Shown: positions 1-64,000, counted from the first letter of the stretch. The stretch: DNA of 64,000 nucleotides from Chitinivorax sp. PXF-14 (GCF_040812015.1 NZ_JBFNXJ010000014.1:1-64000); one strand, 5' to 3'. A program made the numbers and translations. The notes: generated by a model not told the origin, from the letters alone.

Positions 1-48
1 ACCTGATCTAAACGGGCACCAGGCCCCCGCCGACGCGGGACCTGAGCG

Positions 49-76
49 GGCGGGCGTGGCTCGCCCGCCATGCTTT
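49..76 (+). terminator. Possible terminator-like hairpin at the left edge
   Basis: An 8-bp inverted repeat (GGCGGGCG at 49-56, CGCCCGCC at 62-69) with a 5-base loop is followed by a short TTTT at 73-76. It could end a rightward gene that lies left of the window. The T-run is weak and the region is very GC-rich, so chance is a real alternative. I see nothing else in positions 1-165. Confidence 0.25.
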
Positions 77-165
77 TGATGGCGCCATTTCTCTTGACCA
101 TCGGCCAGCCGTACGGCAGAGCGTCGCAGACACAAGCAGTCGCCCATCACCCGAGGGAGGTGGGC

Positions 166-423
166 ATGCAATATTCGAGATGCAGGTCTGCCGGGGTTCT
201 GTTCGGAATCCTGATTCAATCCGTTCACGCTCAGGATGTCTCGGTGCACTCGAGCGCGATCGCCGGCGTGGTGCGGGCAACAGCGCCCGTGGCGGCAACC
301 CCGTCTGCACACAGGCTGCTGCGCTATGACGAGGATTAGCGCTATCTGCAGGACTTTGCCAACAGCAGCGACGTCTGGGGCCCCATCAAGTACACCTCGC
401 AGGGGGGCACCGATGTATTCTGA
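166..423 (+). pseudogene. Broken fragment resembling an alginate-export-type outer-membrane protein
   Basis: An ATG at 166 follows a GGGAGG ribosome site and opens a reading frame with a convincing signal peptide (hydrophobic core ending in VHAQ). The frame is stopped by TAG at 337-339, inside what reads as RYDED-stop-RYLQDFANSSDVWGPIKY. After the stop the same frame stays protein-like to a TGA at 421-423. In my recollection the alginate-export (AlgE-like) porin family carries a similar segment near its mature N-terminus, with tyrosine where the TAG sits. Such porins are about 400-500 residues long; here only about 85 codons remain and no barrel follows. I infer a truncated remnant. The family assignment rests on a short motif and is uncertain. 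Confidence 0.45.
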
Positions 424-509
424 CGTTGCCGGGCTCGCCTGGCGACGCTTGCCAGAGGCCGGTTTGAAAACAATGACCGCGATACGGCGGCTCACAGGGA
501 AGAACGATC

Positions 510-1502
510 ATGAAAGCACTGCAATTTGCACAAACGGGCTCGCTGGATAATCTGTCGCTCGTCGACCTGCCCAGGCCAACGATCGCGGTCCATGAGGCCT
601 TGGTCGAGGTGCATGCGGCCGGCCTCAACCCGAGTGACGTCAAGAATGTGCTGGGACGTTTCCCGTATACAACGCTACCGCGAATACCGGGGCGAGATTT
701 TGCCGGCATCGTGGTTGAAGGACCGCAGGAATGGCTGGGCCAGCCAGTCTGGGGGACGGGCAACGAACTCGGATTTTCGCGTGATGGTAGCCACGCCAAC
801 TATCTGGCCCTCCCCGTCTCCGGCCTGTCGCGAAAACCCGCAGCCCTATCGTTTGCACAGGCTGCCGCATGTGGCGTCCCCTTCACCACCGCGCTGAATG
901 CGCTCGACCGCGCCTGCGTAGGGGCCGGCACCAAGCTGTTGGTCATCGGCGCCGCCGGCGCGGTGGGTCGGGCTGCCGTCCAGCTGGCGCAATTACGCGG
1001 CGCGCAGGTCGTCGCGGCCGTTCGCCAGGAAAGCCAGCTGCAACGCTTGCAGCAGGAAGGCATGGAAACCTTGCTGCTAGGCGGCACAGCCGATCTGGCT
1101 ACATCCGTAAAACAGCGCTATCCGCATGGGGCTGACGTCATTTTCGACACGACCGGCGCATGGCTCGCGGCCTCGGTCGAGGCCCTCGCCAGATTCGGGC
1201 GGATTGCGGTGATTGCCGCGCCGGCCGATGGCCACGTCAATGTACCGGTCCTGAATCTGTATCGTCGTGGCGGCAGCATCGTCGGCATCAATTCGCTGTT
1301 GTATGACTCGACTGACTGTGCGGCCATGCTCACGCAGCTGGCGGCGCATTTCGATAGCGGAAAACTGCAAGCCCCTGCCGATCTGCGATCGATACCGCTG
1401 GAACAAGGTCACGACGCTTATATGCTGACGGACACTGGTGGCGCGGCCAAGATCGTGCTCGACATCCATCGACCAGACCCGGACACGGCACACGGACGCT
1501 AG
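510..1502 (+). CDS. NADP-dependent quinone oxidoreductase-like protein (zinc-independent MDR family)
   Basis: A 330-residue medium-chain dehydrogenase/reductase. It has an N-terminal GroES-like domain (about residues 1-120) followed by a Rossmann fold with the nucleotide-binding glycine motif GAAGAVG near residues 147-153. The structural and catalytic zinc cysteines of alcohol dehydrogenases are absent, which points to the quinone oxidoreductase/enoyl reductase branch. Such enzymes reduce quinones, enones or alkenals with NADPH in the cytosol; the substrate here cannot be read from sequence. The start is supported by AGGGAAGA just upstream. Its 3' end overlaps the convergent AraC-type gene by 4 bp, so the two are packed tail to tail. 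No operon partner is present. Confidence 0.85.
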   Translation: MKALQFAQTGSLDNLSLVDLPRPTIAVHEALVEVHAAGLNPSDVKNVLGRFPYTTLPRIPGRDFAGIVVEGPQEWLGQPVWGTGNELGFSRDGSHANYLALPVSGLSRKPAALSFAQAAACGVPFTTALNALDRACVGAGTKLLVIGAAGAVGRAAVQLAQLRGAQVVAAVRQESQLQRLQQEGMETLLLGGTADLATSVKQRYPHGADVIFDTTGAWLAASVEALARFGRIAVIAAPADGHVNVPVLNLYRRGGSIVGINSLLYDSTDCAAMLTQLAAHFDSGKLQAPADLRSIPLEQGHDAYMLTDTGGAAKIVLDIHRPDPDTAHGR

Positions 1503-2551
1503 TCGTCAGGCACAGCCGCCATGCCCATGCGTGCAGTGCTTGGGGCAAGCCCCGTCCACCGCTTATAGGCCTGCGAGAACGTCGACAAGTCGCTGAAACC
1601 CAACGCGTCAGCTACCTCCGTCAAGCTGATGCGTTGGTTTGCCAGCAACTTGTCTGCCTTGGCCAGGCGCGAGGCAGCCAGCATTTCGCTGAACGATGTG
1701 CCCTCCATTTGCAGCCAGCGTTTGAGTGTTCGCTCGCTCGTGTTCAGCAGCTGGGCCATCCTGCCCAGGCTTGGGGGCCGGTTACTGGGCAGGTTGTCCA
1801 GATATTGGCGCACCAGTGCCGCCGTTCCCAGCTGCGACCGGCGCTGCTCGATCAGCTCGCCGCACATCTGTCTGCACATCGCCACCGTGACGGGGTTGGC
1901 TTGTGGCAGCTTCTGCTCCAGGTAGGCATGGCTGAACGACAGTACATTTGCCTTGGCGCCGAATTCCGGCACGATTCCAGAGACCAGCGGGGAAGGCGCT
2001 GCCCTTGGGATATCCGGGTAACGCAGCCGGAATGCACTCGGCTTGAAATCGCTGCCGGTCACATCGTGCAACAGCCGGCACGCCGCGCCCATGGCTCGTT
2101 CGACGACAAAACGCTGCACAGCCGGCTCAAGATCCCCTGGTGGGTCGAAGTAGAGGTTATCGAGATCGCCCTCGCGCTTGTGGGTGATGGCGGTGAATGC
2201 ATAGGTGAGCGGAAGATACTGCTGGGCCAGCGCCAGCGCGTCGCCGCCGGTTGCACTGCACATCAATCCGTAGCCCAGAATGCCGTAGGCCGTGAGGTGG
2301 TATTGCAAGCCAACCTGCAGACCAAGGCCCGCCGACTGCTTCGATAGTTGCAACAGGTTCCCAATCACGATGAGCTCCTGTCCCGGTGCAACAGGGTGAT
2401 TGGGATCGTTCAGTTGAGCCATGGCGAGCCGGCTTCCGGCCAGCAGCCTCGCCGGCTCTATCGCCAGGGTTGCGGCGAACTCGAGCAAGAGCCGCACACT
2501 GGCCGGCCCACGAGAGAAATCCCAGAAACTCATTTGTCGCATCCGTTCCAA
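1499..2551 (-). CDS. AraC-family transcriptional regulator (long form with N-terminal AraC-binding domain)
   Basis: A 350-residue regulator. Residues about 20-200 match the architecture of the 'arabinose-binding domain of AraC-type regulators' group (OruR/ArgR-like), and about 250-340 hold a double helix-turn-helix. The second helix-turn-helix includes VADALGFSDLSTFSQAYKRW, a classic AraC signature. The outermost start is TTG at 2551. It is chosen because MERMRQMSFWDF then aligns with MERKRGKLQWDF of the paralogue at 4090-5145; ATG at 2542 or 2533 remains possible. It is divergent from the lipoprotein hydrolase gene, about 100 bp away, which is its most likely target. The ligand is unknown. 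Confidence 0.88.
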   Translation of the reverse strand: MERMRQMSFWDFSRGPASVRLLLEFAATLAIEPARLLAGSRLAMAQLNDPNHPVAPGQELIVIGNLLQLSKQSAGLGLQVGLQYHLTAYGILGYGLMCSATGGDALALAQQYLPLTYAFTAITHKREGDLDNLYFDPPGDLEPAVQRFVVERAMGAACRLLHDVTGSDFKPSAFRLRYPDIPRAAPSPLVSGIVPEFGAKANVLSFSHAYLEQKLPQANPVTVAMCRQMCGELIEQRRSQLGTAALVRQYLDNLPSNRPPSLGRMAQLLNTSERTLKRWLQMEGTSFSEMLAASRLAKADKLLANQRISLTEVADALGFSDLSTFSQAYKRWTGLAPSTARMGMAAVPDD

Positions 2552-2652
2552 CTTGGCCCGATCACTAAAATTATCGGCCTGCCCCGGTATGGTGACAAGC
2601 GGGCTGTGGCCTCATGATTAGCGCCATTCACAGACAGCCTGGAGATTGAGCC

Positions 2653-3870
2653 ATGACCCGTTTTTCTGCCAACCGACCCGTCAGGGTAAGACATGCAGCC
2701 GTACTGGCGTTTGCCGGGCTGCTCTCCGCCTGTGCAGTTCACACATCATCGGCCGACGATCAGGCCCCGAATATGAAGGAGGACAAACCCATGAGCTATG
2801 CCAGCCAGCCGAATTGGCGCGAGATTCAGCAGTTCCTGCCCAAGGTGTTCCAGCTTGGCCAAGGGCAGGAGCCCGCCGAGGAATGGTGGGATTGGCACGA
2901 TCACAAGATACACCTGGATACCTACCGCAATCCGCAAGCTAAAGTGAAGGTCATCCTGTTCCATGGCGTCGGCACCAACGGCCGCCAGATGTCTCTCATC
3001 CTCGGCGCACCGCTTGCCAGGCGTGGCTACGAAACCATTGCCATCGACATGCCCGGCTACGGGGTCACCCAGGTTGCCAAGGGGGCGCCGGTCAAGTACG
3101 ACGACTGGGTGCAGGCAGGCAGCGACTACATCGATACGGAGCTGGCGCGCGACAATCGACCCATCGTCCTGTACGGCCTGAGCGCAGGCGGGATGGAGAC
3201 CTACCACGTGGCGGCGCTCAACAGGAAGGTCAAGGCAATTGTCGGCATGACCTTTCTCGATCAGCGCGAGCAGCAGGTGCGCGATGAAACCGCCTTGAAC
3301 CTGTTCATGAGCCGGGTGGGTGGGCCCATGCTGCATCTGACGGCCAAAACACCACTCGCTTCCATGACCATACCGATGAGCCTGGCCAGCAAAATGAGCG
3401 CGCTCGTGAACAACGACGATGCCCTGAGCGTCTTCCTGAAAGACAGATCATCCGCCGGCAACGCCATGTCGATGGCCTTCCTCAGCTCCTATATGCGCTA
3501 CCAGCCTGTCTTGGAGCCGGAAGACTTCGATGTCTGCCCCATCCTGCTCACGCAGCCGGCACAGGATCGCTGGACACCGTTGCATTTGAGCAAACCATTC
3601 CTGGGCCGCATCCACAAGGTCCCCGTCAGGACCGTGATGCTGGAAAACGCCGGGCACTACCCGCTGGAACAACCTGGCCTTTCCCAGATGGTTGACGCGA
3701 TCGATCGCTTTTACCAGGAAACGGCCGGCACGCAAGCGCCCCATGATGCGAGCCCCCTGACCAAGCCAAACGGAACGAACGGCCCCGGTAACACGCGAGG
3801 GAGGCAGACCTGCACGCGATCGAGGTGCGGGACACACCGGCCGATCTGCCGATCAGCGCCTAGAAGATGA
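2653..3870 (+). CDS. Lipoprotein alpha/beta hydrolase with an unusual C-terminal tail
   Basis: A 405-residue protein with an N-terminal signal and lipobox LLSAC (Cys27), so probably lipid-anchored. The alpha/beta-hydrolase catalytic set is visible: oxyanion motif HGVG (104-107), nucleophile elbow GLSAG (Ser177), acid in AQDRW (Asp305) and histidine in NAGHYP (His335). It is likely an esterase, lipase or lactonase; the substrate is unknown. GGAG sits about 8 bases before the ATG. The recognisable domain ends near residue 357. The last roughly 45 residues are Arg/Thr/Pro-rich and look non-native, while another frame of the same DNA is more protein-like, so a 3' frameshift or fusion to non-coding DNA is possible. 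Divergent from an AraC-type regulator. Confidence 0.85.
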   Translation: MTRFSANRPVRVRHAAVLAFAGLLSACAVHTSSADDQAPNMKEDKPMSYASQPNWREIQQFLPKVFQLGQGQEPAEEWWDWHDHKIHLDTYRNPQAKVKVILFHGVGTNGRQMSLILGAPLARRGYETIAIDMPGYGVTQVAKGAPVKYDDWVQAGSDYIDTELARDNRPIVLYGLSAGGMETYHVAALNRKVKAIVGMTFLDQREQQVRDETALNLFMSRVGGPMLHLTAKTPLASMTIPMSLASKMSALVNNDDALSVFLKDRSSAGNAMSMAFLSSYMRYQPVLEPEDFDVCPILLTQPAQDRWTPLHLSKPFLGRIHKVPVRTVMLENAGHYPLEQPGLSQMVDAIDRFYQETAGTQAPHDASPLTKPNGTNGPGNTRGRQTCTRSRCGTHRPICRSAPRR

Positions 3871-4079
3871 TCTTCGGAGAGGAACTACTCCGGTTCCTGC
3901 ACACAGAGATCAGCGAACGCGCTGAGCACCCCAAGGCAACCGGCATCGACGCGGTCGTGCAGGTAGCGGAAGGCAAGGCCAGCAGTATCTTGCTGAATGT
4001 CGAACAGCTGGCGCCGGCAGCCGATACTGCAAGCGCCAGGGGCATTCTGGGGCGCTTCCCTTTTGCCTTCTCGCGCTGA
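3867..4079 (+). CDS. Small hypothetical reading frame, possibly a gene remnant
   Basis: A 70-codon frame between the hydrolase and the second AraC-type gene. It begins MIFGEELLRFLHTEI and has a plausible soluble composition, but no recognisable domain and no clear ribosome site. Immediately upstream in the same frame, after a TAG at 3861-3863, a further protein-like stretch (LHAIEVRDTPADLPISA) runs back to a stop at 3789. Together these could be the eroded remains of a gene of about 100 codons. This is weakly supported; the region may simply be non-coding. Confidence 0.2.
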   Translation: MIFGEELLRFLHTEISERAEHPKATGIDAVVQVAEGKASSILLNVEQLAPAADTASARGILGRFPFAFSR

Positions 4080-4089
4080 ACATCCACGC

Positions 4090-5145
4090 TCATCCGCGTG
4101 GCAACGTCACGCGGGCTTGAGCCTGTTTGCGGAAGCTCAGCGGCGTTTTCCCGGTCCAGCGCTTGAAGGCGTTGATGAAGCTGGTTGGTTCTGCATAGCC
4201 CAGCCTGTCGGCGATTTGTTCGATGGAAAGCGAGCTGCTGCTCAAAAACTCCTCGGATAGCGCCAGCCGGACTTCTTCACGCAGTTTGAAAAAGCTGGTG
4301 TCGTCTTCGAGCAGCCGGCGGCGCAGGGTGCGCGATGTCATGCACAGAGTCGCCGCCACACTGTCCATATCCGGCATCTGCGCGACATGGCGCGCCAGAT
4401 GCGCCCGTACCGTTGCCGCAAATCCGCTTCTGGATTGGTAACGATCCAGCAATGCGCGGCACTGTTCTTCCGCCACCCGCAAGGCAAGCTCGTTGGCTTG
4501 CGGCAACGGTGCCATCAGCGTGGCGACGTCGAGGATGGCCAGATTCGATGCGCAGCCGAATACCGGACGGATATGATAAAAAGCCTCATGCGCACCCACA
4601 TCGGCCGGCGCTGGATAAGCCAGCTGCAAGCCCGTCAGCACCGGGCGCGACGAATACAGATCGCGCTGGACGTTGATCAGCGCCGCCGAATCGCGCTCGA
4701 CGACAAAAGCACGCACCGCTTCGGGCAGGCCGCTATCATCCAGCAACACGTGGATCTCACCGCCGGTTTCTTCGACGCGGAAATGTGTCAGCGCAAAAGT
4801 CAGATGAAAGTAGCGCATCGAGATATCCAGCGCGCTGAGCATATTCGGGCTGCAGACGATGGCCAGCCCCAGCGCGCCGAAGGTCGTGAAGTGGTAGCGC
4901 TTGCCGGCCTCGATGCCCAATCCGGGAATATGCCCCAGATGCTCGACCAGATTATGTATCAGGCGCAACTCCTGCGCGCCTGATACCACCACGGCCGGGT
5001 CGGCCAGTTCCTTTTCCAGCACGTCGGTACCGGCGAGACAGATGCTTGCCGGCAAACCATAGTCCGCCCCCAGTTGCGTCATCAGGCGCATGCTGGTGAC
5101 GTTGCGTGGAAAGTCCCACTGCAGCTTGCCGCGTTTACGCTCCAT
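4090..5145 (-). CDS. AraC-family transcriptional regulator, paralogue of the 1499-2551 gene
   Basis: A 351-residue regulator with the same two-part layout as the upstream paralogue: an N-terminal effector-type domain (about 20-210) and a C-terminal AraC double helix-turn-helix (about 240-340, with IADRLGYAEPTSFINAFKRW). The ATG at 5145 follows GAGGAC at good spacing. It is divergent from the acyl-CoA dehydrogenase/acetoacetate decarboxylase operon, with 230 bp between the starts, so it very probably controls that operon. The intergenic DNA contains a small hairpin (TCGGGG/CCCCGA, 5230-5247). An inducer related to the operon's acyl substrate is an inference. Confidence 0.88.
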   Translation of the reverse strand: MERKRGKLQWDFPRNVTSMRLMTQLGADYGLPASICLAGTDVLEKELADPAVVVSGAQELRLIHNLVEHLGHIPGLGIEAGKRYHFTTFGALGLAIVCSPNMLSALDISMRYFHLTFALTHFRVEETGGEIHVLLDDSGLPEAVRAFVVERDSAALINVQRDLYSSRPVLTGLQLAYPAPADVGAHEAFYHIRPVFGCASNLAILDVATLMAPLPQANELALRVAEEQCRALLDRYQSRSGFAATVRAHLARHVAQMPDMDSVAATLCMTSRTLRRRLLEDDTSFFKLREEVRLALSEEFLSSSSLSIEQIADRLGYAEPTSFINAFKRWTGKTPLSFRKQAQARVTLPRG

Positions 5146-5375
5146 TGGCTTTGTCCTCGAATGACGATTTTTTGTCTTCTCCCGATATTACCTCAAGCGC
5201 TCGCCATCTTTAGCATGCAGGGAAAGATTTCGGGGGAATCGCCCCGAGGCGCAGGGAGACACATCACCGTCGTGGCCAGGCCGTGATGAGCGGCATGGCC
5301 CCCTTCTCTCGTAGCCGATTCCTGCCAGCCCGCTCGCTTGCGGGCGCCGCGTATACGAGTGCAAGGACTCAATCC

Positions 5376-6503
5376 ATGGATAGTGAAGATACGAAACAGC
5401 TGCTTGAGGCGACCGGCCGATTTGCCGCCGAGCGCATCGCCGGCATGGCCGAGCGACCGGAGCACCCGGCGAGTGCTGCCCAACTGGCATCGCTGACGCA
5501 GGAAGCCGCCGAGCTGGGCATCCTGTCGCAGTCGACGGCCGAGGCAGGATTTGCCATCTGGGAAGATAGCGGCGATGCGCACGCCATGCGTTTCAACCTC
5601 GGCGCACTGCAGCAAATCGCAGCCGCCTGCCCCGGCGTTGCGCTGGCCTGGCACCGGCAGGCCCTGGCGCGGCATGTCGCCGTGCAACTCGGCCTTGCCA
5701 TCGGCGAGCAGGATCTGCGCACGCTGACGCTGATGCCGACCGGCCACTATGGCCTGGCGCGGACAAGCCTGGCCAGATGGCTGGCTGGCGCCGGGCTGAC
5801 GGCCGAGGACGGGGCGCTGCTGTCGGACTGGCTGGATCGATCGAATCACCCGCCCGTGCTCTGCGCCCCCGCCGACTGGAGCGGCCTGATCTGGCCGGTG
5901 TGGCGCGCAGGGCGGATTGCCTGGCACTACGCCGCACGCACGGCGCTGGCGGTCAATATCGGCAAGCCGCAGCATGGGTTCGACGAGCTGGCGGGTTTCG
6001 AGGTGTCGCTGCCGGGTGTGGCGGGAGAAACCGTTGAGCTTGAGCCAGCACGTTCCCGCCAGCTTTACGCCCAAGTGCTGAAGATGGAGTTGCTCGGCCT
6101 GCTGGCGATCGGCGCTGGCGCGCTGGATCGCGGGCAGGCCCTGGCCCGCGACTACGTGGCGATCCGCAGGCAAGGCGGCAAGTTGATCGCCGAACATCCG
6201 GCGGTGCAGCAAATGCTGAGCGACATCGAGATCACCCGAACCCAGGCAAGCATGGCGCTGCGGATGTGCTCTGTCACCGTGGACGAACTCGACCTCGGCG
6301 AGCTGATGGCCAGCCGCGCCAGCATCAGCCCGATGCTTTGCCATGCAGCCAACCAGGTGGTGCAGATTCACGGCGGTATCGGCTATATGCGCGATGCCGG
6401 GCCGGAAAAACTGGTGCGCGACCAGAACATGCTGCGGCTGATGTCCGGCGGCATCCGCGACATTCCTTTGTTTCTCGCAGCATGGACAGGAGCCAGGCAA
6501 TGA
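5376..6503 (+). CDS. Acyl-CoA dehydrogenase-like protein lacking the canonical catalytic glutamate
   Basis: A 375-residue flavoprotein-type protein of the acyl-CoA dehydrogenase superfamily. Family features include the C-terminal helical segment with QVVQIHGGIGYMRDAGPEK. Where active dehydrogenases carry a Glu-Gly-Thr loop (catalytic base), this protein reads LMSGGIRDIP, so the usual C-terminal glutamate is missing. The start at ATG 5376 is preferred over upstream candidates because AAGGA precedes it at proper distance. The stop overlaps the next gene's start (ATGA), showing translational coupling to a second dehydrogenase that does keep the glutamate. By analogy with heteromeric acyl-CoA dehydrogenases of actinobacterial sterol catabolism, this may be the non-catalytic subunit; that is inference. 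Confidence 0.82.
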   Translation: MDSEDTKQLLEATGRFAAERIAGMAERPEHPASAAQLASLTQEAAELGILSQSTAEAGFAIWEDSGDAHAMRFNLGALQQIAAACPGVALAWHRQALARHVAVQLGLAIGEQDLRTLTLMPTGHYGLARTSLARWLAGAGLTAEDGALLSDWLDRSNHPPVLCAPADWSGLIWPVWRAGRIAWHYAARTALAVNIGKPQHGFDELAGFEVSLPGVAGETVELEPARSRQLYAQVLKMELLGLLAIGAGALDRGQALARDYVAIRRQGGKLIAEHPAVQQMLSDIEITRTQASMALRMCSVTVDELDLGELMASRASISPMLCHAANQVVQIHGGIGYMRDAGPEKLVRDQNMLRLMSGGIRDIPLFLAAWTGARQ

Positions 6504-7873
6504 GCCATCGACTGAATCTGGAAGGGCATCTGCCTGCCAACCACCTGCTGTCGCCACACTGGCAGTTTGCCAGGCTGCCGCTGATCGGCCGGATGCTGAG
6601 CAACTACCGCTCAACCGACCTGTGGCAAAACGATGTGGCCCAGCTGCCACGGGCGCTGCGGGACATCCGCCGCCGCGCACGCGCCTTTGCCGATCAGCAC
6701 ATTCGCCCGGTGGCAGACGAGCTGGATCTTGCCCCGCATCTGCCGCCCGGCGAATGCCACCCGCTGGCTCTACAGGTGCTGCGTGAGGCAGGCCGCCAGG
6801 GATGGCTCAGCTACATGCTGCCGGCACCGTTTGGCAACATGCCGCTGGGCGCGGTGCTGCATCCTCCAATCTGGCAATGCGCGCTGGTGGTCGAAGAATT
6901 CAGCCGGGCCTGCGGTGGATTGATGCTGCTGCTATCGGCGCACCATTTGGGGCTGATGCCGCTGCTGGTGTCCGGCAGTGTCCGCTCGATCATGCGCCAT
7001 GTATTGCCGGTGTATCGCAGCTGCCAACGCGGCGAGCCACACCTGGTGGCGTTCGCCATCACCGAGCCCGGCGCCGGCTCCGACGCGGAAGAAGGTCATG
7101 GAGCAGAAAGCTATCGCCCGGGTGTAGTAGCAACGCCGGTAGACGGTGGCTACCTGCTCAACGGCCGCAAGTGTTTCATCAGCGGCGGCGATATCGCCAA
7201 GAGCGCGACGGTGTTTGCAGCGCTCAAGGGTGAAGGCATGGAATCGTGGACATGCTTCTGGGTCGATTCCACCGCGCCCGGTTTCAGTGTCGCCCGCACC
7301 GAGCTGAAGATGGGCATGCGTGCTTCTGGCGCTGCCGAGCTTGAGTTCAATGACGTGTTTGTCCCACACGGCAACATCATCGGCGGCCTGCGCCAGGGCT
7401 GGGCGCTCAACCGGGCCACGCTCAATGCGTCGCGCATCCCCGTGGCCTCGATGGGGGTCGGCTTTGCCAGCGCGGCCACCGAAGTCGCAGTGGAGTTCAC
7501 CCGGCGCTACACGCTGGCCGGCAAACCCTTGATCGACTACCAGGACGTGCAGTTGCAGCTGGCGACGATGCTGGCCGAAACCCGGGCGATCCGCAGCCTG
7601 GTCTGGCAAGAGGCCAGAAACGCCTGGCGGCCAAGACAACTCAATGCATCGCTGTGCAAGTTTCAGGCAACCGACCGTGCACAGCACGTCTGCGAAATGG
7701 CCATGGATCTGCTCGCCGACCACGGCGGCAGACATGAGCTGCGGCTGGAAAAGATTTTCCGCGATGTCCGCTTGACGCGGATTTTCGAGGGTACCAACCA
7801 GATCAACCGATTGTCCCTGATCGAAGACTGGCAAGGGCAGCTGCTCGATCTTGATCAACCTGTGGGAGTGTGA
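6500..7873 (+). CDS. Acyl-CoA dehydrogenase (catalytic partner)
   Basis: A 457-residue acyl-CoA dehydrogenase, about 70 residues longer than typical short- or medium-chain enzymes because of an N-terminal extension before the first helical domain. The flavin/substrate segment AFAITEPGAGSDAEEG is visible, and the C-terminal IFEGTNQINRL holds the canonical catalytic glutamate (about Glu430). It should oxidise an acyl-CoA at the alpha-beta bond with electron transfer to ETF. It starts at ATG 6500 inside the stop of the preceding dehydrogenase gene, with AGGAG just upstream. The acetoacetate decarboxylase gene follows after 2 bases. Substrate unknown. Confidence 0.9.
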   Translation: MSHRLNLEGHLPANHLLSPHWQFARLPLIGRMLSNYRSTDLWQNDVAQLPRALRDIRRRARAFADQHIRPVADELDLAPHLPPGECHPLALQVLREAGRQGWLSYMLPAPFGNMPLGAVLHPPIWQCALVVEEFSRACGGLMLLLSAHHLGLMPLLVSGSVRSIMRHVLPVYRSCQRGEPHLVAFAITEPGAGSDAEEGHGAESYRPGVVATPVDGGYLLNGRKCFISGGDIAKSATVFAALKGEGMESWTCFWVDSTAPGFSVARTELKMGMRASGAAELEFNDVFVPHGNIIGGLRQGWALNRATLNASRIPVASMGVGFASAATEVAVEFTRRYTLAGKPLIDYQDVQLQLATMLAETRAIRSLVWQEARNAWRPRQLNASLCKFQATDRAQHVCEMAMDLLADHGGRHELRLEKIFRDVRLTRIFEGTNQINRLSLIEDWQGQLLDLDQPVGV

Positions 7874-7875
7874 AC

Positions 7876-8667
7876 ATGAGCATCGACAAGTGGAACCAGG
7901 ACTATTTCTTTCAATATCCGCGCACCGTGATTCCGACTTCGGAAGGGGACGTGGAGATGCCGATCATGTATTACGACGATTCGGTGATGATGGCCCTGTT
8001 CCGCGTAGACCATGAACGCGCGCAGGCAATGGTCGCGGATCAAGGCTTGCAGGCGGTGCGCATCGCCGGCAACAAGGCCCTGGTGGGGCTGGCCTTCTAC
8101 CAGTATCGGCAGACTTCGATTGCCGACTACAACGAAGTCGGTGTTGCCATCGCCGTGGTGCCCAATGGCACGGCGGAACCCAGCCTGCCTTTGCTGTCGA
8201 TGTTCCGCACCTTGGACAAGGCGCCGATCGGCTTCTACATCGTCGATCTGCCCGTCACGACCAAGGCGGCTTGCGCTGCGGGGCGGGAAATCTGGGGCTA
8301 CCCGAAGTTTGTCACGCCGATCGGCTTCAAGCAGACGGGACGCCAGTTCGAGGGGTCGGTAACCGACCCCCTGACGGGCAAGAACCTGGTCAGGCTGTCG
8401 GGAAAACTGGGGGCCGGGGTGCCGGCTCCCCTGCTCGACCTGGTGCTGTACTCGCACCACGACAACCGCCTGTTGCGCACGTTGGTCAATACCCGTGGCG
8501 GCGCCAAGGCCTGCCTGCCGGGCTCCCTGCGCGTCAGCGTGGCGGCCAGCAGGCACCCGATGGCCCAGCGATTGGCGGCGCTCGGGCTTGACCAGGCACG
8601 ACCTGTATTCGTGTTCCACAGCGACAAACTGCAGCTTCGCCTCAACGCCGGCGCGGAGGTGGGTTGA
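7876..8667 (+). CDS. Acetoacetate decarboxylase family protein
   Basis: A 263-residue acetoacetate decarboxylase family protein. GREIWGYPKF at 136-145 matches the region of the active-site lysine that forms a Schiff base with the beta-keto acid (Lys144 is the candidate). ATG 7876 is preferred over GTG 7870 because GGAG lies at better spacing. True members convert acetoacetate to acetone and CO2; related members act as decarboxylases, aldolases or dehydratases on other keto acids. Its place in a three-gene operon with two acyl-CoA dehydrogenases suggests handling of a beta-keto or branched acid from acyl-CoA oxidation. The exact reaction is not determined by sequence. Confidence 0.88.
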   Translation: MSIDKWNQDYFFQYPRTVIPTSEGDVEMPIMYYDDSVMMALFRVDHERAQAMVADQGLQAVRIAGNKALVGLAFYQYRQTSIADYNEVGVAIAVVPNGTAEPSLPLLSMFRTLDKAPIGFYIVDLPVTTKAACAAGREIWGYPKFVTPIGFKQTGRQFEGSVTDPLTGKNLVRLSGKLGAGVPAPLLDLVLYSHHDNRLLRTLVNTRGGAKACLPGSLRVSVAASRHPMAQRLAALGLDQARPVFVFHSDKLQLRLNAGAEVG

Positions 8668-8800
8668 GGCGCACGGCCACGCCCACAGCGGTGTCGCCAG
8701 GGCAAGAGCTGGCGCCCGCTTCAGACTCATGCCGTGTCGCGGGCCTGCCTGGTGGCAGCTTTCACACCTTGCCCGCGCGCCGCAAAGAACACATCGATAC

Positions 8801-10456
8801 TCAGTTGAGCCGGCTCACCCGATCGCTTGCAAGTGGCGCTACCGGCGTGTGGGCCTTGAAATAGGCCTCAAGCGCATCGACATCCTGCGCGCCGCCCAGG
8901 CGGTTGGTGCCTTTGTTGAATGCGACGAAGTTATCACCACCGGTCGACAGGAAATTGTTGACCGTAACCCGGTAGCTCGCCGCCGGGTCGAGCGGCACGC
9001 CATTGAGCGTGATGCTGACTATCTTGCTGCCGACGGGCGCGGCGTTATCCCAGCTGTAGTTGAACCCCTTCGACACGGACAGGATGCGCGGGCTGCTCTG
9101 GCCCTTCCATTGCTGCTCCAGTGCCTCGCGTACATCGGCGCCCTTGAGCGTCATCGTCACCAGGCTGTTGCCGAATGGCTGCACAGTGAACAGCATGCCG
9201 TAGGTGACCTTGCCGGCCGCATCCGGCGTGATGTTGGCGCGGATGCCGCCGGGGTTCATCAAGGCGATCTGCGCGCCACCGAAGCTCGCGGCGGTGGTCG
9301 CTTCGAGCTGCGCGTCAGCGATGATGTCGCCGAGCGGCGATTCCCCGGCTGCATTCTGGCCACGATCGAGTAGCGTCGTCACAGTACCGACGATGCGGTT
9401 TTCCAGCGGGGTGACGAGCGTCAGGAGCCTGTCGATCAGCGAGGTCTGCTGCGGGTCTTTCGCTACCGTCGTGCGCACGATCAGGTTGTCTGCCTTCGAC
9501 TCGACGACATCGTGGGTCGATGGGTTGAGCTTGAGGTCGATCTCGGACACCAGCGTGCCGTATTGGCCGGCACTGGTCACCAGCTTGCCGCCAATGTTGC
9601 AGTTGTAAGCCTGATGCGTATGCCCGCTGATCACCACGTCCACGGCCGGATCGAGATGGTTGACGATGTCGACGAGCGGGCCGGAAATACCCTTACAGTC
9701 GTTGTAGAAACCGCTCTGGTAGCCGCCTTCGTGCAGCACGACGACGATCGCCTCCACCCCCTGCTTCTTCAATTCGGGGACCAGCGCGTTGACGGTATCG
9801 GCCTCGTCCTTGAACGTCAGGCCAGCGACGCCGGATGGCGTGACGATGCTCGGTGTGCCCTTCAGCGTCATGCCGATGAAGGCGACCGGCACGCGGTGAA
9901 AAGTCTTGATGACGTAAGCCGGGAAAATCGTCTTGCCCGACTGCGTGTCGACCACGTTGGCGGCGAGGAATTTGAACTTGGCGCCGCCAAACGTCGAGCC
10001 CGCCTGGCAACCGTCCACCGGGTGGCAACCGCCGTTCTGCATGCGCAGCAGCTCGTCCTTGCCTTCATCGAACTCATGGTTGCCGACCGCGTTGATGTCG
10101 AGCCCCATCAGGTTCATCGACTCGATGGTCGGCTCGTCGTGGAACAGGGCCGACAGCAAAGGGCTCGCGCCGATCAGGTCGCCGGCCGAGACCACGATAT
10201 TGTTGGGGTTCTTGGCCTTGAGGCTGGCGATCCAGGTTGCCAGATACTCGGCGCCACCGGCCGGCACCGTCACCGTCTTGCTGGCATCGGCCGGATCGGG
10301 TGTCTTGACGCCGCCGGAGGGCGTCTTCAGGTTGCCGTGGAAATCGTTGAACGCGATGATCTTGACGTCGATCGGATCACTGGGGCTATCGTCGTTGCAG
10401 CCGGCCAGCCCGAGGCTGATCGCGCATAGCAGGGAGGAGAGAATCATGGCACGCAT
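8801..10456 (-). CDS. Lipoprotein 5'-nucleotidase / 2',3'-cyclic phosphodiesterase (UshA-like)
   Basis: A 551-residue exported metallophosphoesterase. The N-terminus is a lipoprotein signal with LAGC (Cys20). The calcineurin-like domain shows the metal ligands NDFHG (37-41), GDLIGASP (92-99), GNHEFD (125-130) and GHTHQAYNC. The second half is the 5'-nucleotidase C-terminal domain, including the substrate motif NPGGIRANI. Such enzymes hydrolyse nucleotides or cyclic nucleotides in the periplasm for phosphate and nucleoside scavenging. It lies 87 bp downstream of the GNAT gene on the same strand and is convergent with the decarboxylase operon. Confidence 0.92.
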   Translation of the reverse strand: MRAMILSSLLCAISLGLAGCNDDSPSDPIDVKIIAFNDFHGNLKTPSGGVKTPDPADASKTVTVPAGGAEYLATWIASLKAKNPNNIVVSAGDLIGASPLLSALFHDEPTIESMNLMGLDINAVGNHEFDEGKDELLRMQNGGCHPVDGCQAGSTFGGAKFKFLAANVVDTQSGKTIFPAYVIKTFHRVPVAFIGMTLKGTPSIVTPSGVAGLTFKDEADTVNALVPELKKQGVEAIVVVLHEGGYQSGFYNDCKGISGPLVDIVNHLDPAVDVVISGHTHQAYNCNIGGKLVTSAGQYGTLVSEIDLKLNPSTHDVVESKADNLIVRTTVAKDPQQTSLIDRLLTLVTPLENRIVGTVTTLLDRGQNAAGESPLGDIIADAQLEATTAASFGGAQIALMNPGGIRANITPDAAGKVTYGMLFTVQPFGNSLVTMTLKGADVREALEQQWKGQSSPRILSVSKGFNYSWDNAAPVGSKIVSITLNGVPLDPAASYRVTVNNFLSTGGDNFVAFNKGTNRLGGAQDVDALEAYFKAHTPVAPLASDRVSRLN

Positions 10457-10543
10457 GGTACACCCGTCGTTGTTTAGGCGGAGCGACCATCGTTCCGCAC
10501 GGCTGCCATGCTAATTGCTGAAAATGACGTTGACGTGATGACG

Positions 10544-11152
10544 CTACAGAAGCTGCTTGCCGAGCCAGAGCCCCCAGTACTCCTCGCGCAGCAGGCGGAA
10601 ACTGCAGCGCAGGTAGAAGGCGATCGCGCGGTGGTTGGCGATGTTGACGCCCAAGTGCACACCCGGCGCACCCGCCTGCTGCAACAGCAACTCGAACTCA
10701 GCCATCAGGCGGTCGGCAATCCCCTTGCCCTGGGCCCGGGGCAACAGGTCGATATGCAGGTGGGCGGGATGATCGGCCACCCATTCGGGCAAGGCAGGCG
10801 GATCGCCGTGGACAAAGCGCTGCAGCCATTGCGACTCGCGCTCGCTGGCACAGGCCGAATCCGGCGCATGGCGCTGCCGCAGGCCGGGCAGCCAGGCATC
10901 CTGCTGCCAGTGGCGAAACGCCTGGCTGTCCGCCGTACCGAGGACATAGCCGCACACACCCTCCTCGTCCACGGCGACGAGCGCCAGCCCGGGCGCGTGT
11001 TGCAGATAAGGCCCGACGAACACGTCGCCGGGCAGCTCGGGCCGGGCGAACAGCTCGCTGGCGTCGCGGCCGGCATCGGCCGTCTGCAGGCAGATGCGAT
11101 AGAGCGCGGGACGATCGGCCGCCTGAAAGCCGCGAATCTGCACCATGGCCAT
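10544..11152 (-). CDS. GNAT-family N-acetyltransferase
   Basis: A 202-residue acetyltransferase. HIDLLPRAQGKGIADRLMAEF matches GNAT motif A, with the acetyl-CoA pyrophosphate loop Q-x-x-G-K/x-G, followed by GVHLGVNIANHRAIAFYLRCSFR (motif B). The N-terminus (IRGFQAADRPALYRIC) is typical of family members acting on small molecules or proteins. ATG 11152 is taken as start; ATG 11146 is equally possible and no strong ribosome site is seen. It is the gene after ribBA on the same strand, about 30 bp away, so it is probably co-transcribed with the riboflavin genes. Substrate unknown. Confidence 0.8.
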   Translation of the reverse strand: MAMVQIRGFQAADRPALYRICLQTADAGRDASELFARPELPGDVFVGPYLQHAPGLALVAVDEEGVCGYVLGTADSQAFRHWQQDAWLPGLRQRHAPDSACASERESQWLQRFVHGDPPALPEWVADHPAHLHIDLLPRAQGKGIADRLMAEFELLLQQAGAPGVHLGVNIANHRAIAFYLRCSFRLLREEYWGLWLGKQLL

Positions 11153-11181
11153 GTCGCTTCGGTGTGCGCCGCCCGCCGCGA

Positions 11182-12273
11182 TCAATCGGGCAGGATATTG
11201 CCCAGCACTTCGAGATCGAAGCCCGTCATACTCGGCATCTTGCGCTGCGGCGCCATCACGTTCATGCGGGTGACGTTGAGGTCGCTCAGGATCTGCGCGC
11301 CGATGCCGTAGTTGCGCAGGTCCCATTTCGGACGCGTAGCCTGATCGCGGCTGGGCAGCAGCTTGGCGAGCAGGTCCTCGGTGGTTTCCGGGCGGTGCAG
11401 CAGCAGGATGACGCCCTTGCCCAGTTCGTCGATTTTCTTCATCGCCTGGTAGACGCCCCAGCTGTGGTCCTTGTCGGAGATATCCAGCAGGTCCATCACC
11501 GACAGCGGCTCATGCACACGCACCAGCACCTCGTCGCCGGGCTTGATGTCGCCCTTCACCAGCGCGAGCTGCAAGGTATTGGCGGTCAGGTCGCGGTAGA
11601 CGATCAGCTCGAACTCGCCGCCTATCGTCTGCAACTTGCGCTGGGTGACGCGTTCGACCAGCTTCTCATGCTGGTGGCGGTACTGGATCAGATCGGCAAT
11701 GGTGCCGATCTTCATCTCGTGTTCCTCGGCGAACTTGAGCAACTCGGGCAGGCGCGCCATGGTGCCGTCGTCGTTCATGATCTCGCAGATCACCGACGAT
11801 GGCGTGAGGCCAGCGAGCGAGGCCAGGTCGCAGCCCGCCTCGGTGTGGCCGGCACGCACGAGCACGCCGCCGTCCTGCGCCTTGAGCGGGAAGATGTGGC
11901 CAGGCTGCACCAGGTCTTCCGGCTTGGCATGCTTGGCCACCGCCACGCGCACGGTGCGGGCGCGGTCTGCCGCCGAGATGCCGGTGCTGACGCCCTCGGC
12001 GGCCTCGATCGACACCGTAAAGTTGGTGCCGTGCGGCGTGCCATTGCGCGTCACCATCAGCGGCAGCTCGAGCTGCTTGCAGCGCTCCGCCGTCAGCGTC
12101 AGGCAGATCAGGCCACGGCCGTACTTGGCCATGAAATTGATGGCCTCGGGCGTGACGAACTCGGAGGCGAGAATCAGGTCGCCCTCGTTTTCCCGGTCTT
12201 CGTCATCGACGAGGATGACCATTTTGCCGGCGCGGATATCGGAGATGATGTCTTGGATCGGGGAAATCTTCAT
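11182..12273 (-). CDS. ribBA: 3,4-dihydroxy-2-butanone 4-phosphate synthase with a degenerate GTP cyclohydrolase II-like domain
   Basis: A 363-residue protein. The N-terminal half (about 1-200) is a full RibB domain: VDDEDRENEGDLI carries the acidic metal and substrate residues and HTEAGCDLASLAG the C-terminal active-site segment. It converts ribulose 5-phosphate to the four-carbon riboflavin precursor. The C-terminal half aligns with GTP cyclohydrolase II, but the region that should hold the zinc cysteines (C-x-GD ... S-x-x-C-D-C) reads VRVHEPLSVMDLLDISDKDHSWG, with no cysteine. The second activity is therefore probably lost and a separate RibA is needed. Such RibB-RibA-like fusions are common in betaproteobacteria. 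Confidence 0.92.
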   Translation of the reverse strand: MKISPIQDIISDIRAGKMVILVDDEDRENEGDLILASEFVTPEAINFMAKYGRGLICLTLTAERCKQLELPLMVTRNGTPHGTNFTVSIEAAEGVSTGISAADRARTVRVAVAKHAKPEDLVQPGHIFPLKAQDGGVLVRAGHTEAGCDLASLAGLTPSSVICEIMNDDGTMARLPELLKFAEEHEMKIGTIADLIQYRHQHEKLVERVTQRKLQTIGGEFELIVYRDLTANTLQLALVKGDIKPGDEVLVRVHEPLSVMDLLDISDKDHSWGVYQAMKKIDELGKGVILLLHRPETTEDLLAKLLPSRDQATRPKWDLRNYGIGAQILSDLNVTRMNVMAPQRKMPSMTGFDLEVLGNILPD

Positions 12274-12303
12274 GGCTTTGCTTATCGTAAGTGGCTCGAC
12301 GCG

Positions 12304-12825
12304 CTAGGCCTGCGCGCCGGGCATATCGTTGAGAATGGGCAGCATCGGTACGTCCGTGATGCCGACGTCGATGCCGAGCTGGTTCAACAGTGTGGTGATC
12401 TGGCCGCGATGGTGGGTCTGGTGGTTGAACATCTGCACCACCTGCACCCAGCGCGGATGGGTTTGCGTGAAGCCGTAGAGCTTGCTGCTCCACGTCATCG
12501 GCTGATCGAGCCAGGCCTGGTCGACCTGGCGCGCCCAGGCGATGATCGCCTGGTCCATCTCAGCCCGCGCCCGCTGCAGCTGCTCGAAATCCTCGTACAG
12601 CGGCTGGCCGAAGGGCCCGCTCGGGTAGGTGTTGCCGTCGAAGCGGGTCAGCCAGACGCCGTCACCCCACAGCAGGTGGTCGAGCGTATTGTGGATCGAG
12701 CCGAAAAACGCGCTACGATCGGCCTTGCGCACCGTATCGTCGAGCTGGGCACAGGCCGCATACAGCTTCTCGTTCATCCAGCGGTTGTACTCGGCCATCA
12801 GCTGCGGGTAGTTGCCGGCGAACAT
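12304..12825 (-). CDS. DinB-family protein
   Basis: A 173-residue protein of the DinB/YfiT-like four-helix-bundle superfamily. The histidines that form the metal triad are visible in SIHNTLDHLLWGD (about 43-55) and in FNHQTHHRGQITTLL (about 133-147). Members include thiol-dependent metalloenzymes (mycothiol- or bacillithiol-type transferases in Gram-positives) and DNA-damage-induced proteins of unknown reaction. It sits between ribE and ribBA with a 1-base gap to ribE, so it is co-expressed with riboflavin synthesis. No functional link is established. Confidence 0.85.
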   Translation of the reverse strand: MFAGNYPQLMAEYNRWMNEKLYAACAQLDDTVRKADRSAFFGSIHNTLDHLLWGDGVWLTRFDGNTYPSGPFGQPLYEDFEQLQRARAEMDQAIIAWARQVDQAWLDQPMTWSSKLYGFTQTHPRWVQVVQMFNHQTHHRGQITTLLNQLGIDVGITDVPMLPILNDMPGAQA

Positions 12826-12826
12826 A

Positions 12827-13420
12827 TCAGCCTCGGTTGCCCAGCATGCGTTCGATGTAGCGGGCGATCAGGTCGACCTCGAGGTTGACCGGGCTCTCTG
12901 CCTTCAGGTGCTTGAGCGTCGTCTGCTCCAGCGTATGCGGGATCAGGTTGATGCTGAAATCGGCGCCCTCGACGCGGTTGGTGGTCAGGCTCACGCCGTT
13001 CACCGTGATCGACCCCTTGGCCGAAATATACTTGGCCAGCGCCTGCGGCGCGCGGATGACCAGTTCGAAGCAGTCGTCGACGGGCTCGAAGCTGAGCACC
13101 TGCCCTACGCCATCGACGTGGCCGGACACCAGATGCCCGCCGAGCCGGTCGGCAAGGCGCAGGGCCTTTTCCAGGTTCACCTCGCGCCCCACCCCGTCGA
13201 GGCCGACCGTGCAGTTGAGTGATTCGCGCGATACGTCGACGGTGAAGCTGTCGCGGCCGAGCTCGACGGCAGTCAGGCACACGCCGTTGACGGCGATCGA
13301 GTCACCCAGTTTCACGTCGCTGTAGTCCAGCCCCGGCGCCACGATGATCAGCCGCAGATCGCCGCCACGCGCCTCGATGTGACTGATATGCCCCAGAGTC
13401 TGAATGATGCCGGTGAACAT
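12827..13420 (-). CDS. ribE: Riboflavin synthase, alpha subunit
   Basis: A 197-residue protein made of two tandem lumazine-binding domains. The first begins with the diagnostic MFTGIIQTLG; the second begins near residue 98 and includes LVSGHVDGVG and KGSITVNGVSLT. It dismutates two 6,7-dimethyl-8-ribityllumazine molecules to riboflavin. Length is typical (about 200-215). It lies in the leftward rib cluster between the methyltransferase and the DinB-like gene. A TATAAT sequence on the minus strand at 13458-13463, in the 54-bp gap before this gene, could serve as a weak internal promoter; no good -35 box is seen. Confidence 0.95.
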   Translation of the reverse strand: MFTGIIQTLGHISHIEARGGDLRLIIVAPGLDYSDVKLGDSIAVNGVCLTAVELGRDSFTVDVSRESLNCTVGLDGVGREVNLEKALRLADRLGGHLVSGHVDGVGQVLSFEPVDDCFELVIRAPQALAKYISAKGSITVNGVSLTTNRVEGADFSINLIPHTLEQTTLKHLKAESPVNLEVDLIARYIERMLGNRG

Positions 13421-13474
13421 GGAGACGAGCCCTTCAATAGTTGATCAAAAAAGTCGAATTATACTGTAACAGAT

Positions 13475-14221
13475 TCATTGCTTGCGCCCGACCCGCAACG
13501 ACAACGGCCAGACGATGCGGCGAGCCAGCTCGGGCGCGCCCCACAGCACCGCGAGCCGCGGCTCGATCAGTGCCACCGGGTCCTGCCCCATGGCCTCCTG
13601 GTAATGCTTGCTGGCCGACCAGGTCCGCAGATAGCCGGTCAGGCTGCTCAGCGGCCACGTCACCTCCAGCGCCAGCGGCGGCGCCGTCAGTGGCTCGAAC
13701 GGCCACGGCAGCGTGCGGTAGCCTTGCTCCAGCAGCTGCCGCTCGGGCGGCCAGTAAGGGCCGACGATGTCATGATAGAACTCGGCCAAGACGGCATCGA
13801 GCGGGCCATCGGTCGCGAACTGCTCGTAGCACCAGGCGGCAATCACGCCGCCTGGCTTGAGCACGCGTTGCGCTTCGGCGAAGAAACGCTCGATATCGAA
13901 CCAGTGCAGCGCCTGCGCCACCGTCAACAGGTCAACACTCGCGTCGGGCAAGGAAGTATGTTCGGCCGGCTCGCAGCAATAGCGAATATTGGAGCGCGGC
14001 TCGGCGTGGTCCAGCTGCTCGCGGCTCGCGTCCGTCGCGTGCACCGTGGTGAAATGAGGCGCAAGACCAACGGCGGCCTGGCCATTGCCGGTGGCGCAAT
14101 CCCAGGCCAGCTCGCGGGTGGCGGGTTGCGCAGCGAGCCACTCGAACAACGCGGCCGGGTAATGCGGGCGGTAGGCGGCGTAGCCGCCGGCACTTGCGGA
14201 AAAATGATCCTTGAAACTCAT
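13475..14221 (-). CDS. Class I SAM-dependent methyltransferase
   Basis: A 248-residue class I methyltransferase. Motif I reads AWDCATGNGQAAVGLAPHF (about 39-57), followed by HATDASREQLDHA (acidic residue for the ribose) and the motif post-I region PDASVDLLTVAQALHWFD. The layout resembles the trans-aconitate/Crg1-type small-molecule methyltransferases. Its start overlaps the ribD stop in an ATGA arrangement, so it is translationally coupled to riboflavin synthesis. Whether it methylates a flavin-related compound is unknown. Confidence 0.85.
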   Translation of the reverse strand: MSFKDHFSASAGGYAAYRPHYPAALFEWLAAQPATRELAWDCATGNGQAAVGLAPHFTTVHATDASREQLDHAEPRSNIRYCCEPAEHTSLPDASVDLLTVAQALHWFDIERFFAEAQRVLKPGGVIAAWCYEQFATDGPLDAVLAEFYHDIVGPYWPPERQLLEQGYRTLPWPFEPLTAPPLALEVTWPLSSLTGYLRTWSASKHYQEAMGQDPVALIEPRLAVLWGAPELARRIVWPLSLRVGRKQ

Positions 14222-15324
14222 CTCGGCTGGCCCTTGAAGCGCGCCGTCAGGCGCAGGTCCTGCCCGACCATGCGCTGATCGACGATGGTGAGTTCGCGCC
14301 GGCCCGCCATGCTCGTCAGCTCAGGCAGGTTGAACAGGCCGAGTGCCTTGTCGCCCAGCAGCACCGGGGCCAGATACAGCACCAGTTCATCGACCAGGCC
14401 GGCCTGCAGCAGGGCGCCGTTGAGCTGGCTGCCGGCCTCGACCGTGACTTCGTTCATGCCCAGCTTGCCCAATGCATCGATCAGCATCGGCAGGTCGACC
14501 CGCCCGCTCAGGCTGGGCAGTGCCAGCACCTGGGCGCCGGTCGCGCGCACGGCCTGGACCTTGTCCTCGGACGCCGAGGCGTAAATGACGGTGGTGTCGC
14601 CGTCGTGCAGGATCTTGGCCGTGGGCGAGATGCGCAGCGCGCTGTCGACGACCACCCGCAGCGGCTGGCGCGTGGTCTCGACCTCCCGCACGGTGAGCCG
14701 GGGGTCGTCGGCAAAGACGGTGCCGATGCCGGTGAGCATGGCGCAGGAGCGCGCGCGCAGCGCATGCACGTCGCGCCGCGCCGCGGGGCCGGTGATCCAC
14801 TGGCTGACACCGTTCATGAGCGCGGTCTTGCCATCCAGGCTGGCGGCCAGCTTGACGCGCAGCCAAGGGCGGCCACGCTCCATGCGGGCAACGAAACCGA
14901 TATTGAGCTCGCGCGCCTCGTGTTCGAGCAGGCCGACCTCGACGGCGATGCCGGCTTCCGCCAGCCGCGCCAGCCCCTGCCCGGCGACCAACGGGTTCGG
15001 GTCGCGCATCGCGGCCACCACGCGAGCCACGCCGGCCTTGAGCAAGGCGTCGGCACACGGCGGCGTGCGGCCGAAATGGCTGCAGGGCTCAAGCGTGACA
15101 TAGGCTGTCGCCCCCGCTGCCGAATTGCCCTGGGCCTGGCAATGCTTGAGCGCCTGCACCTCGGCATGATCGCTGCCGGCCGGTTGCGTGTGGCCCTCGC
15201 CGAGGATCTGGCCCTCGCGCGCGATGACGCAGCCGACGCGGGGATTGGGCGTGGTGATGAACAGCCCACGCTCGGCCAGCCTGAGAGCCCGCATCATCAG
15301 CTGGTGATCGGTAATGCTAAACAT
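14218..15324 (-). CDS. ribD: Bifunctional diaminohydroxyphosphoribosylaminopyrimidine deaminase / 5-amino-6-(5-phosphoribosylamino)uracil reductase
   Basis: A 368-residue RibD. The N-terminal zinc deaminase domain shows HAEVQAL and PCSHFGRTPPC (zinc ligands), with the TPNPRVGCVI substrate segment near the N-terminus. The C-terminal reductase domain (about 150-368) has RPWLRVKLAASLDGK. It performs the second and third steps of riboflavin synthesis. ATG 15324 is chosen because GGAG lies 8 bases upstream and the protein then begins at the usual family position. It heads the leftward rib operon and is divergent from the M48 peptidase gene. No FMN riboswitch is visible upstream. Confidence 0.94.
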   Translation of the reverse strand: MFSITDHQLMMRALRLAERGLFITTPNPRVGCVIAREGQILGEGHTQPAGSDHAEVQALKHCQAQGNSAAGATAYVTLEPCSHFGRTPPCADALLKAGVARVVAAMRDPNPLVAGQGLARLAEAGIAVEVGLLEHEARELNIGFVARMERGRPWLRVKLAASLDGKTALMNGVSQWITGPAARRDVHALRARSCAMLTGIGTVFADDPRLTVREVETTRQPLRVVVDSALRISPTAKILHDGDTTVIYASASEDKVQAVRATGAQVLALPSLSGRVDLPMLIDALGKLGMNEVTVEAGSQLNGALLQAGLVDELVLYLAPVLLGDKALGLFNLPELTSMAGRRELTIVDQRMVGQDLRLTARFKGQPR

Positions 15325-15509
15325 CCCTCGGGCTCCAGTAGCAGGCGATTGATCCAGATGAACGTGCGCCGGTAGATCTGCGGTGCGCACGGCTCGCTGG
15401 CGCATCTTACCGCGCTGGCAATGGGCCAGTCCACGCGCGGGACTTGGTCTCCCGCTTGTCATACGCATACAATCCAGCCATCAACCGTCAATGATGGGAT
15501 TGCAAGGTC

Positions 15510-17327
15510 TTGTCCACCTCCGGCGACAACGCTGAACTGATCGCCCGTCTCGAAGCCGAGGCGCTGGCCCACCCGCGCTGGTATCGCGCCAAGGTGCTGG
15601 GCCTGGCGCTGATCGGCCACGCCGGGCCGATTCTCGCCTGCCTGCTGTTGCTGGTGGCGCTGGTGGCGGTGGCCGGCGGCCTGTACAGCGGGGCGGACCC
15701 GGTGCTGGCCGCGGTGGGTGGGATCGCCCTGCTGGCGTTGGCGTGGGTCGTGTTTCGCATCCTGCGGGTCGAATTGCCGACGCCAGCCGGCCACGCCATC
15801 GATTACAGCAGTTCGGCGGCCCTGTTCGAGCTCATCGACAAGATCCGCGGCAAGCTCGGCACGCCCGTGATCGACAGCGTGCTGCTGACCGCGGATTTCA
15901 ACGCCGCCATCGTGCAGCAACCGCGCCTCGGTATGGCGGGCCTGCACCGCAATGCGCTGCTGCTGGGCTTGCCGCTGATGCTGACGCTTTCCAACCGCCA
16001 GTTCGCGGCGGTGCTGGCGCACGAGTTCGGGCACCTGTCGGCGCGGCACGGCAAGTTCGCGGGCTGGGTCTACCGCCTGCGTAACACCTGGGCACGCCTC
16101 CTGGAAACGCACCACGAAGACGCACGTGGCCTCAGTAAGCTGCTGGCGCGATACGTGCACTATTTCAACGCGTATTCCTTCGTACTGGCACGCCAGCACG
16201 AGTTTGAAGCGGACCAGGCCTCCGTTATCGTCTGCGGCGAGCAGGTCACGGCCGAGGCGCTGGTCCTCTCGCAGCTCGCCAGCCGTTATTTGGCGCAGGG
16301 TTTCTGGCCGGCCGTATTCGCCCGGGCGGACAGCGAGCCCAAGCCCGCCGGCAATCCGCACAGCCAGCTGCAGCAGGCGCTGCGTGCCAGCCTGTTCGAG
16401 CAGGATCTCGCCGGCTGGCTCAACGAAGCGCTGGCGGCGCAAACCGACGAATTCGATACCCACCCGAGCCTCAAGGACAGGCTCGAACACATCGGCGCCT
16501 ACCCGGCCGTGCCCTCGCCTGCCGACATGAGTGCCGCACACCGGCTGTTCGGCAAGTCGCTGCCAGGCTGGCTCAACACGCTGGACCAGGAATGGCGGCA
16601 GGCGGTGCAACAACGCTGGAACACACGCCATCGTCAGGTGCAGGACGGCCGCCGCGAGCTGGCCGAGCTCGACACCGAGGCCAGCACCGCCACACTGACG
16701 CCACCGCGCCAATGGCGGCGGGGCCAGTTGCTGGAGGACATGGGCCGCGACGCAGAGGCGATCGACGCCTATCAGCAGGTGCTGGCGCTGCAACCCGAGT
16801 TTGCCCCGGCCAGCCTGGCCCTGGGCCGGCTGACACTGCTCGCCGGCAACAACGCCGGGCTCGATCTGCTCGACGACGCCATGCGGCTCGACCCGCGCAG
16901 CACCCCGCTGGCCTGCCGGCTGGTCTGCGACTATCTCGGCGAGCGCGACCCGGAAGGCGCCGAAAACTACTTCCGGCTGGCCTGCGAATACGCGGTTGCC
17001 GTCGACCGCGAAAACGGCCTGTCCAGCCAGCGCTCGCTGCGCCTGCACGATCTGTCTGCCCACGCCAAGGCAGACTTGCGCCGGCAGCTCGCGCGCCTCG
17101 ATGCGATACGCCAGACCTGGCTCGTCCGGCGCCCGGTAGATGGTTTCCCCGAGCGCTGGCTGTATCTGCTGCTGGTCGAGCCCAGCAGCGATGCGGCCGC
17201 GGCGCGTCGGCAGTGCAGCGAGCTGACGCTGCCGGGGCAGTGCTTCGTGGTGATCCTCGACGGCCGCAATCGCAGCCTCAAGCAGCGCGCGCAGCGATTG
17301 ATAGGCACAAAAATATACCCCGACTGA
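15510..17327 (+). CDS. M48-family membrane metallopeptidase with C-terminal TPR-like region
   Basis: A 605-residue protein. Two hydrophobic segments lie near residues 30-52 and 62-85, then an M48 peptidase domain with HEFGH at about 171-175 and the third zinc-ligand region EFEADQ at about 231-236. The C-terminal 200 residues include tetratricopeptide-like helices (DAEAIDAYQQVLALQPEFAPASLALG). It is likely a membrane-bound zinc protease for protein quality control. An in-frame stop at 15492 and the lack of other starts leave TTG 15510 as the start, with GGGA about 10 bases upstream. It stands alone between ribD and the efflux genes. Confidence 0.85.
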   Translation: MSTSGDNAELIARLEAEALAHPRWYRAKVLGLALIGHAGPILACLLLLVALVAVAGGLYSGADPVLAAVGGIALLALAWVVFRILRVELPTPAGHAIDYSSSAALFELIDKIRGKLGTPVIDSVLLTADFNAAIVQQPRLGMAGLHRNALLLGLPLMLTLSNRQFAAVLAHEFGHLSARHGKFAGWVYRLRNTWARLLETHHEDARGLSKLLARYVHYFNAYSFVLARQHEFEADQASVIVCGEQVTAEALVLSQLASRYLAQGFWPAVFARADSEPKPAGNPHSQLQQALRASLFEQDLAGWLNEALAAQTDEFDTHPSLKDRLEHIGAYPAVPSPADMSAAHRLFGKSLPGWLNTLDQEWRQAVQQRWNTRHRQVQDGRRELAELDTEASTATLTPPRQWRRGQLLEDMGRDAEAIDAYQQVLALQPEFAPASLALGRLTLLAGNNAGLDLLDDAMRLDPRSTPLACRLVCDYLGERDPEGAENYFRLACEYAVAVDRENGLSSQRSLRLHDLSAHAKADLRRQLARLDAIRQTWLVRRPVDGFPERWLYLLLVEPSSDAAAARRQCSELTLPGQCFVVILDGRNRSLKQRAQRLIGTKIYPD

Positions 17328-17516
17328 TACTTATCCACCCGCCGGCTTTCGGCTAGGCTTACGGGTTGATTTGCCAGGCGGCGCTCGCGCCCCCTGTCGG
17401 GAGCCGGCGCCCAGCCTGGCGGGCGCTGCCCGCAGCCACACTTGCGCCGCTTGGCGACATGCCAGCACACGACGTCAAACGCCGCCCAACCAAACCCATT
17501 CCATACGGATTTCGCC

Positions 17517-18557
17517 ATGATCAGCCGCACCCTTCCCCCCCTCGTGCTTGCGCTTGCCTGTATTTGCCCGGCCACGGCAGCCCCGCCGCCGGGCAAGGGC
17601 ATCCCGGTGAAGGCCGATACGGTCAGGACGGGCAGCATCGAGCAGGCCATCAGCGCGGTCGGCACGCTGCGCGCCAATGAATCGGTGATCGTGCGGCCGG
17701 AGATCGCCGGCCGCATCACTGCCATCCATTTCGGCGAAGGCCAGGCGGTGAAGAAAGGCGCGCTGCTGTTCTCGCTCGATGCCAGCGAGTACGAGGCGCA
17801 GCTCGGCGTCTCGCAGGCCGATGTGAAGTTCAACCAGCAGCGCCTGCAGCGCTACCACAACCTCAAGAAGGACAACTTCATCAGCCAGGATGCGCTCGAC
17901 GCCCAGCAGGGCTCGGATGAACAGGCCAAGGCCAAGGCCCAGCTCGACCGCACACGGCTCGCCAAGACACGCATCAGCGCGCCCTTCTCGGGCACGCTCG
18001 GGCTGCGCGGCATAAGCCCGGGCGCCTATGTGCAGCCAGGACAGGAGCTGGTGCGCCTGGAGGACGACAGCGTGCTCAAGGTCGATTTCCGCGTGCCGGA
18101 GGTGTACGTGGGCCAGATCAAGCCAGGGCAAACGCTCGACGTGACGATGGATGCCGATGCCAACAGCCGCTTCAAGGGCCAGGTACAAGCCTTCGACACC
18201 GCGCTGGACGAGAAAACCCGTACCCTGCTGGTGCGCGCGGTGATCCCCAATGGCGACCACAAGCTGCGTCCCGGCATGTTCGCGCGCATCAACGTGCCCA
18301 TGCAGCATGGCCGCCAGGCCTTGCTGCTGCCCGAGCAGGCGGTGGTGCCCAAGGGCGGCAACACCTTCGTCTACAAGATCGTCGACGGCAAGGCCAGCCT
18401 GGCCCGCGTGCAGCTAGGCAACCGCCGCCCCGGCGAGGTCGAGGTGCTCGACGGGCTCACCAAGGGTGATCAGGTGGTGGTCGAGGGCCAGATCAAGCTG
18501 CAACCGGGAGCGCCGGTGATGGTGCTGGGGCCGGCGGCACCGGCCGGCAAGTCGTAA
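17517..18557 (+). CDS. RND efflux pump periplasmic adaptor (membrane fusion protein)
   Basis: A 346-residue HlyD/AcrA-type adaptor. It has a signal peptide (ending near ATAAPPP), a lipoyl/barrel-sandwich half with RPEIAGRITAIHFGEGQAVKKG, a helical hairpin (about 95-150) and the second lipoyl half GTLGLRGISPGAYVQPGQELV. The C-terminal beta-barrel follows. It links an inner-membrane RND pump to an outer-membrane channel. ATG 17517 is preferred since it places the signal peptide at the N-terminus. The pump gene follows after 12 bp. The MexE/MdtA-like family is likely; substrate unknown. Confidence 0.92.
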   Translation: MISRTLPPLVLALACICPATAAPPPGKGIPVKADTVRTGSIEQAISAVGTLRANESVIVRPEIAGRITAIHFGEGQAVKKGALLFSLDASEYEAQLGVSQADVKFNQQRLQRYHNLKKDNFISQDALDAQQGSDEQAKAKAQLDRTRLAKTRISAPFSGTLGLRGISPGAYVQPGQELVRLEDDSVLKVDFRVPEVYVGQIKPGQTLDVTMDADANSRFKGQVQAFDTALDEKTRTLLVRAVIPNGDHKLRPGMFARINVPMQHGRQALLLPEQAVVPKGGNTFVYKIVDGKASLARVQLGNRRPGEVEVLDGLTKGDQVVVEGQIKLQPGAPVMVLGPAAPAGKS

Positions 18558-18569
18558 GGAAGGCGCACC

Positions 18570-21500
18570 ATGACCCTGTCCGATCTTTCGATCAAACGCC
18601 CGGTGCTGGCCACGGTGATGAGCCTCGCCATCATCCTCATCGGCATCATGTCCTTTCTCAAGCTGTCGGTGCGCGAGTATCCGAACATCGATGCGCCGGT
18701 GGTGTCGGTGCGCACCGTGTACAAGGGCGCCAGCCCGCAGGTGATGGAGTCGCAGATCACCCAGCCGCTGGAGGATTCGCTGTCCGGCATCGAGGGCATC
18801 AAGACCATCAAGTCGGTGAGCCGCGAGGAAGTCAGCCAGATCACCGTCGAATTCATTTCGAGCCGCGATACCGACTCGGCCGCCAACGACGTGCGTGACC
18901 GCGTCGCCCGCGTGAAGAGCCAGCTGCCGGAGGCCGCGGACGACTCGGTCGTCGCCAAGATCGAGGCCGATGCCCAGGCGGTGCTGTGGGTGGGCCTGTC
19001 GAGCGATGCGCACGACGCGATCACGCTGTCCGACTACGCCGACCGCTACCTGGCCGACCAGATCAAGACCCTGCCGGGCGTGGCCTCGGTCATCATCGGC
19101 GGCGAACGCCGCCGCGCGATGCGGCTGTGGCTCGACCGCGACCGCCTGGCCGGCAACGGCCTGACGGTGCAGGATGTCGAAGACGCGCTGCGCCGCCAGA
19201 ACGTCGAGATCCCGTCCGGCCGCATCGAGAGCCGCGAGCGCGAGTTCACGGTGCTGGCGCAGACCGACCTGCAGACGCCGGCGCAATTCAACCAGCTCAT
19301 CATCACCGAGCAGAATGGCTACCCGGTGCGGCTGTCCGACGTGGGCCGGGCCGAAATCGGCGCTGCCGACGAGCGCAACGCGATCCGTTTCATGGGCCAG
19401 CCGGCCGTGGGGCTGGGCGTGGTCAAGCAGTCGACAGCCAATACACTCGAAGTCGCGCAGGCGGTGAAAGCGCTGATCCCCAAGATGCAGGCCAGCCTGC
19501 CCAAGGGCATGAAGCTGCAGGTGACGTTCGACAGCTCGATCTTCATCGAGAAATCGATCGACGCGGTGTACCACACCATGTTCGAGGCCCTGGTGCTGGT
19601 GATCCTCGTGGTCTTCCTGTTCCTGCGCAGCTTCCGCGCGACGCTGATCCCGTTCGTGACGATCCCCGTGTCGCTGATCGGCGCCTTCATCTTCCTCAAG
19701 CTGTTCGGCTTCACTATCAACGTGCTGACGCTGCTCGGCATCGTGCTGGCGATCGGCCTGGTGGTGGACGATGCAATCGTGGTGCTGGAAAACATCCACC
19801 GCCACATCGAGGAAGGCGCCACGCCGCTCGACGCAGCCTTTCTCGGCAGCCGCGAGATCGCGTTCGCGGTGATGGCCATGACCATCACGCTGGCGGCGGT
19901 GTTCACCCCGCTCGCCTTCATGGAGGGCAATACCGGCAAGCTGTTCAGCGAATTTGCGCTAACCGTGGCGGCGGCGGTGCTGGTGTCGGGCTTCGTCGCG
20001 CTGACGCTGACGCCGATGATGTGTTCCAAGCTGCTACGGCACGAGGCACGCCATGGTGCGATCTACAACGCGATCGAAAGGGTTCTGGAAAGCATCAACC
20101 ACGGCTACCGCCGCCTGCTGGCCGCCTCGCTGCGCCAGCGCTGGATCGTCGCGCTGCTGTTCGTCGCCACCGGTGCCGGTGCCGTCATGCTGTTCAAGGG
20201 CCTGCCGTCGGAATTGTCGCCAACGGAAGATCGCGGCTTTTTCATCACCGTGCTGGTGGCCCCGGATGGCGCGAGCTTCGACTACACCGACCGCTATACA
20301 CACCAGCTGGAGGACATCCTGGCCGGCATTCCCGAGGCGAGCGGCTATTTCAGCGTGGTGGCGCCGGGGCTGGAGCGCCCCAACCCGGTCAATTCGGCTC
20401 TGGCCTTCGTGCAGCTCAAGCCCTGGGACCAGCGCACACGCAAGCAGCAGGCCATCACCAAGGAAATCGGGCCGAAGATGTTCGGCAGCCTGCCCGGCGT
20501 GCTGGCCTTCCCGATCAATCCGCCGTCGCTGGGCCAGAGCTTCCGCAACCTGCCGGTGCAGTTCGTGGTGATGGGCAACAGCTATGAGGAGCTGGACCGC
20601 CGCATCGACAAGATCATGTCCAGGCTGCGCCAGTACCCGGGCATCGCCAACCCCGACACCGACCTCAAGCTCAACAAGCCGCAGCTTGCGATCAACGTGA
20701 ACCGCGACAAGGTGGCCAGTAGCGGCCTGCAGGTCGAAACCATCGGCCGCACGCTGGAGAGCCTGCTCGGCGGCCGCCAGGTCACCCGTTTCAAGTTCGA
20801 GGGCAAGCAGTACGATGTGATGGTGCAGATGGATGCGGCCAGCCGCGCGCGGCCCGACGACCTGTCCGCGATCTATGTGCGCAATGGCGACGGGCAGCTC
20901 GTGCAGCTGTCGAACCTGGTCAGCATCACCGAAACGGTGGCACCGAAGGAGCTCAACCACTTCAACCGCCAGCGTGCCGCCATCATTTCGGCCAACGTCG
21001 CCCCCGGCTACACGCTAGGCCAGGTGCTCGACGAGGTCGACAAGATCGCCAAGGAAGAGCTGGGCCCGAACGCCCACACCGGTTTCGACGGCCAGTCGCG
21101 CGAGTTCAAGGAGTCGGGTGGCGCGCTCTACCTGACCTTCGTGCTCGCGCTGGTATTCATCTACCTGGTATTGGCGGCGCAGTTCGAGAGCTTCGTCGGC
21201 CCCTTCGTGATCATGCTGACGGTGCCGCTCGCCATGACCGGCGCCTTGCTCGCGCTGCAGCTCTCGGGCGGCACGCTCAACGTCTATAGCCAGATCGGCC
21301 TGGTGATGCTGGTGGGCCTGATCACCAAGCACGGCATCCTGATCGTCGAATTCGCCAACCAGCTACGCGATCAGGGGCAAGACAAGTTCGAGGCTGTGAT
21401 CGAGGCCGCGACACTGCGCCTGCGCCCCATCCTGATGACCACGGGCGCCATGGTGCTGGGCTCGCTGCCGCTCGCCACCGCGACCGGTGCGGGCGCCGAA

Positions 21501-21641
21501 GCGCGCCAGCCGATCGGCTGGGTGATCGTCGGCGGCTTGATGCTGGGCACGCTGCTGACGCTGTTCGTGGTGCCGGCGGCCTACACGCTGATCGTCGGCA
21601 AACGCAGCAAGATCATCGCGCCCACGACGCAGACGGCCTGA
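18570..21641 (+). CDS. RND multidrug efflux permease (HAE1 family)
   Basis: A 1023-residue AcrB/MexF-like transporter with the standard plan: TM1, a large periplasmic porter/docking loop, TM2-7, a second periplasmic loop and TM8-12. GIVLAIGLVVDDAIVVLENIHR (about 390-410) holds the paired aspartates of the proton relay in TM4. RPILMTTGAMVLGSLPLA marks the C-terminal transmembrane block. It exports drugs or lipophilic compounds by proton antiport. No outer-membrane factor gene follows, so a TolC/OprM-type channel must come from elsewhere. A strong hairpin terminator lies 19 bp after the stop. Confidence 0.94.
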   Translation: MTLSDLSIKRPVLATVMSLAIILIGIMSFLKLSVREYPNIDAPVVSVRTVYKGASPQVMESQITQPLEDSLSGIEGIKTIKSVSREEVSQITVEFISSRDTDSAANDVRDRVARVKSQLPEAADDSVVAKIEADAQAVLWVGLSSDAHDAITLSDYADRYLADQIKTLPGVASVIIGGERRRAMRLWLDRDRLAGNGLTVQDVEDALRRQNVEIPSGRIESREREFTVLAQTDLQTPAQFNQLIITEQNGYPVRLSDVGRAEIGAADERNAIRFMGQPAVGLGVVKQSTANTLEVAQAVKALIPKMQASLPKGMKLQVTFDSSIFIEKSIDAVYHTMFEALVLVILVVFLFLRSFRATLIPFVTIPVSLIGAFIFLKLFGFTINVLTLLGIVLAIGLVVDDAIVVLENIHRHIEEGATPLDAAFLGSREIAFAVMAMTITLAAVFTPLAFMEGNTGKLFSEFALTVAAAVLVSGFVALTLTPMMCSKLLRHEARHGAIYNAIERVLESINHGYRRLLAASLRQRWIVALLFVATGAGAVMLFKGLPSELSPTEDRGFFITVLVAPDGASFDYTDRYTHQLEDILAGIPEASGYFSVVAPGLERPNPVNSALAFVQLKPWDQRTRKQQAITKEIGPKMFGSLPGVLAFPINPPSLGQSFRNLPVQFVVMGNSYEELDRRIDKIMSRLRQYPGIANPDTDLKLNKPQLAINVNRDKVASSGLQVETIGRTLESLLGGRQVTRFKFEGKQYDVMVQMDAASRARPDDLSAIYVRNGDGQLVQLSNLVSITETVAPKELNHFNRQRAAIISANVAPGYTLGQVLDEVDKIAKEELGPNAHTGFDGQSREFKESGGALYLTFVLALVFIYLVLAAQFESFVGPFVIMLTVPLAMTGALLALQLSGGTLNVYSQIGLVMLVGLITKHGILIVEFANQLRDQGQDKFEAVIEAATLRLRPILMTTGAMVLGSLPLATATGAGAEARQPIGWVIVGGLMLGTLLTLFVVPAAYTLIVGKRSKIIAPTTQTA

Positions 21642-21653
21642 TTCTTGCCAGCA

Positions 21654-21694
21654 AAAAAAGGCCAGCCTGGGCTTCCCGGCTGGCCTGTTTTTTT
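21654..21694. terminator. Bidirectional intrinsic terminator between the RND pump and pstS
   Basis: A perfect 9-bp inverted repeat AGGCCAGCC (21660-21668) and GGCTGGCCT (21678-21686) is flanked by seven A residues on the left and a T-run (21688-21694) on the right. It can end transcription from both convergent genes. Confidence 0.9.
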
Positions 21695-21704
21695 CAGTAC
21701 CGAT

Positions 21705-22748
21705 TCAGAAGAACCGCAGGGGCAGCGCCTGGCCGCTCTTATCGCGCATCGAGCCCAGTGCGTTGGTCGCCTTGGCTTGCACCGCATCGGGCAGGCGCAC
21801 GAAGGCCAGCGAGTTGGCGAGCTTGTCACCGCGCATGAAGCCCCAGATCAGGAAATTGGCGGCGGCACCGGTGCGCGCGGCATTGTCGGCAACCCTGGGC
21901 AATACCACGAAGGTGCCCATGGTGATCGGCCAGCTGCCGGCGCCGTGCTTCGCCACCAGCCTGTCCTCGAAATCGCCCTTGCTGGGCCAGGTGCTGTTCA
22001 TCAGCGCCTCGGTGAACGAGGCCGCCTCCGCCTTGACGGCCTTGCCGTCGACATTCTGCAGCCTGACATCGCTCAGGCCGTTCTCGATCACATAGGCGTA
22101 GTCGACACATGCGATCGCACCATCGGTGGATTTTACCGTGCTGACCACCGCATCCGTGCCCTTGACGCTCGTTGCGGCGGGCCACTTGATGGTGAACCCG
22201 GTACCCAGGCTCTCTTTCCATTCGCGGGAGGCGGCCGACAAGTAGTCGCTCAGGTTGTAGGTGGTGCCCGAGCCATCCGAACGCGTCACCACGACGATGG
22301 GCTTGGCGGGCAGGCGCATGCCTTCGTTGAGCGCAGCGATCGCCGGATCGTTCCATTGCGTGATGCGGGCCATCATGATGCGCGCGAGCACCTCGCCACT
22401 GAGCTTGAGCTGGCCCGGCTTGATGCCGGGCAGATTGACGACCGGCACCACGCCGGTGATGGCGGTCGGCAGCAGCACCAGGCCCGTCTTCGCCAGTTCG
22501 GCTGCGGATGGCGCAACATCGGTGGCGCCGAAGTCCACGCGCCGGGCCTTCGCAGCCTCTATCCCCTTGGCGGAGCCGACGGCCTCGTAGCGCAGCAGGT
22601 GGCCGCTATCCTTCTGAAACCCACCCGACCATTTCTGGTACAGGGGCGCCGCGGCAGACGAGCCGGCCCCAGAGAATTCCAGTGCCGACACTGACATGGG
22701 CAAAGCAAACAGCGCCAGCCAGCACACCTCGCGAACGATCCGCATCAT
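21705..22748 (-). CDS. pstS: Phosphate ABC transporter substrate-binding protein PstS
   Basis: A 347-residue periplasmic binding protein with a signal peptide (cleavage near VSALEF). It has the PstS phosphate loop features FSGAGSSAAAPLYQKW, VVTRSDGSGTTYNLSDYL and FGATDVAPS. It captures phosphate for the Pst transporter. GAGGAGGG lies upstream; ATG 22745 has slightly better spacing than 22748. No pstC, pstA, pstB or phoU is adjacent, so this is an orphan copy. About 100 AT-rich bases upstream (about 22800-22870) are the likely promoter region; no complete pho box could be recognised. Confidence 0.9.
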   Translation of the reverse strand: MMRIVREVCWLALFALPMSVSALEFSGAGSSAAAPLYQKWSGGFQKDSGHLLRYEAVGSAKGIEAAKARRVDFGATDVAPSAAELAKTGLVLLPTAITGVVPVVNLPGIKPGQLKLSGEVLARIMMARITQWNDPAIAALNEGMRLPAKPIVVVTRSDGSGTTYNLSDYLSAASREWKESLGTGFTIKWPAATSVKGTDAVVSTVKSTDGAIACVDYAYVIENGLSDVRLQNVDGKAVKAEAASFTEALMNSTWPSKGDFEDRLVAKHGAGSWPITMGTFVVLPRVADNAARTGAAANFLIWGFMRGDKLANSLAFVRLPDAVQAKATNALGSMRDKSGQALPLRFF

Positions 22749-23126
22749 TGATCCCTCCTCGCATTGGACGGACGCGTCGACGTCAGCCCATATAAAAACT
22801 CGACAGAAAAAGCGCGCGATTATGATATTTATTAATATTTCGCGATAGACTGATTATCAAATATCTACAGCGATGTAGGTGAGATTCGGTGTAGTCGGCC
22901 CCCCCTGCGCTATCCCGCCCCGGATCGACCGGGGCCACAGCCAAGCGGGACGCTTGCTGGTATCCTCTGCGGCACGCCGTTCGACACCCACCGCAAGCCC
23001 GATGCGCCCGACCTCCAGGCCCCCCGACACAACATCCCCGCCGCACGCCGAGCCGGCCTCGTGGCCAATCGCCTACCACGCAGGTAAGTGTCTGCCTTCA
23101 CGGTCAAGCTACGCGATGGGGTGGGC
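22749..23126. other. Intergenic region upstream of pstS and the CPBP protease gene
   Basis: A stretch of 378 bases with no convincing gene. The left part (about 22800-22870) is AT-rich and should hold the leftward pstS promoter. A 7-bp hairpin (GCCCCGG 22917-22923, CCGGGGC 22929-22935) without a T-run lies in the GC-rich right half. The rightward frame that starts with GTG at 23088 is judged an over-extension of the protease gene. Confidence 0.5.
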
Positions 23127-23540
23127 ATGAACCGCTGGCGGGATGACCAGTTCTGGCTGGCCCTGGCGCTCGGGCCGATCGTCTGGGGCGTGTCGCTCGG
23201 GCTGACGCACGGCGTGCGCCATGAGCCGCCGGCATGGTGGGTACTGGCGCTGGCGGTGCTGGTCTACCCGCCGCTCGAAGAGATCGTGTTTCGTGGCACG
23301 CTGCAGCCGTGGCTGGCGCAGCGCACGGGGCGCCGCTGGGGCGGCGTGACCGCTGCGAACCTGCTGGCCAGCCTGGCCTTCGCAGCCAGCCACCTGCTGC
23401 GACATGACTGGCTGCATGCGCTACTGGTGTTGCCACCGTCGCTGGTGTTCGGCTATTTCTACGAAAGACATCGGGGACTTGCGTCCCCGATCATGATCCA
23501 CGCGTTCTACAACGCGGGCTATGTGTATTTCCTGAGCTAG
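23127..23540 (+). CDS. Compact CPBP-family (Abi/CAAX-type) intramembrane glutamic protease
   Basis: A 137-residue membrane protein with about four hydrophobic helices. It shows the three CPBP motifs: EEIVFRG (Glu51, Glu52, Arg56), FAASHLL (His89) and MIHAFYNAGY (His125, Asn129). These residues form the presumed active site of Rce1-like glutamic proteases. It is much shorter than typical members (200-300 residues). Stand-alone proteins of this size are known in some C-terminal sorting-signal (CTERM) systems, but no partner or substrate is recognisable nearby. The ATG at 23127 follows GGGGTGGGC; GTG 23088 is an alternative. Function unknown. Confidence 0.8.
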   Translation: MNRWRDDQFWLALALGPIVWGVSLGLTHGVRHEPPAWWVLALAVLVYPPLEEIVFRGTLQPWLAQRTGRRWGGVTAANLLASLAFAASHLLRHDWLHALLVLPPSLVFGYFYERHRGLASPIMIHAFYNAGYVYFLS

Positions 23541-23542
23541 GC

Positions 23543-23995
23543 TCAGTTGCGCGGCTGGTTGCGCTTTTCGCGTACGGCCTGCACCTCGGTGGCACGCGCC
23601 TGTTCGACGAACTTGTCGAGCACGCCGTTGATGAACTTGTGGCCTTCATTGCCGCCGAAGGTCTTCGACAGCTCGATCGCCTCGTTGATGATCACCGGAT
23701 ACGGCGTTTCGGGCATGTGCAGCAACTCGAACGCCGCCACCATCAGCACACCGCGCTCCACCGGGCTGACTTCGTCCCAGCCGCGATCGAGGTAGGGCGA
23801 CAGCGCGCCCTGCAGCGGCTCGGCGTGCAGGATCGCGCCGAACATCACCTTGCGGAACAGCGCCAGATCGCTCTTGGCGAAGCTCTCGGTCTCTGCGAGG
23901 TTCTTTTCGATCAGCGTCGGCGCATCCTGCGTCAGCTGCCACTGGTAGAGCCCCTGGACGGCGAACTCGCGCGCCTTTCTGCGTGCACTCTTCAT
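23543..23995 (-). CDS. nusB: Transcription antitermination protein NusB
   Basis: A 150-residue NusB. Typical features are the N-terminal [17 protein letters not shown] (the RNA-binding arginine-rich helix), the core [24 protein letters not shown] and the C-terminal [25 protein letters not shown]. It binds boxA RNA with NusE (S10) for rRNA antitermination. Its start overlaps the ribH stop by 4 bases (ATGA). The ribH-nusB pairing is widely conserved in proteobacteria. Confidence 0.96.
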
Positions 23996-24465
23996 TTGCT
24001 CAGCTTCTTCAACAGATTGATCATTTCCACCACGACGCGAGCGGCGTCAGCGCCCTTCTCCTGCATGCGCACGAGTGCCTGGTCGTCGTTTTCGGTGGTG
24101 AGGATGGCGTTGGCGATCGGCATGTCGGTTTCCAGGCCGACCGCGGTGATGCCGGCAGCCGATTCGTTCGACACGATCTCGAAATGGTAGGTCTCGCCGC
24201 GGATCACCGCGCCCAATGCCACGAGGCCGTCGAACTTGCCGCTCTGGGCCATGGTCTTGAGGGTCAGCGCCACTTCGAGCGCGCCCGGCACGGTGGCGAT
24301 CAGCATATTGTCGGTGCTCACGCCAAGCCGTTGCAGTTCGGCCGTGCAAGCGGCCAGCAGGCCCTCGCACACGTCGGTGTTGAAACGCGCCATGACGATG
24401 CCGATGCGCAAGCCGCTGCCGGTGTGGTTCGGTTCGATTTCGAGAATGTTGTCGTATCGGGCCAT
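23992..24465 (-). CDS. ribH: 6,7-dimethyl-8-ribityllumazine synthase
   Basis: A 157-residue lumazine synthase. It shows the substrate-binding segments [16 protein letters not shown] (phosphate site) and [19 protein letters not shown], with the catalytic histidine in the latter. It condenses the RibB product with the RibD-pathway pyrimidine to give lumazine, the RibE substrate. It is about 9 kb from ribD-ribE-ribBA, unlike the contiguous order in many betaproteobacteria. A 7-bp hairpin (24483-24489 with 24497-24503) lies in its presumed 5' leader; it does not resemble an FMN riboswitch. Confidence 0.96.
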
Positions 24466-24639
24466 GTGGAATCCTGAAAAAGCCGGCCACGAACGATGGC
24501 CGGGTGAGAAAACCCTTCATTTTACATGCAGATAGCGTCGAGCGCTAACTGCGATTTCCCTCAACGGCGCGCAGAGGCGCTGCCAGCATATAATCCGGCC
24601 CTTTGGTCCGGCTTCGCCGGACCCTTCTCCTGGCAGACC

Positions 24640-25515
24640 ATGCGCTCACCATCCGCCGTTTCCATCGCCCTGGCCCTGCTGTCGACCTGGCTGATCTGGG
24701 GCTCGACCTACCTGGCCATCCGTTTCGGCGTCGAGGATATCCCGCCGTTCATGATGGCGTCGACACGCTTCCTGATCGCCGGCGGCCTCATGTTCGCCTG
24801 GCTCAAATGGCGCGGCGAGCCGCTGCCGAGCCGGCAGCAGGCGCGCAACGCGGCCGTCATCGGCCTGATGATGCTGGCCGGCGGCAACGGCGCCGTCACC
24901 TATGCCGAGCAGCAGATATCATCGGGGGTGGCAGCGCTCGGCGTGGCCATCGTGCCCTTGCTGACGGTGCTGGTCGCGCGCTTCTGGGGGCATCATTCGA
25001 GCCGGCTCGAGTGGCTCGGCATCCTCGTCGGTTTCGCCGGCATCGTCATGCTCAACCTCGGCGCCAGCCTCAAGGCGAGCCCAGCCGGCGCGGCACTGCT
25101 GATCTTCGCGGCGGCGATCTGGGCCGTGGCGTCGGTCTGGGGTAAATATCTCGAGCTGCCCAAGGGGCTGATGTCGAGTGCCATCCAGATGCTGGCGGCG
25201 GGTGCGGCGCTGGCGTTGCTCAGCGTAGTCTGCGGTGAGAGGCTGACGGCCATGCCTTCGTGGAAGGCCATTGGCTCGCTGGCTTACCTGACGGTGCTGG
25301 GCTCGATGATTGCCTACAGCGCGTTTTCCTTCCTGCTGCTGCATGTACGGCCAGCGCTGGCATCGAGCTATGCCTATGTGAACCCGATGGTGGCCGTGTT
25401 TCTCGGCTGGTGGCTTGGCGGCGAACACATCGGCGCGGCCGAGGTCGGTGCGATGCTGACCATCCTCACTGCCGTCGCCATCGTGGTGCTGCAACAGGTG
25501 CGTGGCAAGGGCTGA
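24640..25515 (+). CDS. EamA-family (DMT superfamily) transporter
   Basis: A 291-residue membrane protein with about ten hydrophobic helices arranged as two EamA repeats. The first begins LSTWLIWGSTYLAIRFG; the second begins near AALLIFAAAIWAVASVWGKY. It likely exports amino acids or other metabolites. ATG 24640 is preferred because it puts the first helix at the N-terminus. A perfect hairpin GGTCCGGC-TTC-GCCGGACC (24605-24623) lies 17 bases before the start, in the probable 5' leader. MarC and prmB follow on the same strand. Confidence 0.88.
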   Translation: MRSPSAVSIALALLSTWLIWGSTYLAIRFGVEDIPPFMMASTRFLIAGGLMFAWLKWRGEPLPSRQQARNAAVIGLMMLAGGNGAVTYAEQQISSGVAALGVAIVPLLTVLVARFWGHHSSRLEWLGILVGFAGIVMLNLGASLKASPAGAALLIFAAAIWAVASVWGKYLELPKGLMSSAIQMLAAGAALALLSVVCGERLTAMPSWKAIGSLAYLTVLGSMIAYSAFSFLLLHVRPALASSYAYVNPMVAVFLGWWLGGEHIGAAEVGAMLTILTAVAIVVLQQVRGKG

Positions 25516-25583
25516 GCCTGCCGGCTCACGCTCGCCGATCGCAGCGCCTACACTGAAACTTCACCCTTTTCACGGGTCTGGAT

Positions 25584-26207
25584 ATGGAATTTCTCAAGGC
25601 TTTCATCTCGTTGCTGGTGCTGATCAACCCGATCGGCGCCATCCCGCTGTTCATCAGCCTCACGCAGAACCAGTCGGCGGCGCAGCGCAAACGCACGATC
25701 CGCACGGCCTCCATCGCCGTCGCGCTGGTCATCGTCATCTCGGCCTTCACCGGCGAATGGGTGATCAAGCTGTTTGGCATCAGCATGGCGAGTTTTCGCA
25801 CCGCCGGCGGGATTCTGCTACTCTTGCTCGCCATCTCGATGCTCAACGCCCAGCTCACGCCAGCGCGCCAGACCCAGGAAGAGTCGGACGAAGCCGGCAG
25901 CAAGGAGAGTGTGGCCGTGGTGCCGCTCGCGATCCCGCTGTTGACCGGGCCTGGCTCGATCAGTACCGTCATCATCATTGCCGACAGCATCAAGCACTGG
26001 TGGCAATACAGCTACCTGGTCGCTGCCGGCCTCGTGATCGGTGCCATCACCTATGTCGCGCTCAGCCTTGCCGGGCCGATCAGCCGTATGGTGGGCCGCA
26101 CCGGGATCAATATTTCGACGCGGATCATGGGCCTGCTGCTTGCCGCCGTCGGCATCGAATTCATCACCAGCGGCCTGGCGACGCTGCTGCCAGGCCTTGC
26201 ACGATAA
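25584..26207 (+). CDS. MarC-family integral membrane protein
   Basis: A 207-residue protein with six hydrophobic helices and the MarC/UPF0056 hallmarks: LINPIGAIPLFISLT near the N-terminus and VVPLAIPLLTGPGSISTVIII in the second half. The family's function is unsettled; amino-acid or other small-molecule export has been proposed. It is followed by prmB after 10 bp and preceded by the DMT transporter after 68 bp, so the three may share a transcript. Confidence 0.9.
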   Translation: MEFLKAFISLLVLINPIGAIPLFISLTQNQSAAQRKRTIRTASIAVALVIVISAFTGEWVIKLFGISMASFRTAGGILLLLLAISMLNAQLTPARQTQEESDEAGSKESVAVVPLAIPLLTGPGSISTVIIIADSIKHWWQYSYLVAAGLVIGAITYVALSLAGPISRMVGRTGINISTRIMGLLLAAVGIEFITSGLATLLPGLAR

Positions 26208-26217
26208 AGGCCATTGC

Positions 26218-27114
26218 ATGTTTCAACACGCCACTGAACAACTTTCCACGGTACGCGATCTGCTGCGCTTTGCCGTCAGCCGCTTCTGCGAAGCCAAGCT
26301 GCACTTCGGCCACGGCAGCGCGGATGCCTACGACGAGGCAGCCTACCTGATCCTGCACACGCTGCACCTGCCGATCGACCGCCTCGAACCCTTCCTCGAC
26401 GCCCGCCTGCTGCCGGAAGAAGTCGTGCGGGTGGTCGAGGTGCTGCGCCGCCGCGTCGAGGAGCGCAAGCCCGCCGCCTACCTCACCAACGAGGCCTGGC
26501 TTGGCGACTACCGTTTTTACGTCGATGAGCGCGTGATCGTCCCGCGTTCGTTCATCGCCGAGCTGTTGCGCGATCAGCTGGTGCCGTGGGTCGAATATCC
26601 CGAGCTGATCCACACCGCGCTGGACCTGTGCACCGGCTCGGGCTGCCTGGCGATCATGATGGCAGACCTGTTCCCCGATACGCTGGTCGATGCCGTCGAC
26701 CTGTCCACCGATGCGCTCGAGGTCGCCGCACGCAACGTGACGGACTATGACCTGGAAGACCGCATCGAGCTGATCCAATCCGACCTGTTCGAGGCCGTGG
26801 CGGACCGCCGCTACGATCTGATCGTGAGCAACCCGCCTTATGTCGATGCCGAATCGGTCGCGGCCCTGCCGGCGGAATACCTGCAGGAGCCAGAACTCGC
26901 ACTCGGCTCGGGTGATGACGGCCTCGACGCCACCCGCGTCATCCTGGAACAGGCACCGACGCTGCTCAACGAACATGGCCTGCTGGTGGTCGAGATCGGC
27001 CACAACCGCGAGGTGCTCGAAGCAGCCTATCCGGAACTGCCGTTCACCTGGCTCGAAACCAGCGGTGGCGACGGTTTCGTGTTCCTGTTGCGCAAGGAAG
27101 ACTTCCCCACCTGA
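26218..27114 (+). CDS. prmB: 50S ribosomal protein L3 N(5)-glutamine methyltransferase
   Basis: A 298-residue class I methyltransferase of the HemK/PrmB group. SAM motif I appears as ALDLCTGSGCLAIMMA and the glutamine-binding NPPY motif in IVSNPPYVDAESVAALP. The N-terminal helical domain (about 1-95) has the family pattern ...AYDEAAYLILHTLHLPIDRLE. It methylates glutamine of ribosomal protein L3. Distinguished from release-factor methyltransferase PrmC by this N-terminal region. ATG 26218 is the natural start after MarC. Confidence 0.92.
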   Translation: MFQHATEQLSTVRDLLRFAVSRFCEAKLHFGHGSADAYDEAAYLILHTLHLPIDRLEPFLDARLLPEEVVRVVEVLRRRVEERKPAAYLTNEAWLGDYRFYVDERVIVPRSFIAELLRDQLVPWVEYPELIHTALDLCTGSGCLAIMMADLFPDTLVDAVDLSTDALEVAARNVTDYDLEDRIELIQSDLFEAVADRRYDLIVSNPPYVDAESVAALPAEYLQEPELALGSGDDGLDATRVILEQAPTLLNEHGLLVVEIGHNREVLEAAYPELPFTWLETSGGDGFVFLLRKEDFPT

Positions 27115-27130
27115 CCAAACGGGCCCCGGG

Positions 27131-27167
27131 AAAACACAAAGCCGGCTAACTGCCGGCTTTGTGTTTT
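27131..27167. terminator. Bidirectional intrinsic terminator between prmB and mmsB
   Basis: A perfect 16-bp inverted repeat (27131-27146 with 27152-27167) around TAACT, rich in A on the left and T on the right. It serves both convergent transcripts. Confidence 0.93.
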
Positions 27168-27181
27168 GGGGCAGAGGCCGA

Positions 27182-28069
27182 TCAGTGCTTCTGCAACAGC
27201 TTGAGGATGCTAGAGAAATCGAGCGCGCCGCCGCCCGCCTGGCTGTGCAGATGGTACAGGTTGCGCGCAGCGGCCCCCAGCGGCGTCGGCGCCTTGCCCT
27301 GCAGCCCGGCTTCCAGCGCCAGCCCCAGGTCCTTGAGCATCAGGTCGACCCCGAAGCCGCCTTCGTAGCCACGGCTCGCCGGCACATTCTCCATCACGCC
27401 GGGCCAGGGGTTGTACAGCTCGGTGCTCCAGTTGCGGCCGGAGCTCTTCTGGATGATCTCGGACAACACCCCGGGGTCGAGCCCCAGCGATACACCGAGG
27501 TTCAGCGCCTCGGCCGTGCCGATCATGTGGATCGCCAGCAGCATGTTGTTGCAGATCTTGGCCGTCTGCCCGGCGCCGTGGTCGCCCGCATGGAAGATGT
27601 TCTTGCCCATCTTCTCCAGCAGCGGGCGGGCGCGTTCGAGCGCCGCGTCAGTACCGCCGACGATGAAGGTCAGCGTGCCTGCAGCGGCACCGGCCGTGCC
27701 ACCCGACACCGGCGCGTCGATCATGTCGAAGCCCTTGGCGGCCGCGGCCTTGCTCACCTCGACCGCGGTCTGCGTCGCGATCGTCGAGCAGTCGATCAAC
27801 AGCGCGCCAGGCTTGGCGTGCGCGAGCAGCTGGCCGCGGCCAAGATAGAGGTCTTCGACATGCGGGCTGGCCGGCAGCATCGAGATCACGAAGTCGGCAT
27901 CCCTGACTGCTTCGGCCGCCGAGGCCGCAACCGCCGCCCCACCCTCGCGCGCCTTGTCGAGCGCGGCCGGCACCAGGTCAAACACGGTGAGCCGATAGCC
28001 GCCCTTGATCAGATTCAGCGCCATCGGCCCGCCCATATGGCCCAAGCCGATGAATGCAACGTGATTCAT
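27182..28069 (-). CDS. mmsB: 3-hydroxyisobutyrate dehydrogenase
   Basis: A 295-residue beta-hydroxyacid dehydrogenase. The N-terminal NAD-binding motif is FIGLGHMGGPMALNL, and APVSGGTAGAAAGTLTFIVGG holds the substrate-binding SGG. The catalytic lysine lies in GAGQTAKICNN. It oxidises 3-hydroxyisobutyrate to methylmalonate semialdehyde in valine breakdown. The start is fixed by a strong AAGGAG 7 bases upstream. It is the last gene of the leftward valine operon, 109 bp after the hydrolase gene. Confidence 0.95.
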   Translation of the reverse strand: MNHVAFIGLGHMGGPMALNLIKGGYRLTVFDLVPAALDKAREGGAAVAASAAEAVRDADFVISMLPASPHVEDLYLGRGQLLAHAKPGALLIDCSTIATQTAVEVSKAAAAKGFDMIDAPVSGGTAGAAAGTLTFIVGGTDAALERARPLLEKMGKNIFHAGDHGAGQTAKICNNMLLAIHMIGTAEALNLGVSLGLDPGVLSEIIQKSSGRNWSTELYNPWPGVMENVPASRGYEGGFGVDLMLKDLGLALEAGLQGKAPTPLGAAARNLYHLHSQAGGGALDFSSILKLLQKH

Positions 28070-28178
28070 ATTGTCTCCTTTGTTGTCTGTGCCTTGGCGC
28101 CGCCTGGAGCACCCGGGTAGAACCCAGGTAGCGCCACTCTGCGGCGGCTGGATCGTCACCTATTGCCGGCGGAGCTTG

Positions 28179-29288
28179 TCACCACGCCTTGAACGGGTGC
28201 TTATCCTGCGGCCACGGTGGCAGAAAGTGTTCCTCGACGTAGGCCGCGCTGACCTCGCCCAGCGTCGGCGGCGACCATTTCGGCGCGTTGTCCTTGTCGA
28301 TCAGCAAGGCTCGGACGCCCTCGCGCAAGTCCGGGTGCAGGCAGAACTGGATCGACAGCCCCAGCTCCATGGCAAACACCTCTTCCAGTGACATGTGCAT
28401 GGCGCGCCGATGGATTTCGAAGATCACCTTGGCCGAGCTGGGTGAGCCCTTGAGCAGCGCCTGGGTGCCGCGTTGAATCCAGGCATCATCGAGCTGGTGG
28501 TTGGCCAGCGCCGCCGCGATTTCCTCGACGCTGTCGTAATCGGTCACGGCATTGATGAAATCGAAATGCTGGCGCACCGGCGACTCCGGCAGGGGGTACT
28601 TGCCGCGATGGCCGCGTAACAGCTTGGACAGCTTGCCGTGGTTCTGGTGGTAATCGTCGGCCCAGTCGAGCTTGAGCAGATCCTCGAACAGGGCGGCCTG
28701 CTCCACATGCTCGACATAGTGGTCGGCCAGCTTCACATACAGCGCATCGGCCGCGTTGAGGCTGGCCCCGGTCAGGCCGAGGTAGAGCCCGACGCGCCCC
28801 GGCATGCGGTTCAGGAACCATGAGCCGCCGACATCGGGGTAGAGGCCGATGCTGATCTCGGGCATGGCGATGCGCGATTTCTCGGTGACCACTCGGTGCG
28901 AGGCACCCGCCATCAGCCCGAGCCCGCCGCCCATCACGATGCCATGGCCCCAGCACAGGATGGGCTTGGTGTAGGTGTGGATCAGGTAGTCGAGCCGGTA
29001 TTCGAGTTCGAAAAAGGTCTCGATATAGCTCGACGCGGCGCCCTCGTTGATCGCCTGATACAGGGCGACGATGTCACCGCCGGCGCAGAACGCCTTGTCA
29101 CCCGCCGCCTGCATGACGATGCAGGCTATCTCGGCGTGCTCCTCCCAGGCCATCAGCTGGTCGTAGATCGCCTCGGCCATCGGCAGGCTCAAGGCGTTCA
29201 GCGATTTTTCGGCGTTTAGCGTGATCACGCCGAGCTGCCGGCCGTTGCTCGTCGGCCGGGTTTCGAACAGTACGGATTCGTCGCTCAT
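28179..29288 (-). CDS. 3-hydroxyisobutyryl-CoA hydrolase (enoyl-CoA hydratase/isomerase family)
   Basis: A 369-residue crotonase-fold protein. The oxyanion loop GHGIVMGGGLGLMAGASHR and the catalytic segment MPEISIGLYPDVGGSWFLNR (Glu and Asp as in HIBCH) separate it from ordinary enoyl-CoA hydratases, as does its greater length. It hydrolyses 3-hydroxyisobutyryl-CoA to the free acid. ATG 29288 overlaps the stop of the upstream hydratase (ATGA); ATG 29300 is an alternative. It lies between the hydratase and mmsB in the valine operon. Confidence 0.92.
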   Translation of the reverse strand: MSDESVLFETRPTSNGRQLGVITLNAEKSLNALSLPMAEAIYDQLMAWEEHAEIACIVMQAAGDKAFCAGGDIVALYQAINEGAASSYIETFFELEYRLDYLIHTYTKPILCWGHGIVMGGGLGLMAGASHRVVTEKSRIAMPEISIGLYPDVGGSWFLNRMPGRVGLYLGLTGASLNAADALYVKLADHYVEHVEQAALFEDLLKLDWADDYHQNHGKLSKLLRGHRGKYPLPESPVRQHFDFINAVTDYDSVEEIAAALANHQLDDAWIQRGTQALLKGSPSSAKVIFEIHRRAMHMSLEEVFAMELGLSIQFCLHPDLREGVRALLIDKDNAPKWSPPTLGEVSAAYVEEHFLPPWPQDKHPFKAW

Positions 29289-30061
29289 CGGTTTTTCCAT
29301 TCTGGCTTGCGTTTCTGCAGGAAGGCGCTGACACCCTCCTTCTGATCCTCAGTATGGAACAGATCGGCAAAGGCCTCGCGTTCCGCCGGCAGCGCATGGA
29401 ACATCGGCTGGAAGCGCGCCTGCTGGATCAGCGCCTTGCACTTGGCCACGCTGACCGGGCTCTGGTTGGCGGCCCTGCCAGCCAGTGCCAGCGCGGCCTC
29501 GCGCGCGCCGCCCCTGGGCACGATTTCTTCGATCAGGCCGATCTGCAGTGCCTTCTCGGCGGTGACGCGCTCGCCGCACAGGATCATGCGCTTGGCCCAG
29601 CCCTCGCCAACCAGCCAGGACAGGTTCTGCGTGCCACCGGCGCAGGGCAGCAGGCCGACGGCGGCTTCCGGCAACGCCATCTGCGCCTGTTCCTCGGCGA
29701 TGCGGATATCGCAGGCCAGCGCCACTTCGAGCCCGCCGCCCATGGCATAGCCGTTGATCGCGGCGATCGACACGCCACGAAACTGCGCCAGCGTCTCGAA
29801 AGCCTCGCCAAACACGCGCGCCATATTGCGGGCATTGCCGATGTCGCCGTCGGCGAACAGGTTCAGGTCGGCACCGGCCGAGAAGAACTTCTCGCCCTGC
29901 CCTATGATCACCAGCGCATAAATGGCAGGATCGGCATTGAGCTCGCCAACGATGCGCTTGAGCGCAGTCAGGCTGTCAGCGTTCCAGGTGTTAGCGGGTG
30001 GGTTGTTGATGGTGAGCAGGGCCGTGTGGCCAAGTTTTTCGAGTGTCAGCAGGTCGGTCAT
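29285..30061 (-). CDS. Enoyl-CoA hydratase (methacrylyl-CoA hydration)
   Basis: A 258-residue crotonase-family hydratase. It has the CoA-binding segment SAGADLNLFADGD and the oxyanion-hole region AINGYAMGGGLEVALACDIRIA, followed by ALPEAAVGLLPCAGGTQNL. In this operon it should hydrate methacrylyl-CoA to 3-hydroxyisobutyryl-CoA. It is coupled to the next gene by an ATGA overlap. It could also serve other short enoyl-CoA substrates. Confidence 0.92.
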   Translation of the reverse strand: MTDLLTLEKLGHTALLTINNPPANTWNADSLTALKRIVGELNADPAIYALVIIGQGEKFFSAGADLNLFADGDIGNARNMARVFGEAFETLAQFRGVSIAAINGYAMGGGLEVALACDIRIAEEQAQMALPEAAVGLLPCAGGTQNLSWLVGEGWAKRMILCGERVTAEKALQIGLIEEIVPRGGAREAALALAGRAANQSPVSVAKCKALIQQARFQPMFHALPAEREAFADLFHTEDQKEGVSAFLQKRKPEWKNR

Positions 30062-30135
30062 GGGATGTCCTTGTATGTCGGGCCGCAGCCCGACAGCGTT
30101 ACTGAAAAAGAGACCGCTGGCGCGGCAAGCGGCGC

Positions 30136-31302
30136 CTAGCGCAGGTCGTCGAGCGCGCCGTCCTTCAAGGCCTCGCGGCCGATGATCACGCGCATGATTT
30201 CGTTGGTGCCTTCGAGTATCTGATGCACGCGGGTATCACGGACATAGCGTTCGAGCGGGTAGTCCTTGATGTAGCCATAGCCGCCGAAAATCTGCTGCGC
30301 GTCGACGCAGACCTTGAAGCCGACATCGGTGGCAAAGCGCTTGGCCATCGCGCAGTAGGCGCTCGCGTTGTGCGCCTTGGCATCGAGCCTGGACGCGGCG
30401 AGGCGGATCATCTGCCGTGCGGCGACGAGCTCGGTAACCATGTCGGCGAGCTTGAACTGCAGCGCCTGGAACTCGGCCAGTTTCCTGCCGAACTGGCTGC
30501 GCTCCTGCATATAGCGCGCGGCGGCGTCGAGCGCGGCCTGGGCGGCGCCGATCGAGCAGGTGCCGATATTGATGCGGCCGCCATCGATGCCCTTCATCGC
30601 GATCTTGAAGCCTTCGCCCTCGTCGCCAAGCCGGTTGGCTGCCGGCAGCCGCACATTGTCGAAGTTGACGATGCGGGTGGGCTGGCTGTTCCAGCCCATC
30701 TTGCTTTCCTTCTTGCCATAGCTGATGCGGGGCAGCTTCGCCGGCACGGCAAAGGCCGAGATGCCCTTTGCCCCCGGCTCGCCGGTACGTGCCATCACGA
30801 CCAGCAGATCGGTGCTGCCTGCACCGGAGATGAAGGCCTTGGCACCGTTGAGCACATAATCGTCGCCATCGCGCGCCGCGCTGGTCTTGAGGCTGGCCGC
30901 ATCCGACCCGGCCCCCGGCTCGGTCAGGCAATAGGAGGCGAGCTTCTGCCCGGTGGCCAGCGCCGGGCACCACTCAGCAACGATCTCGGGCCGGCCCCAG
31001 CTCGCCACCATCCAGGTCGCCATATTGTGGATCGTGATATAGGCTGCGGTGGAGGTGCAGCCCGCGGCCAGCTCTTCAAAGATGATGGCCGCGTCGAGCC
31101 TCGACAGGCCCAGTCCGCCGGCGCTCTCCGGGGTGTAGAGGCCGCAGAAGCCGAGCTCGCCCGCGCGGCCAATCACCTCGGTCGGGAAGATGCATGTCTC
31201 GTCCCAGTGCGCGGCATGCGGCGCCAGCTCGGCTTGGGCGAAATCGCGCGCACTGCGCTGGAAGGCAAGCTGGTCGTCGCTGAGTTCGAAATCCATCGTC
31301 AC
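30136..31302 (-). CDS. Isobutyryl-CoA dehydrogenase (acyl-CoA dehydrogenase)
   Basis: A 388-residue acyl-CoA dehydrogenase. Visible motifs are YCLTEPGAGSDAASLKTSA (flavin and substrate), QIFGGYGYIKDYPLERYVRD and HQILEGTNEIMRVIIGRE, which carries the catalytic glutamate. The setting identifies the substrate as isobutyryl-CoA from valine, giving methacrylyl-CoA. ATG 31302 overlaps the stop of the unknown upstream gene (ATGA), so the two are translationally coupled; ATG 31296 is an alternative. Confidence 0.93.
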   Translation of the reverse strand: MTMDFELSDDQLAFQRSARDFAQAELAPHAAHWDETCIFPTEVIGRAGELGFCGLYTPESAGGLGLSRLDAAIIFEELAAGCTSTAAYITIHNMATWMVASWGRPEIVAEWCPALATGQKLASYCLTEPGAGSDAASLKTSAARDGDDYVLNGAKAFISGAGSTDLLVVMARTGEPGAKGISAFAVPAKLPRISYGKKESKMGWNSQPTRIVNFDNVRLPAANRLGDEGEGFKIAMKGIDGGRINIGTCSIGAAQAALDAAARYMQERSQFGRKLAEFQALQFKLADMVTELVAARQMIRLAASRLDAKAHNASAYCAMAKRFATDVGFKVCVDAQQIFGGYGYIKDYPLERYVRDTRVHQILEGTNEIMRVIIGREALKDGALDDLR

Positions 31303-31976
31303 CTCCCGTCGTCGCGGCCATCGTCATCGGACGAAGGCAGCCCCGGGTCAAGCTCTGCCGCAAGCAAGCCGTGGCGATCCGCGTCGATCAGCTTGATGCC
31401 GCTGTCGCTGATGTTGATGATGAAGCCGGAGAACCCGATGGCCTCGCCGATCAGCTCCTCATCTTCCATGAAGTCGAGATAGGCCTGCAGCTCGGCCGCA
31501 GTGCAGCCGAGCGTTGCATCCTTGCCCGAACGCAGGAGTTTCAGGCAGAAATGATTGAGCAGCATGATGTCGCAGACCCCCGAGCGAAATTCAGGGATCA
31601 GCGCATAGGGGATGAAGCCAAGATCGCGCTGGCCATTGTCGTCCTGCGCGCCGAAGCCGAGGAAATGCAGCCGGGCAGCCAGCTCGCGCATGGCCTTGTG
31701 CTCGGGGTGCGCCAGCGTGGCCAGCAGGCGGCGCCTATCGGGCTTGTAGAGCTCGCGCGTCACCTCGCTCTGCGCGCGCTTGAACTCGATCAGAAAATTG
31801 CGCCCCTGCCAGGCGGTGAACAGCTCGCCCAGCAAGGTGTCGTAAGGCTTCTGCTGCAGCTGGCAGACCGCCTTGTTCGAGAGCTTGGCGTCGGGCTGCT
31901 TGCCGCTCAAAAAGCCGAGCGTGAACAACACGCTGCCGATATAGGCGGTCTCGAAGGGTGGGTTCAATCTGGACAT
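31299..31976 (-). CDS. Uncharacterised protein inside the valine operon
   Basis: A 225-residue soluble protein I do not recognise. It has no signal peptide or clear membrane helix. The N-terminal half is hydrophobic/basic (YIGSVLFTLGFLSG), a middle segment reads RNFLIEFKRAQSE, and the C-terminus is acidic (GLPSSDDDGRDDGR). The E-x-K pattern in LIEFKR after an earlier glutamate (GELFTAW) is reminiscent of PD-(D/E)XK folds, but this is only a shape resemblance. It sits 9 bp after the thioesterase gene and its stop overlaps the dehydrogenase start, so its expression is tied to isobutyryl-CoA oxidation. Codon use and G+C match the neighbours. Confidence 0.75.
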   Translation of the reverse strand: MSRLNPPFETAYIGSVLFTLGFLSGKQPDAKLSNKAVCQLQQKPYDTLLGELFTAWQGRNFLIEFKRAQSEVTRELYKPDRRRLLATLAHPEHKAMRELAARLHFLGFGAQDDNGQRDLGFIPYALIPEFRSGVCDIMLLNHFCLKLLRSGKDATLGCTAAELQAYLDFMEDEELIGEAIGFSGFIINISDSGIKLIDADRHGLLAAELDPGLPSSDDDGRDDGR

Positions 31977-31985
31977 CAGGTCATC

Positions 31986-32447
31986 CTAGCCCGCTTCGGC
32001 GATATCGGGCCGATCGCGCAGGCACATCAGGGTCTGCAGCCCGTAGGCGCAGGGTTTGCGTTTGCCGGCCTTCTCGGCCAGCACCTCGAATTCGCACACG
32101 GTCAGCGTGCGGCCCGGTTTCTTCACCTGGCCGATCGCAATCAGCCGTTCGCCGTCGGCCGGCGCGACCAGATTGATCTTGAACTCGACGGTCAGGATCG
32201 ACGCATCCGGCCGAAACAGCGTGAACGCCGCATAGCCGCCGGCCGAATCGGCAATCGTAGCGACGATGCCGCCGTGAAAGAAACCATGCTGTTGCGTCAG
32301 CTCGGGTTTATGCGGCAACTCGATCTCGACGCGGCCGGCCTCGACCCGAGTCATCACGGCGCCGAGCAGGTGCATGGCCTGCTGGCGACCAAAGCTGGCG
32401 CGGGTGCGGACGGCGAAATCCGCCTCGGCGGGCTCGAAAATCGCCAT
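31986..32447 (-). CDS. PaaI-like hotdog-fold thioesterase
   Basis: A 153-residue single hotdog domain. The segment QQHGFFHGGIVATIADSAGGYAA is the PaaI/acyl-CoA thioesterase signature: HGG around the active site and a downstream acidic residue on the hotdog helix. It likely hydrolyses acyl-CoA intermediates that accumulate, as a safety valve in the pathway. It lies 2 bp after mmsA and 9 bp before the unknown gene, within the valine operon. Confidence 0.88.
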   Translation of the reverse strand: MAIFEPAEADFAVRTRASFGRQQAMHLLGAVMTRVEAGRVEIELPHKPELTQQHGFFHGGIVATIADSAGGYAAFTLFRPDASILTVEFKINLVAPADGERLIAIGQVKKPGRTLTVCEFEVLAEKAGKRKPCAYGLQTLMCLRDRPDIAEAG

Positions 32448-32449
32448 GG

Positions 32450-33946
32450 TCAGTGCAGCGAAATCGTCGTGTTGACCTTGCCGGCCGTCGTCGCATCGTC
32501 GAACCAGCGCTCAGTCACCGTCTTGGTCTGCGTGTAGAACAGGATCACCTGCTTGCCATACGGCCCCAGGTCGCCAAGCTTGGAGCCGCGCGAGCCGGTG
32601 AAGCTGAACAGTGGCACCGGCACCGGGATCGGCACATTGATGCCGACCTGGCCGACATCGACATCCTGCTGGAACCTGCGCGACGCAGCGCCCGATTGTG
32701 TGAACAAGGCAGTACCGTTGCCGTTTGGATTGGTGTTGATGAACTCGATCGCCTCGTCGAGCGTATCGACGCTAACCAGCACGAGCACTGGGCCGAAGAT
32801 TTCCTGGTCGTAGACCGCCATGCCGGGCTTCACGCCGCTGAAGATCGTCGGACCGACAAAGTTGCCCTGCTCGTAGCCCGGCACCGTGACGTAACGGCCA
32901 TCGAGCTCGAGCTTGGCGCCCTGCTCCACGCCCTTCTGAATCAGCAATTCGATGCGGTCCTTCGCCGTACAGGAAATCACAGGGCCCAGGTCGAGGTTGT
33001 CCTTGCCGGCCCCCACGCGCAGTGCACTGGCCTTTTCCACCAGTTCCGGAATCCAGCTGTTCGCCTCGCCCACCAGCACCGCCACCGAGGTCGCCATGCA
33101 GCGCTGCCCGGCTGCGCCGAAGCCCGCGCCCACCAAGGCGTTCAACGCCTGGTCCTTGTTCGCATCGGGCAGCACCACGGCGTGATTCTTCGCCCCCATC
33201 ATGCACTGCGCGCGCTTGCCGCTCATCGTGGCGCGGTGGTAGACGTGCGTTCCCACCTTGGTCGAGCCAACAAAACTCACCGCCTTGATGTCAGGATGAT
33301 CGCAGATCGCATTGACGACGTCCTCGCCGCCATGCACCACGTTCAGCACGCCCGGCGGGATGCCGGCATCGAGAGCCAGCTTGACGAGTTTCATCGTCAC
33401 CATCGGGTCCTGCTCCGAGGGCTTCAGCACGAAGGTATTGCCGGTGGCGATGGCCATCGGGAACATCCACAGCGGGATCATCGCCGGAAAGTTGAACGGC
33501 GTAATGCCGGCGCACACGCCGAGCGGCTGCTGAATGGTATAGGTGTCGATGCCGTTGCCGACATTCTCGGCCAGCTCACCCAGCTGCAGCGAGCCGATGT
33601 TGGCGGCGTGCTCGACCACTTCGAGGCCGCGGAAGACATCCCCCTCGGCATCAGCCAGCGTCTTGCCCTGCTCGGCCGTGAGCGTGGCAGCCAGGTCGGC
33701 CATGTTCTCGCGGATCAATTGCTGCAGCTTGAGGAAGATGCGCGCGCGGGTGCCGATCGGCGTCTTGCGCCAGGTCTTGAACGCTTCCTTGGCGCTCGCG
33801 ACAGCGGCGTTGACCTCATCCGGTGTGGCAAACGGCACGCAGGCCAGCACCTCCTGCGTGGCGGGGTTGATGATGTCTTTCCACTTGCCGGTCTTCGATT
33901 CGACAAACTCGCCGTTGATCAGCAGCTTTACGGTGGGCGTGCTCAA
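32450..33946 (-). CDS. mmsA: CoA-acylating methylmalonate-semialdehyde dehydrogenase
   Basis: A 498-residue aldehyde dehydrogenase superfamily enzyme. [20 protein letters not shown] is the typical MmsA nucleotide-site segment, and the catalytic cysteine lies in [14 protein letters not shown]. It converts methylmalonate semialdehyde and CoA to propionyl-CoA with NAD, the final step of the valine pathway. The start is TTG at 33946, supported by AAGGAG 8 bases upstream. It is the first gene of the operon; the palindrome at 34194-34207 lies about 250 bp upstream. Confidence 0.95.
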
Positions 33947-34193
33947 TTCCTGGTCTCCTTAGATTTGCGTGTCGTCCGCTCTTGCGGCGGCTGTGATGAC
34001 GATGAGTGTGATTATTCCGCGACTGGCGCCAGCTCGCGTTGACACCAACTGCCAACCCGGCTGACCAGGGCGCAATGCGCACCAGTACGGCGCAGGCATG
34101 GTCCGCGACTGCATTCCTTTTCATTATTGGACGGCGGAAACCAATCGGGGCGGATTTTGCTTGGACCACGCCGGCACGGCTCTGTGCCAAATA

Positions 34194-34214
34194 TTACGTT
34201 AACGTAAACGTTAA
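34194..34214. promoter_or_regulatory. Palindromic operator candidate upstream of the valine operon (LiuR-like)
   Basis: A perfect 14-bp palindrome TTACGTTAACGTAA (34194-34207) is followed by a further AACGTTAA half, in an AT-rich island within GC-rich DNA. From memory, sites of this type (ACGT-N-ACGT spaced by TTAA) have been described for LiuR, a MerR-family regulator of branched-chain acyl-CoA catabolism in proteobacteria. Its place upstream of mmsA fits. No liuR gene is in the window. Confidence 0.5.
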
Positions 34215-34260
34215 TTTGTTAAATTTAGAGCAAGCAGCTTGAACGTGTCAACGCTCGGGA

Positions 34261-34287
34261 AAAACAAAGCCCGCCAGTTCGGCGGGC
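34261..34287 (-). terminator. Intrinsic terminator downstream of cysB
   Basis: GCCCGCC (34269-34275) and GGCGGGC (34281-34287) form a 7-bp stem with a 5-base loop. On the minus strand the stem is followed by TTTGTTTT. It would end leftward transcription about 165 bases after the cysB stop. Confidence 0.6.
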
Positions 34288-34450
34288 CGTGTATATACGG
34301 GCAGGATAGCTTACCCGGTGTCTGTTCACGATCTTGCTGTGCGGGCCAGGAAGCCTGCACAGTTCGGTGTGCTCATGCACACCTATTATCTGTACACACC
34401 GGACGCTGCGCTACGCTTCACCCCACAAAGCCTCGTGCGCGACGGGGTAC

Positions 34451-35383
34451 TCAGTCGCCGCCGCGCCCCATCGCCTGCTCGACTGTCGCCCGCGACTGGT
34501 GCGGTGCGAACAATTCGATGAAGGCATAGGTGTAGCCGCGCAGGTAGGCATCCTTGCGCACCCCGATGCGGGTGGTGCTGGGGTCGAACAGGTGGCTCGC
34601 GTCGATCGCCCGCAGGCTGGTATCACGCTCCGGCTCGAACGCCATGCTGGCGATGACGCCCACGCCCAGGCCCAGGCTGACGTAAGTCTTGATCACGTCG
34701 GTATCGATGGCCGTCAGCACCACGTTCGGCGCAATACCGCGGGATTCGAAGGCGCGATTGATCTTGGAGCGGCCGGTAAAGGCAAAGTCGTAGGTGATGA
34801 CGGGATATGCAGCGATCTCCTCTATCGTCACCGGGTGGTCGACCGCCAGCAAGGGGTGGCCGGCGGGTACCACGATACTGCGGTTCCAGTCGTAACACGG
34901 CAGCATGATCAGCTCGGAATACAGCTCGATACCCTCTGTCGCAATCGCGATATCCGCCTCGCCCGACACGACCATGTCGCAGATCTGCGTCGGGCTACCC
35001 TGCTTGATCGACAGCCTCACCTTGGGATATAGCTCGACGAAACGCTTGATGACCTTGGGCAAGGCATAACGCGCCTGGGTGTGGGTCGTCGCGATGGTCA
35101 GGCTGCCTGCCGATTCGTTGGCAAATTCGTCGCCAACACGCTTGAGATTGCCGGCCTCACGCAAGATGCGTTCGGCGATCCGCAGTATTTCGCGTCCGGG
35201 CGGCGACACATCAACCACGCGCTTGCCGTTGCGAATGAACACCTGGACGCCCAGCTCGTCTTCCAACAGGCGAATCTGCTTGCTGATACCGGGCTGCGAT
35301 GTGTGCAGCTTTTCTGCCGCATCCGAGACGTTCAGCCCTTGCTTCGAGACTTCGACCAGATATCGCAACTGCTGGAGCTTCAT
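34451..35383 (-). CDS. cysB: CysB-family LysR-type regulator of sulfur assimilation
   Basis: A 310-residue LysR-type protein of the CysB branch. The N-terminal winged helix-turn-helix reads MKLQQLRYLVEVSKQGLNVS ... SQPGISKQIRLLEDELG, and the effector domain has the CysB-type TTHTQARYALPKVIKRF and KQGSPTQICDMVVSGEADIAIATE segments. CysB activates sulfate-reduction genes in response to acetylserine. It is divergent from the TauE/SafE-cysH genes with 137 bp between starts; repeated TTATAA elements in that gap are candidate binding sites. Confidence 0.93.
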   Translation of the reverse strand: MKLQQLRYLVEVSKQGLNVSDAAEKLHTSQPGISKQIRLLEDELGVQVFIRNGKRVVDVSPPGREILRIAERILREAGNLKRVGDEFANESAGSLTIATTHTQARYALPKVIKRFVELYPKVRLSIKQGSPTQICDMVVSGEADIAIATEGIELYSELIMLPCYDWNRSIVVPAGHPLLAVDHPVTIEEIAAYPVITYDFAFTGRSKINRAFESRGIAPNVVLTAIDTDVIKTYVSLGLGVGVIASMAFEPERDTSLRAIDASHLFDPSTTRIGVRKDAYLRGYTYAFIELFAPHQSRATVEQAMGRGGD

Positions 35384-35396
35384 TGCCAGACCAACC

Positions 35397-35481
35397 TTAT
35401 AAATAGCCCTTGGTTATAAAATAGTAACACATTATTCTTTAGCGCATATAAACCGCTTGTTATCATGGCCGGCACTTATAA
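35397..35481. promoter_or_regulatory. TTATAA-repeat regulatory region between cysB and the sulfite-exporter gene
   Basis: TTATAA occurs at 35397-35402, 35414-35419 and 35476-35481. The first two sit in direct repeats (TTATAAATAG and TTATAAAATAG) 17 bp apart, about one and a half helical turns. The same hexamer recurs at 37089-37094 before cysI. These may be CysB sites and -10 elements. AT-rich composition alone could also account for some copies. Confidence 0.4.
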
Positions 35482-35520
35482 CCGCCTGCTTGGGCGTCGT
35501 GAGAAAGGCTGCTGTCAGCA

Positions 35521-36297
35521 ATGGAACTGGTGTACGTATTGTCGGGCCTCGCGGTTGGCTTCATCGTCGGCATGACCGGTGTCGGTGGCGGTTCGCTGAT
35601 GACACCCATCCTGCTGTTCTTTGGCGTCAGCCCCACCACCGCGGTCGGCACCGATCTGCTGTATGCAGCCATCACCAAGGCTGGTGGCGTGGTGGTTCAC
35701 CACAAGCACCGCAATATTGACTGGCGCCTCACCGGCCGGCTTGCCCTCGGCAGCGTGCCGGCGGCCATCCTGACCCTGTGGGTGCTGCACCACCTCCATA
35801 CCGACGTGCAAGCCATGAATGTGCTGATCAAGCGCACGCTGGGCTTTGCGCTATTCGTCACCGCGATTGCCATCATCTTCAAGCAGCAGCTGCTCAAATT
35901 CGCTCAGCGTCATGCCGGCGACTGGCTGCAAATGAGCGATCGCAAACTGGCGGTACTGACGGTACTGACCGGCGTCACCCTTGGCGTGATCGTCACCTTG
36001 ACCTCGATCGGTGCCGGCGCGCTCGGCACGGTTGCCCTGTTCATGTTGTACCCGCTGATCCCGACCGTCAGGCTGGTCGGCACGGAAATCGCCCACGCCG
36101 TCCCGCTGACGCTGGTTGCCGGCCTTGGTCATGCCGGCCTGGGCAACATCGACTGGCATCTGCTCGGCAACCTGCTGTGCGGCTCGCTGCCCGGCATTTA
36201 TATCGGTAGCCATCTGTCCGGCGGCGTGCCCGACAAGGTGCTGCGCCCGGCACTGGCGATCATGCTCGCCATCGTCGGCGCCAAGCTGGTTGTCTGA
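35521..36297 (+). CDS. TauE/SafE-family sulfite or sulfur-compound exporter
   Basis: A 258-residue membrane protein with seven or eight hydrophobic helices. Family repeats are GFIVGMTGVGGGSLMTPILLF near the N-terminus and TLTSIGAGALGTVALFMLYP in the second half. It probably moves sulfite or organosulfonates across the inner membrane. Its location next to cysB and just before cysH fits a role in relieving sulfite excess or in sulfur uptake. cysH follows after 21 bp on the same strand. Confidence 0.9.
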   Translation: MELVYVLSGLAVGFIVGMTGVGGGSLMTPILLFFGVSPTTAVGTDLLYAAITKAGGVVVHHKHRNIDWRLTGRLALGSVPAAILTLWVLHHLHTDVQAMNVLIKRTLGFALFVTAIAIIFKQQLLKFAQRHAGDWLQMSDRKLAVLTVLTGVTLGVIVTLTSIGAGALGTVALFMLYPLIPTVRLVGTEIAHAVPLTLVAGLGHAGLGNIDWHLLGNLLCGSLPGIYIGSHLSGGVPDKVLRPALAIMLAIVGAKLVV

Positions 36298-36318
36298 TTC
36301 AACGACTGGAGAACACCT

Positions 36319-37005
36319 GTGAGTCTGCAAGAGAAAATTGAACGCGCCAACGTCCTGCTGGCCAAGATCGCCGCCGAATACAGCCCAGCCGTCTTCGCCA
36401 ACAGCCTGGGCGCGGAAGACATGGTCATCACCGACCTGATCGCCAAAGGCGGACATGCAATCGAGATATTCAGCCTCGACACCGGCAGGCTGCCAGCGGA
36501 AACCTACACGCTGCTGCAGAAGACGGGCGAGACCTACCCTGCCGCCCCGGTCAAGATCTACTTCCCGAACACCGCGGCGACCGAACAGTTCGTCAATCAA
36601 CATGGCATCAACGCGTTCTACAACAGCATCGAGATGCGCAAGGAATGCTGCCGCATCCGTAAGATCGAGCCGCTGCAGCGCGCCCTGGCCGGCAAGAAGG
36701 CCTGGGTGACCGGCCTACGCCGCCAGCAAGCCACGACGCGCACCGACCTTGCAGAACAGGAATACGACCGCGACAACGGGCTAGAGAAATTCAACCCGCT
36801 GATCGACTGGACGGAAAAGGAAGTCTGGGAATATATCCGCGGCAACAACGTGCCCTACAACGAGCTGCACGACAAGCACTATCCCTCGATCGGCTGCGCC
36901 CCCTGTACCCGTGCCATCTCCATGGGTGAGGACGTACGTGCCGGCCGCTGGTGGTGGGAAAATCCCGAGACCAAGGAATGTGGCTTGCACGTCAGGAAGA
37001 TCTGA
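36319..37005 (+). CDS. cysH: Adenylyl-sulfate (APS) reductase-type CysH
   Basis: A 228-residue CysH. Beside the catalytic C-terminal ECGLH (Cys221), it has CC at 110-111 and CAPC at 193-196. These four cysteines bind a [4Fe-4S] cluster and mark the assimilatory APS reductases, in contrast to cluster-free PAPS reductases. It reduces adenylyl sulfate to sulfite with thioredoxin. An APS kinase would not be needed for assimilation. GTG 36319 is the start, with GGAG upstream. cysI follows about 210 bp downstream. Confidence 0.93.
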   Translation: MSLQEKIERANVLLAKIAAEYSPAVFANSLGAEDMVITDLIAKGGHAIEIFSLDTGRLPAETYTLLQKTGETYPAAPVKIYFPNTAATEQFVNQHGINAFYNSIEMRKECCRIRKIEPLQRALAGKKAWVTGLRRQQATTRTDLAEQEYDRDNGLEKFNPLIDWTEKEVWEYIRGNNVPYNELHDKHYPSIGCAPCTRAISMGEDVRAGRWWWENPETKECGLHVRKI

Positions 37006-37088
37006 TTCAGCCAGACGGCATGCTCGCTGAACAAGGGCGCTGCAGTGCGCCCTTTGCCATCGAGAGACCCCGCCGCAGCTGGCTCGAG

Positions 37089-37094
37089 TTATAA
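37089..37094. promoter_or_regulatory. TTATAA element in the cysI leader region
   Basis: The gap between cysH and cysI (37006-37215) has an AT-rich segment at about 37089-37140 with a TTATAA at 37089-37094, like those near cysB. It may mark a CysB-dependent promoter for cysI. No clear -35/-10 pair could be assigned. Confidence 0.3.
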
Positions 37095-37215
37095 CGCCGT
37101 CAGCTAAACATATACATATTCATTATTTTTTTGCATAAGCATAGTCTGCTATCCTCGCGAACCAGTGAAAAAAAGGCTGGCCTGGCTCTGCCGGCCGATA
37201 TAAGGGATACACCGC

Positions 37216-38874
37216 ATGTACGTTTACGATGAAATCGACCAGCGCATCGTCGATGATCGCGTCCGGCAGTTCAGCGATCAGACGCGCCGTTATCTGGCCG
37301 GGGAACTGACAGAAGACGAGTTCCGCCCGCTGCGCCTGCAAAATGGCCTCTACATCCAGCGCCACGCGCCGATGCTGCGCATCGCCATTCCCTACGGCCA
37401 TCTGCGTACCGCCCAGCTGCGCAAGCTGGCTTTCATCGCGCGTACCTACGACCGCGGCTATGGCCACTTCAGCACCCGCCAGAACATCCAGTTCAACTGG
37501 CCCTTGCTGGAAAAGGTGCCGGAAATTCTCGGGCACCTCGCATCCGTCCAGATGCACTCCATCCAGACATCGGGCAATTGCATCCGCAACACCACGTCGG
37601 ACCAGTTCGCCGGCGTCAGCGCAGATGAGGTCGTCGATCCACGCCCTTATTGCGAGCTGATTCGCCAGTGGTCGACCTTCCACCCTGAATTCGCCCACCT
37701 GCCACGCAAGTTCAAGATTGCCGTCAATGGCGCGGTGGAAGATCGCGCAGCGGTGCTCGTGCACGACATCGGCCTCAATATCGTGAAGGATTCGGACGGC
37801 TCACTGGGCTTCCAGGTCATCGTCGGCGGCGGCCTGGGCCGCACACCGATCATCGGCGCGGTGATCCGCGAGTTCCTGCCGCGCGAACACATCATCACCT
37901 ATCTCGAAGCCATCCTGCGCGTCTACAACCGCTATGGCCGTCGCGACAACAAGTACAAGTCCCGTATCAAGATCCTGGTGAAGGCACTGGGCCCGGAGAA
38001 TTTCGCCCAGAAGGTCGAAGAAGAATGGGCGCATCTCAAGGATGGCCCGGCAACCGTGCCAGACGAAGAATTCGCACGCATCGATGCGTTCTTCACCGCG
38101 CCAGCCTATGAAAAGCTGCCTGCCGAAGACGCCACCTTCCGTGCCGAAGTCGATAGCAACAAGGCCTTTGCCAAATGGGTTGAACGCAATGTGCGCACCC
38201 ACAAGGTCCCGGGCTACGCCTCGGTCACTCTGTCGCTGAAGAAGACCGGTGTACCCCCCGGCGATGCGACGGCAGACCAGATGGATGCCGTTGCGGACCT
38301 GGCAGACCAATATAGCTTTGGCGAACTGCGCGTCAGCCACGAACAGAACCTGATCCTCGCCGACGTCAAGCAGTCTGATCTGTTCAATATCTGGGAGCAA
38401 GCCAAGGCACAAGGCTTTGCCACGGCAAACATCGGCCTCGTGACCGACATCGTCTGCTGCCCCGGCGGCGATTTCTGCGCACTGGCCAACGCCAAATCGA
38501 TCCCGATCGCCGAGGCCATCCAGCAGCGCGTCGACCAGCTGGACTACGTCTACGACATCGGCGAACTGGACCTGAACATCTCTGGCTGCATGAATGCCTG
38601 TGGGCATCATCATATCGGCAACATCGGCATCCTTGGCGTCGACAAGAATGGCTCCGAGTGGTACCAGGTATCGCTTGGTGGCTCCCAGGGCGCCCATGCG
38701 GCACTTGGCAAGGTGATCGGCCCCAGCTTCGCACAGGAAGAGATGGCCGACGTGATCGAAAAGATTCTCTCGGTCTACCTGGCGCAACGCCACGAGGACG
38801 AACTGTTTATCGACACGGTCCGCCGTATTGGTATCGACCCATTCAAGGAGCGCGTATATGCCAAGGCTCATTAA
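37216..38874 (+). CDS. cysI: Sulfite reductase hemoprotein (nitrite/sulfite reductase family)
   Basis: A 552-residue siroheme enzyme. The N-terminal ferredoxin-like half has YGHFSTRQNIQFNW and SGNCIRNTTSDQFAG. The cofactor ligands are in VCCPGGDFCALANAKS and NISGCMNACGHHHIG, the four-cysteine motif that holds the bridged [4Fe-4S]-siroheme. It reduces sulfite to sulfide. It resembles the betaproteobacterial single-subunit type that is followed by a DUF934 protein, and there is no cysJ flavoprotein nearby. The next gene starts inside its 3' end. Confidence 0.93.
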   Translation: MYVYDEIDQRIVDDRVRQFSDQTRRYLAGELTEDEFRPLRLQNGLYIQRHAPMLRIAIPYGHLRTAQLRKLAFIARTYDRGYGHFSTRQNIQFNWPLLEKVPEILGHLASVQMHSIQTSGNCIRNTTSDQFAGVSADEVVDPRPYCELIRQWSTFHPEFAHLPRKFKIAVNGAVEDRAAVLVHDIGLNIVKDSDGSLGFQVIVGGGLGRTPIIGAVIREFLPREHIITYLEAILRVYNRYGRRDNKYKSRIKILVKALGPENFAQKVEEEWAHLKDGPATVPDEEFARIDAFFTAPAYEKLPAEDATFRAEVDSNKAFAKWVERNVRTHKVPGYASVTLSLKKTGVPPGDATADQMDAVADLADQYSFGELRVSHEQNLILADVKQSDLFNIWEQAKAQGFATANIGLVTDIVCCPGGDFCALANAKSIPIAEAIQQRVDQLDYVYDIGELDLNISGCMNACGHHHIGNIGILGVDKNGSEWYQVSLGGSQGAHAALGKVIGPSFAQEEMADVIEKILSVYLAQRHEDELFIDTVRRIGIDPFKERVYAKAH

Positions 38875-39367
38875 AGACCGTCAGATCATCGACGACCGTT
38901 ACACCTTGCTACGTCTCAGCGACGATGGCGCCTTGCCTGCGGTCCCATCGTCAGGCGCCGTGATCGTGCCGCTCCAGCAGTGGCTTGCACAGCGTGACGC
39001 CCTGCTCGCGCGGGGCTCGGACATCGGTGTCTGGCTGTCACCGGATGACGAGCCAGAGGCGATTGCAGCAGACCTGGCTCAGCTCGCTGTCATCGCCGTG
39101 GATTTCCCGAGCTTCATGGATGGCCGAGGCTTCTCCACCGGCCGGCTGTTGCGTGAGCGACACGGCTATCATGGCGAACTGCGCGCCATCGGCGACATAT
39201 TCAAGGACACACTGTTTTACCTGGCACGTTGCGGCTTCAACGCCTACGCCGTGCGTGCCGACAAGAATCTCGATGATGCCCTCGTCGGCCTCAATGATTT
39301 CTCGGAAACCTACCAAACAGGCGTGGACCAACCCATCCCGCTATTCCGCCGCCGCCTATCTGCCTGA
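38858..39367 (+). CDS. DUF934-domain protein linked to sulfite reductase
   Basis: A 169-residue protein of the DUF934 family. Characteristic segments are VIVPLQQWLAQRD, the central VDFPSFMDGRGFSTGRLLRER and FYLARCGFNAYAVR. The family almost always follows cysI in betaproteobacteria and many other bacteria, and is thought to support sulfite reductase, but its biochemical role is not settled. ATG 38858 has AAGGAG 8 bases upstream and overlaps the cysI stop by 17 bases, so it is translationally coupled. Confidence 0.92.
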   Translation: MPRLIKDRQIIDDRYTLLRLSDDGALPAVPSSGAVIVPLQQWLAQRDALLARGSDIGVWLSPDDEPEAIAADLAQLAVIAVDFPSFMDGRGFSTGRLLRERHGYHGELRAIGDIFKDTLFYLARCGFNAYAVRADKNLDDALVGLNDFSETYQTGVDQPIPLFRRRLSA

Positions 39368-39385
39368 TAAGCTGGCCGGCCTCAG

Positions 39386-39418
39386 ACGACGCCGCATCAA
39401 AAGATGCGGCGTCGTTGC
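39386..39418 (+). terminator. Intrinsic terminator after the sulfur operon
   Basis: A perfect 13-bp inverted repeat (39386-39398 and 39403-39415) with AAAA loop, followed by a short pyrimidine-rich tail (TGCTTTC). It lies 18 bases after the DUF934 stop. Confidence 0.8.
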
Positions 39419-39510
39419 TTTCGGCATTCAATTCAGGTCCGGTTCAGTACCCAAACGCGATCATCTCGCGTACTGATAGCGACCTATATCCCCCAATACA
39501 GGAATTCAGC

Positions 39511-39840
39511 ATGAAACTAATTGTCACCCTGGCCACCTCCACCCTGCTTTGTGCAGGCCTTTCCGCCCACGCCGGCGATATCGATGGCAATGCCGTGCTC
39601 GGCGGCGCGGTCGGCGGTGCACTTGGCACCGCGATTGGCAGCAAGGTTGGCGGCCGGGATGGCGCGATCGTCGGCGGCGCAATCGGCGGCGCTACCGGTG
39701 CTGCGATCGGCTCATCAGCAAGCAAGAAACAGGAAACCCGTGTGGTACGCGAGCGCGAGGTTGTTTATGTCGACAAACACGAGAATGGCCGCCATCTGGG
39801 CCAGCACAAAAGAAAGCATCACCATGGCCATGATGATTGA
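39511..39840 (+). CDS. Small exported glycine-zipper protein
   Basis: A 109-residue protein with a signal peptide (cleavage after LSAHA) and a glycine-zipper double helix: GGAVGGALGTAIGSKVGGRD and GAIVGGAIGGATGAAIGSSA. The C-terminus is basic and histidine-rich (KRKHHHGHDD). Such proteins usually insert in or coat the outer membrane; function unknown. ATG 39511 is chosen because it gives the signal peptide at the N-terminus and has AGGAATT upstream. It stands alone between two hairpin terminators. Confidence 0.85.
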   Translation: MKLIVTLATSTLLCAGLSAHAGDIDGNAVLGGAVGGALGTAIGSKVGGRDGAIVGGAIGGATGAAIGSSASKKQETRVVREREVVYVDKHENGRHLGQHKRKHHHGHDD

Positions 39841-39880
39841 TTTCTTCTGTTTGCACGGGTTATCGATCAACTTATAAAGA

Positions 39881-39907
39881 AAGGGCCCCAAACATGGGGC
39901 CCTTTTT
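39881..39907. terminator. Bidirectional intrinsic terminator between the glycine-zipper gene and pilY1
   Basis: AAGGGCCCCA (39881-39890) and TGGGGCCCTT (39895-39904) form a perfect 10-bp stem with AACA loop, with A-rich DNA left and TTTTT right. It ends both convergent genes. Confidence 0.92.
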
Positions 39908-39920
39908 GCATGGCTACCTT

Positions 39921-42900
39921 CTATTCCAGGACTTCTCTCCAAGAGACACGAACTCCCGTGCTCCCCCCAGGCCCTGGGCTGGCAGGGGTTACGATATGTG
40001 TTTTATCAACCTGCATTGTCTGATTGACACAGTCAGTTCCATAACAGTACTGAGAGCTCCCCACCACCATCGCATTGAATGCGGTAGATTGGGCCGCGCC
40101 AGTACAAGCCTCTATGTTATACAAGACGGCAGTTCCACCTGGTTGACATGCATCGACGGTGAGTGGGTAATTACCGTATATATACAAATGCCCCAATAGC
40201 CACCTTGGATTCACGGTAACCTTTTCGCCAGGCTGAGCGGTCAGATCCATGTACCAACCATTTCGACTACTGGCATCAAACGGCAAATTGGTAAAGACTC
40301 GACTCTGCGGCGAACCACTACCCGAAGCTACACTTTGTTGGACCATGTTGTTAGTCCGAACATTGTCACCCAGATTGGTTGCAGAATCCTTAATTGCATA
40401 GATAGTCTGTACGCTGTTATCGCCCAGGTCACTGGTCCCCAGTAGTCGACCCGTACCGAGAAATACCATCTTCTGACCACCACAATAACCAAGCGTTGGC
40501 TCTACGGTAACCGGTTCGATTGATCCCGATGGATTCTTTAAACCAGCCATCCGAACTGGTGCAGGTATCGAGGTTGAGGCGTTGCTTACATCAAAGCGCC
40601 AGAGGTTGCCAAGCTGATCCCCACCATAGATGAAGGTGACAGTATTGTTGGTTGTCGGTGCCTCGACCCAGCCAGTGATCTTCATCAATCCACTTGGCGT
40701 AGCGCTAGATCCAACACCGGTACTGACTTTATTCAGCAAGGCTCCGGTCGCAAGATCCAACTGATAGAGGTAGCCCTTCCCTTCGCCGCCAGGTGTCGCG
40801 CCAGGTACGTTGTTCAACCCAGAGGTGAAATACACCACCCAGGTTCCAGCAGCATTCTTTGTAACAATCGGATTTCCAAAGGTATAGCCTAAATCACCAT
40901 CACTTCGCCCCGGACACAATGAGCTGTCCGAGCAGAACTCCCACAGCACCTTCGGCGCATCTGGATTTGTCACATCCAAGGCGTAGTAACCACGCCCGCC
41001 CTTATTCAACCCGCCCACGAGAACGGTATGCCAATCCCCATTAATAAATGCATCCGCCGTGACTGGAGAGCCATCCACCGTAAACTTCTGGTGAGATCCG
41101 TAATGCTGTTCAGCCAATAGCGGCAAGGTAGGCATCACGATACGTGGCACGTAAGCCCACTTTTCATCAAGCTCACGCCCCGTTGGCTGCGGCACCGATG
41201 TTTGTTCACCCGTTGCCGCATCTGTCGACGTAAGAAATGTCATGTTCGCATCGAAGGCATGCAACATGCCATCATTTGCCGCGATGTATGCACGCGCAGG
41301 GCGACCAGCCTGCTGGGTTTTATAATCGCCGTAGCCCGCATCGGCGTAATTCTTGTTAGGCACTCTGACATAAGCGGGTCGGGCATTGATTATTGGCCCA
41401 AGCTTATGTTGGCGCTTACGCATGATTTGACTTGGGCTGGTGGTATAAGTCTGATCTCCGCGGATAAAGTTAAGTATATTTTCGCCACTGTTCAAATTTG
41501 CCTGATCTGACGCTGGTAGCAAAGCATACTGGGTTAACAACCCACCCTTATTAGTTAGATAGGCCTGCTCTGTCGATGTAAGCGAAGACCAAAAAAAATC
41601 CTTTGGTAAGGCCCCATTTCCATTGAACGTCAGCACCCTACGGCTGGCTGGCGACAGCGTATCGAGCTTGGTTTGGGCGAGCCATACATAATGAGGGTCA
41701 GCATCTTTCGTGTCGAGGTTGATTACACTCAACTCAACTTCACCACTCCAGTCATCGGTACCGGGATCCAAGTTGTAAGAGGCACTCAGGATCACTCGAT
41801 CGACTTGCGTAATATTTGGTGTACTCGTTGCCGCTGCGGCACCAGTCCCTCTTGCGGCACCAATTCTATTCAGTGCATCCGCAATGCCGTTGCGGAGTGC
41901 CACGGGATCAGCAGCACTATAGTAACGACCATGACCATTTACTGCGGCATGCCACAAATCATCCACCGCCGAAAGGGTATCTCCAACAGGTTTGGGCCAA
42001 TTACATACTCCGCTTGCCCATGCGCAGCCCGAATCGCCACGCGTGATCTTGGCAAAGTCTCCGCTCAAATCAGATCCTACCAGACCATAGATCGGGTCAT
42101 ACTTCATATAACCATCAACCCCAAGACCCAAGGTAAAAGTAGTCATATGCTGATGAATAGCTGGATCAGTCGCTGAGCGAGCCACCTGATTTGCAAGCGA
42201 AGGGCGTAAATCAGTCTTGTAGTAATACATGGCCACATCGGCAAGTGTGTCGCTGGCACCAGAAACATTACCATCATAAGTTCCAGATTCTCTGGATATA
42301 TAGCCAGACGTGTCAGTTAAACTATTGTCCTGATTGCCTATTCCAGAAAAATTATCGTTCCAATAGCCGTCCGTCGTCAGGATGGTATACATCGGCTGAC
42401 ATGCCAACTGCGTGCCATTTGCATTTGTGGGGATAGGATCTGGCGCACCGCTAAGTACACCTTTGTAGTAGTCCCCAACCCGCTTCAAAGCCGAGCGTAG
42501 CGGCGTCGAATTGTTCGGAGAGGCCGCGTACAGCGCCGCATACCATGCAGGCTTCTGCGTGCTATCAAACGTATCGACATAAAGCTGAAGCCCTGTAGTG
42601 CTGGAATAACTATTCTGATTAATCGTCGCAAAACCAACACGATACTTGTCATCCAGTAACTGAAATGCCAAGCCTGCGCCAGTCTTCATGCTTTGCATAC
42701 GGGTACGGTAATAGGAAAACCAGTTAGCAAAGTTCTTCAACTCTTCGGCATAGCTGCACGTGTTTGTATTTGTCTCAGTACAGTCAATGCGTGCGCTACC
42801 TTTCGGATAAGTCGTCCGGCTTGACACAATGTCAACGCGACTAAAGGAATAGGTCTTGTCCCAAGGTGTCATGCCGCTGACGGAAACGCCTGTCCCTGAC

Positions 42901-44030
42901 TGTGAAACGGAGAGTACAGCGGAGAAATCAGCGGACCTCGCAGCCTTAATACAGATCACCGTTGGTTGATCACTGCATGTTGCATCGTTATATGCAGTGT
43001 AAATACCCTTGCTATTGATTGCGGCTTTAATCGCCGTAGCCAAGGTCGAACTTGGGTTGCCGCCAGTCCCGGATGAAACGGCACCGGAGGTAATTACGGT
43101 TGAGCCTACCGACACGCTATTAACGGTATAGCTATTAGGGACAGTGCCAACCGTGATGATGCCGTTGGCGTTACTTGTCAACCGACCAACAAAGCGGGGG
43201 TATGGGTAATTAGGTAAAGGCTTAGCCTGACAGTTCGTCAAAGTGGAGTCTGTACACCATCTCACACGAGCCGCATAAGTGTAGCTACCTGATGGTGCAG
43301 AAGCATAGATACAGGTAGTCAGGTTGCTATCAGTACAATATTCGGACGGATTAATTCGATAATAGTAAGGCGCGCCATTCACTACATAATTCGTATAGCT
43401 ACTCCAGCTACTGCCGCTACTGTTTGTCCGGGGGTAGGAATACAGGCTATTTGGATAGCGATATGCCGTATTGGGATACGAAAAATCTCCGGATGGATTC
43501 GACTTGCACGTGGCTGATGAAAATGTCGAACTTGGACACCACCGTACATCAGGCCACTGAGTAGTCAGATTAACGGTGCCCGCCGAATAACCTTGGAAAT
43601 TAGTTTGTTGAACTCCATATACGTCAGTCTGAGCAGAAGTTGGATTCTGGGGGTCATAAGGCCCAGTAAGGTCGGGCTTTAGCGGCGGACGGTAGTAAAT
43701 TTCAGGATTGTAGTACTGCTTATTAAAGTCAGGACTCATGAATGGTGGCAGGCCATACTGGCATACCCCCAAGCCGGTAGTAGCACTGGTCGCTACCGTG
43801 TTAACGCACAAGTTGTCATTAACGTAATCCGGTACATAATTCCAGCTCATTGAACCTGAATCATCAAGCATGAACATGATGTCGGGTTTAATCGCATTTG
43901 CCGTACTAGCGGTATACAGGGGCGCGTCAGCCAAGTCCGTTGCTGCACCTTGTACTTGTTGGCTTTGTATGGCGGCCAAGCACAGCGTCAAGCCCCATAC
44001 GTGCTGGTAATGCTTTGTTATCGCGCTCAT
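39921..44030 (-). CDS. pilY1: Type IV pilus tip/biogenesis protein PilY1
   Basis: A 1369-residue exported protein. A signal peptide (to about AATDLADA) precedes a von Willebrand A-like N-terminal region with the metal site LDDSGSM near residue 57-62. The C-terminal third (about 880-1300) is the PilC/PilY1 beta-propeller, with AYIAANDGMLHAFDANMTF and YYALDVTNPDAPKVLWEF. PilY1 sits at the pilus tip and helps extension, adhesion and surface sensing. ATG 44030 is preferred to 44042 because GGGGA lies at good spacing. Last gene of the pilus operon. G+C is clearly lower than in the flanking genes. Confidence 0.92.
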   Translation of the reverse strand: MSAITKHYQHVWGLTLCLAAIQSQQVQGAATDLADAPLYTASTANAIKPDIMFMLDDSGSMSWNYVPDYVNDNLCVNTVATSATTGLGVCQYGLPPFMSPDFNKQYYNPEIYYRPPLKPDLTGPYDPQNPTSAQTDVYGVQQTNFQGYSAGTVNLTTQWPDVRWCPSSTFSSATCKSNPSGDFSYPNTAYRYPNSLYSYPRTNSSGSSWSSYTNYVVNGAPYYYRINPSEYCTDSNLTTCIYASAPSGSYTYAARVRWCTDSTLTNCQAKPLPNYPYPRFVGRLTSNANGIITVGTVPNSYTVNSVSVGSTVITSGAVSSGTGGNPSSTLATAIKAAINSKGIYTAYNDATCSDQPTVICIKAARSADFSAVLSVSQSGTGVSVSGMTPWDKTYSFSRVDIVSSRTTYPKGSARIDCTETNTNTCSYAEELKNFANWFSYYRTRMQSMKTGAGLAFQLLDDKYRVGFATINQNSYSSTTGLQLYVDTFDSTQKPAWYAALYAASPNNSTPLRSALKRVGDYYKGVLSGAPDPIPTNANGTQLACQPMYTILTTDGYWNDNFSGIGNQDNSLTDTSGYISRESGTYDGNVSGASDTLADVAMYYYKTDLRPSLANQVARSATDPAIHQHMTTFTLGLGVDGYMKYDPIYGLVGSDLSGDFAKITRGDSGCAWASGVCNWPKPVGDTLSAVDDLWHAAVNGHGRYYSAADPVALRNGIADALNRIGAARGTGAAAATSTPNITQVDRVILSASYNLDPGTDDWSGEVELSVINLDTKDADPHYVWLAQTKLDTLSPASRRVLTFNGNGALPKDFFWSSLTSTEQAYLTNKGGLLTQYALLPASDQANLNSGENILNFIRGDQTYTTSPSQIMRKRQHKLGPIINARPAYVRVPNKNYADAGYGDYKTQQAGRPARAYIAANDGMLHAFDANMTFLTSTDAATGEQTSVPQPTGRELDEKWAYVPRIVMPTLPLLAEQHYGSHQKFTVDGSPVTADAFINGDWHTVLVGGLNKGGRGYYALDVTNPDAPKVLWEFCSDSSLCPGRSDGDLGYTFGNPIVTKNAAGTWVVYFTSGLNNVPGATPGGEGKGYLYQLDLATGALLNKVSTGVGSSATPSGLMKITGWVEAPTTNNTVTFIYGGDQLGNLWRFDVSNASTSIPAPVRMAGLKNPSGSIEPVTVEPTLGYCGGQKMVFLGTGRLLGTSDLGDNSVQTIYAIKDSATNLGDNVRTNNMVQQSVASGSGSPQSRVFTNLPFDASSRNGWYMDLTAQPGEKVTVNPRWLLGHLYIYGNYPLTVDACQPGGTAVLYNIEACTGAAQSTAFNAMVVGSSQYCYGTDCVNQTMQVDKTHIVTPASPGPGGSTGVRVSWREVLE

Positions 44031-44067
44031 TTCGATCCCCATCCTTCAGTTCGAGCAGGCGAAAGCC

Positions 44068-44670
44068 TCAATTCGTTACAAAAGCCTGAGCAATGCTTGT
44101 GACATTTCTAGGGCCAAGCACACGCACCGTAATTCGATATATAATTGGAGCAGTAACCGGAGGAACAAATGCCTCTTGCGTGTGCTCCATAAGGCTACTC
44201 GGTGCTACTCCCGCACCAGCCCGAGCACACTGTATTGCCAAATTGGCAGCAGGATCTCCAGAGGCAGAACAAAGCCTCTCGATCAGAAACTGTTGTTGAT
44301 TACCACCGGAATCCGTCACTCGCGTAGAGGCGTTGGCCCATGTATCTTCAGAACGCCAATTTACGTCGGTATTGGTAGCCGATGCTCGATATCCGTTACC
44401 CGTTCCATTGTTCTGCAGCGAAGCGGCAGCGCTCCCCATCAATACCCGGTATGCACGGTCAAAACCTTGCTCGGTGGCTGCCAGTGCAGCCTGACGAAAA
44501 GCCAAGCTACCTGCCAACATATTTGAACTATCCACTCGCCGAATAGTGGATAGTACGGCCAACGTAACGATGATCAACACAATCAGGCTCGCAAACAGCA
44601 CCACACCGGCGCTATGCCTACGATACCCCTGCCTGGGTACCACCAATATTTGTCTGTCAGTTAGTTGCAT
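44068..44670 (-). CDS. pilX: Minor pilin PilX-like protein
   Basis: A 200-residue protein with an N-terminal segment SAGVVLFASLIVLIIVTLAVLSTI, the hydrophobic pilin-like helix of PilX-N proteins. It has the usual downstream pattern of a PilX (RQAALAATEQGFDRAYRVLM). PilX is one of the minor pilins that form the priming complex with PilV, PilW and PilY1. ATG 44670 is chosen because it overlaps the pilW stop by 10 bases; the longer frame to 44706 would run further into pilW. Confidence 0.85.
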   Translation of the reverse strand: MQLTDRQILVVPRQGYRRHSAGVVLFASLIVLIIVTLAVLSTIRRVDSSNMLAGSLAFRQAALAATEQGFDRAYRVLMGSAAASLQNNGTGNGYRASATNTDVNWRSEDTWANASTRVTDSGGNQQQFLIERLCSASGDPAANLAIQCARAGAGVAPSSLMEHTQEAFVPPVTAPIIYRITVRVLGPRNVTSIAQAFVTN

Positions 44671-45770
44671 TTTTGCAAAGCACTCCACTGCATGCCACGC
44701 GACCACAGCATATTTCGAATGGGAACAATTGTGGTGAAGACGCTGTAACGGTAGTGACGTTGAGTATCAGTCAGAGCAATGCTCGGGCCTATCGATGTTG
44801 GCAATGTAGTCGTGGTTGGCCACAGTACAATACTGGGGGGGCTCACAACATCACGCTCATATTGAGTTCCACGCACCAAGACACCAATTCTTACTGCCTT
44901 GACTCTGGCCCAGTCACCGCGATTTCCTACCACTCCGTCTCCGTCGGCATCAATCATTGTGCCGCTATAGCTCGTCACGACGTCACCAGAGCTGCTTGTC
45001 GCCGGGCAGGCGTTGAACCCATATTGCGCCTTTAGTGCAACGACATTGTCCGCATATAACGCAGGGGCAGCACCATTGAGTACATCAGCCACCATCAACT
45101 TGCTTGACTGAACACTGAACTGGCTAATGACAGGAGCCCCCCCAAGATCGACTACACTGGCCTGGATTCCAGCACCACCCGGCGCAACGTCATATGTAAT
45201 CCCAGGTGCCGCGGCATTGAAGGTATTGGCCGTATGTGTAAGCGCATTTCCAACGACGCCAGTGACACGCATGAGCGTACAGCCCAAGGTTGGGCTCACG
45301 ATCAATGCAAAATCGTTCAGTCGAAAACCAAAGCTATTCATAAGGGCGATGGCGGCACCTGATCCATCATACGGGCTGGAAAGAGGCGACCAAACAGGTC
45401 GATCACCAGAGCCCCGCATGACAGTGAGAGTATCGCTACCGGCAGCCCCTCCCGACTGGATTACAATTGGGGACAGCGTAAAGGTGTATGCGCCGTTACC
45501 ATTTTGAGCCTGAACGGTGCAACCGATCCCATCTTCCAGATTGAAACCATACCCAGCTTGCCGGGCTTCTCGCTCCAGCAAATACAGGGAAAGAGCCCCC
45601 GCCTGTTGTGCGTCTGCTACAGCACTGGTGGTACGGGATTGCGTCGACGCAAAACTAAATACCTGAAAAACAGCCAACATTGCCAGCAACCCAACAGCCA
45701 GCCCAGCCATCAATTCAACCAGACTAAAACCACCGTGATAGCGTTGGCTTCGCCGATTCAACAACGCCAT
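44661..45770 (-). CDS. pilW: Minor pilin PilW-like protein
   Basis: About 369 residues. The prepilin cleavage site is GG/FSLVELMAGLAVGLLAMLAVF, typical of PilW, followed by AREARQAGYGFN-type sequence (LEREARQAGYGFN). ATG 45770 gives a 14-residue leader, the usual length. ATG 45821, one base after the pilV stop, and ATG 45806 are alternatives that would lengthen the leader, and neither 45770 nor the alternatives has a strong ribosome site. PilW is needed to prime pilus assembly. Confidence 0.86.
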   Translation of the reverse strand: MALLNRRSQRYHGGFSLVELMAGLAVGLLAMLAVFQVFSFASTQSRTTSAVADAQQAGALSLYLLEREARQAGYGFNLEDGIGCTVQAQNGNGAYTFTLSPIVIQSGGAAGSDTLTVMRGSGDRPVWSPLSSPYDGSGAAIALMNSFGFRLNDFALIVSPTLGCTLMRVTGVVGNALTHTANTFNAAAPGITYDVAPGGAGIQASVVDLGGAPVISQFSVQSSKLMVADVLNGAAPALYADNVVALKAQYGFNACPATSSSGDVVTSYSGTMIDADGDGVVGNRGDWARVKAVRIGVLVRGTQYERDVVSPPSIVLWPTTTTLPTSIGPSIALTDTQRHYRYSVFTTIVPIRNMLWSRGMQWSALQKCN

Positions 45771-45822
45771 AGTATGGCAATGCTGTAAGGGTAACGATAG
45801 CTTAACCATGAGTACTGCCATC

Positions 45823-46341
45823 CTAATTCGAAGGGTTTCTGGAAATGACAGATGTAGCAACAAATGTGTGGGTAGCAGTTGCTCCAGGTCGTGTACCGGG
45901 TGGCGCCCACCGCACTGTCACCGTTACCGTTGAAGGCGTTAAAAATGTTCCAGGCTGAGGTGGCCAGGGAATCGGCGTTCCCGGCACAACTGCCACTATC
46001 GGTGGATAGGCGGATGCCCCAGGCAAGCGATTGACGACATCATTCACCCATGGCTGCAAACGGCTATTTACCGTAAGCGCCCCGGGCGTTACATAATTGG
46101 CAATGTTTTGTGGGTCCGTCATTATCTGCGCTATGAGCCGGTTCGCCAGATATGCGGCTTCCGAGCGATATCTCGATTCAGAGACATCTCCAACTGATCT
46201 GGCTTGCAAGCCGACAAGAGCAAGTACACCGATAGCAAACACAACAATGGCAACCAAGGCCTCGATCAGCGCAACCCCGCGCTCGCGACCATTGATAATC
46301 GCCAAATCAAGCCGGGCAGGCGCAGGCTGCGGCCTTTCCAT
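45823..46341 (-). CDS. pilV: Minor pilin PilV-like protein
   Basis: A 172-residue prepilin. Processing would occur at RG/VALIEALVAIVVFAIGVLALVGLQ, the PilV signature. The conserved downstream region RSEAAYLANRLIAQIM follows. ATG 46341 lies two bases after the fimT stop and is preferred over GTG 46356. It belongs with PilW, PilX and the pseudopilin FimT to the minor pilin priming set. Confidence 0.88.
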   Translation of the reverse strand: MERPQPAPARLDLAIINGRERGVALIEALVAIVVFAIGVLALVGLQARSVGDVSESRYRSEAAYLANRLIAQIMTDPQNIANYVTPGALTVNSRLQPWVNDVVNRLPGASAYPPIVAVVPGTPIPWPPQPGTFLTPSTVTVTVRWAPPGTRPGATATHTFVATSVISRNPSN

Positions 46342-46343
46342 CA

Positions 46344-46892
46344 CTAGCGATCGCACGATCTGGGATCCTCTATCTCTTGCATTTTCCGGTCACACCAGCG
46401 AATGCTACCGTTAGGAGCAATCAGAATGCTGTATTCACGCCGATCAGCCTCGGCCAATGCGTCAACCTGGATATCAATACGCGACACGGGACTGGCAACG
46501 GCATTGTTCTGTGCCGGCGTCAGGAGGACACCAAGCCCGGTAAAGATGACAGATGTGGCTGCTACGCCACCGCTATCTTGGGCCGTGACAGAAACCGTGC
46601 CCAGGTGCTCAAGAGCCGGTTGGTTCTGGATCACTGCCTGGCTGGCGACATCAGAAACCGTCCACCCCCGGGTGCCTACTACATCCAAACGTACATTGGT
46701 TCCCCGTTTGATTGCCTCCGTCCTTGCAAGCATCAGCCCGGACATAAAGGATTCGGTCATATCGCGAGCGCGAGAATTTTGCAGCCAGTCGGTGTAGGAC
46801 GGCAGTGCGACAGCCAAAAGCACGCCAAATATCACCAATGTGATAGCTATCTCAATTACCGTGAAGCCACGCGCCCTCCGCAGGATCAACAT
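46344..46892 (-). CDS. fimT: GspH/FimT-family pseudopilin
   Basis: A 182-residue prepilin with the cleavage site RG/FTVIEIAITLVIFGVLLAVALPSY and the GspH/FimT continuation MTESFMSGLMLARTEAIKRG. The C-terminus holds a cysteine pair (WCDRK ... RSCDR), likely a disulfide. FimT is a minor pilin in the pilus tip complex and in some species binds DNA. It overlaps the 3' end of the pilE-like gene by 7 bases. Confidence 0.88.
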   Translation of the reverse strand: MLILRRARGFTVIEIAITLVIFGVLLAVALPSYTDWLQNSRARDMTESFMSGLMLARTEAIKRGTNVRLDVVGTRGWTVSDVASQAVIQNQPALEHLGTVSVTAQDSGGVAATSVIFTGLGVLLTPAQNNAVASPVSRIDIQVDALAEADRREYSILIAPNGSIRWCDRKMQEIEDPRSCDR

Positions 46893-47314
46893 GTCCCGTC
46901 CTTTTTACTGATCCAGCAATTTCTGGGCGCACCAGCCCAACCGGTACCGACAGAAGTGGTTGCTTTATTGCCATCTTGATCAACCGTAAACACAAACCCG
47001 GAAACAGTCCCAGACCCCGTGGCAGTGACCGTTGCAGTATTAGCAGCCAAATCACACGTAACCGCAAAATTGGACGCGAGGGTAATTGCTCGAGCTGCTG
47101 GTGTACCCGCTGCACACCCGCCAATATATGTCCGGTTATCCTGAAACCATTGTTCCAGCTTGGTACGAACATCAGACAAGGACGCAAATGCCTCGGTCAG
47201 TCGGCTACGCGTCACATAGTCCGTATATGCAGGAAGTGCAATCGCTGCCAGAACACCGATGATGACCAACGCAATCATCAGCTCGATCAGCGTAAAACCT
47301 CGTTGCAGGCGCAT
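46886..47314 (-). CDS. pilE: Type IV pilin PilE-like protein
   Basis: A 142-residue prepilin with a 6-residue leader and cleavage MRLQRG/FTLIELMIALVIIGVLAAIA, including the conserved Glu5. The body has several cysteines (GGCAAG, VTCDL, RNCWIS and a terminal Cys) that can form the pilin D-loop disulfide. The ATG at 47314 has GGAG and GGAA upstream. It is the first gene of the leftward operon. Because it sits with minor pilins it may be the minor PilE rather than the major subunit. Confidence 0.88.
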   Translation of the reverse strand: MRLQRGFTLIELMIALVIIGVLAAIALPAYTDYVTRSRLTEAFASLSDVRTKLEQWFQDNRTYIGGCAAGTPAARAITLASNFAVTCDLAANTATVTATGSGTVSGFVFTVDQDGNKATTSVGTGWAGAPRNCWISKKDGTC

Positions 47315-47481
47315 TTCCACGGTCTCCAATTGTATTTTCAATAACTGTATGTCACCTGCCGTCGCCATGTAAAAGCAATACCGACAAGTGGTAAGCTTCA
47401 AGTCCCGAGCGGTTTCATGCATGACCTGGTGCCAGCTCCAGACTTTACACGCCACTTCCCGTTCCGATACATTCCCAGCCT

Positions 47482-48063
47482 ATGAGCAGACTCCGATATG
47501 CCGGAACCGTCCTCCTGTTGACCGCTGCACTGGCCAGTGCAGCCCCTCCTGCGGATGCCCCGGAACAGGCCGGCAGTGGCCAGACATCAGCGACAGAAGC
47601 ACGCCCGGAGCGTAGCGCAATCGATCGCCCCGCGGCGGCTGGCGACAAGGCCGACATCAAGACGCAAGAGCTGGTGTTGCAGGCGCTTGCCTTGGTCGGG
47701 GTGACCTACAAATGGGGTGGCAAGTCACCCGAATCGGGGTTGGATTGCTCGGGCCTGGTGCGCTATGTCTTTGGGCAGTCGCTGCAGATGGCACTGCCAC
47801 ACAATGCCCTGGCGATCAGCAAGCTAGGCGAGACGGTAGAGAAGGAAAAGCTCAAGCCGGGCGACTTGGTGTTCTTCAACACCTTGAAGCGCAAGTTCTC
47901 GCACGTTGGCATCTATCTCGGTGACGACCGCTTCATCCACGCCCCCACCGCCGGGGCAGGCGTGGAAATCGTCAACATGAAGGACCAATACTGGCAGAAG
48001 CGTTTTGACGGTGCCCGGCGCCTGCAGAAGGATGCTGGCGCGGCCGGTACGGCGCAAAAGTAG
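47482..48063 (+). CDS. NlpC/P60-family (C40) cell-wall hydrolase
   Basis: A 193-residue exported protein. A signal peptide (to about ASAAPPA) and a low-complexity linker precede the NlpC/P60 domain (about 62-180). The catalytic triad is Cys in LDCSGLVRY, His in SHVGIYLGDD and His in FIHAPTAG. It should cleave peptidoglycan stem peptides as a DL-endopeptidase. It is divergent from the pilus operon and followed by mfd about 75 bp downstream. Confidence 0.92.
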   Translation: MSRLRYAGTVLLLTAALASAAPPADAPEQAGSGQTSATEARPERSAIDRPAAAGDKADIKTQELVLQALALVGVTYKWGGKSPESGLDCSGLVRYVFGQSLQMALPHNALAISKLGETVEKEKLKPGDLVFFNTLKRKFSHVGIYLGDDRFIHAPTAGAGVEIVNMKDQYWQKRFDGARRLQKDAGAAGTAQK

Positions 48064-48136
48064 GCGGGCACGCCCGTAACAGCCGGGCCGACGCTGGTAT
48101 AATGTGCGGTTTCGTAGCGCCCGTGCATTGTTCCAG

Positions 48137-51100
48137 ATGACATCGCCCCTCTCGCGCCCCAAGCCCGGCCTCAAGACGCTCCTCCCCGCCGCCCACGGCA
48201 GTGCGGACGCATGGCAGCTCAAATCCGTCCTGGCGTCACACGCGCCCTTGTTGATCGTGACCGAGACAGGCCAGGATGCGCAGCGACTGCTGCACGAGCT
48301 TCGTTACTTCTCTCCGCAATCGCGCGTGCTGCAGCTGCCGGACTGGGAAACGCTGCCCTACGATCACTTCTCCCCACACCAGGACTTGATCTCTGAGCGG
48401 CTGGCGACATTGTGGCAAGTCAGAAGCGGGCAGTTCGACGCGCTCATCGTGCCGGCTTCGACTGCGCTGATGCGCTTGCCGCCAGTCGAGTACCTGGCCG
48501 CGCACACCTTCTTTCTCAAGGCGAAGGAAAAGGTCGATCTCGACGCATTGCGCGCGCAGATGACACTGGCAGGCTACCAGCACGTCACCCAGGTCTACAG
48601 CCCCGGCGAATACAGCGTGCGCGGCGGCCTGATCGACCTGTTCCCGATGGGCTCCACCCTGCCCTACCGCATCGACCTGTTCGATGACGAGATCGAGACC
48701 ATCCGCACCTTTGACGTCGACAGCCAGCGCTCGATCTACCCGGTACGCGAGATTCGCCTGCTGCCGGCGCGCGAATTTCCGCTCGATGAGGCCGGGCGTA
48801 ACCTGTTTCGCAGGAATTTCCGCGAGCGCTTCGAGGGCGATCCGTCGCGCTCGCAGCTGTACAAGGATGTCAGCAACGGCTTGGCGCCAGCGGGCATCGA
48901 ATACTACCTGCCGCTGTTCTTCGAGCAGACCGCCACGCTGTTCGATTACCTGCCGAAGGACGTCATCGTCACCCAGCACCACGACCTGCTGGGTGCCACC
49001 GAACGTTTCTGGCAAGACACCCAATCGCGCTATCGCCTGATGCAGGGCGACAAGCAGCGCCCCGCGCTGGTACCGGAAGAGCTCTATCTGCCGGTCGACC
49101 GCTTCTTCGCCACGCTGAAGACCTATGGCCGCTTCGAGCTGTCCGGCAATACCACTGTGCCGTCTGAGCACGCGCCAAGCCAGGCCCTACCTGCCGTGCA
49201 GGTCGATCGTCGGGCCGACAATCCGCTGGCGGCGCTGACTCAGTTTCTTTCCCGGCATGATGGCCACGTGTTGTTGCTGGCGGAATCGCTGGGGCGCCGC
49301 GAGACCATGGCGGCCTTCCTCGCGGAGTACGACCTCAAGCCCGAACTGCTGGAGACCTGGGCAGAGGCGGAAGCCACCGGCGCACCGTTCAGCCTCGGTG
49401 TTGGCCCGCTGCAGACCGGTTTCATCCTGTCCGAGACACGGCACGCCATCATCACCGAGAGCGAGCTCTATGCCCATGTCACGCGCAACCGCGAGAGCCG
49501 GCAGAGCCGCAAGCCGGCATCGGAAACGCTGTTGCGCGACCTGTCCGAGGTCAAGGTCGGCGACCCCGTCGTGCACGAGCAGCATGGCATCGGCCGCTAC
49601 ATGGGGCTGGTCAATCTCGACCTCGGCAACGGCGAGGATGAGTTCCTGCTGCTGGAGTATGCCGGCGGCGACAAGCTGTATGTTCCCGTCTCGCACCTCT
49701 ACCTGATCAGCCGTTACAGCGGCGCCGCGCAGGAAGATGCACCACTGCACAAACTTGGCAGCGGTCATTGGGAAAAAGCCAAGCGCAAGGCGGCCCAACA
49801 GGTGCGCGACACGGCGGCTGAGCTGCTGAATCTGTATGCGCAACGCGCGGCACGCCAAGGCTATGCCTTCAAGCTCGGCGAGCATGACTACCAGGCCTTT
49901 GCCGACAGCTTCGGCTTTGAGGAAACCCCCGATCAGGCCTCGGCCATCGCGGCCGTCATCGCCGACATGACCTCGGGCCGGCCGATGGATCGGCTCGTCT
50001 GCGGCGACGTCGGCTTCGGCAAGACCGAAGTCGCGCTGCGCGCAGCCTTCGTGGCCGTGATGGGAGGCAAGCAGGTGGCGGTGCTCGTGCCGACCACGCT
50101 ATTGGCCGAACAGCATCAGCAGAATTTCAGCGACCGTTTTGCCGACTGGCCGGTCAAGGTCGCCGAGCTGTCACGCTTCCGCACGGCCAAGGAAGTATCG
50201 GCCGCAATGAAGGGGCTCGCGGACGGCAGCATCGATATCGTGATCGGCACCCACAAGCTGGTGCAGCCGGATGTGAAGTTCAAGAACCTCGGACTCGTCA
50301 TCATCGACGAGGAACACCGCTTTGGCGTGCGTCAGAAGGAACAGCTCAAGGCGCTACGCGCCGAGGTGGACGTGCTGACGCTGACCGCAACGCCGATACC
50401 GCGCACGCTTGCCATGTCGCTCGAAGGCATCCGCGACTTTTCTGTCATCGCGACCGCGCCTCAGCGGCGGCTGGCGATCAAGACCTTCGTGTCACGCACC
50501 GACGACGGCATCATTCGTGAAGCCGTCCTGCGCGAGCTCAAGCGTGGCGGGCAGGTGTTCTTCCTGCACAACGAGGTCGAAACGATCGAGAACATGCGTG
50601 AGAAGCTGTCGCAATTACTGCCCGAGGCCCGTATCGGCGTGGCGCACGGGCAGTTGCGCGAGCGCGAGCTCGAGGCGGTGATGCGCGACTTCCACCAGAT
50701 GCGCTTCAACCTGCTGCTTTGCACCACGATCGTCGAAACCGGCATCGACATCCCCAATGCCAACACCATCGTCATCAACCGTGCGGATCGCTTCGGCCTG
50801 GCCCAGTTGCACCAGCTGCGTGGCCGCGTTGGCCGCTCGCACCACCAGGCTTACGCCTATCTGCTGACGCCGGAAGAAACAGCGATGACGGCCCAGTCCA
50901 AGAAGCGGCTGGAAGCCATCCAGATGATGGAGGAACTGGGCTCCGGCTTCTATCTCGCCATGCACGACCTGGAAATCCGCGGCGCGGGCGAAGTCCTGGG
51001 CGACTCCCAGTCGGGCGAGATACAGGAGATCGGCTTCAACCTCTACAACGCCATGCTCAACGAGGCTGTCAGGGCGTTGAAGAAAGGCGTCGAGCCCGAT

Positions 51101-51550
51101 CTAAACCAGCCGCTCGGGATCACCACCGAAATCAATCTGCACGCCCCTGCCCTGCTTCCCAATGAGTACTGCCCCGACGTGCACGAGCGCCTGGTCATCT
51201 ACAAACGGCTGGCGAACTGCGATACCTTCGATGAACTCGACGACATGTATCAGGAGCTGATCGACCGCTTCGGCCTGCCACCGGAAGCCACCAAGACGCT
51301 GCTCGATTGCCACCGCTTGCGCATTCAGGGCAAACCGCTCGGTGTGAAGCAGGTCGATGCCACCGAGTCGGCCGTGCACGTGCAGTTCATCCCCAACCCG
51401 CCGATCGACCCGATACGGATCATCCAGCTCGTGCAGAGCGGGCGCCAATACAAACTGGCCGGGCAGGACAAGCTCAAGATCGAACAGAAGATGCCTGAAT
51501 TGCCGCAGCGCGTTCAGGCACTCAAGGCATTTTTCAAGGCGCTGGCATAG
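48137..51550 (+). CDS. mfd: Transcription-repair coupling factor Mfd
   Basis: A 1137-residue Mfd. The N-terminal UvrB-like damage-recognition domains (about 1-350) carry ELRYFSPQSRVLQLPDWE. The RNA-polymerase interaction domain begins near 475 (VKVGDPVVHEQHGIGRYMGL). The RecG-like translocase has Walker A GDVGFGKTEVALRAAF (about 620-635) and DEEH (about 724). The C-terminal TRCF domain follows. It displaces stalled polymerase and recruits UvrA. ATG 48137 gives the usual family N-terminus. serB follows after 26 bp. Confidence 0.96.
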   Translation: MTSPLSRPKPGLKTLLPAAHGSADAWQLKSVLASHAPLLIVTETGQDAQRLLHELRYFSPQSRVLQLPDWETLPYDHFSPHQDLISERLATLWQVRSGQFDALIVPASTALMRLPPVEYLAAHTFFLKAKEKVDLDALRAQMTLAGYQHVTQVYSPGEYSVRGGLIDLFPMGSTLPYRIDLFDDEIETIRTFDVDSQRSIYPVREIRLLPAREFPLDEAGRNLFRRNFRERFEGDPSRSQLYKDVSNGLAPAGIEYYLPLFFEQTATLFDYLPKDVIVTQHHDLLGATERFWQDTQSRYRLMQGDKQRPALVPEELYLPVDRFFATLKTYGRFELSGNTTVPSEHAPSQALPAVQVDRRADNPLAALTQFLSRHDGHVLLLAESLGRRETMAAFLAEYDLKPELLETWAEAEATGAPFSLGVGPLQTGFILSETRHAIITESELYAHVTRNRESRQSRKPASETLLRDLSEVKVGDPVVHEQHGIGRYMGLVNLDLGNGEDEFLLLEYAGGDKLYVPVSHLYLISRYSGAAQEDAPLHKLGSGHWEKAKRKAAQQVRDTAAELLNLYAQRAARQGYAFKLGEHDYQAFADSFGFEETPDQASAIAAVIADMTSGRPMDRLVCGDVGFGKTEVALRAAFVAVMGGKQVAVLVPTTLLAEQHQQNFSDRFADWPVKVAELSRFRTAKEVSAAMKGLADGSIDIVIGTHKLVQPDVKFKNLGLVIIDEEHRFGVRQKEQLKALRAEVDVLTLTATPIPRTLAMSLEGIRDFSVIATAPQRRLAIKTFVSRTDDGIIREAVLRELKRGGQVFFLHNEVETIENMREKLSQLLPEARIGVAHGQLRERELEAVMRDFHQMRFNLLLCTTIVETGIDIPNANTIVINRADRFGLAQLHQLRGRVGRSHHQAYAYLLTPEETAMTAQSKKRLEAIQMMEELGSGFYLAMHDLEIRGAGEVLGDSQSGEIQEIGFNLYNAMLNEAVRALKKGVEPDLNQPLGITTEINLHAPALLPNEYCPDVHERLVIYKRLANCDTFDELDDMYQELIDRFGLPPEATKTLLDCHRLRIQGKPLGVKQVDATESAVHVQFIPNPPIDPIRIIQLVQSGRQYKLAGQDKLKIEQKMPELPQRVQALKAFFKALA

Positions 51551-51576
51551 CGCCACCAGATGACGGACCTTCCAGT

Positions 51577-52431
51577 ATGACGAAACTCATTGTCCAGGCG
51601 GCTGAAGTCGCCACCCCAAACCTCAAGCGCCTTGCCCAGCTGAGCGGCGCCAGCGCGATCGAGGCAATCCTGCAGCCGGATGCGAGCCGGCAGGCCTTCC
51701 GCCTCGTCGATGCAGATCCATCGAGCCAGGCCGAAGTCGCCGCCTTCTGCGACGAAACCCAGTACGACCATGCATTCGTGCAAGCGGGCAAGCAGCTGAA
51801 GGACTTCGGGCTGGTGGTGATGGACATGGATTCCACGCTGATCACCATCGAGTGCATCGACGAAATCGCTGATATGCAGGGCATCAAGGACAAGGTGGCG
51901 GCCATTACCGAGCGCTCGATGCGTGGCGAGATCGATTTCAGCCAGAGCCTGCGCGAACGAGTGAGCCTGCTGGCGGGGCTCGACGAGTCGGCACTGCAAC
52001 GCGTCTACGACGAACGGCTAGCGCTCTCCCCGGGCGCCGAGCGCATGCTGAGAACCGCCCATCAGGCCGGCCTCAAGTCTTTGCTGGTGTCGGGCGGCTT
52101 CACCTTCTTCACCGAGCGCCTGAAAGCCAGACTGGGCCTCACGCATGCTCATGCCAACACACTGGAAGTGGTCGATGGCAAGCTCACCGGCCAGCTCGTC
52201 GGCGACATTCTCGATGCCCAGGCGAAGGTGGATTGGCTCGCCCGCGTGCGCGACGATCTGGGCCTGCAGCCCGAGCAGGTGATCGCGCTCGGCGACGGCG
52301 CCAATGACTTGAAGATGCTGGCCGCGGCCGGCGTCGGCATCGCCTATCATGCCAAACCCATCGTGCGCCAGCAGGCTGCCTATGCCCTGACCCATGTCGG
52401 ACTCGATGGCTGGCTCAACTGGTTCGCCTGA
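51577..52431 (+). CDS. serB: Phosphoserine phosphatase SerB
   Basis: A 284-residue HAD-superfamily phosphatase. Motif I is VVMDMDSTLITIECIDEIAD (nucleophilic Asp), motif II LLVSGGFTFFTERL, and motif III/IV ALGDGANDLKMLAAAGVGIAYHAKP. An N-terminal extension of about 75 residues precedes the catalytic domain, as in longer proteobacterial SerB proteins. It makes L-serine from phosphoserine. It lies directly after mfd and may share its transcript; a hairpin terminator follows. Confidence 0.95.
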   Translation: MTKLIVQAAEVATPNLKRLAQLSGASAIEAILQPDASRQAFRLVDADPSSQAEVAAFCDETQYDHAFVQAGKQLKDFGLVVMDMDSTLITIECIDEIADMQGIKDKVAAITERSMRGEIDFSQSLRERVSLLAGLDESALQRVYDERLALSPGAERMLRTAHQAGLKSLLVSGGFTFFTERLKARLGLTHAHANTLEVVDGKLTGQLVGDILDAQAKVDWLARVRDDLGLQPEQVIALGDGANDLKMLAAAGVGIAYHAKPIVRQQAAYALTHVGLDGWLNWFA

Positions 52432-52450
52432 GCCAGGCCCCGCGCCAAAG

Positions 52451-52478
52451 ACAAAGCCACCGTTTCTGGTGGCTTTGT
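52451..52478. terminator. Hairpin terminator between serB and flgL
   Basis: ACAAAGCCACC (52451-52461) and GGTGGCTTTGT (52468-52478) form a perfect 11-bp stem with a 6-base loop. No long T-run follows, but the position between convergent genes supports a terminator role. Confidence 0.75.
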
Positions 52479-52496
52479 GCTGTCAGGGAGGGGGCG

Positions 52497-53792
52497 TCAG
52501 ATCTGCTCGAACAGCGACAATTTCTGCGTCTGCACGAACGTCTTTTGTGCAGCCTCGAGATAGGTCTGGGTCAGCGAAAAATCACTGATCGCCTTGGCGT
52601 AATCCAGGTCCCCCAGATCGCGCAGCTGCGTCGAATACTGCACGGTCAGATCGTCGAGCGTATCGCGCACGCTGTCGACCTCTTTCAGGCGCGTGCCCAC
52701 ATCAGCCTGTACCGTCGTGACGTTGGTCAGGGCGTTGTCCAAGCCTTGCATCACCAGATTCAGGCTGTTCTGATAGCTGGCAACGTTGACCGGGTTATCC
52801 TTCGCGCTTTTGAGCAGGTTGGCAAAGTCCGTCAGTGTGTCGAACACCTGCTTGTCCTGCGCCGACTTGATGGTGAACTGATCGCCTGCCGCCGGCGCAC
52901 CATCCACGGTGAAGGTGATGCCCTGGTTGGGCATCGAGATCGTCGCATTGGGCTGATACACCGGCAGCGTGGTCGGGAATGGCACGGTCGCCGGCGCACC
53001 CCCTGTGATGACGGACAGGTTGGTCGAATTATCGATGATGTCGTAATGCGTGGTGGACGGCGTGGTCGTCGCATCGATATCGAAGCGGATGCTGAAATCG
53101 CCACTGCTGTTTCGCCACTTGTTGACGTCGACGACGGTGCCGGGGCCCACGATGCCGGTGCCGAGGTTCGCTCCGGGCGTGACCAGATTCGAGCCGGCCT
53201 TGAGCACGAACGTGCCATTGCCTTCCTTGATGCGCTGGAACACGTTCACCCCGGATTCGCTCACCGGCAAGGCCCGCGATGGGCTGACCTGGATGGAACG
53301 TTGCCCCTGGTCGCCCATATAGGTCACCACACCGGGCGCCGTTTCTTCAAACGGGCGGGTCGAACCCTGGTAGCCGGAATACAGGTACTGGCCATTGCCG
53401 TCGGTGGAGTTCGCCAAGCCGATCAGCTCCTTGTAGCGCTCTTGCAGCTCGGACAGCAGCGCGCCGCGGTCGGTCTGCGTCAGGCTCGGGTTGCCGGCAT
53501 AGACGGCCTGGGTCTTCACGTCCTGTAGCAGGCTGGTCATCGACTGCAGATAGCCCTCGCTCAAGGCGACGGTGGACTTGGCATTGTCCCCATTCGTCTT
53601 GAACTGGTCGTTGAGCCCATTGGCCTGGTTCACACTGAGGATCTGCGCCGACGCCACGGGGTCGTCCGAGGGCGTGAGTATCCTGCGGCCGGTAGCAACC
53701 TGCTGCTGCAGCTTGACCAGATCGGCCTGGTTCTGACGCACGCTGTCGACACCGAGCGCGTAAATGTTTGAGGTACTGACGCGAATTGCCAT
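52497..53792 (-). CDS. flgL: Flagellar hook-filament junction protein FlgL
   Basis: A 431-residue flagellin-like junction protein, longer than the roughly 317 residues of Salmonella FlgL. The N-terminus MAIRVSTSNIYALGVDSVRQ and the C-terminal YATAISDFSLTQTYLEAAQK-like helix (LDYAKAISDFSLTQTYLEAA) are the conserved coiled-coil ends. The middle holds an added module (about 232-310: FSIRFDID ... TVDGAPAAGDQFTI) also found in FlgK of this window. FlgL lies between FlgK and the filament. It follows flgK by 41 bp on the same strand. Confidence 0.95.
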   Translation of the reverse strand: MAIRVSTSNIYALGVDSVRQNQADLVKLQQQVATGRRILTPSDDPVASAQILSVNQANGLNDQFKTNGDNAKSTVALSEGYLQSMTSLLQDVKTQAVYAGNPSLTQTDRGALLSELQERYKELIGLANSTDGNGQYLYSGYQGSTRPFEETAPGVVTYMGDQGQRSIQVSPSRALPVSESGVNVFQRIKEGNGTFVLKAGSNLVTPGANLGTGIVGPGTVVDVNKWRNSSGDFSIRFDIDATTTPSTTHYDIIDNSTNLSVITGGAPATVPFPTTLPVYQPNATISMPNQGITFTVDGAPAAGDQFTIKSAQDKQVFDTLTDFANLLKSAKDNPVNVASYQNSLNLVMQGLDNALTNVTTVQADVGTRLKEVDSVRDTLDDLTVQYSTQLRDLGDLDYAKAISDFSLTQTYLEAAQKTFVQTQKLSLFEQI

Positions 53793-53833
53793 GATGATTT
53801 CCTAGCTGTTGCTGCTGCCGGCTCGTGCCGGCA

Positions 53834-56128
53834 TCAACCGCCAATATTCAGAATACTCTTGAACGCTTCCTGGGCAATCGAAATAACCTTGCTCGCCGCC
53901 ATATAGGCCTGCTGATATTTCAGCAGATTGGCGGCCTCTTCATCGAGGTTGACGCCAGAGAAGGAACTCTTGTTGCTATTGGCTTCCTTGACCAGCGTAT
54001 CCTGAGCCTTCAAGCCTATCTTGATTTCTGACGCCTGGTTGCCGACATTGCTGACCATCTGACCATAGGCCGACTGGTAGGACGCCGACGCATCGCCGAG
54101 CACATTGGTCGTCTGCAACGCTGCCATCGCCAGCGCATTGCGGTTGTCTGAATCGGCATTGGTATTGGGGCCGACGGTGAAGGTATCGTTGGCGACAGGG
54201 TTACCCGACAGCTTGACCGTCCAGCCGTTGAACGACACGGCGTTGGTCTTGGTGGGATCGTAGTTGAGCCCGGTGGCCAAGGTTGTCGGCGCCGGTAGCG
54301 TCGAGTTGTCAACAACGTCGAATGTCGTCGTCGACGTGAACTTGATCGTGACGTTGTTCTTCAGGTTCTCGATATGCGGCATGAACACCGACAGCGGCGG
54401 CTGGGGTGCCGGGGCACCGGCCGGCCGTGCGGCTGGGTCCGGCACCACTTCGGCAATGTTGCCGGTGCCGGCATTTGCGCTGCCGCGCGACGCCACGGTC
54501 TTGTCGACGATGAACTGGTCACCGGCGGCAGGCGTGCCGCTGAGGGTGGTCTGCCAGCCATTCACGGTCACCGTCGCATTGGCCGGATAGTTCCAGGTAT
54601 AGGATGCCGGCGTCAACGGCGTGGCTGCACTCGGCGATGGCACTGCGGCGCCGGTCGTCGCGTCGGTCACGGTAAAGGTGCCGGCCGAGGTGAACTTGAT
54701 GACCACGCGATCATTGGCGGCGTTCACCACGCCCAGGTCGATCTGTCCGGTACCCTGGTTGGGCGTTGCGCCGCCCACCGTCGCCGCGGTGCGGAACGGC
54801 GCGGCGGACGCGATGCGGCGCGGATCGGTGATCTGCATCGCAATATCGCGGGCGCCGTTGCGCGTCGGCTGCACGAGAAAAGAGTCGCCCTGGTTGGGGG
54901 CGCCCGAGGCCAGTTTGAAATTGACACCATCGAGCGTCACGCCGGTAGCCGATTCGACCTGGGCCTTGGTATAGGTCGTCTTGACGTTGTCGGCAAGACG
55001 AATGACGTCGTAGCCGGCCGCCGCGCCGTTGTAGATCACGCGATAGTCGCTGGTGGTCAGCTCGCCCACCGACGACAGCGACGCGCTCATCAGTCCGTTC
55101 CCGCCGTTGTTACCGTAGGACACGACACGCGGCGAGCTGACGGCAAACATATTGAGCCCCGCATTGCCGTCGAGATCCTGCCCCAGGCCCTGCTGCTCGT
55201 TCATCGTCCGCGCCAGGCCGATTGCGACGCGGCCTAGCGAGTTTTGTGCGAGGTCGAGCGCGTTGGTACGGAAATTCAGCAACGCGCCCAGCTTGCCGCC
55301 CTGCAGCAGGCTATCGTCCAACGGAATGCTGACCTGCCCTTGCGACACCGCCACGCTGATCTTTTCCGGGTCGGCCGTTGCGGGCACGGCGGCGAACTTG
55401 TTGGTGGTGCCGCCGAGCACCAGGGTCTGGCCGGTGCCGATCGAAATATTGAACGAGCCATCAGTCTGCGGCGACACCGTCACCTTGACGAGTTTGTTCA
55501 GTTCGCCAATCACGGCATCGCGCTGGTCGAGCAGGTCGTTGGGATCGCGGCCGGCGCCCGAGGTGCGCGCGGCGATCTCGTTGTTGAGATCGGCCACCTT
55601 GCCCGCCAGCGCGTTGATCTGCGATATCGTGGCGGTGATCTGGTCGTTCACCCCCTGGCGGACTTCCTGCAAGCGGCCATTGATCTGCTGGAAGCGCGAT
55701 GCGAGGGTGTTGCCCAGGCTGATCATCTGTTGCCGCGAGGGAATATCGGCGGGCTTGGAGGCAGCGCTCTGCACGCCGGTGAAAAAGCTTTGTACGGACG
55801 GCGACAGGCCGACGGTCGGATCGGCCACGATGCCGTCGAGAATGTTGACCTGGTCCTGAAAGCCTTGCAGATAGCCTTGCTGTGATTCGGCCGACAGCAC
55901 GGAGCGATTGAGGAAATCATCATAAGCACGCACGACGTTGGTCACCTCGACGCCACGGCCAAAGAACCCGGCACCGGTGAACAGCGGCTTGGATGCCTCC
56001 TGGCGGATTTCCTGGCGGCTATAGCCATCGGTATTGGCATTGGCGACGTTGTGCGAGGTCGTAAGCAGGCCTGCCTGTGCGGCATTCAACCCTGTCAGTG
56101 CAACCCCGAAGATACCACTAGCCATCAT
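53834..56128 (-). CDS. flgK: Flagellar hook-filament junction protein FlgK
   Basis: A 764-residue FlgK, much longer than the roughly 550 residues of Salmonella FlgK. Conserved ends are FGVALTGLNAAQAGLLTTSH (N-terminal) and NLDEEAANLLKYQQAYMAASKV (C-terminal). The central region has about three copies of a beta-rich module (near 359-422, 475-543 and 592-654), each ending in NGW/GxxxxLSGxPxxGDxFxV. FlgK joins hook to filament. GGGAG precedes the ATG, and a sigma-28-like promoter lies upstream at 56166-56192. Confidence 0.95.
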   Translation of the reverse strand: MMASGIFGVALTGLNAAQAGLLTTSHNVANANTDGYSRQEIRQEASKPLFTGAGFFGRGVEVTNVVRAYDDFLNRSVLSAESQQGYLQGFQDQVNILDGIVADPTVGLSPSVQSFFTGVQSAASKPADIPSRQQMISLGNTLASRFQQINGRLQEVRQGVNDQITATISQINALAGKVADLNNEIAARTSGAGRDPNDLLDQRDAVIGELNKLVKVTVSPQTDGSFNISIGTGQTLVLGGTTNKFAAVPATADPEKISVAVSQGQVSIPLDDSLLQGGKLGALLNFRTNALDLAQNSLGRVAIGLARTMNEQQGLGQDLDGNAGLNMFAVSSPRVVSYGNNGGNGLMSASLSSVGELTTSDYRVIYNGAAAGYDVIRLADNVKTTYTKAQVESATGVTLDGVNFKLASGAPNQGDSFLVQPTRNGARDIAMQITDPRRIASAAPFRTAATVGGATPNQGTGQIDLGVVNAANDRVVIKFTSAGTFTVTDATTGAAVPSPSAATPLTPASYTWNYPANATVTVNGWQTTLSGTPAAGDQFIVDKTVASRGSANAGTGNIAEVVPDPAARPAGAPAPQPPLSVFMPHIENLKNNVTIKFTSTTTFDVVDNSTLPAPTTLATGLNYDPTKTNAVSFNGWTVKLSGNPVANDTFTVGPNTNADSDNRNALAMAALQTTNVLGDASASYQSAYGQMVSNVGNQASEIKIGLKAQDTLVKEANSNKSSFSGVNLDEEAANLLKYQQAYMAASKVISIAQEAFKSILNIGG

Positions 56129-56165
56129 TTGCTCCCTGCACCATCAACTTGGTGCATCAACACAC

Positions 56166-56192
56166 TTATCGGCAACAAGCCGGGAAAATTGA
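56166..56192 (-). promoter_or_regulatory. Sigma-28 (FliA) promoter for flgKL
   Basis: On the minus strand the sequence TCAATTTT, 11 bases, then GCCGATAA matches the sigma-28 consensus TAAAGTTT-N11-GCCGATAA, with a perfect -10 box and 6 of 8 in the -35. It lies 37-64 bases before the flgK ATG. It fits late expression of flgKL, separate from the sigma-54 flgB operon. Confidence 0.8.
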
Positions 56193-56197
56193 TCGCA

Positions 56198-57133
56198 TCA
56201 GGTCCACTGCTGGTAGGCGGCGATTGCCGCGCGGCGCAGCACCTGATGATTTGCCACGCGCGTGAGCTTTGCCGCGTACTGCGGATCGGTCGCGTAACCG
56301 CCCTGCTGCAGCGCGCTGGCGAAGCCCGCCGCATCGTCTCCCTGGTTCAGGGCCTCGCGGTAGCGGCCGTTCTTGGCCAGCAGCTTGGCGTAATCGTTAA
56401 AGGCTTCCTCGTGCGAGCCGTAGACGCGGAAACGCTCGACCCGCTTCTCCGGCTTGCCGTTCACATACTCGGTGGTGGTCACCTCGGCCACCGGCCCGGT
56501 CCAGTCCTTGCCGGCCTTGATGCCGAACACGTTGTGGCTGTCGCCGCCATTCGCATCGCGAATCACGCGCTTGCCCCAGCCGGTTTCGAGTGCGGCCTGG
56601 GCCACCAGCACGTGCGGCGACACACCCAGCTGATCCGCCGCAGGCTTGGCCTGGGCCAGCATGGTGTCGGCGAACTGCGTGGCCGTCGCATGGCCCGAAA
56701 TGGCCACCCCGGCCTTGTCGGCCACCGGCTTGACCGGTACGGCCTTGGGCAGGGAGGCATCGGCCGGCAGCTTGCCGGGTTGATACACATGCTCACGGCT
56801 CAGCTGCTTGACGATCATGTCCGCGAAACCGATGCCACGGCCCGATGCAATCTTCTGCGCCAGCTGGTCGTCGAACATGCCGGTGAAAGTCTTGAGCTCG
56901 TTGCTACCAGACAGCTCGCTCTCCGGCACGGTATTGCGCATGTTCTTCAGCATCATCTGCAGGAACAGCGACTCGAACTGCTGCGCCACACCCTTCAGGG
57001 CAGCCTTATTGTCCGTCTTGGCCTGCTGCTTGAGCGCATCGAGGCTGCCGACATCCAGGCTCAGGCGATTACCCAGATCGACAGCGGGTGTCGATGTAGC
57101 GCCTAAAGAGAGTGGAAGTGAGGAGGTGCGCAT
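56198..57133 (-). CDS. flgJ: Flagellar rod protein / peptidoglycan hydrolase FlgJ
   Basis: A 311-residue two-domain FlgJ. The N-terminal rod-cap part (about 20-130) has QFESLFLQMMLKNMRNTVPE. The C-terminal muramidase/glucosaminidase domain (about 150-305) has VLVAQAALETGWGKR (catalytic Glu) and NVFGIKAGKDWTG. It opens the cell wall for the rod. Single-polypeptide FlgJ with the enzyme domain is the beta/gammaproteobacterial type. It follows flgI after 87 bp. Confidence 0.95.
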   Translation of the reverse strand: MRTSSLPLSLGATSTPAVDLGNRLSLDVGSLDALKQQAKTDNKAALKGVAQQFESLFLQMMLKNMRNTVPESELSGSNELKTFTGMFDDQLAQKIASGRGIGFADMIVKQLSREHVYQPGKLPADASLPKAVPVKPVADKAGVAISGHATATQFADTMLAQAKPAADQLGVSPHVLVAQAALETGWGKRVIRDANGGDSHNVFGIKAGKDWTGPVAEVTTTEYVNGKPEKRVERFRVYGSHEEAFNDYAKLLAKNGRYREALNQGDDAAGFASALQQGGYATDPQYAAKLTRVANHQVLRRAAIAAYQQWT

Positions 57134-57220
57134 GTCGGTGTTCCTGAATGTTCAACCGAACATAAGCAAGATGCAGGCCAGCCACTTCACGTCAGGCGAC
57201 ACGGTCTGCCAAGGGCTGGC

Positions 57221-58324
57221 TCAGATGATTTCGAGATCGGCCCGGAGCGCGCCGGAGGCCTTCATTGCCTGCAGGATAGACAGCAAGTCCTGCGGCGTGG
57301 CGCCAATGGTATTGAGCGCCTTGACCACGTCGGCCAGCTTGGCCCCGCGCTGCAGCTGAACGAGCCGCCCCTGGTCGGCCTTGATCGAGATATCGGCATT
57401 CTGCACTGGCGTGGTCTGCCCGCCGGACAAGGCATTGGGCTGGCTCACGTCGTTCTTGGCGCCAACCGACACCGACAGGTTGCCATGCGCCACCGCACAG
57501 GGCTCGAGCGTCACCGCCTGGTTCATCACGATGGAGCCGGTACGGGCGTTGATGACCACCTTGGCGGCATTATCTGCCGGGTCGACGGCAAGATTTTCCA
57601 CCCGTGCGAGAAACTGCACGCGCTCGTTCGAATCGAGTGGTGCACGCACCTGGATCTGCCGACCATCGAGCGCCCGCGCGGTCTCCGGGCCCATAGCGGC
57701 GTTGATGGCATCGACCACGCGATTGGCCGTGGTGAAGTCCGACTGTTGCAGCTCCACATTGATATAGTCACCCTGCCCCAGATAGCTCGGTACCGCGCGC
57801 TCCACCGTGGCCCCAGCCGGAATGCGGCCAGCATTGAGCTGGTTGACCTGCGCGCTGGAGCCACCGGCCGATGCGCCGGCCCCGCCCAGCAGGATATTGC
57901 CCTGCGCCATGGCATAGATCTGCCCATCCGCCCCCTTCAACGGCGCCAGTAGCAAGGTGCCACCACGCAGGCTCTTGGCGTTGCCGATCGACGACACGGT
58001 GACATCGAGCGGCTGGCCCGGCTTGGCAAACGCCGGTAGCGATGCGGTCAGGCTGACCGCAGCCACGTTCTTGAGCTGGGGATTGGTGCCGGCCGGCAGC
58101 TGCACGCCGAGCTGGTTCAGCATGGTCACCAAGCTCTGTGTGGTGAACGGGGTCTGGGTCGTCTGGTCGCCGGTGCCGTCGAGGCCGACAACAAGGCCGT
58201 AGCCAACCAACTGGTTGGGGCGCACCCCCTGTATCGTCGCCAGCTCCTTGATGCGCTGCGCGGCTTGCACCGGGGCTGCCAGCACGGCGGCGGCCAGCAG
58301 GGAGAGGACGATTAACTTACGCAT
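57221..58324 (-). CDS. flgI: Flagellar P-ring protein FlgI
   Basis: A 367-residue FlgI with signal peptide (cleavage near PVQAAQRI). Family markers are [38 protein letters not shown] and the C-terminal [20 protein letters not shown]. It forms the P-ring around the rod in the periplasm. ATG 58324 is preferred to 58342, as GGGAG lies upstream at proper spacing and the signal peptide then starts correctly. Confidence 0.96.
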
Positions 58325-58338
58325 GAACAGGCTCCCGC

Positions 58339-59016
58339 TCAAAACGGCATCACGGACAGGAAGAATTTCTGCAGCCAGCCGGCATCCTGCGCATCGCCAA
58401 CAACGCCGGTCGCACGGTGCTCAATGCGGGCATCCGCCACCTTGGTGGACGACACGGTGTTGCCCGTCTTGATGTCGGACGGGTTGACGACCCCGGAAAA
58501 ACGCAGGAATTCGTGCTCGTTATGGATTGCGATCTGCTTCTCGCCGGCCACGATCAGGTTGCCGTTGGGCAGCACTTCGACCACCGTAACGGTGATCGAG
58601 CCGGTGAAGACGTTGCTGGCGTTGCTTTCGCCCTTGCCCTCGAACTTGTTGTCGGACGACGCTTTGATGTTGAGCGACGCGAGCTTGCTCAGCACCCCAC
58701 CCGAATATGGCACCGTGAAGGGGTTGGCCGATGCCGTGATTGCGCCGGTGCGATCGGCATTGCTGTTGGACTTGGTGCTGGCGTTGAGCTTCTCTTCGAT
58801 CGCGATATTGAGGATGTCGCCGACCTGGCGTGCCACGCGGTCCTCGAACAGGCCGCCGCGCGAGGCCGCGCCAGCCTGAAAGATCGCCCCGTTGCCGTAA
58901 ACCGGCTGCGCCGCGGCAGTCGGCCGTGTCGAGGTAGGGAGCTGAACGATGCTTTTCGGCGTGCTGCTGCAAGCTGCCAGCAGTGCCAAGCCGATCAATC
59001 CGATGAGTAGGCGCAT
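58339..59016 (-). CDS. flgH: Flagellar L-ring lipoprotein FlgH
   Basis: A 225-residue FlgH with lipobox LLAAC (Cys16). Typical segments are [31 protein letters not shown]-like [19 protein letters not shown], and the C-terminal [12 protein letters not shown]. It forms the outer-membrane L-ring. It lies between flgG and flgI in the usual order, 16 bp after flgG. Confidence 0.96.
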
Positions 59017-59032
59017 GAGCCCTCCATCACCA

Positions 59033-59815
59033 TTAGAGTTGCGTGAGTTTCTGCAGCATCTGGTCGGATGCCTGAATCGAGCGCGAGTTGATCTCGAAAG
59101 CGCGCTGGGCCTGAATCATGCTGATCAGCTCCTCGGTCACGTTGACGTTGGAGTTCTCGACATAGGTATGCAGCAGAACGCCCGAGCCGTTGGTGCCGGG
59201 CACATTGACCTGTGGCGCGCCGGAGGCCGCGGTTTCGCTATACAGGTTTTCCCCGCGCGACTGCAGCCCCGCCGGGTTGATGAAGTCGGCAACCTGGATC
59301 TGGCCCAGCTGCGTCGGCTGCACATTGCCGGGCTGCAGCACCGTCACCGTGCCATCGCTACCTATCGTCACCTGCTGGGCGTTGGACGGAATGGTGATAG
59401 CGGGCTGCAAGGGGTAGCCGCTCGATGTCACCATCTGCCCCTGGCTGTTGACCTCGAAGGAGCCATCCCGCGTATAAGCCGTGGTGCCATCCGGCAGCAG
59501 GACCTGGAAGAAGCCGCGGCCGTTGATCGCAATATCGAAGGGATTGTCGGTCTTCTGCAACGTACCCTCGGTGTGATTGCGCACCGTGGCGACGACACGG
59601 GAGCCGACACCAAGCTGCAAGCCGGTCGGGATCTCGTTCTGCTGCGTCGCCAGGCCGCCGGGCTGGCGCAGCGTCTGGTAAATCAGGTCCTCGAACACCG
59701 GGCGTTCGCGTTTGTAGCCGGTAGTGCTGACGTTGGCCAGGTTGTGCGAGATCACGTCGATATTGGTTTGCTGGGCATCCATGCCGGTCTTGGCAACCCA
59801 AAGCGCTCTTATCAT
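59033..59815 (-). CDS. flgG: Flagellar distal rod protein FlgG
   Basis: A 260-residue rod protein. It begins [20 protein letters not shown] and has the rod-family motif [20 protein letters not shown], and ends with [20 protein letters not shown]. The length and N-terminus match FlgG rather than FlgF. It forms the distal rod next to the hook. Confidence 0.97.
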
Positions 59816-59836
59816 GTTCTTCTATCCTCTGGTGGC

Positions 59837-60574
59837 TCAGCTCAGCGTCAGGATCTGCGCTGCACGCTGCGCATCCTGGTCGGCCGTCTGCAGTAGCTTG
59901 ATCTGGGTTTCGTACTGGCGGGAATTGCTGATCATATTGACCAGCGATTCGACGAGATTCACATTGCTCGCCTCGAGCCCGCCGCCATAGACGCGGACAT
60001 TGGCGTCCGCCTGGGCCGGCTGGCCATCGCGGGTGCGGAACAGGCCATCGCTGCCTTTTTGCAGATTGCGCTCAGCCGGGTTGACGAGCTTGAGGCGGCC
60101 AATTTCTGCGCGGTTTTGTGGGGCATCGAGCGGGATCGCGACGACCGTGCCATCCGACCCCACCTCGATGCGGTTGTTCTCCGGCACGGTAATCGGGCCA
60201 CCGTCACCAAGCACGGTCAAGCCGTTGCTGGTGCGCAGCAGGCCGGTCGCGTCGATCTCGAAGCCGCCGTGGCGCGTGTAGGCCTCGCCATTGGGCGTTT
60301 GTACTGCGAACCAGCCGCGGTCCTTGATCGCCATGTCGAGCTCGCGGCCGGTGTACTGGATCGGGCCGGGCGTGAAATCCGCGCCCGTGGTCTGGTCCAC
60401 CACGAAGGTGCGGGTCGGCAAGGCCGGGCTGCCAACCACCGGCAAGGCGCGGAACACATTTTCTTCTGCCTTGTAACCGGGCGTGCTGGCATTCGCCAGA
60501 TTTTGGGCAGTCGAAGCCTGCTGCAACAGCAGGTGCTTCGCCCCATTCATCGCGACGTAGATCAGGCGATCCAT
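59837..60574 (-). CDS. flgF: Flagellar proximal rod protein FlgF
   Basis: A 245-residue rod protein. It starts MDRLIYVAMNGAKHLLLQQA, has the rod-family NLANASTPGYKAEENVFRA and ends with LVNMISNSRQYETQIKLLQT. It precedes flgG in the operon by 21 bp. It forms part of the proximal rod. Confidence 0.96.
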   Translation of the reverse strand: MDRLIYVAMNGAKHLLLQQASTAQNLANASTPGYKAEENVFRALPVVGSPALPTRTFVVDQTTGADFTPGPIQYTGRELDMAIKDRGWFAVQTPNGEAYTRHGGFEIDATGLLRTSNGLTVLGDGGPITVPENNRIEVGSDGTVVAIPLDAPQNRAEIGRLKLVNPAERNLQKGSDGLFRTRDGQPAQADANVRVYGGGLEASNVNLVESLVNMISNSRQYETQIKLLQTADQDAQRAAQILTLS

Positions 60575-60594
60575 GCTCTATAGCCCTAGTGTGC

Positions 60595-62109
60595 TTAACG
60601 CAGATTGACCAGCGTCTGCAGCACGGAGTCCTGCGTCTTGATGGTTTGCGCGTTGGCCTGATACGAGCGCTGCGCGGTGATCATATTGACCAGCTCGGCC
60701 GTCAGGTCGACATTCGAATCCTCCACCGCACCCGATTGCAGCGTGCCAAAACCGGCGTCGCCGGGCAGGCCGGTCTGCTCCGCGCCGGCCTGGAAGGTCT
60801 GCACCCACTGATTGTTGCCGGCGGGCTGCAAGCCTTGCTGGTTGGGAAAGTTGGCCATGCGCACAAAGCCTTCGGTACGCGTCTGACCGTTGGTGTAGCG
60901 CACGGTGATCGCGCCTTGCGGCGAAATCGCGAAGCCGGCCAGCTGCCCCGGTGCATAGCCATCCTGCTGGGTCTTGGCGGTAAAGCCGGAACCGAACTGG
61001 GTCGAGGACGCGAAGTTGAGCGGAAAGGTCAGCGGCGTGGTGGCACCGTAGGTAACCGTCGTGTTGACGCCCTTGACCTGGTTGATATTGGTCAGCTCGC
61101 TCGCGATGCCGGTCAGGTTCAGCGAGATATCGGGGGGCGTTGTCGGCGGATAGACACCACCAGGAAGGGGGCCGGTTGCGCCGGCAATCTTGTAGCCAAC
61201 GAACTGGCCGTTGTTGTCGAACACCAGGCGGAGATCAGCCAGGCCGGGTAACGCGGCGCCCGTGTTGTCGTAGGCAGCACCGGTTGCGTCGACCTGGTTC
61301 TTGAAGGTCGCACCACCCGGCTCGCGCACCTGCACATTGATCGCGCTGGCACCGTCGGCCACCATCTTGACCGCCCACTCGTTGGGCGTCTCGGTCTTGA
61401 CGTAGAACGTCGTCAGCGAGTGGGCAAAGCCCTGGCTGTCGTAGACCTGCAGCGACGTGGCCGTGTTGTAGCTGGAGGCATCGGGGATGGGCTTACCCAG
61501 GGGGCCACCCACGGGCGTGGCGGACGACAGGAAGGCATTCTTCGCCGTCGGCACCGCCGAGCGCGCATCCAGGTTGACCTTGAACAAGGCACCATTATCG
61601 GAGCCGATGCTGGCGCCAGTCGCTTGCGGCGCCGAGTTGCCGTTGGGGTCGATGCGTAGGTTAATCGGCTTGCCGCGGTCGGCAACGTCGGTTGCCACGC
61701 CGTTCAGCGGATCGATTGCCTTGGTCACGCCAAAGCCGGTCAGGTAGCTGCCGCGATTGTCGACGATAAAGCCGAACTGATCGAGCTTGAACTGGCCGTT
61801 GCGGGTGTAGCTCAAGGCGCCGGCGGGCGACGACATGCGGAAGAAGCCATTGTCGTTGATCGCGATATCGAGCGGATTGGCCGACGAGGTGATGTTGCCC
61901 TGCGTGAACTGCTGCGATACCCGGCTCACATAGGCACCGATACCGGACTGCGTGCCGGACAGGCCAACCAGTGTGGTGGCGAAGATGTCGGCAAATTCCG
62001 TGCGGGAATTCTTGAAGCCTACCGTGTTGGCGTTAGCCACGTTGTTGCCGATCACGTCCAGATTCTTGGCCGAGACGTTGAGGCCGGACAAACCCTGCTG
62101 GAAACCCAT
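60595..62109 (-). CDS. flgE: Flagellar hook protein FlgE
   Basis: A 504-residue hook protein. It begins MGFQQGLSGLNVSAKNLDVI, with GNNVANANTVGFKNSRTEFAD, and ends with VNMITAQRSYQANAQTIKTQ. About 100 residues longer than Salmonella FlgE, with the extra in the central surface domains. It polymerises into the hook under the FlgD cap. It follows flgD by 14 bp. Confidence 0.96.
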   Translation of the reverse strand: MGFQQGLSGLNVSAKNLDVIGNNVANANTVGFKNSRTEFADIFATTLVGLSGTQSGIGAYVSRVSQQFTQGNITSSANPLDIAINDNGFFRMSSPAGALSYTRNGQFKLDQFGFIVDNRGSYLTGFGVTKAIDPLNGVATDVADRGKPINLRIDPNGNSAPQATGASIGSDNGALFKVNLDARSAVPTAKNAFLSSATPVGGPLGKPIPDASSYNTATSLQVYDSQGFAHSLTTFYVKTETPNEWAVKMVADGASAINVQVREPGGATFKNQVDATGAAYDNTGAALPGLADLRLVFDNNGQFVGYKIAGATGPLPGGVYPPTTPPDISLNLTGIASELTNINQVKGVNTTVTYGATTPLTFPLNFASSTQFGSGFTAKTQQDGYAPGQLAGFAISPQGAITVRYTNGQTRTEGFVRMANFPNQQGLQPAGNNQWVQTFQAGAEQTGLPGDAGFGTLQSGAVEDSNVDLTAELVNMITAQRSYQANAQTIKTQDSVLQTLVNLR

Positions 62110-62123
62110 GTTCTAACTCCTGG

Positions 62124-62801
62124 TTACACGATTTGCTTGACATCGGTCATCGCGACGGTGCCGAGCGAGCCAATATCGAGTTTCACACCATCATCACCGA
62201 GCAGCACGCTGCCCACCTTGCCGAACGCATACTTGGTCGCATCAACCAGTGAGCCGTCCGCCGCCTTGGCCTGAACCGAGTAGCGGTAGGTCCCAGCCGG
62301 CAAGGCATTGCCGTTGTCGTCCTTGCCATCCCAATCGAGGCGCATCATGCCGGCCTTCTGTTCGCCGAGCACATGCTTGGCCACCTGGTTGCCGTCGGCA
62401 TCGACAATCGAGATGGCCACACTGTCGACATCCTTGGCTAAATCGATGCCCGCCGAGGTGCCGCCGCTGCCGGTCAGCGCGAGCTGATTGCCCTGTACCA
62501 GCGCCTGACGGCCGATAACGCTCGCGGCCTGCATCGCCTGGCCGGCGACCATGTTCTTGGAGAGCGCGGCGATCGACTCATTGAGCTTGGTGATGCCGGT
62601 CACCGTGTTGATCTGCGCCATCTGCGTCGTCACTTGAGCGTTGTCGAGCGGATTGAGCGGATCCTGGTTACGCATCTGCGTAGTCAGCAGGCGCAGGAAG
62701 CGGTCCTGCGTCTCGTCCATCGAATTGGTGGACTTGGTCTGCTTGGTGCTGCTTGTACTGGCAGCGCTGCCTGCGCCGGAGACGGGGTTCACGTCAGCCA
62801 T
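62124..62801 (-). CDS. flgD: Flagellar hook cap protein FlgD
   Basis: A 225-residue FlgD. The N-terminal motif DRFLRLLTTQMRNQDPLNPL and MAQINTVTGITKLNESI are typical. The C-terminal half has the FlgD-Ig/tudor part including LDWDGKDDNGNALPAGTYRY. It caps the growing hook and is lost after completion. It sits between flgC and flgE as usual. Confidence 0.96.
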   Translation of the reverse strand: MADVNPVSGAGSAASTSSTKQTKSTNSMDETQDRFLRLLTTQMRNQDPLNPLDNAQVTTQMAQINTVTGITKLNESIAALSKNMVAGQAMQAASVIGRQALVQGNQLALTGSGGTSAGIDLAKDVDSVAISIVDADGNQVAKHVLGEQKAGMMRLDWDGKDDNGNALPAGTYRYSVQAKAADGSLVDATKYAFGKVGSVLLGDDGVKLDIGSLGTVAMTDVKQIV

Positions 62802-62811
62802 GGTTAGCTCC

Positions 62812-63216
62812 TTACTGGCCCAGCTGCAAGGTGCGCAGCAGCATGGTTTTTGCGGTATTCATCATGTCCGCGTTCGTTTGGTATGAACGCGATGCGGAAA
62901 TCATGTTGACCATTTCTTCCACCGGATTGACGTTGGGCATCGTGACGTAGCCCTGATCGTTTGCCAGCGGGTTCTTCGGGTCGTAAATCATCCGGGCCGG
63001 GGCCGGATCTTCAATGACCTCGCGCACGCGCACGCCGGCGACGCTCGGTTGCGCCTTGTTCAGCGGCGTCGTTTCAAACACCACCTGCTTGGCCTTGTAG
63101 GGCTGGCCCGTGGCACTCGTCGCACTGTCGGCATTGGCCAGGTTGCTCGCCACCACATTCAGGCGCTGCGATTGGGCTGCCATGGCGGAACCGGCGATGT
63201 CGAATACCTTGAACAT
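62812..63216 (-). CDS. flgC: Flagellar proximal rod protein FlgC
   Basis: A 134-residue rod protein. It begins [20 protein letters not shown] with [20 protein letters not shown], and ends with [15 protein letters not shown]. The [20 protein letters not shown] segment is diagnostic of FlgC. It follows flgB by 19 bp. Confidence 0.97.
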
Positions 63217-63235
63217 ATGCTAATCGTCGCCTTGT

Positions 63236-63643
63236 TTATCGGGTCTGCAATGCACTGGTCAGCGAGCGGATACGGCTGGTCATAAAGGTCAGCTCCGCCT
63301 GATAGCGCACGGCGTTGTCAGTAAAATCGGCCATCTCGGTGTCGGTATCGACCGTGTTGCCGTCGATGCTGGCCTGCTTCTCCGTGCGGTACAACACCTT
63401 CGCATCGAGCGGGTTGCTGGCACCGGCCAGGCCAAGATGGTGCTGGTCAGTGGTGGCCATCTTCAATGTGTCGTTCTTGATGCCTTGCGCATTGGCCAGC
63501 GCAGCAGCGAAGTCAATGTCCTTGGCCTTGTAGCCAGGCGTATCGGCGTTGGCGATATTGGAGCCGAGCAATTCCTGGCGATAGGTGCGCAGTTTCATTG
63601 CCTGTTCCATAAACGCGAATTCGCGGTCAATCTTGCCGATCAT
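63236..63643 (-). CDS. flgB: Flagellar proximal rod protein FlgB
   Basis: A 135-residue FlgB. It starts MIGKIDREFAFMEQAMKLRT and has NIANADTPGYKAKDIDFAAA, the rod-family signature. It is the first gene of flgBCDEFGHIJ. ATG 63643 is preferred to 63652 because AGGA lies at better spacing. A sigma-54 promoter lies 33-48 bases upstream. flgA and flgM, often next to flgB, are not present here. Confidence 0.95.
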   Translation of the reverse strand: MIGKIDREFAFMEQAMKLRTYRQELLGSNIANADTPGYKAKDIDFAAALANAQGIKNDTLKMATTDQHHLGLAGASNPLDAKVLYRTEKQASIDGNTVDTDTEMADFTDNAVRYQAELTFMTSRIRSLTSALQTR

Positions 63644-63675
63644 CGGACTCATCCTGAGTAAGGTATCCGATGTAA

Positions 63676-63691
63676 TGCATGAACCGTGCCA
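63676..63691 (-). promoter_or_regulatory. Sigma-54 (RpoN) promoter for the flgB operon
   Basis: On the minus strand TGGCACGGTTCATGCA matches the sigma-54 consensus TGGCACG-N4-TTGCA: GG (-24) and GC (-12) are spaced by exactly 10 bases and only one consensus base differs. It lies 33-48 bases before the flgB start, consistent with class II flagellar control by an FleQ/FlrC-type activator. Confidence 0.85.
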
Positions 63692-63741
63692 TGTCCTGGC
63701 AACAGTCAAAAACCATGCTCAAATCAATGATTTTATTGGAT

Positions 63742-63775
63742 AAAAAAATATCGCCGCAGAAGCGGCGATATTTTT
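63742..63775 (-). terminator. Intrinsic terminator after the GGDEF-domain gene
   Basis: A perfect 14-bp inverted repeat (63744-63757 and 63762-63775) with a 4-base loop. On the minus strand it ends in a T-run. It separates the GGDEF gene from the flgB promoter. Confidence 0.9.
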
Positions 63776-63821
63776 CAGACGAAAACGGCGGTGAGAGCGG
63801 CAATAATTGCCGGTGGGGCGG

Positions 63822-64000
63822 CTACCCGGCGGCAACGACCTTGTTCTTGCCGGTTTTCTTGGCGACATACATCGCCTCGTCGGCACGCCCGATGACCGAC
63901 TCCTGCTCCTCCCCGGCACGATAGGTAGCCACACCAGCGCTGAATGTGATCAGCAGGCGCTCATTGTTGTAGAGGAAAAATTGCTTGGTGAGCTCGCGCT
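63822..64000 (-). CDS. C-terminal end of a GGDEF-domain protein (diguanylate cyclase), cut by the window edge
   Basis: Reading the minus strand from the window edge to TAG at 63822-63824 gives about 59 residues that include LLITFSAGVATYRAGEEQES and IGRADEAMYVAKKTGKNKV. These are the conserved C-terminal segments of GGDEF domains (substrate-loop and final helix). The rest, including the GGDEF signature, is outside the window, so catalytic competence cannot be judged. It is upstream of and co-oriented with the flagellar operon but separated by a strong terminator. Confidence 0.85.
   Translation of the reverse strand, partial: RELTKQFFLYNNERLLITFSAGVATYRAGEEQESVIGRADEAMYVAKKTGKNKVVAAG

Follow-up and report, generated by a model that had tools for sequence, protein, structure and literature searches.

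A putative heteromeric acyl-CoA dehydrogenase with a reciprocally split active site and its acetoacetate-decarboxylase-fold partner

Genes of the locus and distribution of the module

The window analysed here is a stretch of 64,000 nucleotides from Chitinivorax sp. PXF-14. It contains three genes arranged head to tail on the plus strand, which encode two proteins of the acyl-CoA dehydrogenase (ACAD) fold, designated ACAD1 and ACAD2, and a protein of the acetoacetate decarboxylase fold (ADC). The gene of an AraC-type regulator (4090-5145) points away from them. The following features are considered, each with its basis in brackets:

1499-2551, minus strand: second AraC regulator (tblastn)
2653-3870, plus strand: alpha/beta hydrolase, possible accessory gene of uncertain membership (Pfam)
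4090-5145, minus strand: divergent AraC-type regulator with PF12625 sensor domain and HTH_18 (Pfam)
5376-6503, plus strand: ACAD1, putative non-catalytic ACAD-fold subunit, 375 aa (Pfam, alignment, AF2 model)
6500-6503, plus strand: ATGA stop/start overlap between ACAD1 and ACAD2 (sequence)
6500-7873, plus strand: ACAD2, putative catalytic subunit, 457 aa (Pfam, family alignment)
7876-8667, plus strand: ADC, acetoacetate-decarboxylase-fold protein, 263 aa (PF06314)

The coordinates given in the first-pass annotation, the ATGA overlap, the divergent AraC regulator and the motifs LMSGGIRDIP (ACAD1) and IFEGTNQINRL (ACAD2) are all found in the sequence as described there.

A neighbourhood search for the three-gene set had been proposed as a check. 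When 84,980 species genomes were searched with profiles, 37 loci beyond that of the window were detected, with ACAD2 identities of 53-78%, and the order ACAD1-ACAD2-ADC is kept at these loci wherever the contig is long enough or the locus complete. Two of the locus entries (L034 and L054) represent one contig, and every family count given below includes that locus twice. The hosts are Proteobacteria, among them Pseudomonas benzenivorans, Marinobacter, Ideonella, Aquabacterium, Sinimarinibacterium, the gamma proteobacterium HdN1 as well as Moraxellaceae and Fluviicoccus MAGs, plus MAGs labelled Gemmatimonadetes (two) and Deltaproteobacteria or Myxococcales. The four-base overlap between ACAD1 and ACAD2 recurs in 24 of the 38 scored junctions, a further six are in-frame fusions, and a divergent AraC gene adjoins ACAD1 in 22 of 39 tabulated loci. 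One distant genome, reached with the ADC of the window, has the complete set of four genes arranged as in the window (ACAD1 33%, ACAD2 55% and ADC 39% identity). The recurrence of three genes in the same order with a shared junction is not due to chance.

Beyond these three genes the neighbours are not conserved across loci, and the annotated ones include no conserved gene for a hydratase, thiolase or CoA ligase. Together with the kept gene order this bears out the earlier description of a small dedicated module. An SDR gene overlaps the end of ADC at four loci (L036, L047, L049 and L069); at L043 the overlapping gene encodes an alpha/beta hydrolase. Hydrolases other than that at 2653-3870 adjoin the module at L043 and L064. 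The module regulators of L037, L040, L041 and L042 are 42-47% identical to the AraC protein encoded at 1499-2551 and less similar to that at 4090-5145 (tblastn).

Four other genomes of the host's family and the rest of a 100-genome sample contain no full-length relative of ACAD1 (E 1e-10), the few matches in this sample spanning the C-terminal domain only, and a search of 299 further genomes from the order found no ACAD2 orthologue (E 1e-55). A scan of the genome collection with ACAD1 alone yielded nothing; ACAD1 is a fast-evolving protein in which peptide patterns are not kept.

Reciprocal split of the active site

In classical acyl-CoA dehydrogenases each active site is completed by the neighbouring subunit: in medium-chain acyl-CoA dehydrogenase (MCAD) the ADP half of the FAD that is bound to one subunit is held by residues R281-T283 and Q349-G353 of the other. 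In the module these two sets of residues are distributed over two different proteins. The family alignment comprises about 35 pairs, with 38 ACAD2 and 36 ACAD1 sequences, one of the latter being frame-shifted at Q349/G353 (n=35 there). The catalytic glutamate is present in 37/37 ACAD2 and 0/36 ACAD1 sequences, and both the substrate-binding arginine (R256-type) and the TEP..GSD flavin motif occur in 38/38 versus 0/36. Exactly the opposite distribution is seen for the contacts with the ADP half, since the R281-type arginine is found in all 36 ACAD1 sequences (ACAD2: 1/38), Q349 in 35/35 (ACAD2: 0/38) and G353 in 35/35 (ACAD2: 1/38). In the window ACAD2 carries E430 of the EGT loop, R312 and TEPGAGSD (188-195) and has lost the R281- and Q349/G353-type contacts. 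ACAD1 is devoid of the catalytic glutamate, the substrate arginine and the TEPxxGSD loop, and retains the trans FAD contacts RxQGG (264-268) and QIHGGIGYMRD (330-340). The ordinary dehydrogenases of the window's genome and of two module-bearing genomes retain both halves.

Thus, two adjacent ACAD-fold genes are found with the catalytic glutamate in only one of them, and judged from sequence columns the flavin-ring site lies in one subunit and the ADP-ribose contacts in the other. The same mirror loss of residues occurs in steroid-type pairs, and structures of such enzymes show an active site shared in this way. By this logic it is well supported that ACAD1 and ACAD2 would form a heteromer in which each pair contributes a single composite site.

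Further evidence is provided by natural gene fusions. At six loci (L056, L057, L058, L060, L061 and L063) ACAD1 and ACAD2 constitute a single open reading frame that is 791-834 codons long and uninterrupted by stops. A second copy of the module in HdN1 is likewise fused (869 aa) and accompanied by its own ADC. Fused genes thus number at least seven, six from the 38 scored loci and the second copy of HdN1. Gene fusion is a classical indication that two proteins associate physically. In the tree the fused sequences included there form one group, so that all of them may go back to a single fusion event. An AF2 model of one fused protein (pTM 0.56) is too uncertain to show the packing of the two halves. 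The proposal of a heteromer with one catalytic partner, already made in the first-pass annotation, is strongly supported by the reciprocal loss in about 35 pairs and by these fusions.

Relation to steroid-type heteromers and to ordinary dehydrogenases

The heteromeric acyl-CoA dehydrogenases in the papers cited here all stem from steroid degradation (PMC8399759, PMC12502768, PMC11153573). ChsE4-ChsE5, ChsE1-ChsE2, Scd1AB and ScdC1C2 are α2β2 heteromers (PMC8399759, PMC12502768, PMC11153573), and structures of such enzymes reveal one FAD per pair, with the isoalloxazine and the glutamate located on one subunit and the ADP-ribose bound by its partner (PMC11153573, PMC8399759). The earlier suggestion that a heteromeric dehydrogenase is unusual in a betaproteobacterium is not supported, because Comamonas testosteroni carries both ChsE1-ChsE2 and ScdC1C2 (PMC12502768, PMC8399759).

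The comparison with ChsE-type pairs, also proposed at the outset, was based on eight steroid-type pairs from HdN1 and Sinimarinibacterium that were picked by pairing, residue pattern and in some cases nearness to HsaA, not by name. They exhibit the same reciprocal split, with the exception of one pair in which only one partner has Q349, as histidine, and two with alanine at the G353 site. Steroid heteromers therefore resemble the module in having adjacent ACAD-fold genes, a glutamate in only one of them and a partner that retains the FAD ADP-ribose contacts. They differ in the position of the catalytic base: all eight steroid-type catalytic subunits have the glutamate at the position of isovaleryl-CoA dehydrogenase (IVD) and their J-K loop contains G or A, whereas the module ACAD2 shows serine at the IVD position (38/38) and the glutamate in the J-K loop, i.e. 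at the MCAD position. Furthermore, the ADC-fold gene, the AraC partner, the natural fusions and the missing steroid context distinguish the module from them.

These data bear on the question whether the pair could belong to the steroid ChsE/Scd clan and have been repurposed to act on the side chain of a steroid or another polycyclic compound. The common two-subunit logic is consistent with such a descent, and in AU tests the joining of either module subunit with those of the steroid enzymes is not rejected (p 0.22 and 0.36). HsaA was taken as the marker of the 9,10-seco steroid pathway; strong HsaA-like matches were obtained in 3/14 module genomes, none of them above the curated cut-off. On the other hand, in the tree each module subunit constitutes its own clade with full support, outside both strongly supported clades of steroid subunits. 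No strong HsaA match is present in 11 of the 14 module genomes including that of the window, and no steroid genes are found among the annotated module neighbours. The structure of ChsE4-ChsE5 (4x28) has a low rank among the matches to the ACAD1 profile and falls outside the top 60 for ACAD2, which is weak evidence. We therefore consider membership in the steroid clan unlikely; an independent origin is favoured by glutamate position and tree, with the reservation that the AU tests do not reject a common one.

Even less probable is that ACAD1 is an active enzyme of the isovaleryl type and that the two proteins build independent homotetramers. In Pfam only the C-terminal ACAD domain is recognized in ACAD1 (ACAD2 has N-terminal, middle and C-terminal domains), but its AF2 model reveals a complete ACAD fold (pLDDT 92.9, pTM 0.94), and human isovaleryl-CoA dehydrogenase is the top VIA match (Z 34.0, 344 residues, rmsd 3.1), tied with many other ACADs. 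A catalytic acid elsewhere in ACAD1 had been named in the first-pass annotation as an objection to a heteromer, and E238 indeed aligns with the column of E254 in helix G of isovaleryl-CoA dehydrogenase. Yet this column is variable: across 36 ACAD1 sequences it contains E (10), D (8), Q (8), H (5) and N (2), then F, C and A, so that an acidic residue occurs in 18/36 only. The arginine that follows it is invariant in the ordinary dehydrogenases compared and never present in ACAD1, leaving the helix-G Glu-Arg arrangement with glutamate in 10/36 and arginine in 0/36. E238 was rejected as an alternative catalytic glutamate because the site is not conserved. With this site variable and both the substrate arginine and the flavin loop gone, it is improbable that ACAD1 works as an enzyme by itself, and a general catalytic role of the E238 position is likewise unlikely; a structural role of the residue in some lineages is possible. 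A homotetramer of ACAD2, for its part, would miss the cross-dimer FAD contacts kept in the ordinary dehydrogenases compared, and the natural fusions also speak against independent homotetramers.

ACAD2 itself is most similar to homotetrameric short- and medium-chain acyl-CoA and butyryl-CoA dehydrogenases (best matches 1jqi, 1ukw, 5ol2 and 7p98), with which it shares catalytic glutamate, arginine and flavin loop. It differs from them in the lost cross-subunit FAD contacts, an N-terminal extension of about 45 residues and its putative obligate partner.

The decarboxylase-fold partner and the possible role of the module

The third protein belongs to PF06314 (79.2 bits, curated cut-off 29.8), and its score against NCBIfam PRK02265 is far below the cut-off. 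In a 35-member alignment the Schiff-base lysine K144 and E87 are found in 35/35 sequences; the window ADC also carries R137. The second lysine of the classical PKK motif is replaced in all of them (F29/I5/T1; F145 in the window). The corresponding stretch reads GREIWGYPKF compared with GREIWGFPKK in the ADC from Legionella (3c8w), with the Schiff-base lysine common to both. Module ADCs are 32-69% identical to that of the window and show very weak similarity to solved ADC structures. Two further ADC-family genes are present in the window's genome, one of them with the classical PKK. Relatives of 42-43% identity occur on plasmids of Moraxella and Acinetobacter that stand without ACADs, which suggests that the ADC can function independently of the pair. 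The simplest reading of the sequence is that the ADC would decarboxylate a β-keto acid to a ketone. Its fold hosts non-decarboxylases too, so that with the second lysine missing decarboxylation is not assured and other Schiff-base chemistry is possible. A heteromeric dehydrogenase that feeds a keto-acid decarboxylase, as proposed in the earlier reading, may be encoded here.

On this basis we consider it probable that the module encodes an obligate heteromeric FAD-dependent acyl-CoA dehydrogenase with a composite site and that the ADC acts downstream of it in AraC-regulated lipid catabolism. ACAD1 and ACAD2 would assemble as an obligate heteromer, most likely α2β2 with one FAD per pair. ACAD2 would provide the catalytic base and bind the isoalloxazine ring as well as the acyl-CoA, and ACAD1, as an inactive partner of the same fold, would reach over the subunit interface to clamp the ADP-ribose half of FAD. 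The complex could then introduce a double bond into the acyl-CoA, and the ADC with its Schiff-base lysine would act later in the same route, which is presumably under AraC control. That the substrates are acyl chains derived from lipid polyesters or hydrocarbons is a guess. As a tentative extension, with the balance leaning somewhat against it, we propose that the pair is a lineage independent of the steroid enzymes, fused in one branch, and that it has spread horizontally among distant bacteria as an inducible dehydrogenase/Schiff-base decarboxylase unit of an undescribed lipid route.

An ACP-tethered oxidase of secondary metabolism with the ADC-fold protein as aldolase or cyclase appears very improbable, for although ACAD-fold enzymes use carrier-protein substrates (the PDB matches include prolyl-ACP dehydrogenase) and the versatility of the ADC fold and its lost lysine would permit such a role, no carrier protein or synthetase occurs among the annotated neighbours, ACAD2 shows the EGT and arginine typical of CoA dehydrogenases with short-chain acyl-CoA dehydrogenases as best match, and record titles and sources of several hosts point to oil, solvents or groundwater, which is suggestive only.

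If a heteromeric dehydrogenase is accepted, another family that divides the work in this way, but with a different position of the catalytic residue and with natural fusions, makes it testable why one active site is spread over two proteins and how often this evolved. The ADC, as a constant partner, points to an uncharacterised step of catabolism in environmental bacteria. By standard annotation the genes would be described as two dehydrogenases and an acetone-forming enzyme. Our literature searches found no paper that describes ACAD1-ACAD2-ADC as a unit. The best external hint to a role in lipid catabolism comes from Rhodanobacter thiooxydans, whose proteome during growth on potato suberin lists I4WM94 (ACAD), I4WM95 (ACAD) and I4WM96 (acetoacetate decarboxylase), which its authors read as dehydrogenases and acetoacetate decarboxylase and did not treat as a unit (PMC5158114). 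The decarboxylase was detected at two time points, days 5 and 30, and the two dehydrogenases at day 30, in tables whose proteomes all come from media with suberin (PMC5158114). Judged from the consecutive accessions, I4WM94-I4WM96 are probably the module operon. Among 233 genomes of Rhodanobacteraceae, ACAD1 has matches at E 1e-30 in two, and both possess all three genes.

Module copies and sister pairs in HdN1

The gamma proteobacterium HdN1 carries the module twice: in the first copy the non-catalytic subunit ACAD1 (L066:8851-9978; coordinates local to each locus) has an apparent frame shift close to its C-terminus, and the second (L107) is intact and fused. Two sister heteromeric ACAD pairs of this organism (L113:2167-4776 and L114:2230-4797) show the catalytic gene first, i.e. 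the reverse of the module order. In the tree their subunits cluster with ACAD2 (catalytic) and ACAD1, although the non-catalytic row forms a long branch. Within the 6 kb read around both pairs no match to the ADC was found; an AMP-ligase-like ORF adjoins the L113 pair.

A further adjacent pair occurs in HdN1 (L108:3450-6007) and Sinimarinibacterium (L118:2186-4722). Here both subunits possess Glu at the MCAD position and the FAD contacts across the dimer (R281/Q349/G353, MCAD numbering) are gone from one of them.

ADC relatives and an apparently truncated junction

Plasmid-borne ADC relatives of Moraxella osloensis and Acinetobacter variabilis (42-43% identity) occur without ACADs:

L029:8977-9798, ADC relative
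L030:8977-9795, ADC relative
L031:8977-9798, ADC relative

In Moraxella, a gene resembling methionine synthase and one for an alpha/beta hydrolase lie alongside. At another locus (L068:5083-6792) the ACAD2 frame runs directly into the C-terminal half of ADC, both genes being partly absent; either misassembly or a deletion may explain this.

A second AraC regulator

Close to the module the window encodes a second AraC regulator (1499-2551) of the same family as the one adjacent to ACAD1. This second protein resembles the regulators that accompany the module in Pseudomonas, Marinobacter and Ideonella (42-47%) more than the adjacent one does.
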